This document shows, in pieces, positions 1 through 38,330 of a stretch of DNA of 38,330 nucleotides. The DNA lies in the NCBI GenBank assembly GCA_903928175.1, contig CAIYQA010000180.1, positions 1 to 38,330 of the forward strand, given 5' to 3'. The DNA is from an uncultured Spartobacteria bacterium. Lineage in GTDB: Bacteria; Verrucomicrobiota; Verrucomicrobiia; Chthoniobacterales; Chthoniobacteraceae. The notes under the pieces were generated by a model. That model ran no database searches. It was not told where the DNA came from and saw only the letters and a list, made by a program, of their open reading frames with translations. The stretch's first letter is position 1. Each line of letters begins with the position of its first letter. Position numbers and translations under genes: made by a program.

Positions 1-125
1 AGAGCCGTGCCCTGCAAGGGCACTGGGAAACGCTCGTGCTCAATCCGCTCCCCCTTACCAGCGCCCTTGCAGGGCGCAACCGGTTGTTGCGCGGCACCCA
101 GGGCGACGCTGCGCTCTGCCCTGGG
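1..125. repeat. Cluster of GC-rich hairpins at window edge
   Basis: GTGCCCT-GCA-AGGGCAC (7-23), GCGCCCT-TGC-AGGGCGC (61-77), CCCAGGGC...GCCCTGGG (97-104/118-125); no conserved ORF. Confidence 0.6.
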
Positions 126-254
126 CTGGTTTCCCTTGCGCACAATCAATGCGACAACGTCAAACGAAAATGCTCTAGGTGGGTGCGCCCGGGTGCCGGA
201 GTTCTTGGCAGGGACGAAAAACTTCGAATCAGAAAGCGCAACGGATCAAGCCCA

Positions 255-285
255 CAAAAAAGGCCAGACCTCACGGCCTGGCCTT
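255..285 (-). terminator. Rho-independent terminator on minus strand
   Basis: Stem AAGGCCAG (260-267)/CTGGCCTT (278-285), followed on the minus strand by a T tract (complement of the A-run 255-261); lies just after the small lipoprotein ORF. Confidence 0.65.
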
Positions 286-304
286 CTCCAAAAAAGGTTC
301 CCAC

Positions 305-421
305 TTACTTCATGTGAGTGGTGGACACTTTGGTCGTCGTGCAGACCTCCTTTTTCCCGCAGCAGGCGCTGAGGGTGAGAAGAGAGACTGCCACGGCGAG
401 GATCGTGATGGCTTTAAACAT
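305..421 (-). CDS. Small (38 aa) putative lipoprotein
   Basis: MFKAITILAVAVSLLTLSACCGKKEVCTTTKVSTTHMK*: hydrophobic signal plus lipobox LSAC; AAAGGAG about 11 nt upstream of ATG; terminator downstream. Not in the supplied ORF track. Confidence 0.7.
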   Translation of the reverse strand: MFKAITILAVAVSLLTLSACCGKKEVCTTTKVSTTHMK

Positions 422-533
422 GCTGGTTTCAACTCCTTTCATAGCTGGTTGCTGGGTCTTTTTATGGACCTCTCAGCCTTCAAAGCAATGTTTTTTGCCT
501 CGAATGGAAAAGGAATTTTCGCGAGGAAATTTT

Positions 534-1049
534 TTACCACCCGGTCGTCACGCGGCTTACGATATTGACTGCGGCTTTTTCGATGGCCAGCGGGATCGCC
601 TGCCGCTCGTCTTGATTGACATCATTGCCCGAGACGAAAAAACTGGTCTGGCCGGTGACGATCCCTTCGTCGATTTTTTCTTCGCTGCCACGCCGGGTAA
701 GAGTGTAACTCATGGTCACTGTAAGATCAAATTCCTGCTGCTTGACGATGTCGCTGCGCACGGAGCGCGCGCCCTGGCGACGGATTCGGTCAATGCTTCC
801 AGCCAGAATCACGTCCGCGTCTTGCGGAGTGCGGATTTCAAATGTGCCGTCTTGTTGGAACTGTTTAACGAGCGTGCTTGCGGCCAGCGCTTCCAAACGC
901 GGGACGAGCGTCTCGTTATGAAAGGTCGGTACGGCGATGGTTTTAACACCCGTCATTTTCTTGGGAACGCGCGCGCCGATATGGTATCCCGCGCACCCTG
1001 TAAACAGGAGGAGCAAAGCAGCCAACGCGGCGAAGAGTGGAGATTTCAT
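534..1049 (-). CDS. lptE: LPS assembly lipoprotein LptE family
   Basis: Lipobox LFTGC, GYHIGARVPKKMTGVKTIAVPTFHNET...; small LptE-like length; follows the BamD-like gene. Confidence 0.78.
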   Translation of the reverse strand: MKSPLFAALAALLLLFTGCAGYHIGARVPKKMTGVKTIAVPTFHNETLVPRLEALAASTLVKQFQQDGTFEIRTPQDADVILAGSIDRIRRQGARSVRSDIVKQQEFDLTVTMSYTLTRRGSEEKIDEGIVTGQTSFFVSGNDVNQDERQAIPLAIEKAAVNIVSRVTTGW

Positions 1050-1066
1050 GGGCGAAGAACCGCAGC

Positions 1067-2242
1067 TTATTGGCTGGGCAACTCGGACTCGGGCATCGCA
1101 GGGGTTGGCCCCGTCGTGCGCAGCTTCGGTTTTTCCGGCGCGGTTTCCTCGGGAACGGTTGGCGCGGGCGGTCCAGCGAAATCCGACCGCGAGGCGGTAT
1201 CCACCTGCGCCTGCAATTTGCGGGTTTGGCGTGCTTTGCTGCCGGTTTGGGCGTTTTCCGGGCCGGAGCGCAGGGCGTCTTCGCCGACGTTCTGCTTCAT
1301 CCGCTCAATCGCCTTGCGGGCTTGCGCGGCTTCGGGCGCATCCTTCCCGTCCTGGATCACCTGGTTGTAGTAAATCGTGGCCGCTTTGAAGTTCTTGGTT
1401 TTTTCGTAAAAACGGGCGACGTCGAGATTCTTTTTGAGGCTGGTGCCCGAGAGCTTGGCGATATTTTCGCGGGCTTGCGGAATTTTTTCGCTCTGTGGGT
1501 AACGGACGGTGAAGTCTTCAAATGCGTCACGGGCTTTCACGCGCGAGGCGGCGTCGTTTGAGCCGTCTTCGATGAGGTGCATTTGCACATACCCGATCTG
1601 GTATTGGGCGTCACCAGCCACGTCGTCGTTGGGGTATTTATCGACGGCAAGCTGATAAGCTGCCACGGCTTCGGCGTATTGGCCCTGTTTTTCAAGCGCC
1701 ATGCCGATGTTGAACTGCGCGAGCGGGGCTTCCTTGCTGTAGGGAGCGTTCTTCACGATTTCCTCGAACATCTTCTGGGCGCGTTCCATGGAGGAGAAAG
1801 TCTTCATGCCCCAGAGCTTGCGGCGCTCGCCCTCCAAAAACGCTTTGGCGATGGCGAACTGCCGTTCGACCACGGTGTCAAACTCCTTGCCGCGCGGGTA
1901 ATTGGAAATGTATTTGCCGTAGGAATTGAAAGCCCGTTCAGGCTCGCCGGTCTGCTCCTGGAGTTCGGCGATTTTGAACTGGGCCTGCGGGGCGGCCCCG
2001 GAAGCTGGAAATCCCTTCAACAATGCCCGGTAGGCTCCAATGGCTTTGCTGAGGCTTCCCTCGGCCTCAAGCGCCTGCGCTTTGTGAAGCTGTTCGCTGG
2101 CCGATTTTTCAATCGTGCCGGAGTCTTCCTCCTCGCTGTGGAATCCCTCTCCGGGACGGTAGATCACCGCGGCGCGGGCGGGCGAGGCGACCAGGATGGA
2201 AAACACCAAAACGAGTGAGGAAAAAACGATGAGCTTCCGCAT
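1067..2242 (-). CDS. bamD: TPR outer-membrane assembly protein, BamD/YfiO-like
   Basis: Signal peptide plus repeated TPR units (YRALLKGFPASGAAPQAQFKIAEL, AQFNIGMALEKQGQYAEAVAAYQLAVDKYP). Confidence 0.72.
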   Translation of the reverse strand: MRKLIVFSSLVLVFSILVASPARAAVIYRPGEGFHSEEEDSGTIEKSASEQLHKAQALEAEGSLSKAIGAYRALLKGFPASGAAPQAQFKIAELQEQTGEPERAFNSYGKYISNYPRGKEFDTVVERQFAIAKAFLEGERRKLWGMKTFSSMERAQKMFEEIVKNAPYSKEAPLAQFNIGMALEKQGQYAEAVAAYQLAVDKYPNDDVAGDAQYQIGYVQMHLIEDGSNDAASRVKARDAFEDFTVRYPQSEKIPQARENIAKLSGTSLKKNLDVARFYEKTKNFKAATIYYNQVIQDGKDAPEAAQARKAIERMKQNVGEDALRSGPENAQTGSKARQTRKLQAQVDTASRSDFAGPPAPTVPEETAPEKPKLRTTGPTPAMPESELPSQ

Positions 2243-2374
2243 ATCGGGCTGACGCTAAAGGAATGGAGCGGGAGCGTCAAGGGCTGGCGTGGAATTTACC
2301 TTAGGGGATTCGCTGATTCCAACCAGCCTCTTTTCTTGTTTCCCAACCCCGCTCCCATCCCGTAACCTCCCGGC

Positions 2375-3508
2375 GTGTTTGAACTCCTTGCCACTGATCC
2401 CGCTTCCAAGGCCCGTCGCGGCCGCCTGACCACCGCTCATGGGGTGATTGAAACGCCCATTTTCATGCCGGTGGGCACGCAGGGCTCCGTAAAGGCGGTC
2501 AGCCCGCGGGAGTTGCGGGAGATGAACGCGCAGATCATTCTCGGCAATACGTATCACCTTTTTGTCCGGCCCGGGATGCATGTGATGCGCCATTTCGAGG
2601 GGTTGCATAATTTCATGAATTGGCAGGGACCGATCCTCACCGACAGCGGCGGTTTCCAGGTGTTCTCCCTGGCCAAGCTGCGCAAGATCACGGAGGAGGG
2701 GGTGCATTTCCAGAATCATCTCGATGGCGCGCCTTGCTTCATCGGGCCGGAGACGGCGATGGATATCCAGGCGACGCTGGGGAGCGATATCGCCATGGCT
2801 TTTGACGAATGCCCCCCGTATCCGTGTGAATATGATTACGCGGCCAAGAGCCTGGAGTTGACGTTGCGCTGGGCGCAGCGTTGTCGCGACTGGGCGCTCG
2901 CCCGCGACGCTGCGGGACAGCCGCGCGGCGCGGTTTTCGGGATTGTGCAGGGGGCGACCTTTGCGGAATTGCGCCGCATGAGTGCCGAGGCATTGGTCGC
3001 GATGGAGTTTGACGGCTATGCCATCGGCGGCGTGAGCGTGGGGGAACCCGAGCCGGAGATGATGGCGGCCGTGGAAAACGCCGAACCGTTTCTGCCCGCG
3101 AACAAAGCGCGGTACGCCATGGGGCTAGGTACGCCACCGCAGATGTTGGAAATGATCGCGCGCGGGGTGGACATGTTCGATTGCGTGCTGCCGACCCGGA
3201 TCGCACGCAACGGCGCGGCGTTCACGGCGCTCGGGACGCTGAATTTAAAAAACAGCCCGTACATCATGGACAAGGGACCCATTGAGGAAGGGTGCACCTG
3301 CCCGGCTTGCCGGGAGTTCTCGCGCGGGTATCTGCGGCACCTGGTCAAATCCGAGGAGATTCTCGGCCTGCGGCTGATCTCGCTGCATAATCTGCATTTT
3401 TACCTCAACCTGATGGCCTGCGCACGGAAGGCGATTGAGGAGGGGACGTTCGAGCGGTTCCGCCGGGAATTTGTTGCCCAGTACAAAGTGTGGCAACCCG
3501 AAACATAA
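2375..3508 (+). CDS. tgt: Queuine tRNA-ribosyltransferase
   Basis: ILTDSGGFQVFSL, CTCPACREFSRGYLRHL zinc site; GTG start; full-length Tgt pattern. Confidence 0.97.
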   Translation: MFELLATDPASKARRGRLTTAHGVIETPIFMPVGTQGSVKAVSPRELREMNAQIILGNTYHLFVRPGMHVMRHFEGLHNFMNWQGPILTDSGGFQVFSLAKLRKITEEGVHFQNHLDGAPCFIGPETAMDIQATLGSDIAMAFDECPPYPCEYDYAAKSLELTLRWAQRCRDWALARDAAGQPRGAVFGIVQGATFAELRRMSAEALVAMEFDGYAIGGVSVGEPEPEMMAAVENAEPFLPANKARYAMGLGTPPQMLEMIARGVDMFDCVLPTRIARNGAAFTALGTLNLKNSPYIMDKGPIEEGCTCPACREFSRGYLRHLVKSEEILGLRLISLHNLHFYLNLMACARKAIEEGTFERFRREFVAQYKVWQPET

Positions 3509-3595
3509 GTTGTTCTTTGTGGGGCGAACGTTCACAAAACGCTTTACTTGTGCGCAGGAGCCTGCTGAACATGATTGCAATTATTATCCGACCCG

Positions 3596-3787
3596 ATGAA
3601 CAGCAAGTACACCGCCTTTCGTTGTCCTGAAGATTTGCTTGAGAAAGCCAAAATTCGCGCCAAACGCGAACGCCGATCCCTGAGCAATTACTTGATTACA
3701 TTGATCGACAAAGACGTGGCGGGGATGGTCGATCTTGGGAAAGAGGAGGTCGGTATGGCGCGCGGCAAGTTGAACGGGGAGAGCTAG
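3596..3787 (+). CDS. Small ribbon-helix-helix-like protein
   Basis: MNSKYTAFRCPEDLLEKAKIRAKRERRSLSNYLITLIDKD..., Arc/CopG-like strand plus basic helices; ATG at 3596 preferred over the TTG at 3575. Confidence 0.5.
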   Translation: MNSKYTAFRCPEDLLEKAKIRAKRERRSLSNYLITLIDKDVAGMVDLGKEEVGMARGKLNGES

Positions 3788-3815
3788 GAAGTGTTTGCGG
3801 ATTGAAGGAGAAGAA

Positions 3816-3975
3816 AATCTGGAACTCAGGAACTCAAGAGGATTCAGAAAGGGAACGACTGTTGCCCTTTTTCAGTCTCGCATGATTGGGGTTCCGCAAT
3901 CTCTTCCTTAGCTTCCTGGTTTCCTGGTTTCCTGATCGTCTTCTCCTGAGTTCCTGAGTTCCTGAGTTCCAGATT
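3816..3975. repeat. Inverted pair of AGGAACTC octamer arrays
   Basis: AATCTGGAACTCAGGAACTCA (3816-3836) and its exact reverse complement (3955-3975); extra TTTCCTGG octamers 3911-3934. Confidence 0.9.
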
Positions 3976-4640
3976 GGTTTTTAATTCTTGGGGAAGCGGC
4001 TGCACGGCAGCGCTCCGGGAACGCCTCGGCAGGGGGAATCGCGCCGTCGCCAGCCCAACCGAAACCGCCTTTCGGCGATTCTCTTGCATCCCTGCATCCC
4101 GGGCCGTTTTGGGTTGTGAATAACTTTTCCCGATGAGGCGCAAGATTCGGAGGGAGAGGTGATTACATGTGTTTTTACTTCTATTTGGCCCTGATTTTTC
4201 CAGAGATTTTCGACGCGGACTGTTTTTTGGCTTCTCGAATGGGCTATGTGGCGTAAACGCAATATGTAGCATAAGTTATTACGTAAAATATAGACCCCGG
4301 AGCGGCTTCCTGATCTCGTCTGATGTGCGTCGCCAAAATAGAGAACGGTGGACCGCCAAACGCGCCTTGGGATTGGGGTGCCGTCGTCAAGGGAATGACT
4401 GCTCATCTGCTGTGAACTCCGGTAAGTTTGGACCTGCTGCGTGTCTGCATATAGGGCGTTTTGTTGGCGGGTGGCAACCCTCCCGGGAGGGAATCCGGCC
4501 CTAACCGAGGTCGGGAATCTCCGCTCGGCGCGCCATTCTGCCTCGAAAGATTCAAATTTGCATCTGGCGGCATTCCTGATAGCACTCTAAGCCCGCAGGG
4601 CGGAACCGCCCGGCGGATTCAACCATACAGACCTATTATT

Positions 4641-5582
4641 ATGAGTAAACGCATCGCATTCCTCTTTTCCGGCCAGGGCGCACAAACCGTGGGCATGGGG
4701 AAGGACCTCTCTGAACAGTATCCCGTCGCCGCCGATTTGTTCCGCCGCGCCGACGCCGCCTTGAACCGGCCGCTGAGCCGGTTAATGTTCGAGGGGCCCC
4801 AGGAAGATCTGACCCAGACCGTCCATTGCCAGCCCGCGCTGTACGTGCACGGCTCGGCCTGTCTTGCGGCGTTTCTTCAGGAAATGGGGGGCGAATTGCC
4901 CGGGGTGGTCGCCACGGCCGGTCTCTCGCTGGGGGAATTCACGGCGCATGCCGCCGCGGACACGTTTGACTTTGAAACCGGCCTCTCCCTGGTCGCCCAG
5001 CGTGCGAGTTTCATGCAGGAAGCCTGCGACACTACCGAGGGGACCATGGCTGCAATGATCGGCGCCGAGGAAAGCGACGTGCGCAATCTCGCCTCCGATA
5101 CGGACGTGGACATTGCCAACCTGAACGCTCCCGGCCAGATCGTGATTTCCGGGGAGCGCGCCAAGGTGGAGATGGCCGTGGGGCTCGCCAAGGAGCACAA
5201 CATCCGCCGCGCCCAGTTGCTCAACGTCGCGGGGGCCTACCATTCCCGGTTGATGAACTCCGCCTACGTCAAGCTGGGCGAAGTGTTGGAGCGCACGGCA
5301 TTTTCCACCCCGAAGTATCTGGTGGTCGGCAACGTCGATGCCCGTCCGGTTTCGGAAGCCCCGGCCATCCGCAATGCGCTGCGCGAGCAGGTGACGAGCA
5401 GCGTGCGTTGGGCGGAGTCCATGGAATACCTCCTGGATGTCGAAAAAGTGGACCTTTTCATCGAATTCGGCCCCGGGGGCGTGCTCGCCGGGCTCTTTGG
5501 ACGGATTCGCAAGGGAACCAACGTCCTCTCGATCTCCGACGTGCCAAGCCTCCAGACGGCTGTCGCGAAGTTGAAGGAATAG
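4641..5582 (+). CDS. fabD: Malonyl-CoA:ACP transacylase
   Basis: IAFLFSGQGAQTVGMG, GLSLGEFTAH active site; ATG at 4641 rather than the extended ORF start at 4461. Confidence 0.93.
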   Translation: MSKRIAFLFSGQGAQTVGMGKDLSEQYPVAADLFRRADAALNRPLSRLMFEGPQEDLTQTVHCQPALYVHGSACLAAFLQEMGGELPGVVATAGLSLGEFTAHAAADTFDFETGLSLVAQRASFMQEACDTTEGTMAAMIGAEESDVRNLASDTDVDIANLNAPGQIVISGERAKVEMAVGLAKEHNIRRAQLLNVAGAYHSRLMNSAYVKLGEVLERTAFSTPKYLVVGNVDARPVSEAPAIRNALREQVTSSVRWAESMEYLLDVEKVDLFIEFGPGGVLAGLFGRIRKGTNVLSISDVPSLQTAVAKLKE

Positions 5583-5650
5583 CGAGACAGGACGAACAGG
5601 AGAGGGATGGGGTAAGCTTGGTCGTGAGCTTTGTGCGCGGCTGAGCCGGG

Positions 5651-5787
5651 AATTTTTAGACAGGATTCACAGGAATTTGAGGATTATCAGGATTATGCCC
5701 GCAGTCTGTGAGGGCTGGTGAGCATTTGTGACCTCAATCCGAAAAATCCTGTAAATCATGTCAATCTTGTTAATCCTGTCTAAATTG
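5651..5787. repeat. Inverted pair of 9-bp ACAGGATTN arrays
   Basis: Left array ACAGGATTC..., right array (minus) ACAGGATTA-ACAAGATTG-ACATGATTT-ACAGGATTT; 13-bp exact IR TTTAGACAGGATT (5655-5667)/AATCCTGTCTAAA (5772-5784). Confidence 0.85.
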
Positions 5788-5792
5788 CCAAG

Positions 5793-8700
5793 ATGTCCAT
5801 GTCCCATGTCGAACTCACCGAGCGTTTGCTCATGGACGCCGGGGGATGGCAGGCGGCCAAGCTCGCCCGCGCGCTCGTGGAATCGGGCCGCGTCGTGAGC
5901 GCCGCTTACACTCCGCCAGTGCTCAAGGGGGTGGTGCGCGAAGGGGACCTGGAACTCCGCGCGGGGCTGAAGATCGTGTCCAAGAGCGACATCGAGAACC
6001 TCTGCCCGTGCCGGGAGTCGCGCCAGTGGGGAGCCATTTGCGCCCATTCGCTGGCGGTGGGGTATGCGCTTTTGATGCATAAGACCGGTCCCGGTTCGGA
6101 CTTGGCGAGTCGAAACCGGCCCCCTCAACCGTCCCCCGCGCAATCCGCCGCACCGGTATCCGCGCCGCATTTTATATTGGCTGAGGCGGGGAGCGCCGGG
6201 CCGGATTTCGTGGCGCTGCACGTGATTCTTCCGCCGCAATTCCTCCCAGCTTGGGAACGGGGCAACCTGACGGTCGGCATCGAGGCGGACCGCAGCGGCC
6301 GGAGGGTGTTGCTCAATGCTTTAAGTGAAAAGGAGACCTACCGGTGTTCGGAAGCCGATCTGCGTCTCGTGGAAGCCGTCCGGGCGCTGCACCCCGGGGC
6401 AATTTCGGGGATGCTGACGCTCTCGCGCGAGAAAGTGCTGCAATTATTGGAGGGGCTGCGCGGGCATCCGCGGGTCACCTTTGGAAAATCAACGGCGGTG
6501 CATGTTTCCAGCCAACCCGTTTTGCCGAAGCTGGAGGTGCAGTCCGATTCCTTGGGCCGCGTGACGCTGCATGTCGCGTGGGCGGCGGACAGTCGGCCCT
6601 TAACCGCCGGGCAGTCAACGGCATGGACGCTGGCGGGCGCGGTTTTTGCCCCGGCGGCCCCGGGGTTGCCGGCAGCTTACAGCGAATTGCTGCGGCGGGA
6701 TGTGATGCTGCCGCCGGAACAGGCCACGCCGTTCCTCGCGACGGAACTTCCGGCGTTACGCGCTTTCTTTGAAGTGACCGGGAGCGCCGCCGCTGCCGGA
6801 TCGGCCCCGCAGATGATCCCGGAGGCAGGGACGTTCTCGCTGACGTTGGAAGGTTCCCTCAACCACCTCACGGCACGCCTGCAACGGATCTATTCCAAAC
6901 GCGTCGTCACACTTGGTGTCACGAGCCCCTCGGAAAATTGGGCGCTGCCGGACCCGGCCGATCCTGCGCGCATCCTCTGCCGCAACATTGAGGCCGAACG
7001 GCTTGCGCTGGCGGATTTGACGCGCTTCGGGTTCACCGGGCCGGATTCCACCGGGCATTTTGTGCTTCGGGGCGAGCGGGCCATCCTGACCTTCTTCGGC
7101 GAGGGCTACCCGGCGCTCGCGGCGCAGTGGGAGGTGACGCTCGGCCCGCGGTTTACGAATGTCTCTGGGGAGATCGAGCGCATCACGCCGCGCGTGGAGA
7201 TTCTCTCCTCCGGCGAACCATGGTTCGATCTCCAGTTCGACCTCTCCACCGGGAGCGGCGAACGGTTTTCCGCCGCCGAAGTCCAGCGCCTGCTCCAACT
7301 CGGCCAGAACCATGTCCGGCTCAAGAGCGGCAAGCTCGCTGTGTTCAACTCCGCGTTGCTCGACGATTTCCAGAGCGTCCTGCGCGACTGCAATCCGCAA
7401 CAGCGCCAGCCGGGGAGCTACCGCATTGACAAGGCGCACGCGGGCTACCTTGAAGCCGCCGCCGCCGGGGCCGGATTCGCCGTCAACGCCGGGGCCAACT
7501 GGCGGCAATGGGCACAGAGCCAGCAAGGCAAAGTCGATATTGCGCCGGTGCCTTTGGGGGATTTGGAAACCGTGCTGCGCGGCTATCAGAAGCACGGCGC
7601 CGCGTGGCTCCATTTCCTGGGCTCGAACGGACTGGGCGGCATCCTTGCCGACGACATGGGCCTCGGGAAAACATTGCAGGCGCTCGCCTATCTGCGCACG
7701 CAGCCGGGTCCGTCGTTAGTGGTCTGCCCTTCCTCGCTCGTTTTCAACTGGCAGCGCGAGGTGGAGAAATTCACGCCGGAGCGCAAAGTGCTCGTCATCG
7801 AAGGCGCGCAGCGCGCCCGGAAATTTGCGGAGATTTCCAAGGCCGATCTCGTCATCACGAGTTACCCGCTCTTGCGGCGTGATGCCGAGCGCTACCGGCA
7901 GTTTGCGTTCTCCACCGTTATTCTCGACGAAGCGCAGCACATCAAAAACCCCGATACCCAGAATGCCCAGGCGGCGGGACTGTTGCGCGCGGCCCGTAAA
8001 TTCATCCTCACCGGTACGCCGGTGGAAAACTCCGTGCGCGACATCTGGTCGCTGATGAACTTTGTGATGCCCGGCTATCTCGGTGAGCGGGACGATTTCC
8101 GCGAGCGCTACGAGATTCCCATTGCGCGCCAGAACGACCCGGAGATCCTCGCGCGGCTCGCCAAGCGGCTGCGCCCGTTTTTGCTGCGTCGGCGCAAGCA
8201 GGAAGTGGCGGCGGACCTCCCGCAAAAGCTGGAGAACGTCGCCTATTGCGAATTGAGCGAGGCGCAAAAGCAGGTTTACGCGGCGCTGTTGCAAGGGGCG
8301 CGCGCCCAGATCGACGAAGCGACCGGAGAGAAGAATGCGGGGCGCGCCCAGATGCTCATGCTCACCGCTCTGTTGCGGCTGCGCCAGGCGTCGTGCGATC
8401 TGCGTTTGCTGGACAAAGAGGGTGCGGCTGCCGCGAAAGCCGATTCCGGCAAGGTGGAGCTTTTCAACGAATTGTTGCAGGAAGCCGTCGATGGCGGGCA
8501 CCGCGTGCTGGTGTTCAGCCAGTTCGTTTCCATGCTCACGCTGTTGCGCCGCGAATTGGAAGGGCAGGGGATCGCCTACTGTTATCTCGACGGTCAAACG
8601 CGCGACCGCATGGAGGAAGTGGACCGGTTCCAGAACGGCGACGCCCCGGTGTTCCTCATCAGCCTCAAAGCGGGCGGGGTCGGATTGAACCTCACGGCGG

Positions 8701-8948
8701 CGGACACGGTGATCCACTTCGACCCGTGGTGGAACCCGGCGGTGGAAGCGCAGGCGACCGACCGCGCCCATCGCATCGGCCAGAAGAACGTCGTGACCGC
8801 TTACAAGCTCATCGCGCGCGGGACGGTGGAAGAGAAAATCCTCCATTTGCAGCGCAAAAAGCGGGAGATCATCGACGCTGCCATCGAGAACGAAGAGCCG
8901 CTCATGGAAGGGCTCACGCTGGAGGAAATTCGGGGGTTGTTGGAGTAG
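5793..8948 (+). CDS. SWIM zinc-finger plus SNF2-family helicase
   Basis: CPCRESRQWGAICAH (SWIM CxC...CxH); DDMGLGKTLQ, ILDEAQHIKN, GLNLTAADTVIHFDPWWNPAVEAQATDRAHRIGQ. Confidence 0.95.
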   Translation: MSMSHVELTERLLMDAGGWQAAKLARALVESGRVVSAAYTPPVLKGVVREGDLELRAGLKIVSKSDIENLCPCRESRQWGAICAHSLAVGYALLMHKTGPGSDLASRNRPPQPSPAQSAAPVSAPHFILAEAGSAGPDFVALHVILPPQFLPAWERGNLTVGIEADRSGRRVLLNALSEKETYRCSEADLRLVEAVRALHPGAISGMLTLSREKVLQLLEGLRGHPRVTFGKSTAVHVSSQPVLPKLEVQSDSLGRVTLHVAWAADSRPLTAGQSTAWTLAGAVFAPAAPGLPAAYSELLRRDVMLPPEQATPFLATELPALRAFFEVTGSAAAAGSAPQMIPEAGTFSLTLEGSLNHLTARLQRIYSKRVVTLGVTSPSENWALPDPADPARILCRNIEAERLALADLTRFGFTGPDSTGHFVLRGERAILTFFGEGYPALAAQWEVTLGPRFTNVSGEIERITPRVEILSSGEPWFDLQFDLSTGSGERFSAAEVQRLLQLGQNHVRLKSGKLAVFNSALLDDFQSVLRDCNPQQRQPGSYRIDKAHAGYLEAAAAGAGFAVNAGANWRQWAQSQQGKVDIAPVPLGDLETVLRGYQKHGAAWLHFLGSNGLGGILADDMGLGKTLQALAYLRTQPGPSLVVCPSSLVFNWQREVEKFTPERKVLVIEGAQRARKFAEISKADLVITSYPLLRRDAERYRQFAFSTVILDEAQHIKNPDTQNAQAAGLLRAARKFILTGTPVENSVRDIWSLMNFVMPGYLGERDDFRERYEIPIARQNDPEILARLAKRLRPFLLRRRKQEVAADLPQKLENVAYCELSEAQKQVYAALLQGARAQIDEATGEKNAGRAQMLMLTALLRLRQASCDLRLLDKEGAAAAKADSGKVELFNELLQEAVDGGHRVLVFSQFVSMLTLLRRELEGQGIAYCYLDGQTRDRMEEVDRFQNGDAPVFLISLKAGGVGLNLTAADTVIHFDPWWNPAVEAQATDRAHRIGQKNVVTAYKLIARGTVEEKILHLQRKKREIIDAAIENEEPLMEGLTLEEIRGLLE

Positions 8949-8954
8949 GAGGAA

Positions 8955-9006
8955 GGCAGTGCAACTGCCGGGATAATTACGTTCCAAAGTTCAACTTTGG
9001 AACGAG
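8955..9006. repeat. Half copy of CTCGTT hairpin element
   Basis: GGCAGT-GCA-ACTGCC (8955-8969), spacer, CGTTCCAAAGTT-C-AACTTTGGAACG (8980-9004) then AG; 6 nt after the helicase stop. Confidence 0.8.
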
Positions 9007-9029
9007 GAAAAGTGAGCCCGATACAACAG

Positions 9030-9344
9030 TTAAGGGGAATCGATCAGATCGACTCGTGATTCGTGTGCGATCCCTTGACAGACGCCATCTGCAAAAAATA
9101 GCCCAATTTCGTAGGCGGGTTTGATCCACGTGTAAATGTACCGGTTTTCCAAACGGTCAATTCGGGTCGGCGTGCCCATAGCTTTAACGATTTCAGATTC
9201 AGGGCGTCCGATCAAATTTCCAAGATGAGCAAATTTATTTGCGAAATTATCTGAATCGTTTTGCTTGCAGAAGATAAGAATGGTTCTGCCTACAAGCAGG
9301 ATCACGAAAATAACCAGCAGATGAACCCAAAGAGGTGCTTCCAT
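9030..9344 (-). CDS. Small membrane-anchored hypothetical protein
   Basis: N-terminal TM (LLVIFVILLVGRTILIF) plus soluble domain GRPESEIVKAMGTPTRIDRLENRYIYTW reminiscent of SmpA/BamE-type folds. Confidence 0.55.
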   Translation of the reverse strand: MEAPLWVHLLVIFVILLVGRTILIFCKQNDSDNFANKFAHLGNLIGRPESEIVKAMGTPTRIDRLENRYIYTWIKPAYEIGLFFADGVCQGIAHESRVDLIDSP

Positions 9345-9427
9345 AATAAAAAGGGATTACGGCAGGCTTTCTGAAAAATGCCTTTCAATAAACGATGCTC
9401 ACACCAGATTAAAATGTCAATTCCCTC

Positions 9428-9490
9428 CTCCGTGCCTCTGTGTCTCTGTGTGAGACCGCTTCTTTGCGTCCTTTGCGGCTTTGCGTGAAA
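9428..9490. repeat. Short-period array CTCTGTGT / TCCTTTGCG
   Basis: ctccgtgcctctgtgtctctgtgtgag followed by ttctttgcgtcctttgcggctttgcgtgaaa; ends at the SulP stop codon. Confidence 0.75.
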
Positions 9491-11188
9491 CTATTCCGCT
9501 GCGGTTTCTACTGTCATCGGCTCCGGTTTGCTGCCCACGATTTCCCACGCTCTTTCCAGCGAGGCGTCAATATCGGCGCAGATGTTCTCCAGTCCCACAC
9601 GATCCACAAAGCCGGAGTTGAAGAGCACTTTCATGGGCTGCGGTTGCACGCCGCTCAGGATGAGCTTGGTGCCGCGGCGGGTGAATTTGCGCAGCATGAT
9701 TTCCAGCGCGCGCAGGCCCGAGCCGTCGATGGCGGGAACGGCGCGCATCCGAAAGATGACGATTTTCGGGGCGATTTGTGCGCTGTTCAGCGCGTCTTCG
9801 AGTTTCTCTGCAACGCCGAAGAAGAACGGCCCTTCGATACGATAAACGAGCACGCCGCTGGGTACGGCTTTGTCGCGGATGGAGTCGCCGCCGAGGCCCA
9901 CATCGCTGTCGCCGGTGATGAGCCGCACATGGGTGATCTCCTCCATTTTGCGCACGAAAAGGATAAAGGAGAGGGCGAGGCCGAAACCGACGGCGATAGT
10001 GAGGTCAAAGGCGACCGTCGTGGCAAACGTAACGAGAAGCACGATGTAATCGCTGCCGGGGCCTCGTGCCAATTCCTTGAAGTTAAACCATTCGCCCATG
10101 CGGAACGCCACCACAAGCAGCACGGCGGAAAGGGCAGCCAGCGGCAGGTATTGCGCGAGCGGTGCGGCAACCAGCACGACCCCAAGCAGGGTGAGCGAGT
10201 GGATGATCCCCGAGACCGGGGTGCGCCCGCCGCTGCGGACGTTGGTGGCGGTGCGGGCGATGGCTCCGGTGGCGGAGATGCCGCCGAAGAACGGGCAGAT
10301 AAAATTGGCGATCCCCTGGCCCATGAGTTCCTGGTTGGAGTCGTGCCGGGTCTCGATCATCCCGTCGGCGACCATCGCGGAGAGGAGCGATTCAATGGCT
10401 CCCAACATGGTGATGGTGAGCGCGGGGCCCATCAGTTGCTGGATGCGTTGGAATGTGACGTGCGGAAGTTGAAAATGCGGCAGCCCTTCCATGGCTTTCG
10501 CGCCGAATTTGGAGCCAATGGTGGCGACAAGATGCGGATCGGGATTCCAGAAATAGACGATTACCGCCGTAACCAGAATGGCGACGATGGAAGGCGGGAC
10601 GGCCCGCCAGCGTTTAGGCCAGCCCACGATGATGCCCAGCGCGAGCAAGCCCAGCGAGAGGCTCTGCCATTTCGTTTCGGAAAGGTGCGTGACGATTCCT
10701 TCGAGCTGCGCCAGGGCTTCGGCGGGCAGCTTGATGTCGAGGCCGAGCAGTTGTTTAAGCTGGCCAATCGCAATCACAACCGCGATGCCGCTGGTGAACC
10801 CCGCAACGACCGAGTAGGGGATGAATTTGATGAGACCTCCCAGCCGGAACGCCCCAATGGCAAAGAGGAAAATTCCCGCCATCATGGTCGCCAGGGCGAG
10901 CCCTTCGTAGCCGTAATTTGTGGCGATGGCGAAGAGAATGGGCACGAACGCCCCGGTGGGCCCGCCGACCTGCACAAAGCTGCCGCCAAAGGCCGAAATG
11001 AGGAAGCCCGCGATGATGGCGGTCCAAAGGCCCTGGCTGGGCGAGACGCCGGAAGCAATGCCGAAGCCGATGGCGAGCGGCAGCGCAATAATGCCGACGG
11101 TTATTCCGGCGATCACATCCGGCAAAAGCATTTTGCGGCGGTAACTGAGAAGGGCGTCGATTAAAGCGGGGCGAAAGAAAGAGCTCAC
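9491..11188 (-). CDS. SulP family anion transporter with STAS domain
   Basis: VIAGITVGIIALPLAIGFGIASGV, multiple TMs, C-terminal STAS (VIFRMRAVPAIDGSGLRALE). Confidence 0.95.
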   Translation of the reverse strand: MSSFFRPALIDALLSYRRKMLLPDVIAGITVGIIALPLAIGFGIASGVSPSQGLWTAIIAGFLISAFGGSFVQVGGPTGAFVPILFAIATNYGYEGLALATMMAGIFLFAIGAFRLGGLIKFIPYSVVAGFTSGIAVVIAIGQLKQLLGLDIKLPAEALAQLEGIVTHLSETKWQSLSLGLLALGIIVGWPKRWRAVPPSIVAILVTAVIVYFWNPDPHLVATIGSKFGAKAMEGLPHFQLPHVTFQRIQQLMGPALTITMLGAIESLLSAMVADGMIETRHDSNQELMGQGIANFICPFFGGISATGAIARTATNVRSGGRTPVSGIIHSLTLLGVVLVAAPLAQYLPLAALSAVLLVVAFRMGEWFNFKELARGPGSDYIVLLVTFATTVAFDLTIAVGFGLALSFILFVRKMEEITHVRLITGDSDVGLGGDSIRDKAVPSGVLVYRIEGPFFFGVAEKLEDALNSAQIAPKIVIFRMRAVPAIDGSGLRALEIMLRKFTRRGTKLILSGVQPQPMKVLFNSGFVDRVGLENICADIDASLERAWEIVGSKPEPMTVETAAE

Positions 11189-11338
11189 GTGATTGAACGG
11201 CTAGTTAAAAGCAAAGAGGCGCAGGTGAGCAAGGGGAGGATTGCTCATTGCTAGTGGTAAATTGCTTATTTTCTGAGCGATTTTGGCGACGAAGCCGCCG
11301 CACGCCCCGGCATTCCTGCGCCTTCGGCGCTGTTGTTG

Positions 11339-12697
11339 CTATTGCCCGGGCAGCGAGATTCCGCGCAATTTTTTATAAAGGCTCACGGCTTGGGAATCGG
11401 TCATCCCGGAGACGTAGTCGGTCATGCGCAGCAGACGGGTATAGGCGTCGGGGGCGGGCACGCCGCCGGGACCGATGAACGGCTCGGGGAGAATTTGCAA
11501 CAGGTTACGCCAGCGCGCGGCAAGCCGGGAACCGTCTGCCGCGAGAGCTTCGACGGCTTCGACGAAAAGATCGAGCAGGCCGCCGATCACTTCAAACCCG
11601 GCGGCTTCGATCTCCACCCCGCGCGGATTGGCGTAGAGCTGCTTGCGCGAGCGGCATATGATCTCTTCGAGCGGTCCGGCGGCTTGCGTGCACCGGATGA
11701 GCGGCTGCTCGAATTCGCCCGCGAGGATCGCCTCTTCATTTTCCAAAAATACCACCTTCACCTGGTCCAACACCTTGCCCACTGCCACCGCGCGCAGGAA
11801 TTCGATGCGTTCCTCGGTGCCGTGCATGCGCGCGGCGATGTCGAGGTGCTTGCGCTCGCCGATCACTGCGGCGAACGCTTCGCTGGCTTCTTCGTAACCG
11901 ATGAGGCGCAGGCGCACGCCGTCTTCAAAATCGACAAGCCGGTAACAAATGTCGTCGGCGGCTTCGACAATGAGCGCCAGCGGGTGCCGCCGCCAGCCGA
12001 TAGTCGCAGGGAGCAGCCCGGTGCGTTCGGCGACTTCGGCGAAGAGTTCCGATTCCGCGTGAAAAAAAGAATGTTTCTTTGTGCTCGCGCGACGGTCCTT
12101 CGGATCGCGCTCCGGGTGTGAAGGGACAGGATATTTCGCGAAAGCGCCGAGCGTGGCGCAAGTCAGTTGCAGCCCTCCGTGGTTGTCCGGCATCTGAAGC
12201 CGCGTGAGGATGCGGAACCCCTGGGCGTTGCCTTCAAACCGCTCGAAATCGCTGAAATGCGCCGGGTTTCTCTTGAGTTCGGGATGCAGCCGCGCGGCCT
12301 GGGGCGAGGTGGCAAACCAGTGGCGGATGGCGTCTTCGCCGGAATGCCCGAATGGGGGGTTGCCGATATCGTGTGCAAGACAGGCGGCGGCAACGATTGC
12401 GCCGATGTCCGAGGAGTGAACGTCCTTCAAGCTGTGGCGTTCCACGATGTGCGCGCCGATCGCCGTTCCGAGAGAGCGCCCCACGCAGGCGGCCTCCAGG
12501 CTGTGCGTGAGCCGGGTGCGGACATAGTCGCTTTGTGCCAGCGGGAAAACCTGCGTTTTATCTTGCAACCGCCGGAAAGCGGAGGAGAAAACGATGCGGT
12601 CGTAGTCGCGCTGGAACGGCGAGCGTTGTGCCTGGAGCGGCTCGGGGTCGCGTTTGCCGAGGCGCGCGGGCGAAAGAAGTCTCTCCCATTGCATCAT
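11339..12697 (-). CDS. dgt: Deoxyguanosinetriphosphate triphosphohydrolase
   Basis: FQRDYDRIVFSSAFRRLQDKTQVFPL, RTRLTHSLE, AHDIGNPPFGHSGE HD motifs. Confidence 0.93.
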   Translation of the reverse strand: MMQWERLLSPARLGKRDPEPLQAQRSPFQRDYDRIVFSSAFRRLQDKTQVFPLAQSDYVRTRLTHSLEAACVGRSLGTAIGAHIVERHSLKDVHSSDIGAIVAAACLAHDIGNPPFGHSGEDAIRHWFATSPQAARLHPELKRNPAHFSDFERFEGNAQGFRILTRLQMPDNHGGLQLTCATLGAFAKYPVPSHPERDPKDRRASTKKHSFFHAESELFAEVAERTGLLPATIGWRRHPLALIVEAADDICYRLVDFEDGVRLRLIGYEEASEAFAAVIGERKHLDIAARMHGTEERIEFLRAVAVGKVLDQVKVVFLENEEAILAGEFEQPLIRCTQAAGPLEEIICRSRKQLYANPRGVEIEAAGFEVIGGLLDLFVEAVEALAADGSRLAARWRNLLQILPEPFIGPGGVPAPDAYTRLLRMTDYVSGMTDSQAVSLYKKLRGISLPGQ

Positions 12698-12736
12698 GCG
12701 CTTACCATTACCACCGGTGCGGGTGCGGAAAGAAGA

Positions 12737-12777
12737 AGATTAGCCGCAAAAAAGCGCAAAAGGCGCAAAAAAATCCC
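12737..12777. repeat. 9-bp GCGCAAAAR array
   Basis: gattagccgcaaaaaagcgcaaaaggcgcaaaaaaat; reverse-complement relative of the TTTGCG array at 9450-9490. Confidence 0.7.
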
Positions 12778-12780
12778 CTG

Positions 12781-13392
12781 CTAAAACATCCCTTGCAGAA
12801 AATCCACCCCGGCTTTACCGAGCAGCAGCCAGGCGCCGAAGTAAATCCAGGCGGCGGCTCCAAAGAGATGGCCAAGGAGCACAAACAGGCCGTCGCGCTC
12901 CATCATCCCGGCCGTGAGAAAAAGGATGGAGAGGGTCGGCAGGGTATTCATCACCGGCACCATGATGGGCAGAAAAAGGAAGATGCCGCCCGAAGCGATG
13001 CCGAGGCCGATCAGGTTCACCATGCCCGGACCGCTGTGCAGAAACGGCAGGCGCGATTTTGTCAGGCGCTCCATCTGCCGAAGCAGTTTGATCAGGACGC
13101 CGAGAATTTTGCGGAGCATTTCCAGGGAGAGTTCGCGGCGGAGGACAAACTGCGGCAGCCACGGTTTGCGCCCGCAGGCAAGGCACGCGCCGATCAAAAT
13201 GATGGCCGCTCCAAAAGGGGTCGAAAGTCCCGGCACGCTGGGAATCAGGAACGGCGCGGCCAGCAGCATGATCAAGAGCGCAAATCCACGGCCTTGGAGG
13301 AGCGCCTCGATTTCACCAATGCTCAGCGAACGCTCATGGAGAAGCAAAGCCGCAATGTCTTCGGAGAGGCGGCGGGGAGAGGGTTCGGTCAT
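12781..13392 (-). CDS. ExoD-family exopolysaccharide synthesis protein
   Basis: LLQGRGFALLIMLLAAPFLIPSVPGLSTPFG, several TMs. Confidence 0.85.
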   Translation of the reverse strand: MTEPSPRRLSEDIAALLLHERSLSIGEIEALLQGRGFALLIMLLAAPFLIPSVPGLSTPFGAAIILIGACLACGRKPWLPQFVLRRELSLEMLRKILGVLIKLLRQMERLTKSRLPFLHSGPGMVNLIGLGIASGGIFLFLPIMVPVMNTLPTLSILFLTAGMMERDGLFVLLGHLFGAAAWIYFGAWLLLGKAGVDFLQGMF

Positions 13393-13514
13393 GGTGGCGT
13401 GTTGCGAGGAGAGTCAAACGGCAGAACGGCCCGAAATCAAGTCCGGAGGGGGGAGGGAAGTGCTTTCCAAAAACAAACTTTAATTTTCGTTAGCCAATCG
13501 CCTTCTGGTTCCCT

Positions 13515-15368
13515 ATGTTTTTAACCCCTATGCAAGCTGAGATTGAAAAAGCCGTTCAAGCGGGCAAAATCACCCCCCGTGTCGCCTCCACCCTCGAAAA
13601 GCTCCCCTCCGGGGCTTATTGCTTGCACAAGAGCTGGGGGTTTGGGCGCATCGCGGAAATCAATTTCCTGCTCAACCAGGCCGTCATTGATTTCAAGACC
13701 AAGAAGGGCCACACGATGCAGTTGCAGTACGCCGCGGAATCGTTGACCCCCCTGGCTGAAGACCACATTTTGGTGCGCAAGGTGACCGAGCCCGAAGCCA
13801 TCAAAACCATGGCGAAGCAGAATCCCGTGGGTCTCGTGCGCCTGATTCTTTCCAGCTACGGCGGCAAGGCGACCCAGGATCAGATTGCGCAGGCGCTCTC
13901 CGGGGAGATTTTTACCGAAACGGAATTCAAGCGCTGGTGGGATTCCGCCAAGAAGGCGCTCAAAAAGGACGGCCACATCGCCCTCCCCACCAAAAAGAGC
14001 GACCCGATTGTTCTGCGCGAGAATGCCATCTCCCAGGCGGACGAATTGCTCGCCGCGTTTAATGCCGCCCGCCAAACCAAGGCGCAAATCGCCGCGCTGG
14101 ACCAAATCCTCAAGAGCACCGAGGAATTCAAGGGGAGCGACCAACTCAACGCCGTTGTCGCCAGCGTGGAGGACGCCGCGCAGAAGAGCCGCCGTTTGAA
14201 CACCGCGCAGGCTTTGGAGTTGATCCTCGGCCGGGACGAACTTTGCGCCATCACCGGCATCACCCCCGGCGCAGGCACTATCACCCTCAGCGAACTGCTC
14301 CATGATGAGGAACGCAGGTTGCACGAAATTCTCACCGATGTTCCCGCCGCCAAACAGCGCCGGGTGCTGGCCGCTTTTCCGACTGCTTTTGGCGAAGAGA
14401 AATGGGTGGAGAAGATTCTCGTTCTCATGAGCAAGAGCGGCATCCGCATCGCCTCCGAAATCGGGCGACTGCTCCTGGAACACGGCAAAAAAGCCGAGCT
14501 GCGCCGCGAGCTCGACCGCTGGCTGGGCGATCATACCATTTCCACCGAAGTGCTCACCTGGCTTTGCAAAGAGCGCGAAGGCGCCTTCGCCGAAATGGTG
14601 GATGCCCGCGTGCTGAGCGCCACGCTTTCCGCCTTGGAGCGGGATCAATTCAACGAAGTAAAGCGCGGCGGCAAACTCCACGATCTCTTGCTTGAGGACC
14701 GGGAACTGGTGCCGGACATGCTCGCCGGGGCCGAGCCCGAAATCGTGCGCGACACCATTCGCAAAGTGATGCTTTCGGGGGTGTTTGAAGAGTTGAATAA
14801 GCGGTCCATCCTCGGGCGCATCGTCCGTGTTTATCCCGAGATGGAATCGATGCTCACCGGCGATGCTCCATCAGAAAAACAAGAGGCGCTCATCGTTTCC
14901 TGGGAAAGCCTGGAGAAGCGCAAGAATGAACTCGACGAACTGGTGAACAAAAAGATTCCCGAGAACATCAAAGAGATTTCGCTGGCCCGTTCCTACGGCG
15001 ATTTGCGCGAGAATTTTGAATTCAAAGCCGCCAAGGAAATGCAGCGCGTGCTCTCCCGCCGCAGGGCGGAAATGGAGCGCGACCTGGGTCTGGCGCGGGG
15101 AACCGATTTTGCCAATCCCGACACGCAGGTAGTCTCCATCGGCACCACCGTGACGATCCGCGAGGTGACGGACGGGCGCATTGATGTTTACAGCATCATG
15201 GGAGCCTGGGACAGCGATCCCAATGCGGGGATCATCTCCTACAAAGCCGGGATTGCGCAAGCGCTGCTCGGTCACAAGGTGGGTGAGAAACTGGATGTGC
15301 CCACCGAACACGGCGATCGCGTTGCGGAGATTGTAAAAATCGAGGCCGTTCGCAAGGCCGCGCAGTAG
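13515..15368 (+). CDS. greA: GreA/GreB-family transcription factor with large N-terminal extension
   Basis: C-terminal ISLARSYGDLRENFEFKAAKEMQ (GreA coiled-coil tip) and FKBP-like domain; about 450 aa N-terminal extension. Confidence 0.88.
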   Translation: MFLTPMQAEIEKAVQAGKITPRVASTLEKLPSGAYCLHKSWGFGRIAEINFLLNQAVIDFKTKKGHTMQLQYAAESLTPLAEDHILVRKVTEPEAIKTMAKQNPVGLVRLILSSYGGKATQDQIAQALSGEIFTETEFKRWWDSAKKALKKDGHIALPTKKSDPIVLRENAISQADELLAAFNAARQTKAQIAALDQILKSTEEFKGSDQLNAVVASVEDAAQKSRRLNTAQALELILGRDELCAITGITPGAGTITLSELLHDEERRLHEILTDVPAAKQRRVLAAFPTAFGEEKWVEKILVLMSKSGIRIASEIGRLLLEHGKKAELRRELDRWLGDHTISTEVLTWLCKEREGAFAEMVDARVLSATLSALERDQFNEVKRGGKLHDLLLEDRELVPDMLAGAEPEIVRDTIRKVMLSGVFEELNKRSILGRIVRVYPEMESMLTGDAPSEKQEALIVSWESLEKRKNELDELVNKKIPENIKEISLARSYGDLRENFEFKAAKEMQRVLSRRRAEMERDLGLARGTDFANPDTQVVSIGTTVTIREVTDGRIDVYSIMGAWDSDPNAGIISYKAGIAQALLGHKVGEKLDVPTEHGDRVAEIVKIEAVRKAAQ

Positions 15369-15374
15369 CCCAGG

Positions 15375-17309
15375 TTAACCCATCTGTGCCGCAAGTTTTT
15401 CCCAATCGGCAGTAACTTGGGCCAGTTCGTCTGTGACCGCTGAGAGGTCCCGGTTGAGTTGCATGGCGTTGCCGCCTGCGGCGTAGCTCTCGGGTTTTTC
15501 CAACTCCTCAGTGAGGCTCTTCTGGCGGCCTTCCAGGCTGAGGATGCGCATTTCCAGGGCTTGCACGCGCCGTTCCAAATCCCTGCGCGCGGCAGCCTGC
15601 GCTTTGCGCGCCTCGGCTTCGGCACGGCGTTGCTCGCGCTGTTCGCGCATGCCGGGGCCCGCCGGAGCGGAGTCCGCCTTGCGCGCCTCGGCGGGCTGCT
15701 CATTGTGCAATTTCTCCCCGGCGGTGAGGGCGGACCGGGCATTCGTGGCGCGGCTCTTGTCGAGGTAGTAATCGTAGCCGCCGGGATACGGGGTCAGCGT
15801 GCCCGCGCCGATATGCAGCACGGAGGTGGCGATCGCCTTGATGAAATGCACGTCGTGGCTGATGAAGATGAGGGTCCCTTCATACTGCTTGAGCGCGCCG
15901 ATAAGCGCGTCGATGGAGCCGACGTCCAGGTGCGTGGTCGGTTCGTCCATGAGCAGTAAATTCGGCGGGTCCAGGAGCAATTTGACCAACGCCAGGCGCG
16001 TCTTCTCACCCCCGCTTAAGACCGCGACCGGCTTGAACACGTCGTCGCCCCGGAATAGGAACGAGCCGAGAACTGTCCGCGCGACCTGTTCGCCGGGCGG
16101 GTTTTCCATTTCCGTGACACTCTCCAGGACGGTGTGCCGGGCATTAAGCATCTCCACGCGGTATTGGGAAAAGTAACCGACCTTGACGTTGTGCCCGAGT
16201 TCGCGCTCGCCGGTCTGGATGGGAAGATTGCCGGAGAGGAGTTTGATGAGGGTCGATTTGCCCGCGCCGTTGGGCCCGACGAGCACCGTGCGCTGCCCGC
16301 GTTCGGCCTGGAAGTTTAGCCCCCGATAGACCACAAGGTCGCCGTAGGCGTGATCCACATTCTTGAGAGTGACGGCGCGCACGCCGCTGCGGGGCGGTTG
16401 CGGAAAGCGAAAATGGACTGTTTTCAGCGCAGCGGTAGGGGCTTCGATCTTCTCCATACGGTCGATCTGCTTGAGTTTGCTCTGCGCCTGAGAAGCCTTG
16501 CTGGCCTTGGCGCGGAAACGGTCGGCGAACTCCTGAAGCGCGGCAATTTCCTTCTGCTGGTTTTTGTAAGCGGAAAGCTGCTGTTCCTCGCGCGCAGCCT
16601 TTTCGGCGACGTATTTGTCCCAGTTGCCGCGGTACCGGTTGAGCCGTTTCTGGGCGATTTCAACAATGGAGCCGACGAGCGCGTTGAGGAATTCCCGGTC
16701 GTGCGAGATCATCAGAATCGCGCCGGGATAGTTGCCGAGGTATTCCTGGAACCAGACGAGCGATTCGAGGTCGAGATGGTTGGTCGGCTCATCCAACAGC
16801 AGGAGGTCGGGCTCCATCACCAGCAACCGGGCGAGGTGGGCGCGCATCACCCAGCCGCCACTCAACGCCTTGGCCGGACGTTCGAAGTCCGACGTGCGAA
16901 ACGCCAGCCCCGCCAAAATGCGCTTGGCCTTGGGTTCAAGCTGCCAGCCGTTGTGCTCGTCAAAAACATGGAGCGCCGCATGATGTTCGGGCGAGTCTTC
17001 GGGCGTCGTTTGGATGATCCGCTGCGCCCTGGCCAGTTCCGGGTTAATGGCGCACGCGAGTTCCAGCACTGTCTCCTCGCCCGCCGGGGCGCTCTCCTGC
17101 GGGAGATAGCCGATGGTGGCGGCGCGTTCGAGCGAGACCCGCCCCTCGTCCGCGGAGGCCTCCCCGAGGATCAGCGAAAAGAGCGTGGATTTGCCCGCGC
17201 CGTTCGGTCCCACCAACCCCACGCGGTCGCCACGGTTCACCTGGAGCGAGGCGTTTTCAAAAAGAACGCGGCCGCCGAAACTTTTGCTGAGCTGGGAAAT
17301 CGTTAACAT
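15375..17309 (-). CDS. ABC-F family ATPase
   Basis: Two NBDs: GPNGAGKST x2, LSGGWVMRAHLARLL, LSGGEKTRLALVKLL, LLLDEPTNHLD; coiled-coil C-terminus. Confidence 0.95.
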   Translation of the reverse strand: MLTISQLSKSFGGRVLFENASLQVNRGDRVGLVGPNGAGKSTLFSLILGEASADEGRVSLERAATIGYLPQESAPAGEETVLELACAINPELARAQRIIQTTPEDSPEHHAALHVFDEHNGWQLEPKAKRILAGLAFRTSDFERPAKALSGGWVMRAHLARLLVMEPDLLLLDEPTNHLDLESLVWFQEYLGNYPGAILMISHDREFLNALVGSIVEIAQKRLNRYRGNWDKYVAEKAAREEQQLSAYKNQQKEIAALQEFADRFRAKASKASQAQSKLKQIDRMEKIEAPTAALKTVHFRFPQPPRSGVRAVTLKNVDHAYGDLVVYRGLNFQAERGQRTVLVGPNGAGKSTLIKLLSGNLPIQTGERELGHNVKVGYFSQYRVEMLNARHTVLESVTEMENPPGEQVARTVLGSFLFRGDDVFKPVAVLSGGEKTRLALVKLLLDPPNLLLMDEPTTHLDVGSIDALIGALKQYEGTLIFISHDVHFIKAIATSVLHIGAGTLTPYPGGYDYYLDKSRATNARSALTAGEKLHNEQPAEARKADSAPAGPGMREQREQRRAEAEARKAQAAARRDLERRVQALEMRILSLEGRQKSLTEELEKPESYAAGGNAMQLNRDLSAVTDELAQVTADWEKLAAQMG

Positions 17310-17351
17310 GGAAAGAGCCGGAGACTTTCGCGGGGTTGGGGCGGCAGTGCA

Positions 17352-17596
17352 ATCTGGAACTCAGGAAAAGAGAAACAAATCAGGAAACCAAGAAACCAGG
17401 AAAAGATAAACAATCAGGAACTCAGGAAGTCAGGAAAAACGCTCTATCGGGTCATCCCGAGCGCAGCGAGGGACCTCCCAAGTCATTCAAAAACTGCGTG
17501 ACAAGAGCTTTGCAGCCTTTGGGAGGTCTCTCGCTACGCTCGAGATGACAAGCACGGTGGATGCGCTTTTCCTGGTTTCCTGGTTTCCTGATTTGT
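17352..17596. repeat. Nested inverted repeats: octamer arms around a GTCATCCCGAGCGCAGCGAGGGACCTCCC palindromic element
   Basis: Outer arms 17375-17405/17566-17596 (31 nt, one mismatch); inner arms 17451-17479/17521-17549 (26/29). Confidence 0.9.
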
Positions 17597-17680
17597 CTTC
17601 CTTTCCCGCTTGGGCGGTTTGCGCGAGATTCTTCAGAGATTCCTCTTTTCCCCGCGCCGGTTTCGCTTCATCCTTCCCAC

Positions 17681-18133
17681 ATGAGCTTACAGCAACAGAT
17701 CGACCACGACTTGAAGGAAGCCATGAAAGCCAGAGAGGCGGAACGGCTTGGAGTGCTGCGGATGTTGAAGGCAGCGTTGAAGAACGTAGCCATCGAAAAA
17801 GGAGGCGCGGCTGCCGTGCTCGATGACGCCGAGGCAATGGCGGTCATCCGCAAGCAGGTGAAGCAGCGGCAGGATTCCATCGAGGGTTTCACCAAGGGGG
17901 GCCGCCCTGAACTGGCTGCCAAGGAGCAGGCCGAGATGGAGATTCTCAATACCTACCTGCCCAAAGCGATGTCCCCAGAGGATCTCGCCACACTGGTAAA
18001 GGAGGCTATCGTCGAAGCCGGGACCACTTCCAAGGCGCAAATGGGCGCGGTGATGAAGATCGCCAGCGCCAAAGCCGCCGGTCGCGCCGACGGCAAGGCA
18101 TTGAGCGTGGAAGTGCAACGGCAATTGGCGTAG
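17681..18133 (+). CDS. GatB/YqeY domain protein
   Basis: MSLQQQIDHDLKEAMKAREAERLGVLRMLKAALKN...; ATG 17681 preferred because upstream codons are repeat-derived. Confidence 0.92.
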   Translation: MSLQQQIDHDLKEAMKAREAERLGVLRMLKAALKNVAIEKGGAAAVLDDAEAMAVIRKQVKQRQDSIEGFTKGGRPELAAKEQAEMEILNTYLPKAMSPEDLATLVKEAIVEAGTTSKAQMGAVMKIASAKAAGRADGKALSVEVQRQLA

Positions 18134-18141
18134 AGTCATTC

Positions 18142-18828
18142 ATGATTGCAATCCTGGTGGCAGCCGGCAGCAGCCGGAGGATGGGGTTCGATAAGCTGAC
18201 AGCCGATCTCGCGGGCAAACCCGTGGCGGCCCACGCGCTGCTTGCGTTTGAGGCATGCGCCAGTGTGGAGCGCATTCTGCTGGTCACAAGGGAGGAGCGG
18301 GTCGAGGAATTTGCCGGGCTTTGCCAGAAATACGAGATCACCAAACTCGACAGTGTGGTTCCCGGCGGGGCTGAAAGGCATCTTTCCGTCTGGAACGGAA
18401 TGCAGGCAGCCGAATTCAAGGATGGGGATTACGTTGCCGTTCATGACGCCGCGCGCCCGCTGATCACTCCCGCCGCCATCGAGGCATGCTTCGCCAAGGC
18501 ACGCCACCACGGGGCGTCCGCGTGCGCCACGCCGATCACGGACACGTTGAAACGCGCCAATGCCGACGGGGTGGTGACCGGAGGCGTGGAGCGCGACAAT
18601 CTTTGGGCCATGCAGACGCCGCAAATCTTCCTGGCGGAACTCCTGGAGCGGGCGTATCGGCAAATCCTGCGCCTCAACGAAACCGTCACCGACGAAATTT
18701 CCGCCCTGCATCGGCTGGGGATTGCCGCGGTGCTGACCCAAATCGACGAACCAAATCTCAAAATCACGCATCCGCGCGATCTCGAACTTGCGCAGCTTAT
18801 CCTGGAGAGCCGCAGGAGAGCCCTTTGA
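18142..18828 (+). CDS. ispD: 2-C-methyl-D-erythritol 4-phosphate cytidylyltransferase
   Basis: AILVAAGSSRRMG, VHDAARPLI, TDTLKRAN, QTPQIF. Confidence 0.95.
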   Translation: MIAILVAAGSSRRMGFDKLTADLAGKPVAAHALLAFEACASVERILLVTREERVEEFAGLCQKYEITKLDSVVPGGAERHLSVWNGMQAAEFKDGDYVAVHDAARPLITPAAIEACFAKARHHGASACATPITDTLKRANADGVVTGGVERDNLWAMQTPQIFLAELLERAYRQILRLNETVTDEISALHRLGIAAVLTQIDEPNLKITHPRDLELAQLILESRRRAL

Positions 18829-18838
18829 TCCAAACTCC

Positions 18839-20122
18839 ATGACCCGCGTCACCCAGCTCCCCAACGGCGTTCGCGTCGCGTCGGTCGAGATGCCGCACAT
18901 GAAAACCGTGAGCGTCGGCATCTGGACTGCCGTGGGCGGGCGGCACGAGCCCAAGTCGCTCTGCGGCATTTCCCATTTTCTGGAACACCTCATGTTCAAG
19001 GGCACGCAGCGTCGCACCGCGCTGAAAATCACCGAGGCGGTCGAGGGCTTGGGCGGTTACTTGAATGCCTTCACCACGGAGGACCATACCTGTTACTACG
19101 CCAAGGCAGCGGCGGCGCATCTGCCGGTGTTGTGTGATGTCTTGAGTGACATGGTGCTGCATTCCCAGTTCGCGCCTGCCGAGATTGAGCGCGAGCGGGA
19201 GGTGATCCGCGAGGAAATCCTCATGGTCCACGACAACCCGGGCCAATATATCGAGGAACTGCTTTCCGAAGCGCTCTGGCCCGACCACCCGCTGGGGCGT
19301 CCGCTCACGGGGACGGTCCGCTCGATTGCGCATCTCACGCGGGAGAAGTTTTTCGCTTTCAAGGAAAAGCATTATACCGGCGCGACCACTCTTGTCACCG
19401 TGGCCGGAGCTGCCGCGCACGAGCGCGTGCTCGAGCTGATGGGGCCGACGATGGGAGCGCTTCCCGCCGGGCGCGTGCCGAAGTTTGAGAAATCCAATCA
19501 CGATCTCGCGATCAAAGCGGGTGGCGTGCGGCGGCCCTGGATCAAAGCCATTGCGCAGGATATCGAACAGACGCACCTGGCGCTTGGGTTTCACGCCTTT
19601 GGAAGGCGCGATGAGCGACGGTACGCATTAAAATTACTGAGCGTGATCCTTGGCGAAAATATGAGTTCGCGCCTGTTCCAAAAATTACGCGAGCGCCACG
19701 GCATTTGCTATTCCGTGCAAAGCAGCGTCGTCTCGCTGGAGGACGCCGGAGCGCTGACGATTTTCGCCGGGCTCGAACCGGCCAAGCTCGAACGCGCGGT
19801 GCGTTTGACGATGCAGGAACTGGAGCGCATCGCCTCGGAAGCGCCCCGGCGCGCAGAATTGCGCAAGGCCCAGGATTACACCATCGGGCAGACCTTGATG
19901 GGCCTGGAGAGCACTTCCAATCAGATGACGTGGATCGGCGAATCGCTCCTGAGTTTTGGAAAGGTGATCGACCCGCATGAGGTGGAAGAGCGGTTGCTGG
20001 CCGTCACCCCGGAGGAGGTGCGCGCCGTTGCGGAATTCTGTCTGAAGCCCAAACGGCTCGGCGTGGCCGTGGCCGGGCCCACGCCGGACGCGGAGAAAAT
20101 TCAGGGGTGGTTGGCGAAATGA
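18839..20122 (+). CDS. M16 family zinc protease
   Basis: GISHFLEHLMFKGT (HxxEH); ATG 18839. Confidence 0.95.
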   Translation: MTRVTQLPNGVRVASVEMPHMKTVSVGIWTAVGGRHEPKSLCGISHFLEHLMFKGTQRRTALKITEAVEGLGGYLNAFTTEDHTCYYAKAAAAHLPVLCDVLSDMVLHSQFAPAEIEREREVIREEILMVHDNPGQYIEELLSEALWPDHPLGRPLTGTVRSIAHLTREKFFAFKEKHYTGATTLVTVAGAAAHERVLELMGPTMGALPAGRVPKFEKSNHDLAIKAGGVRRPWIKAIAQDIEQTHLALGFHAFGRRDERRYALKLLSVILGENMSSRLFQKLRERHGICYSVQSSVVSLEDAGALTIFAGLEPAKLERAVRLTMQELERIASEAPRRAELRKAQDYTIGQTLMGLESTSNQMTWIGESLLSFGKVIDPHEVEERLLAVTPEEVRAVAEFCLKPKRLGVAVAGPTPDAEKIQGWLAK

Positions 20123-20125
20123 ATG

Positions 20126-20171
20126 ATAGGACCTATAGGTCTTATGGGTCGTATAGGTCCTATGAGTTCTA
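20126..20171. repeat. 9-bp TAGGTCCTA array
   Basis: taggaccta/taggtctta/tgggtcgta/taggtccta/tgagttcta; ends are inverted complements ATAGGACCTATA (20126-20137)/TATAGGTCCTAT (20152-20163). Confidence 0.9.
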
Positions 20172-20908
20172 ATTCCAAACCCCAAAAACAGCGCCTCGAC
20201 CTCTTGCTCGTGGAGCGCGGGCTCTTTGAGAGCCGCGAGAAAGCCCAGCGCGCCATCATGGCCGGGCTCGTGAGGATTGGGGATGCTGTGGCCGACAAGC
20301 CGGGAACCAAGGTTGCTGACGATAGCGCGCTTTCCGTAAAACAGGAGTGCCGCTATGTGGGACGGGGGGGATTGAAAATGGAGGCGGCGCTGAAACACTT
20401 TGGCGTCGATCCCACCGGGCGCACCTGCCTCGACATCGGCGCTTCCACGGGCGGCTTCACCGATTGCCTCCTGCAACACGGCGCGGCCAAAGTCCATGCC
20501 ATCGACGTTGGCCACAGCCAGCTCGATTGGAAAATCCGCAGCGACCCGCGCGTGGTTGTCCGCGAAAAACTCAACGCCCGCCATCTTTCGCGCGAGGACA
20601 TCCCCGATCCTATTGACGTTTGCGTCATCGACGTCTCGTTCATCTCCCTCACGCTCATCCTGCCCGCCGCCTTCCCGCTGCTCGCCCCTGGAGGGGTGAT
20701 CCTCGCCTTGATCAAGCCGCAGTTCGAGTTGAGCAAGGAAGAGGTCGACAGCGGGCGTGGGGTCGTCCGCGATCCCGCCGCCCAGCAACGCGCCGTGGAG
20801 AAAATCGAGCGCTTCGTGCGTGAAACCGGCAAAATATGGGTCGGCGTGATCGAGTCGCCGATTCTCGGTGGCGAAGGCAATCGGGAATTTCTGGCATGTT
20901 TGCGGTAG
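20162..20908 (+). CDS. tlyA: TlyA-family S4/FtsJ rRNA methyltransferase
   Basis: S4 domain QRLDLLLVERGLFESREKAQRAIMAGLVRIG; YVGRGGLKMEAAL, CLDIGASTGGFTDCLLQHGA. Confidence 0.93.
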   Translation: MSSNSKPQKQRLDLLLVERGLFESREKAQRAIMAGLVRIGDAVADKPGTKVADDSALSVKQECRYVGRGGLKMEAALKHFGVDPTGRTCLDIGASTGGFTDCLLQHGAAKVHAIDVGHSQLDWKIRSDPRVVVREKLNARHLSREDIPDPIDVCVIDVSFISLTLILPAAFPLLAPGGVILALIKPQFELSKEEVDSGRGVVRDPAAQQRAVEKIERFVRETGKIWVGVIESPILGGEGNREFLACLR

Positions 20909-20937
20909 GACGTGCTACGATCCAAGGAGATAAAACG

Positions 20938-21050
20938 ATCAGGAACTCAGGAACTCAGGAACTCAGGAAATCAGGAAAATAAACTTGCTCTAAATCTTCG
21001 CAAATCTGTGGATTCTTCTGTCTTTTTGAATTCCTGAGTTCCTGATATTC
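20938..21050. repeat. Inverted pair of AGGAACTC octamer arrays upstream of nadK
   Basis: ATCAGGAACTCAGGA... (20938-20952 plus further octamers to 20980) and exact inverse TCCTGAGTTCCTGAT (21032-21046). Confidence 0.9.
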
Positions 21051-21057
21051 TTTGAAC

Positions 21058-21942
21058 ATGTCGTCTCCAAACAATGGTGCCCTGGGGCCGGTCGGCCTGG
21101 TAGCTCACTCCGGGAAGCCCCAAGCCGCCGAATTGCTCCGCTTGCTCGCCGGGGAATTACGCGCCTGCGATGCGGACGTTTTCCTGGAGACCGACAGCGC
21201 CCGGCTGATTGCGGAACCGGGTGGAATGTCCGTTGCCGAACTCGGCCAGCGCTGCACGATGCTCCTGGTTCTGGGCGGCGACGGCACCATTCTAAAAGTG
21301 GTTCACGAATTGGGCGAACATCTTTGCCCCATTTTTGGAATCAACCTCGGCTCGCTGGGGTTTCTCACGTGCGTCAGTTCCGCCAATTTCCGGCAAGCCA
21401 TCGATGCCATCTGCACGGGCAATTACGCCTTGAGTCGGCGGGCGTTGCTTGAAGTGACGCTGGAGCGCGAGGGGGTGGTCGCCGCGCGGCGCATCGGCCT
21501 GAACGAAGCGGTTGTCAGCCGCGGCGCGTTTTCGCGGCTGATCAAGCTCGACGCGTGGATCGACTCCGTAAATCTGACGCAATACAACGCCGATGGCCTC
21601 ATCATCGCCACGCCCACCGGGTCCACGGCCTACTCGCTTTCCGCGGGCGGCCCCGTGATTGCGCCGGATGCCGGAGTCTTCGTGGTGACGCCGGTGTGCC
21701 CCCACGTCCTCACCAATCGCAGCCTGGTCGTGGGAGACCGCTCGGAAATCGTGGTGCGCCCGGTGCACGGCCAGTCCGACGTGGTTCTGACCGTGGACGG
21801 CCACCAGCCGGTGCAAGTGCGCGAGGGCGACGCGATTCGCATCCGTAAAAGCACTCTGGAGCTTTCCCTGGCGGTGCTCCCGGAGTTGTCGTTTTGCGAA
21901 GTGCTGCGGGAAAAACTGAAATGGAGCGGCAGCGCAGTATGA
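21058..21942 (+). CDS. nadK: NAD kinase
   Basis: LGGDGTILKVVHE, GINLGSLGFLT, ATPTGSTAYSLSAGGPVI; ATG 21058 (track start is TTG 21052). Confidence 0.95.
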   Translation: MSSPNNGALGPVGLVAHSGKPQAAELLRLLAGELRACDADVFLETDSARLIAEPGGMSVAELGQRCTMLLVLGGDGTILKVVHELGEHLCPIFGINLGSLGFLTCVSSANFRQAIDAICTGNYALSRRALLEVTLEREGVVAARRIGLNEAVVSRGAFSRLIKLDAWIDSVNLTQYNADGLIIATPTGSTAYSLSAGGPVIAPDAGVFVVTPVCPHVLTNRSLVVGDRSEIVVRPVHGQSDVVLTVDGHQPVQVREGDAIRIRKSTLELSLAVLPELSFCEVLREKLKWSGSAV

Positions 21943-22400
21943 TCACCATCGGCGACATTCTTTCCCCGGGCCACATTGCGCTCGACCTCAACGCAGGGAC
22001 GCATGTGCAGGCTGTTGCAAAGGTTGCGGAGTTTTTGGAATCCGACGAGCGGGTGGACGACTGGGATCGCTTTTACTCGGGCCTCCTGGCGGGAAGCGCG
22101 TGCATGGCCAATGACCGCGGTTCGGCTCTTTGCATCGCCCACGTTCGGACCCAGGCCGTCAGCGCCATGATCATGGCTGCGGGCCGTTCACGGGAAGGGA
22201 TTCCGCTCGAAGGTGAACCCGCGCGGGTGCGCCTTGTTTTTGTGATCGGAGTCCCCGTGGCACTCGCGTCGGATTACCTGCGGATTATCGGGGCCCTGGC
22301 CCGGATTTTCCGCACCGAACGAGGCGAAGCCGCTTTATTGGAGGCGAAAACGAGCGCGGAATTTTTCAAAACGCTCTGTGCGCTCGAAATGGAGATGTAG
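21939..22400 (+). CDS. PTS EIIA (PtsN/fructose-type) domain protein
   Basis: MITIGDILSPGHIALDLNAGTHVQAVAKVAEFL...; conserved His context SALCIAHVRT; ATGA overlap with nadK. Confidence 0.83.
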   Translation: MITIGDILSPGHIALDLNAGTHVQAVAKVAEFLESDERVDDWDRFYSGLLAGSACMANDRGSALCIAHVRTQAVSAMIMAAGRSREGIPLEGEPARVRLVFVIGVPVALASDYLRIIGALARIFRTERGEAALLEAKTSAEFFKTLCALEMEM

Positions 22401-22418
22401 CCCGGCGGGCTCAACGCT

Positions 22419-23858
22419 TCAGTGGGAAATTGTCACGAGGGTGCCGATATCGACTTCCCGGAAGAGGCGCTGCGCGGAACCGAACGGCAGCCGGATGCAA
22501 CCATGCGAATCCGGGTAGCCGGGCAGGACTCCCGCGTGCATTCCGAAATCGCGGCAACTCATCCGCAAAAAATAGGGCATGTAAGCGGGATAAAGCGTGG
22601 AGCGGTGCATCCGGTCTTTGTCGGTGACGACAAACTGCCCGGTGGGGGTCGGAAATCCCGGTCTTCCGGTGGAGACGGGCGTGACGAGCGCGACCTTGTC
22701 ATCCTTGTACAGCACGGCTTGTTGCCGGCCGATTGAGATGTTGATGCGCATCCGCTGATCCTCCGGGCGCGGACTTTTCCCCAGCAAAACCTGGAGCATT
22801 TCGGGCGATGCGTCCCGGCGCGCAGCCAAATCAATGGCGGTCATTTTATAGCGCTTGGTGGAGGCGCTTCGTTTCGCGCCGTATTGCAGCAGGGCTTGGA
22901 CACATTCGATGCGTCCTGTCGCCGCCGCCAGCATCAACGGAGTCATGCCGGATTCCGTCTCCAAATATTCCCGGGTGCTGCGGTCGCCGATCAAGCGCGA
23001 AAAAGATTTGTCCACCGGACTGTTGAGCGGGGTATTCGGGTTGGCTCCGCATTCCAGCAGGAGGGTGAGCAGGGGGTAATTTCCCCAAGCGACGGCATAG
23101 CCGAGGAGCGGTTGCCGCGTGGTTTCCAAGGTGGGCGGGCTTTGGTGATTGACGATCAGCGCGCGAATGAACGGCTTGTTTCCCAGCAGTAAAGCGGTGA
23201 AGAGCGCCTCACGCGCCTGGGGACTCCATTGCGCCGGGTGCTCCGTGCGCAGGATCGGTTCGATCACGTCCAGCTCGCCTGTGTCCAGCGCGTGCAGCAG
23301 CGGTGTCGCGCCGTCACAACAAGGGCAGTCCACCTCCGCTCCATGGGCAATCAACCATTCCACTGTGGGACCCGATTGCGCCAAGATCGCATAATCGAGC
23401 GCCGTGTGTGCGAGCGGATCCCTTTGATTGACATCCGCCCCCTCGCAAATGAGCCGTTCCATTTCCGCCAGATCCGCTTCCTGCGCTGCCCGCATCAAAG
23501 GAGTCACGCCATCTGCATCAGGTGCATTGGGGTCCAGCGGTGGCTCGACGATTTGCACTTGGAGCGACCCTGTTTGCTGCTTTAGCGGAGGGAGCGGCAA
23601 TCGAATCTCGTTGCGATTCGGGACGGGGGTGGGACTGGCTTGCGGCTGGAGCGGCGCGATTTCAGGTTTTGCGGGGAGATTGGGGGAATGCTCAAGGACC
23701 GGAGGCGGTCGCAGGGCGTGCTGCGCCCCGGCTTCGCGCTGCGAGTCGGGCATCTCTAATCCCAGCCAGTGCACCAGCCCATTTGTCAGGAGCGCCAAGA
23801 GGCAACCGATGACACCGCCGACAACCCACGCCGCCAACCTCGTTCCAGATATCCCCAC
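22419..23858 (-). CDS. TM-anchored ankyrin-repeat plus L,D-transpeptidase (YkuD) fusion
   Basis: N-terminal TM; ankyrin repeats (GVTPLMRAAQEADLAEMERLICEGADVNQRD); C-terminal MHAGVLPGYPDSHGCIRLP catalytic motif. Confidence 0.9.
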   Translation of the reverse strand: MGISGTRLAAWVVGGVIGCLLALLTNGLVHWLGLEMPDSQREAGAQHALRPPPVLEHSPNLPAKPEIAPLQPQASPTPVPNRNEIRLPLPPLKQQTGSLQVQIVEPPLDPNAPDADGVTPLMRAAQEADLAEMERLICEGADVNQRDPLAHTALDYAILAQSGPTVEWLIAHGAEVDCPCCDGATPLLHALDTGELDVIEPILRTEHPAQWSPQAREALFTALLLGNKPFIRALIVNHQSPPTLETTRQPLLGYAVAWGNYPLLTLLLECGANPNTPLNSPVDKSFSRLIGDRSTREYLETESGMTPLMLAAATGRIECVQALLQYGAKRSASTKRYKMTAIDLAARRDASPEMLQVLLGKSPRPEDQRMRINISIGRQQAVLYKDDKVALVTPVSTGRPGFPTPTGQFVVTDKDRMHRSTLYPAYMPYFLRMSCRDFGMHAGVLPGYPDSHGCIRLPFGSAQRLFREVDIGTLVTISH

Positions 23859-23905
23859 GCCGAGGTTTCGGGCAAGGTCAAAGAAATGGATTGGTTGGCC
23901 ATTTT

Positions 23906-23940
23906 GAAACGGGTGGATCGTGCGCTCCGCGGGGGATTTT
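23906..23940. repeat. Partial copy of GGTGGATCG terminal-repeat element
   Basis: gaaacgggtggatcgtgcgctccgcgggggatttt matches the terminus of the element at 24144-24251. Confidence 0.75.
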
Positions 23941-23947
23941 TTGTGAT

Positions 23948-24136
23948 CTCGTTCCCAAGCTCCAGCTTGGGAATGTGTTTGTCTGCGAGGCTCCAGCCTC
24001 GAAAGCGTGGCGAGAGGTGGAATTGAGGAGTTTCACTCCCGCTCCGTTTTCATGTGTGAAGCGGTTGTGCTTCCACGGTTTGCGAAGCTGGAGCTTCGAA
24101 GACACTGGCATTACCAAGCTGGAGCTTGGTAACGAG
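23948..24136. repeat. CTCGTT four-hairpin element, full copy A
   Basis: Hairpins 23952-23973, 23987-24000, 24084-24097, 24111-24132; outer ends CTCGTTCCCAAGCT / AGCTTGGTAACGAG. Confidence 0.88.
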
Positions 24137-24143
24137 GGGAAAC

Positions 24144-24251
24144 GGGTGGATCGGCCGCTCCGCGGGCGATTTTCCAACGCACATCGAGCGCAGCGAGCCG
24201 ATTTTTTGCGACGCCCACCCCCGGAATCGCGCGCGGAGCGCACGATCCACC
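24144..24251. repeat. 108-bp MITE-like element with about 26-bp terminal inverted repeats
   Basis: GGTGGATCGGCCGCTCCGCGGGCGAT (left) vs reverse complement of the right end GGTGGATCGTGCGCTCCGCGCGCGAT, 23/26. Confidence 0.8.
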
Positions 24252-24262
24252 TTCTCTGCCGC

Positions 24263-25840
24263 TCACTTCCCGCATTCGCACAGGATGCGGAAACCGACAT
24301 CGCTGGCCGAGTAAGCCGGGGCGTTGTTTGCGCGATTGCTGGTGCGAAGGCTGGCGATTCGCGATTTCCAGCTTCCCCCGCGGTAAATCTGCTTGAGCCC
24401 CTCCAAGGGTCCGCGCGGGTTGCTCCGCTCCCGGCCGTTATAGGGGGTGAGGCAGTCCAGGCACCATTCCCAGACATTCCCGGCCATGTCTTCCATGCCA
24501 AATGGGCTGGCACCGCGAGGAAAACTCCCCACGGGCGAAGTCGCGGAAAACCCGCAGTTGATGGTGCGCTCCGACCACGGGAGATTCTTGTTGGCATCGG
24601 CGAAGTTCGCCAGATCGTCGGCATCCAACCGGTTGCCCCATGGGAATTTGCGCCCATCGGAGCCGCGCGCCGCGTATTCCCACTCGGCTTCGGTGGGGAG
24701 CCGGTATTTGCGTTTTTCGCGCTGAGCCAGCCAGGCGCAGAACCGGGTGGCTTCGGTATGCGAAACATAGACGACCGGGTGGTTGTCGCCCGCGCCGGGG
24801 GCGCGCCTGGCCCGGTGTGCCGGGTCGAACAGTTCATACTGAATATTGGTTACCGGCCAGCGGGAGAGGTAAAAAAGCGAAATACGGGTTCGGGTGGGAG
24901 GGCGCTCATTGGGAGCGGCTTCGGGATCGGTGCTGCCCATCTGGAACACGCCCGAGGGAACCAGCAGCATCGTGATTCCGGTGGTGCTGATGAAATTCGG
25001 AAACGCCTTTTTCTCCTCCGCCCGCTGCAAGGGGGAGGGGGGCGGCTCGTCGGCAATGCGAACGGTTTTCCTTTCCAAAAGCCGGGTGACGGGCTTGGGG
25101 GGCAGGCTCGCATTCACCTTTTCTTCGAGGTATTCGTCAATAATATCCTCGGCATCGCCGCCGCTGAGGCCGAGGGTTTCGCCCATGTTGCAAAAAGCGT
25201 CCCGCTGTTCGTCGGTGATTTCATCCAACACGGAGAGTCGCAACATGCGCAGGAACTCCTTGCGGGCGTCGGAGGCAGCGGGGGGAGGGACGCCGGGAAC
25301 CGCTGCGGGCGAGGCGGACGGCTCTTCCGGTCCGTTTTTGCGACCGCTCCGCTTCAGCCCTCCCCGTGCAAGCTCCGCTTCCACCAGGGCAATCATCTCC
25401 TCGGGTTTGAGGCCAAGGTTTGAGCCGGCGAAATAGAGGTTTTCCTCCTCATTCGGGTCCAGTTCGCCGCTCGTGAGGACGAAGGAGAGGAACTTGTGAA
25501 ATTCCGCCACGGTCGCTGTTTTTTGAGCCGCGAGAATTTGGGTGTCGATTTGCGAACGGCTTTCCGGGTCGAGGAGCAGAGTCCGGGCTTCGGCCAGCTT
25601 GGCCGGAGCTTCATCCATGCCTGAGCGAAGAAGCTGGGCGAGGGGATTGCTCGGCTGGTTTTTGAGGGGCAGCTTCTTTTGCCACCACATGAGAAGCTGG
25701 CGGCAATTGGATTCGATCTGGGCTGCCGTCGGGTTTTCGGCGAACTCCAAACCGAGCCGCTCGTAGGGATTGGGCGAGGCGTACAGCTTCCAGCCGTCCC
25801 ATCGCATTGGATTATCGGAGAGGGGATTGGGCAGCGCCAT
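24263..25840 (-). CDS. J-domain-like N-terminus plus formylglycine-generating-enzyme-fold (SUMF1/FGE) C-terminus
   Basis: NPYERLGLEFAENPTAAQIE... (J-like, no HPD); C-terminal MLLVPSGVFQMGS, YRLPTEAEWEYAARG, GNVWEW, YRGGSWKSRIASLRTSNR. Confidence 0.85.
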   Translation of the reverse strand: MALPNPLSDNPMRWDGWKLYASPNPYERLGLEFAENPTAAQIESNCRQLLMWWQKKLPLKNQPSNPLAQLLRSGMDEAPAKLAEARTLLLDPESRSQIDTQILAAQKTATVAEFHKFLSFVLTSGELDPNEEENLYFAGSNLGLKPEEMIALVEAELARGGLKRSGRKNGPEEPSASPAAVPGVPPPAASDARKEFLRMLRLSVLDEITDEQRDAFCNMGETLGLSGGDAEDIIDEYLEEKVNASLPPKPVTRLLERKTVRIADEPPPSPLQRAEEKKAFPNFISTTGITMLLVPSGVFQMGSTDPEAAPNERPPTRTRISLFYLSRWPVTNIQYELFDPAHRARRAPGAGDNHPVVYVSHTEATRFCAWLAQREKRKYRLPTEAEWEYAARGSDGRKFPWGNRLDADDLANFADANKNLPWSERTINCGFSATSPVGSFPRGASPFGMEDMAGNVWEWCLDCLTPYNGRERSNPRGPLEGLKQIYRGGSWKSRIASLRTSNRANNAPAYSASDVGFRILCECGK

Positions 25841-25893
25841 GGCGGAGGGTAAGTTTCGACTTATGGATTACAACTCCCCCTTCAAAAGGCAAC

Positions 25894-27486
25894 TCACTCC
25901 ACGCAGATCCGCATCAGGTCGGCGGTGGCGGTTTCCATTTCGGTTTCGTTGAGGCCGAGATTGCGGGAGATTTTTACGACGCTTTGTTTGCCAAAAGCGT
26001 CCACGCGAACTTCCAACACCTGGTTTTCATCGTAGCGATAGGTGAGTTCCACCGGGGAGCCTTTCGGCAGGAACGGCGGCAATTCCACATTGCAGAGGCC
26101 CAGCGGGGTGCATTCCGCCGGAACGGTGCTTTCCCCTTCCACCACGCGCACGAGGACGTTTTTCATGTTCGCCTTGGCGGTGCCGAACGAGTTCTTGACC
26201 TCGGCCGGGATGGGCGTCGATTTTTTCAACATCGGGAAAACGTATTCCTCCACTTGCTGGTCATCCCAGAGCACGACCCCGAGGGTGTGGGTGGTGATGT
26301 TGGTGACTTTGACGAGCGTGCCTTCGGCACTGGAGAGTTTGCCCCGGGTTTGAGCGGAGATGTTGCGCTCTCCGCTGTCATCCTCGCGCTCGAGCAGGAC
26401 GAGGGTGGCCTGGAGGGCCGCCCCCATGGCCACGGCTTCATCCGGGCTGATGTCCTCGGCGATGGGGCGCCCGCTCATTTTGCGGATCATCTCGCGCACC
26501 GAGGGCATGCGGGTCATGCCGCCCGTCAGCAAAACGCGGTCGATGTGATTCCACTCGAGTCCGGCTTCCGCCATGGCGATTTCGCAGATGGATTTTGCTT
26601 TTTCCAGCAGATGGCGGCAGCGGTGCTCGAATTCTTCGCGCGTGAGTTCGAGCTTGAGGCTGTGCCCTGCGTAGCTGTGGACCACCGTGGCGCTGTTGCG
26701 GCTGGAGAGCTGAATTTTGGCGGTCAGCGCCCGGTTGTAGAGGTCCTGGTAACTGTGCAGGTCGAGCAGCGGATTTTCGTTGAACTGCCGATCAAATTCC
26801 TCGCTCACCCAGTTGACAATCACATCGTCCCAATCCTTGCCACCCAGGCGGTGGTCGCCGTTGCTCCCGAGCATCTGGATATGGTGCTCGGCGATTTTCA
26901 TGATCGTCACGTCGAAGGTTCCCCCGCCCAAATCGAAGACGAAGACGGTCTCGTTGCCGCTGTGCTGGTCGATCCCGTAGGCGAGCGCGGCGGCGGTCGG
27001 CTCGTTGAGGATTTGCAGCACCTCGAACCCGGCGAGCTGACCGGCGTGCATGGTGGCGGAGCGTTCCACGTCACTGAAATAGGCGGGAACCGTGATGACC
27101 GCGTCGGTGATCGGCGCGCCGAGAAATTTTTCCCCGTCCTGTTTGAGCTTGCGCAGGATCAATGCCGAGAGCTCTTCCGCCGACCAGAATTTGCCTCCAA
27201 ATTCGCGGCTGAACTCGGCTTTGCTTTTGCCCATCTCGCGCTTGACGAAATCGACAATTTTTTCCGGCTCGGCCACGGCATTCTGTTTGGCGGCGGAGCC
27301 GACCACGGCGGTGCTTCCGTCGAAGAGGATCACCGAGGGGGTGATCCGTTCGCTTTCGGCATTGGGGATGATCTGCGTGCGTCCGTTTTCGTCCACATGG
27401 CAGAGGGCCGAAAAAGTCGTGCCTAAATCGATCCCGACCGCTTTGCGCTTGGCGTTGCCTGGTGTTTGGGAGGAGGGCTTAGTCAT
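25894..27486 (-). CDS. Hsp70 (DnaK-like) chaperone, short form
   Basis: VGIDLGTTFSALCHVDENG, NEPTAAALAYG, VFDLGGGTFDV, VLLTGGMTRMPSVRE; 530 aa, little left for a lid after SBD-beta. Confidence 0.95.
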   Translation of the reverse strand: MTKPSSQTPGNAKRKAVGIDLGTTFSALCHVDENGRTQIIPNAESERITPSVILFDGSTAVVGSAAKQNAVAEPEKIVDFVKREMGKSKAEFSREFGGKFWSAEELSALILRKLKQDGEKFLGAPITDAVITVPAYFSDVERSATMHAGQLAGFEVLQILNEPTAAALAYGIDQHSGNETVFVFDLGGGTFDVTIMKIAEHHIQMLGSNGDHRLGGKDWDDVIVNWVSEEFDRQFNENPLLDLHSYQDLYNRALTAKIQLSSRNSATVVHSYAGHSLKLELTREEFEHRCRHLLEKAKSICEIAMAEAGLEWNHIDRVLLTGGMTRMPSVREMIRKMSGRPIAEDISPDEAVAMGAALQATLVLLEREDDSGERNISAQTRGKLSSAEGTLVKVTNITTHTLGVVLWDDQQVEEYVFPMLKKSTPIPAEVKNSFGTAKANMKNVLVRVVEGESTVPAECTPLGLCNVELPPFLPKGSPVELTYRYDENQVLEVRVDAFGKQSVVKISRNLGLNETEMETATADLMRICVE

Positions 27487-27513
27487 CGGAGGGGGAGTAT
27501 GGGTTGCGGAAAA

Positions 27514-29031
27514 TCACTTGTTGGCGCCGTAGTAGGCTTGGATCGCAGCCGTCAGCCCCGGGATATCGTGGCGTTTTGCCTCGATATCCACCCGGAGCCC
27601 GTTTTCCCGCATGCTTTGGGAGGTCAGCGGGCCGATGCTGGCGGTGAGCAACCCGGAGGGAATCGCAAGTTTGAGAGCCATGAAGTTTTCCACGGCGGAC
27701 GAACTCGCAAAGGTGATCAGGTCTGCTCCCTCCTTGCGGAACCGCTCGATTCCATCGGCATCCGTCTCGGGAACCGTCCGGTAGGCAATGGCTTCATCGA
27801 CAATCGCACCCATTTTGGTAAGCTCCTGTGAGAGCACATCCCGTGCCTTTTCGGGGCGGATAATCAGGATTTTCTCGTTCTCAACCGTGTGGTCTTTCTG
27901 GAACGCCTTGATCACGGCTTCGGCCACGAATTTTTCCGGCTGGAGATCGATGTGCAGATGGTAATCGCGCACGCGGGCGGCGGTCGCCGGTCCCACGGCG
28001 GCAATGCGGACGCCGCCGATCTCGCGGGTATCGTCGTAAATTTTGAAGAACATCTCGAAAAACGCGGAGACCCCGTTGGGGCTGGTGAAGACGATCCAAT
28101 CATACGCATGGCACTCCTGCACGAGCTGGCCGAATTCCAGGAGATCGGCCGGCGGCTCGATCCGGATGGTGGGCAGATCATAGGTATCCGCGCCGAGGGC
28201 GCGGAGCTTGTCCGAGAGCACCCCGGCCTGGCTGCGCGTGCGGGTGACGATGATGCGCTTGCCAAAGAGCGGTTTGCTTTCAAACCAGTTGAGTTTATCG
28301 CGCAGATTGACCACTTCGCCGAAGACAGCGACTGCCGGAGCGGTGAACTGGGCTTCGCTGGCAATACGGGCGATCTCCGAAAGCGGACCGCGCACCGTCT
28401 GCTGGCGACCCGTGGTGCCCCAGCGCACCAGGGCGACGGGGAGCTTGGGCGAGGCTCCGTGTTTGAGCAGTTCGGCGGTGATCTTTGCAAGACGTTTCAC
28501 CCCCATGAGCATTACTTTGGTGCCCGGTTGGGCGGCGATCTGGGCGTAGTCCACGGAAGACTCCTGCTTGGCCGTTTTTTCGTGGCCGGTGAAAATCGTC
28601 AATTGTGCCGTGAGGCCACGGTGGGTCACCGGGATGCCTGCGTAGGCCGGGGCGGCGAGAGCGCTGGAGACCCCCGGGACGATCTCAAAGGGCAGCTTTG
28701 CCGCAGCGAGCGCCTCGGCTTCCTCGCCGCCGCGCCCGAACAGGAACGGATCGCCCCCCTTGAGCCGCACCACGCGCTTGCCTTCGCGGGTGAGCTTGAT
28801 GAGGAGGGCGTTGATCACCTCCTGGTCCAACGTATGGTGGCCCGCTTTTTTGCCCGCATAAATGCGTTCGGCCTGCGCGGGAGCCCAAGTCAGCAATTCG
28901 GGATTGCAAAGATAATCGTAAACCACCGCGTCGGCGGTTTCCAGGACTGCGCGCGCGCGCAGCGTCACCAATCCGAGGTCACCCGGGCCCGCGCCGGTGA
29001 GGTAGCAAATGCCGATCTGTTTTTTGGACAT
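27514..29031 (-). CDS. cobA-hemD: Uroporphyrinogen-III C-methyltransferase / uroporphyrinogen-III synthase fusion
   Basis: YLTGAGPGDLGLVTLRA, VRLKGGDPFLFGRGGEEAEAL; C-terminal HemD (IIVTRTRSQAGVLSDKLRALGADTYDLPTI). Confidence 0.95.
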   Translation of the reverse strand: MSKKQIGICYLTGAGPGDLGLVTLRARAVLETADAVVYDYLCNPELLTWAPAQAERIYAGKKAGHHTLDQEVINALLIKLTREGKRVVRLKGGDPFLFGRGGEEAEALAAAKLPFEIVPGVSSALAAPAYAGIPVTHRGLTAQLTIFTGHEKTAKQESSVDYAQIAAQPGTKVMLMGVKRLAKITAELLKHGASPKLPVALVRWGTTGRQQTVRGPLSEIARIASEAQFTAPAVAVFGEVVNLRDKLNWFESKPLFGKRIIVTRTRSQAGVLSDKLRALGADTYDLPTIRIEPPADLLEFGQLVQECHAYDWIVFTSPNGVSAFFEMFFKIYDDTREIGGVRIAAVGPATAARVRDYHLHIDLQPEKFVAEAVIKAFQKDHTVENEKILIIRPEKARDVLSQELTKMGAIVDEAIAYRTVPETDADGIERFRKEGADLITFASSSAVENFMALKLAIPSGLLTASIGPLTSQSMRENGLRVDIEAKRHDIPGLTAAIQAYYGANK

Positions 29032-29055
29032 GAGAAGAATCTGGTATGGAAACGC

Positions 29056-29206
29056 GAATCAGGAAAGCAGGAAAACATGGGGAAAAAGGCGGAGACTTTT
29101 GCTGGCGACGCTCTGGCGAATGGCTTTGGGCCCTCAAGTGGCTGAAAACGAGGGAAAATTTCCGAATTCTGATCTTTCATTTCCGGGCTTCCTGGTTTCC
29201 TAATTC
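29056..29206. repeat. Degenerate inverted pair of AGGAAACC octamer arrays
   Basis: GAATCAGGAAAGCAGGAAAAC (29056-29076) versus GGCTTCCTGGTTTCCTAATTC near 29186-29206. Confidence 0.7.
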
Positions 29207-29226
29207 ATGATTCATTGCTTTTCACC

Positions 29227-30159
29227 GTGACCGAATTTTTGCAGCAGCTTATCAACGGCCTCTCGCTCGGCTCGATCTATGCCTTTATCGCGCTGGGTTA
29301 CACGATGGTGTACGGGGTGCTGCGGTTTATTAATTTTGCTCACGGGGATGTCTATATGGTGGGGGCGTTTGCAGGGTATTACCTCGCGCCTTTCGTTTGG
29401 AAGGTGTTGCCACAGGGAAAAGACGCGGCGGTTTTTAGCTGGAGCAGTTCGGCGGGGGCTTTTGTGGTGCTTTTGCTCTCGATGGCCCTTTGTGCGGTGC
29501 TCGGCATTCTGATCGAGAAATTGGTGTATAAACCGCTGCGGAGCCGCCCCCGGCTGACGGTCTTGATCACGGCCATCGGCGTTTCGATTTTTTTGGAGAA
29601 CTTCGGGCAGTATCTTTTCGGGGCCGACCCGAAGTCTTTCCCGGAGATTTTACCGGATCGGGCGATTGAGGGGCTTGGGGATTTGACAGTGATGGTGAAC
29701 CAGTCTGTGGTGCTCGTGGTGACGCTCCTTTTGCTGGTGGCGCTGCGATTTATCGTAATGAAAACCAAGATGGGGACGGCGATGCGGGCGCTTTCGTATA
29801 ACCCGACGGCGGCTTCGCTCATGGGGATCAACAACGACGTGATTATTTCATTCACGTTTGCGCTGGGCTCAGCACTCGCGGCAGCCGCCGGGATTCTCAA
29901 CGCGATCAATTACCCGAGCATCGACCCGCTGATGGGCATCCTGCCGGGAATCAAGGCGTTCGTCGCGGCGGTGCTGGGGGGGATCGGGAACCTGGGCGGC
30001 GCGGTGTTGGGCGGGATCATCCTGGGGGTGCTGGAAACGCTGGTGGTGGGCTACGTCTCGCCGATGTACCGGGACGCGATTGCGTTTGCGGTGCTGATTT
30101 TAATTTTGCTCTTCAAACCCAACGGCCTGCTCGGGCGGGTGGAAAAGGAGAAAGTCTGA
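29227..30159 (+). CDS. livH: Branched-chain amino acid ABC transporter permease LivH
   Basis: LINGLSLGSIYAFIALGYTMVYGVLRFINFAHGDVYM; GTG 29227 plausible, TTG 29215 alternative. Confidence 0.93.
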   Translation: MTEFLQQLINGLSLGSIYAFIALGYTMVYGVLRFINFAHGDVYMVGAFAGYYLAPFVWKVLPQGKDAAVFSWSSSAGAFVVLLLSMALCAVLGILIEKLVYKPLRSRPRLTVLITAIGVSIFLENFGQYLFGADPKSFPEILPDRAIEGLGDLTVMVNQSVVLVVTLLLLVALRFIVMKTKMGTAMRALSYNPTAASLMGINNDVIISFTFALGSALAAAAGILNAINYPSIDPLMGILPGIKAFVAAVLGGIGNLGGAVLGGIILGVLETLVVGYVSPMYRDAIAFAVLILILLFKPNGLLGRVEKEKV

Positions 30160-30160
30160 T

Positions 30161-30291
30161 GCAATCTGAAACTCAGGAACTCAGGAAAAAATCAGGAAGG
30201 CGGGAAATGAAAACCCTCAGGAACTCAGGAACTCAGGAAAGAGTTTTTTTTGGATTTTCTTCGTGCCTTCGTGCCTTCGTGCCTTCGTGTG
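30161..30291. repeat. AGGAACTC octamer array followed by CTTCGTGC octamer array
   Basis: ctcaggaactcaggaactcaggaaag (to about 30243), then tcttcgtgccttcgtgccttcgtgccttcgtgtgag. Confidence 0.88.
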
Positions 30292-30311
30292 AGATTTTCA
30301 AGTTTTTCGGT

Positions 30312-30481
30312 CTCGTTCCCAATCTCCTGATTGGGAATGCAAGTGTCTTGGAAACTCTGTTTCCCGAGCCTGCCATGCCATCAGCGCTTTGTATTATGCA
30401 ACGCGCAAGCTCTCTCTCCGCGCGCAGCGAAGCTGGAGCTTCGGAAACAAGTGCGTTCCCAATCTGGAGATTGGGAACGAG
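30312..30481. repeat. CTCGTT four-hairpin element, full copy B
   Basis: Hairpins 30316-30337 (TTCCCAATCTCCTGATTGGGAA), 30350-30364, 30428-30443 (CGAAGCTGGAGCTTCG), 30456-30477; ends CTCGTT/AACGAG. Confidence 0.88.
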
Positions 30482-30511
30482 GAGAAATCTGCGGATGCAC
30501 TGTTTTATCCC

Positions 30512-31468
30512 ATGAACCGCCCGAAAACATGGCTGCTGCTGTTTGTCCTGCTGGCCGCGGTGTGCGCCTGGTTTCAGGGCGCCATCAACCCGTATTATTT
30601 CGACATCCTGATTATGATCGGGATCAACATTGTGCTGGGGGTGAGCCTCAATCTGGTCAACGGCTACACGGGGCAGTTTTCGCTGGGACACGCCGGGTTC
30701 ATGGCGGTCGGGGCGTATGTGAGCGCGGCGGTGACGGTATTGCTGGGCTGGGGGTTTGTGATTGGGTTGTTGGCGGGGGGATTGGGTGCGGCCTTGGCGG
30801 GGTTCGCGGTGGGGGTGCCGTCGCTGCGGCTCAAGGGGGATTACCTGGCCATCGTGACGCTCGGCTTCGGAGAGATCATTCGCGTGCTCATTCAAAATAC
30901 CGAAGCGGTGGGGGGGTCGCGGGGTTTCTCGATTCCGATCCGCGCGACGGGGCTTTTTGGAACGTATCTGGCTGCCGCGCTGACGGTGTACGTGGTGGTG
31001 CTCCTGGTGCACTCGACCTACGGGCGCGGATTCCTGACGGTGCGCGACGACGAGATCGCTGCGGAGGCCATGGGCATCAATACGACCAAATACAAGGTGA
31101 TCGCGTTCGTGGTCGCGGCGTTTTTCGCGGGGGTCGCAGGCGGGTTGTACGCGCATTTCAAACAGTTCATCCACCCCGAGGGGTTCGGGTTTTTGCGTTC
31201 GGTGGATATTGTGGTGATTGTGATCCTGGGCGGGATGGGCAATACGCCGGGAGTGATTGCGGCGGCGATTTTGCTGACGATTTTGCCGGAGGGCCTGCGG
31301 GCATTGGCGGCTTGGGAAGCGCTCCCCATGGCAGTGCGCGGGATCGTGCAGAACCGGATGATTCTCTACTCGCTGCTTTTGATCGGGTTGATGTTAACGC
31401 GTCCGCAGGGGCTCTTTTCCGGCGGCGGAAAATGGATGAAACGGCTGAAGGGAAGGGGCGCGTCATGA
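30512..31468 (+). CDS. livM: Branched-chain amino acid ABC transporter permease LivM
   Basis: LGVSLNLVNGYTGQFSLGHAGFMAVGAY; ATG 30512, since codons from 30389 are repeat-derived. Confidence 0.94.
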   Translation: MNRPKTWLLLFVLLAAVCAWFQGAINPYYFDILIMIGINIVLGVSLNLVNGYTGQFSLGHAGFMAVGAYVSAAVTVLLGWGFVIGLLAGGLGAALAGFAVGVPSLRLKGDYLAIVTLGFGEIIRVLIQNTEAVGGSRGFSIPIRATGLFGTYLAAALTVYVVVLLVHSTYGRGFLTVRDDEIAAEAMGINTTKYKVIAFVVAAFFAGVAGGLYAHFKQFIHPEGFGFLRSVDIVVIVILGGMGNTPGVIAAAILLTILPEGLRALAAWEALPMAVRGIVQNRMILYSLLLIGLMLTRPQGLFSGGGKWMKRLKGRGAS

Positions 31469-32226
31469 TGCCGCTGTTGGAGATCGACCGCTGTACGGTG
31501 CAGTTTGGCGGGTTGAAGGCTGTCTCGGAGCTCAATCTGTCGATTCGCCAAGGGGAGCTTGTCGGGTTGATCGGACCCAACGGCGCGGGGAAGACGACGG
31601 TGTTTAATTTGATTACCGGGGTTTACCAGCCCACCGAAGGCGGCATCCGGTGTGAGGGGGCTTCCGTGGCGGGCCGACGCCCTTACCAAATCACCGCGCG
31701 CGGCATCGCGCGGACATTTCAAAACATCCGGCTTTTCGGCTCGCTCACAGTTTTCGACAATGTCCGCGCGGCCTGCAACATGCACCTGCGCCACGGCATT
31801 TCGCACGCGCTCTGGCGCGGAGCTGCTTTTGTGCGGGAAGAGCGGGAGGTGGAAACAATGGCGGAGGAATTGCTCGCGATTTTTCACCTCGACCATCTGC
31901 GCGATGCCGAATGCACGAGCCTGCCTTATGGCGACCAGCGGCGGTTGGAAATTGTCCGGGCGTTGGCCACTCGCCCCAAGTTGCTGCTGCTTGACGAGCC
32001 GGCTGCGGGGATGAACCCGACGGAGAAAGTGGAACTGATGCGGTTGATCCAATTCGCGCAGGAGAAATTCAGGCTGGCGGTGCTGCTGGTGGAGCACGAT
32101 ATGCGGGTGGTGATGAGCATCTGCGAACGGATTGCGGTGTTGGATTATGGGGTGAAAATCGCCGAGGGAACCCCGGAGGAAATTCGCACCGATCGCCGGG
32201 TGATCGAGGCTTATTTAGGAGAATAA
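31465..32226 (+). CDS. livG: Branched-chain amino acid ABC ATPase LivG
   Basis: GPNGAGKTTVFNLITGVYQPTEG, ARTFQNIRLF, LLDEPAAGMNP; start overlaps livM stop. Confidence 0.95.
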   Translation: MMPLLEIDRCTVQFGGLKAVSELNLSIRQGELVGLIGPNGAGKTTVFNLITGVYQPTEGGIRCEGASVAGRRPYQITARGIARTFQNIRLFGSLTVFDNVRAACNMHLRHGISHALWRGAAFVREEREVETMAEELLAIFHLDHLRDAECTSLPYGDQRRLEIVRALATRPKLLLLDEPAAGMNPTEKVELMRLIQFAQEKFRLAVLLVEHDMRVVMSICERIAVLDYGVKIAEGTPEEIRTDRRVIEAYLGE

Positions 32227-32229
32227 AGC

Positions 32230-32937
32230 ATGCTTAAAATCCGCGATCTGCATGTCCATTACGGGGCCATTTCAGCGCTGCACGGGCTCAATATCGACGT
32301 GCCGCAGGGGCACATCGTCACGTTGATCGGGGCGAACGGCGCGGGAAAATCGACAGCGCTGCGCGCGATCTCGGCCATTGTGCGCGCGGCCAAAGGGAGT
32401 ATTCAATTTGACGGAGAGGAAATCTCGCAGTTGCCGCCGCACCGGATCGTGGAGCGCGGGCTGTGCCATGTGCCGGAGGGGCGGATGGTCTTTGCGAATC
32501 TGACGGTGCTGGAGAATCTGTATTTGGGTGCTTACAGGCGCAACGACAAGCACGCGTTCGCCGGCGATCTGGACTATATTTTCGGCATTTTCCCCCGGCT
32601 CAAGGAACGCCAGAAACAGAGCGCCGGGACGTTGTCGGGCGGCGAACAGCAGATGCTCGCCATTGGCCGGGCGCTCATGGGCAAACCGCGCTGCCTGATG
32701 CTGGATGAGCCATCGCTGGGAATCGCGCCGCTCTTGGTGAAGACGATTTTCGAGAAAATTGTGGAGGTGAACCGCGAACTGGGCATCACGATCCTGCTCG
32801 TGGAACAGAACGCGAATCTTGCGCTGGAGATTTCAAACTACGGGTATGTGATGGAGACAGGCCGCATCCTCCTTGCGGATGATTCGGCAAAGCTGAGGGA
32901 AGACCCGAAGGTGCGGGAATGCTACTTGGGAGGGTAG
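32230..32937 (+). CDS. livF: Branched-chain amino acid ABC ATPase LivF
   Basis: LHVHYGAISALHGLNIDVPQG, GANGAGKSTALRAIS, LSGGEQQMLAIGRALM. Confidence 0.95.
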   Translation: MLKIRDLHVHYGAISALHGLNIDVPQGHIVTLIGANGAGKSTALRAISAIVRAAKGSIQFDGEEISQLPPHRIVERGLCHVPEGRMVFANLTVLENLYLGAYRRNDKHAFAGDLDYIFGIFPRLKERQKQSAGTLSGGEQQMLAIGRALMGKPRCLMLDEPSLGIAPLLVKTIFEKIVEVNRELGITILLVEQNANLALEISNYGYVMETGRILLADDSAKLREDPKVRECYLGG

Positions 32938-33022
32938 AGGGAGACGCAGTCTACTCCGCTCGGACCTGAATATCCCTCTTTTTAAGTGGATCTGTATCAG
33001 GTGTTTAGGATAGATCCGACTC

Positions 33023-33613
33023 ATGGCCCTCTCCGATATAGATGCCCGTCTTCATGCAAAATTCGAAATCCATGAGTGGCGGCATGCATCGGCCGTCTTG
33101 CTCAACGATTTTCCAGATGAATGGGCAGATGTCTTTGACGTTCTCTCCAGGTTCGTGCTAAGGAAATCTTGGATTACAGTCGGCGGCGGATCAAAATCAG
33201 ACGTCTCTGGATGGATAGACCGGGCACTCACGGACAAGGGATGGGTGGAAAAGAAATTTGCGACGTCCATTGTCGTGGACGAGATCGCAACGCAGTCGCC
33301 TACCCACAAGGTTGATTGCTTCAAAAACAAAGTTGGTCTCGAAATCGAGTGGAACAACAAAGACCCATTCTTCGATCGTGATTTGAATAACTTTCGCCTG
33401 CTCTTTGAATTGCGAGCCATTGCTGTTGGGATCATCGTCACACGGTGCGATGAACTGCAGAGGGTTTTTGATTCCCTTGGTCGTGGAAAGAGCTACGGTA
33501 ATTCCACCACCCACATGAGCAAACTTTTGCCACGGCTCGAAGGTGGAGCAGGCGGTGGGTGTCCAGTGCTTGTGTTTGGGATCAAAGATGTGCTATTTGA
33601 TTCAGCTACATGA
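33023..33613 (+). CDS. BglII/BstYI-like type II restriction endonuclease
   Basis: HKVDCFKNKVGLEIEWNNKDPFFDRDLNNFRLLFELRAIAVGIIVTR: D98-x8-E107-x-E109 active-site spacing; adjacent methyltransferase. Confidence 0.85.
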   Translation: MALSDIDARLHAKFEIHEWRHASAVLLNDFPDEWADVFDVLSRFVLRKSWITVGGGSKSDVSGWIDRALTDKGWVEKKFATSIVVDEIATQSPTHKVDCFKNKVGLEIEWNNKDPFFDRDLNNFRLLFELRAIAVGIIVTRCDELQRVFDSLGRGKSYGNSTTHMSKLLPRLEGGAGGGCPVLVFGIKDVLFDSAT

Positions 33614-34311
33614 CTGCCTCCGAAGACCTCCTTTCCTCTATTCGTGGTAAATTCGGCACGATCCTCGCGGATCCTCCTTGGAGATTCCAAAACTCCACCG
33701 GTAAGGTAGCTCCAGAACACAAGCGGTTGTCTCGGTATCCGACCATGACGCTAGAGGAAATCAAACTCCTGCCAGTGGACTTGTTTGCCAAAGATTCATC
33801 TCATTTATATCTATGGGTTCCAAACGCTTTGCTGCCAGAGGGTTTGGCCGTCATGGAGGCTTGGGGGTTCAAATATAAATCGAATTTTATCTGGCATAAA
33901 ATCCGAAAAGACGGCGGGCCTGATGGCAGGGGTGTCGGATTTTATTTTAGAAATGTTACCGAGATTATTTTATTTGGAACGCGTGGAAAGAATGCGCGGA
34001 CGCTGGCACCCGGGCGCAGCCAGGTGAACTTTCTTGCTACCCAAAAGCGGGAGCATTCCAGGAAACCGGACGAGATCTTCCCGATCATTGAGGCATGCTC
34101 CTCTGGCCCATTCTTAGAGCTTTTCGCACGTGAAAAACGCAAGGGCTGGACTGTTTGGGGTAATCAGGCTCCAGAAAAGGAAAACACCTTCGCCGGGCCG
34201 ACTCACGGTAAAGCGTATTCCTCCCAAATGACACAGGGGAAATGGGCTCAGGCGACATTTATTGACACGGCACAACCCGCGTCATCCGCGATACTAAAGA
34301 CCGCTTTGTAA
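33610..34311 (+). CDS. MT-A70 family adenine-N6 DNA methyltransferase
   Basis: ILADPPWRFQN (DPPW), LYLWVPNALLPEGLAVMEAWGFKYKSNFIWHK, REHSRKPDE; ATGA overlap with REase stop. Confidence 0.93.
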   Translation: MTASEDLLSSIRGKFGTILADPPWRFQNSTGKVAPEHKRLSRYPTMTLEEIKLLPVDLFAKDSSHLYLWVPNALLPEGLAVMEAWGFKYKSNFIWHKIRKDGGPDGRGVGFYFRNVTEIILFGTRGKNARTLAPGRSQVNFLATQKREHSRKPDEIFPIIEACSSGPFLELFAREKRKGWTVWGNQAPEKENTFAGPTHGKAYSSQMTQGKWAQATFIDTAQPASSAILKTAL

Positions 34312-34390
34312 AATCGGCGAACGAACCTGTTGACATCATCCGGGGAGCCGCTAGAGTTTCCGCTCTTTTTCCAAACGAATTTCCCGGCTT

Positions 34391-34564
34391 ATGAAACGCA
34401 CCTACCAACCTTCCAAACGCACCCGCAAGCAGCAGTTCGGGTTCCGCGCCCGCATGAAAACCAAGAGCGGTCGCGCGATTCTTTCCCGTCGCCGTCAACG
34501 GGGTCGCAAGCGCTTGCTGCCCAAGGGCGTGGAGATTCACTTCGCGCGCCATACCCAGGCGTAA
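34391..34564 (+). CDS. rpmH: 50S ribosomal protein L34
   Basis: [57 protein letters not shown]; 57 aa, absent from the supplied ORF track. Confidence 0.97.
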
Positions 34565-34620
34565 TTCCGGATCAACCCGGCGGAGTGCTCGGGGAGCGCT
34601 TCGCATGAGGTCGCTTCTTT

Positions 34621-35010
34621 GTGCCGCTGACCTTTCCCAAGTCCATCCGGTTCCAGAACAGCTCGGAGTTTCTCCGGGTCAAGACGGAGGGGCGCGCCTA
34701 TAGCGGGCGCTTCATGACGGTGGGGGTGCTCAAGGGGTGTGATGCGACGCGGGTGGGGTTGATCACTTCCAAACGGGTCGGCGGGGCGGTGGAAAGAAAC
34801 CGTGTGCGCCGCCGGTTGCGGGAGTTGATGCGGCTGACGCGGCCGCAATGGGTTTCCGGGGTGTGGGTGGTGGCGATTGCGCGACGGGCTGCTGTGGATG
34901 CCCCATTTGCGGAGTTGCAAAGTGAGTGGTTGCGACTGGCGGAACGGGCGGGGATTCTGCCCAAGGCATCTTCCGGAACGGTTTCAGGCAAAGGAGGGGA
35001 AGGTGTTTGA
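34621..35010 (+). CDS. rnpA: Ribonuclease P protein component
   Basis: [26 protein letters not shown]; position after rpmH; GTG start. Confidence 0.92.
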
Positions 35011-35254
35011 GCGGGTGTTAAAGTGGGTTGTGTTAAAGTTGATCCGGGTGTACCAAGTGGGGGTATCGCCGGTATTGACGGTGATTTCCGGCCCCGGTGG
35101 GGGGTGCCGGTTCGAGCCTTCCTGTTCGCGCTATTTCGTGGAGGCTGTGGAGCGGTTTGGGATTTGGCGCGGGGGCTGGCTTGGGCTGAAAAGAATCGCC
35201 CGCTGCCACCCCTGGGGAGGGCATGGGTTTGACCCTGTGCCGCCGAAAGACTGA
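35003..35254 (+). CDS. yidD: Membrane protein insertion efficiency factor YidD
   Basis: [13 protein letters not shown]...[19 protein letters not shown]...[20 protein letters not shown] start overlapping rnpA end. Confidence 0.93.
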
Positions 35255-35268
35255 AATTAAGATTTTTT

Positions 35269-36975
35269 ATGGACCGAAAAAGTATCGTTGCGATTGCCTT
35301 GGCTATCGGGGTGTTTGTGTGGGCAAATAATCAATCCCGGCTGGCGCAAAAAATGAACCCGCCGCAGTCCCCAGCCGAGGCGACAGCCACGGCGACTGCC
35401 CAACCTGCTCCAACCGTTCAGGCGGCGCCGGTTCCCGTGGTGGAACCGAAATCCGCGGTGGCCGTGCCCGAGGAAAAAAAGACGGTGTCCACACCATTTG
35501 TGGAGTATGCGTTTACGAATCTCGGCGGCGGGATTTCCTCGCTCACCCTCTTGAAACACCAAGGCGGGCAACCGGGAGATAAGATGGTCCTGAACGCGGC
35601 TGCGACGCATCCGATCGGGGCGCTGTCGCTGAAACCCGATGCCCCCGACAGTGAGGGGTACACGATTTCCACGGAGGGCAAGGACCGGGTGATTTGCGAA
35701 AAAACGGTGCCGCCGGGGGTTCAGGTGCGGAAGGTTTATACCCTCAGCAGCAAAAAGGGGGAGGAATACCATGTGGCGCTGGAGGTGTCGTTTGCCAACC
35801 GCACGGCCGCCCCTCTGGAGCATCCCGGCTATTATTTGTTTGTGGGCGCTGCGGCGCCGATTCATGCGACGGACCTGCCCATTTATATCGGGTTCGATTG
35901 GTTTGACGGGAAGACGAATGCGTTTATCGCGCCCACCTGGTTTAATCCTTCCAAAATTCCGTTGGTGGGAGTCGAAACTGCTGCGGGAAAATCGTTGTAT
36001 GCGCAAAGCCCGGGCAACGTGGTTTGGGCTGGGGTTCGAGATCAATATTTCACGACGATGCTGTTGCCTCTGGATGGGGTGGCCAAAGGGGTTTGGGCGC
36101 GTCCGTTGGAAGTGAAGATCGATGACAAGGAGCTCAAGGGGATGGAGGGCTTCCTGGAGATGCCCGGCTTCAAGCTCAATCCCGGCGAGAATGTCACCAA
36201 GCGGTTCACGATTTATGCAGGCCCGGCGGAATACAATCAACTGGCGGCGTTGAACTCCGGCGCGGTGGAAATGATGAATCTCGACCGGTGGTGGATCACC
36301 CGCAGTGTGGGGATGGTGCTCTTGCGCTCGATGAACTGGCTGCAGGGGCTCTTCCACAACTACGCCCTGGCGATTGTGGTGCTGACGTTCATTGTGCGCG
36401 GCGCGCTCTGGCCGATCCAGGGGCGGGCGAATAAATCAATGAAGCGGATGCAGCTTCTCCAGCCGAAGATGACGGAGTTGAAGGAGAAGTACAAGGACGA
36501 CCCGGCGAAGATGAACCAGGAGGTGATGAAGCTCTATAAAGAATATGGGGCCAATCCGCTGAGCGGTTGCTTGCCGATGTTGATCCAGATCCCGATTTTC
36601 TTCGGCTTCTACTCGATGCTCGGCACCGCGGTGGAGTTGCGCAACCAGGGCTTTTTGTGGGTGAGCGATCTCTCCCGGCCCGACACAATTTTCCACCTCT
36701 CCGGCATCCCCGTGAACATCCTGCCGCTGGCGATGGCGGGCACGATGATCTGGCAGATGCAGTTGACGCCCAAGGCGGGGGACCCGGCGCAACAGAAAAT
36801 GATGATGTTCATGCCGCTCATCTTCGTTTTCATCACCTACAACTTCGCTTCCGCGCTTGCCCTTTACTACACGGTCCAGAATATACTCTCGATCATCCAA
36901 CTCTACGCGACGCGCAACCAGCCGATGCCGGAGTTGGTGAAAGTGTCCGCCGCCAACAGGAAAAACCGCCGTTAG
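35269..36975 (+). CDS. yidC: Membrane protein insertase YidC
   Basis: N-terminal TM, periplasmic domain, NPLSGCLPMLIQIPIFFGFYSML, FNFASALALYYTVQN-like C-terminus. Confidence 0.96.
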   Translation: MDRKSIVAIALAIGVFVWANNQSRLAQKMNPPQSPAEATATATAQPAPTVQAAPVPVVEPKSAVAVPEEKKTVSTPFVEYAFTNLGGGISSLTLLKHQGGQPGDKMVLNAAATHPIGALSLKPDAPDSEGYTISTEGKDRVICEKTVPPGVQVRKVYTLSSKKGEEYHVALEVSFANRTAAPLEHPGYYLFVGAAAPIHATDLPIYIGFDWFDGKTNAFIAPTWFNPSKIPLVGVETAAGKSLYAQSPGNVVWAGVRDQYFTTMLLPLDGVAKGVWARPLEVKIDDKELKGMEGFLEMPGFKLNPGENVTKRFTIYAGPAEYNQLAALNSGAVEMMNLDRWWITRSVGMVLLRSMNWLQGLFHNYALAIVVLTFIVRGALWPIQGRANKSMKRMQLLQPKMTELKEKYKDDPAKMNQEVMKLYKEYGANPLSGCLPMLIQIPIFFGFYSMLGTAVELRNQGFLWVSDLSRPDTIFHLSGIPVNILPLAMAGTMIWQMQLTPKAGDPAQQKMMMFMPLIFVFITYNFASALALYYTVQNILSIIQLYATRNQPMPELVKVSAANRKNRR

Positions 36976-36983
36976 TTGCGCCG

Positions 36984-37427
36984 ATGAAACAAACGCCGAA
37001 AGAGATTCTCGATACCATGCTCGGGTGCCTGGGTTTCGTGTGCGAAATCCAGGAGACCGAGGCCGAGAACGGGCTCACGCTCCAGGTTTACACGCCGGAG
37101 AAGGAGTCGCTTATCGGCCACAACGGGCAGACGCTGGATGATTTGCAGTACCTGCTTAACCGGGTGTTGCAGGCGCAGGATGCGACCAGCCCCAAGGTGC
37201 ATGTGGATGTGGAGCATTACCGGGATATGCGCAACGATCTGCTGGTGGCCCGGGTGCTTAAAATTGCGGAATCGGTGCGCAGGACGGGGATGCCTTTTCA
37301 CCTTGAGCCGATGAATTCGTATGATCGGCGGCTGATCCACAACGCCTTCAAGGACGACCCGCAGGTGACGACGTGGAGCCCGCCCGATGACGCCCGCATG
37401 AAGCGGATCACTTTAAAAAAGCGATGA
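36984..37427 (+). CDS. Jag/KhpB-like KH-R3H RNA-binding protein
   Basis: LIGHNGQTLDDLQYLLNRVL, R3H region MNSYDRRLIHNAFKDDPQVTTWS; directly after yidC. Confidence 0.9.
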   Translation: MKQTPKEILDTMLGCLGFVCEIQETEAENGLTLQVYTPEKESLIGHNGQTLDDLQYLLNRVLQAQDATSPKVHVDVEHYRDMRNDLLVARVLKIAESVRRTGMPFHLEPMNSYDRRLIHNAFKDDPQVTTWSPPDDARMKRITLKKR

Positions 37428-38287
37428 TCAATTCCGACACCATCTGGCGCGATCTGAGCGCGGTGCGTGAAAAGGCCCCGCTGGTTCATAATATCACCAA
37501 TTTTGTGGTCATGAATGTGACCGCCAATGCGCTGCTGGCGCTCGGGGCCTCGCCGATTATGGCGCATGCCACCGGGGAACTTGACGAACTCCTGGGGATT
37601 GTCTCGGCGCTGGTGCTCAACATCGGCACGCTGGATGCCTGCTGGATCGAGAGCATGGGAACGGCGGCCGCTGCTGCGGGCAAACGCGGGGTTCCGATTG
37701 TCCTCGACCCGGTGGGCGCGGGCGCGTCGCGCTTGCGCACGGAGACTTCCCTCCGGCTGATCCAGATTCAGCGCCCGGCGATTCTCCGCGCCAACCCCTC
37801 GGAAATCCTGGCGCTCGCAGGTGCCTCTGGAGCCACCAAAGGCGTGGATAGCCTGCACCGCCCCGAAGAAGCCGGGGAAGCCGCACGCCGCCTGGCGAAG
37901 CAATGGGGTTGTGTGGTGGTCGCGAGTGGCGCCACGGATTTTCTCACGGATGGCACGACCGATGTACGCATATCGGGGGGTACAGCGATGATGCCGCGTA
38001 TCACCGGAATGGGTTGCACCTCCACCGCATTGGTGGGGGCGTTCGCGGCCGTATCCGCTTCGCCGTTGCAGGCGGCTGCGGCGGGGATGGCGGTGATGAA
38101 GGTCGCTGCGGAAATGGCGGCGGAAAAGGCCTCCGGTCCCGGCACACTGCAAGTCCACTTTTTGGATGCCCTGCACAACCTTACGCAGGACGATTTTGTG
38201 CGGCGGTTGGGTGCAGTTAAAGATGGTGGGGCTCTCGTATTGAGCGCCAAAGGCGCGGCGGCATACCAGCCTAGGGCGAAGCCCTAG
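37424..38287 (+). CDS. thiM: Hydroxyethylthiazole kinase
   Basis: PLVHNITNFVVMNVTANALLALGASPIMAHA, GCTSTALVGAF; ATGA overlap with jag. Confidence 0.95.
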   Translation: MINSDTIWRDLSAVREKAPLVHNITNFVVMNVTANALLALGASPIMAHATGELDELLGIVSALVLNIGTLDACWIESMGTAAAAAGKRGVPIVLDPVGAGASRLRTETSLRLIQIQRPAILRANPSEILALAGASGATKGVDSLHRPEEAGEAARRLAKQWGCVVVASGATDFLTDGTTDVRISGGTAMMPRITGMGCTSTALVGAFAAVSASPLQAAAAGMAVMKVAAEMAAEKASGPGTLQVHFLDALHNLTQDDFVRRLGAVKDGGALVLSAKGAAAYQPRAKP

Positions 38288-38330
38288 GTTCTCTAGCAAC
38301 AGGCGGTTAGGGCTGAAGGCCCGCACCATA
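38243..38330. repeat. Hairpin repeat spanning thiM C-terminus
   Basis: GCGCC-AAA-GGCGC (38243-38255), CCTAGGGC-GAA-GCCCTAGG (38270-38288), further GGGCTGAAGGCCC; thiM TAG lies inside the second stem. Confidence 0.75.

Follow-up and report, generated by a model that had tools for sequence, protein, structure and literature searches.

The locus at 23948-24136 raises the question of what kind of element is built from hairpins whose stems differ in sequence and yet stay complementary, and of what would move such an element. It lies in the 38,330-nucleotide stretch of DNA analysed here, referred to as the window. In the initial annotation it was described as a four-hairpin element with relatives at 30312 and 8955, in which the variation between stems indicated selection for structure, or replication through hairpins, rather than for primary sequence.

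The element, referred to as copy A, consists in order of CTCGTT, a TTCCCAAGC..GCTTGGGAA hairpin, a CGAGGC..GCCTCG hairpin, a core, the mirror-image hairpins, and AACGAG. Copy B, beginning at 30312, is laid out alike, and the coordinates and layout first given for both copies are correct to the base. The relative near 8955 is also present, but it is a lone two-hairpin unit on the minus strand rather than a third four-hairpin copy. Common to all three is a unit of about 57 nt composed of the CTCGTT foot, hairpin 1, a TTGTC-containing spacer, and hairpin 2, and copies A and B each comprise two such units facing each other. The functional unit is the pair of hairpins, and two units in inverted orientation make up the four-hairpin element, as listed below.

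23948 to 24136, no strand assigned: copy A, a REPIN-like element of two convergent units, AGCTCC subtype (fold z = -10.8)
23948 to 24004, plus strand: left unit of copy A, with the CTCGTT foot, hairpin 1 (23950-23975), the spacer, and hairpin 2 (23986-24001)
24080 to 24136, minus strand: right unit of copy A, with hairpin 2 (24083-24098), hairpin 1 (24109-24134), and the foot
30312 to 30481, no strand assigned: copy B, a REPIN-like element with outer hairpins of the ATCTCC subtype and inner hairpins of two differing types (fold z = -7.65)
30312 to 30367, plus strand: left unit of copy B, with hairpin 1 (30314-30339) and hairpin 2 (30350-30364)
30425 to 30481, minus strand: right unit of copy B, with hairpin 2 (30428-30443) and hairpin 1 (30454-30479)
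8950 to 9006, minus strand: lone unit, GTTGAAC subtype, with hairpin 1 (8980-9004) and hairpin 2 (8955-8969), directly 3' of the SNF2 gene (fold z = -7.84)

Folding as single-stranded DNA in comparison with shuffled sequences gave z-scores of -10.8 for copy A, -7.7 for copy B, and -7.8 for the lone unit, which excludes a chance origin of the hairpins. At minimum energy copies A and B each fold into a single long hairpin in which both inverted units take part, so the four-hairpin form is one of two possible shapes, while the lone unit folds into two hairpins. All three are intergenic, the lone unit standing right behind the SNF2 stop and copy B separating two permease genes. The surroundings hold repeats of other kinds. 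Copy A is adjoined at 24140-24256 by a second palindromic repeat (GGTGGATCG..CGCTCCGCG..CGATCCACC), a similar piece lying to its left, and about ten copies of this repeat with 90-93% identity occur in the sister genome G001. The gap ahead of copy B (30160-30311), absent in its entirety from G001, is filled by the short tandem words CTCAGGAA and CTTCGTGC. The minus strand at 22419-23858 encodes a predicted protein with ankyrin repeats fused to an L,D-transpeptidase (YkuD) domain.

Searches of the 3.6-Mb draft genome containing the window revealed a large family of related units, not isolated unrelated palindromes. Copy A gave 74 blastn matches, four of them full-length with 87-100% identity, and a covariance model built from 27 units recovered at least 115 distinct units, spread over 56 contigs; the count is a lower bound, as the lone window unit itself scores under the model threshold. 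Alignment of 50 units resulted in a single anatomy: CTCGTT; hairpin 1, with a stem of up to 11 bp when the CG..YG of the foot is counted; a stretch of about ten bases that includes the conserved TTGTC; and hairpin 2, with a stem of 6-7 bp. In 88% of the units a pyrimidine adjoins CTCGTT on the outside. Close neighbours are convergent in 35 of 36 cases, the resulting REPIN-like elements spanning 139-202 bp, and copies of the AGCTCC subfamily retain 85-92% identity across the entire element both within and between species, so that the unit pair behaves as one short element, as in a REPIN. Intergenic places including L033:2330-2440 and L030:3466-3560 hold a further palindromic repeat (CTCACGCAAAG..CTTTGCGTGAG), which flanks several elements and is retained at the same site in G001. 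At L041 ~2488-2633 and L014 ~108-295 direct repeats of ~50-80 bp lie on either side of copies, a pattern such as duplication of the adjacent DNA around the element would leave. Neither the window nor the element had an Rfam match above threshold, hence no described RNA family, and the consensus unit had no match in a plasmid collection. A literature search for the letters of the repeat returned only papers that are unrelated judging by title, the letters apparently being primer sequences.

Compensatory change was counted on the subset of 27 units with four-base loops; the all-subtype alignment shifts three-base loops. In this subset 99.1% of the cells are paired, and 21 cells have changed on both sides, a count reached in none of 500 shuffles, for which the figure is 5.9. 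Kinship of the units weakens this control, but a slid-column control agrees with it. The claim that stems vary while remaining complementary thus held with more copies. The accompanying claim, that structure is selected instead of primary sequence, was wrong in emphasis: the CTCGTT foot, the TTGTC spacer, and the hairpin apex are all conserved within subtypes, and the subtypes track particular transposases.

Mobility, which the first reading had suspected, is supported by vacant orthologous sites in sister species. The site of copy A is empty in G001; that of copy B is empty in G001, G002, and G003, and in G001 both permease genes overlap there; a copy on contig C227 is missing at its orthologous site in G001. 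At the sites compared, each of which differs by more than the element, no base-exact vacant site, target rule, or target duplication was obtained. The transposase-carrying element on contig C485, described below, is missing from its orthologous site in G002, G003, and G004, with G002 and G004 carrying theirs elsewhere. Species of one genus differ, in other words, in their occupied sites, and this includes the transposase element itself.

As originally stated, the window encodes no transposase of the Y1 type searched for. A trans-acting candidate was found elsewhere: Y1_Tnp and protein searches of the genome located three RAYT family genes in all, one on C485 and a neighbouring pair on C466. 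Each of these loci, like the RAYT genes of sister genomes, is bracketed by inverted CTCGTT units, the first of which stops about ten bases ahead of the RAYT start codon, giving RAYT-carrying elements of 677-680 bp; the two on C466 (L094:2024-3603) are near-identical and stand in tandem, ~900 bp apart. The product is a 176-aa HUH/Tyr protein (REP_Tyr_transpos) that scores above the cut-off of NCBIfam REP_Tyr_transpos (NF047646). E. coli TnpAREP (4ER8) is its best sequence match and first structural match (E = 2e-8), the latter by Foldseek (4er8_A) with an AlphaFold2 model of one member of the family, at a pLDDT of 94. Residues H60, H62, Y137, N141, and P142, which make up the HuH motif and the catalytic Tyr in Y...NP, are invariant in 42 sequences. 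By every test made, the protein is a REP-associated tyrosine transposase (RAYT/TnpAREP), having the motifs, the TnpAREP fold, and, on either side of its gene, inverted hairpin units of which the genome contains many copies. An IS200/IS605 insertion sequence was rejected, the tyrosine motif being Y...NP and not Y...Q, the IS200 model scoring below cut-off, and only three genes being present in the genome.

In E. coli TnpAREP, according to the text of PMC6006769, residues E100, H101, and R104 contact the GTAG foot. In the alignment with 4ER8 these correspond to P122, Q123, and a variable residue, with W and Q retained. H121 and P122 are conserved in this RAYT family and would be candidate readers of the CTCG foot. 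The ATCTCC and GTTGAAC subtypes have a matching RAYT in the genome (C485, C466); for the AGCTCC subtype of copy A, no matching RAYT is present in the draft assembly, and matching genes are found in the sister genomes G001 and G002. Comparison of the core of the element with the RAYT gene, for derivation of the one from the other, gave 9-nt matches only, and the cores thus show no visible descent from the gene. Three further Y1 genes with a Y..NQ.EHH motif (C209, C198, and C482 at L030:6151-6492) lie between inverted multi-hairpin repeats of other types; the genes resemble subclass 1.2, which PMC6006769 lists as lacking REPs.

The association of unit and gene extends well beyond this genome. 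A scan of genome contigs returned 80 RAYT-family loci in more than ten phyla by record title, including Verrucomicrobia, Hydrogenedentota, Planctomycetota, Deltaproteobacteria (among them Geomonas), Nitrospiraceae, Nitrospinota, Cloacimonadota, KSB1, Bacteroidetes, Ignavibacteria, Gammaproteobacteria, and others. Such units flank 72 of the 85 RAYT loci examined, at both ends in 56, and the CTCGTT foot accompanies 97 hairpin-1 matches at RAYT ends across phyla. Seven genomes with this RAYT contain 9-141 model matches each, compared with none in 13 relatives without it, and among relatives the co-occurrence of unit and RAYT is 9/9 versus 2/48 (Fisher p = 6e-9), the two exceptions among the 48 being incomplete drafts (73% and 84%). 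Since the units bracket RAYT genes both in this genome and in more than ten phyla, RAYTs are likely the movers of the units.

The hairpin type also follows the transposase. Apices of hairpin 1 fall into the classes AGC-TCC, ATC-TCC, AAC-TCC, AGT-TGN, CGC-TC, and a few more, and the classes of the 5' and 3' hairpins of one RAYT gene agree in 51 of 56 cases, where shuffling predicts 12.8. Across the RAYT tree 18 changes of class are counted, compared with 36.4 for shuffled labels; in the Chthoniobacterales part the figures are 4 and 9.3. As the cross-phylum hairpin list was chosen for perfect stems, it is the variety of pair types in it, and not the pairing rate, that counts as evidence. Paired changes above the shuffled level together with a class that follows the RAYT tree indicate that complementarity is kept while the apex follows the transposase, and the tracking of particular transposases by subtypes means that the stem variation reads best as co-evolution of transposase and hairpin. 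This fits a study of three REP-RAYT pairs in which loop positions were decisive in one group (PMC8266576). Whether the family amounts to a pan-bacterial RAYT clade with a two-hairpin CTCGTT REP in place of GTAG, whose apex is a co-evolving specificity code and which supplies several mutually specific REP-RAYT pairs per genome, is a proposal with an even chance of being right.

Taken together, the elements are most probably (roughly 85%) non-autonomous mobile repeats of the REP/RAYT kind, in which the unit is the RAYT recognition site and the convergent pair a REPIN-like element. Linkage, co-occurrence, and vacant sites make it likely that the RAYT mobilises the pair, and the enzyme-encoding form is the same unit pair around a RAYT gene. 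The anatomy and copy number of the units, their convergent pairing, their linkage to and co-occurrence with RAYT genes, the agreement of hairpin types, and the differing insertions between species are observed here. Single-strand cleavage and transfer, the direction of copying, and the role of the apex are what we infer for the mechanism. Briefly, the RAYT, an HUH single-strand nuclease, would most likely bind the unit in its single-stranded state, such as on the lagging-strand template, and cleave near the foot through Tyr137, after which the element or a copy of it would be transferred to a new intergenic place. The apex (AGCTCC, ATCTCC, AACTCC, GTTGAAC, or CGCTC) would determine which RAYT recognises which repeat.

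A less likely explanation is that the RAYT has been domesticated and now processes or repairs single-stranded hairpins, the repeats having spread in the past and being mostly remnants. The genes are few (three, against more than 100 units), the subtype of copy A is without its RAYT in the assembly, and RAYTs are discussed as domesticated transposases in passages of PMC6006769 and PMC8266576. However, congeneric species differ in occupied sites, down to the transposase element, and full-length sisters of copy A share 87-92% identity with it, from which it follows that the spread is not ancient.

It is also rather improbable that the hairpins act chiefly as RNA, as terminators or stabilisers of mRNA ends behind genes, with mobility secondary. 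The hairpins would form in RNA too, and the position of the lone unit just past the SNF2 stop, of copy B between permease genes, and of all three copies outside genes would suit such a role. Against it, none of the three window copies has a T run 3' of its hairpins, no Rfam family matches, sister species lack copies at these genes, and the link to RAYT genes would be left unexplained. The least credible reading makes the elements MITEs belonging to a double-strand DDE transposon of the classical type with hairpin-rich ends: long terminal inverted repeats, short length, and high copy number are shared, but wherever a gene bracketed by these ends was examined it proved to be a Y1/HUH RAYT, and no target duplication was recognised.

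Read as a RAYT-mobilised repeat, the element closely resembles the REPIN/BIME elements that accompany RAYTs in E. coli, Pseudomonas, and Stenotrophomonas (PMC3116915, PMC2817692), which are also high-copy inverted pairs of short hairpin units, with the same units bracketing the RAYT gene and co-evolution of unit and RAYT. It differs in having a CTCGTT foot instead of GTAG, two hairpins per unit, and replacements at the GTAG-contacting residues. Assignment to the GTAG-type REPs was rejected, as the 97 hairpin-1 matches at RAYT ends carry CTCGTT and GTAG is absent among the feet listed. The element is accordingly a REPIN-like non-autonomous RAYT/REP element with an unusual REP.

The CGTC REPs, such as Neisseria dRS3, are described in the text of PMC3733652 as short hairpins with a four-base foot that form dimers and occur in several phyla. 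TGTC and CCTC are reported there as variants of the foot, and TGTC precedes hairpin 2 here. Those are, by the same description, single hairpins without a known transposase, whereas the present family has a CTCGTT foot, two hairpins, and a linked RAYT, and the CGTC type was rejected. TIRtrons (TIRYT), as outlined in PMC3733652, likewise place a tyrosine transposase gene between inverted repeats, at times double palindromes, with dimers elsewhere. According to the text of PMC6006769, however, most TIRYT belong to subclass 2.1 and carry an HTH extension at the C-terminus together with a GGGGWSAS repeat motif, in contrast to the ~177 aa and CTCGTT start found here.

Comparable too is TnpAY1 subclass 2.6 (RAYT group 5), described with 'atypical secondary structures'. 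Compared by description only, the motifs (NH.H, WQ, YIHNNP) and length (~177 aa) of the RAYT agree with Table 1 of PMC6006769, and the lack of a GTAG foot and hairpin copies elsewhere in the genome are shared. Subclass 2.6 is reported there mostly from Bacteroidetes, and its text description does not include a two-hairpin CTCGTT unit, although the two may be the same thing. By their published descriptions, subclass 2.6 (PMC6006769) and the double palindromic TIRs (PMC3733652) are the nearest classes, and parts of this family may have been seen before.

Experiments on REPs have dealt chiefly with the GTAG types found in a few proteobacteria, and the CGTC REPs have no known transposase. The CTCGTT family combines a two-hairpin REP with a linked transposase at high copy in more than ten phyla, including the cultured Chthoniobacter flavus and Geomonas. 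Through the 5'/3' agreement and tree concordance the family is a source of many natural pairs in which the reading of a DNA hairpin by a single-strand transposase can be tested, and the CTCGTT unit provides a simple rule, based on sequence, by which a common intergenic repeat can be annotated.
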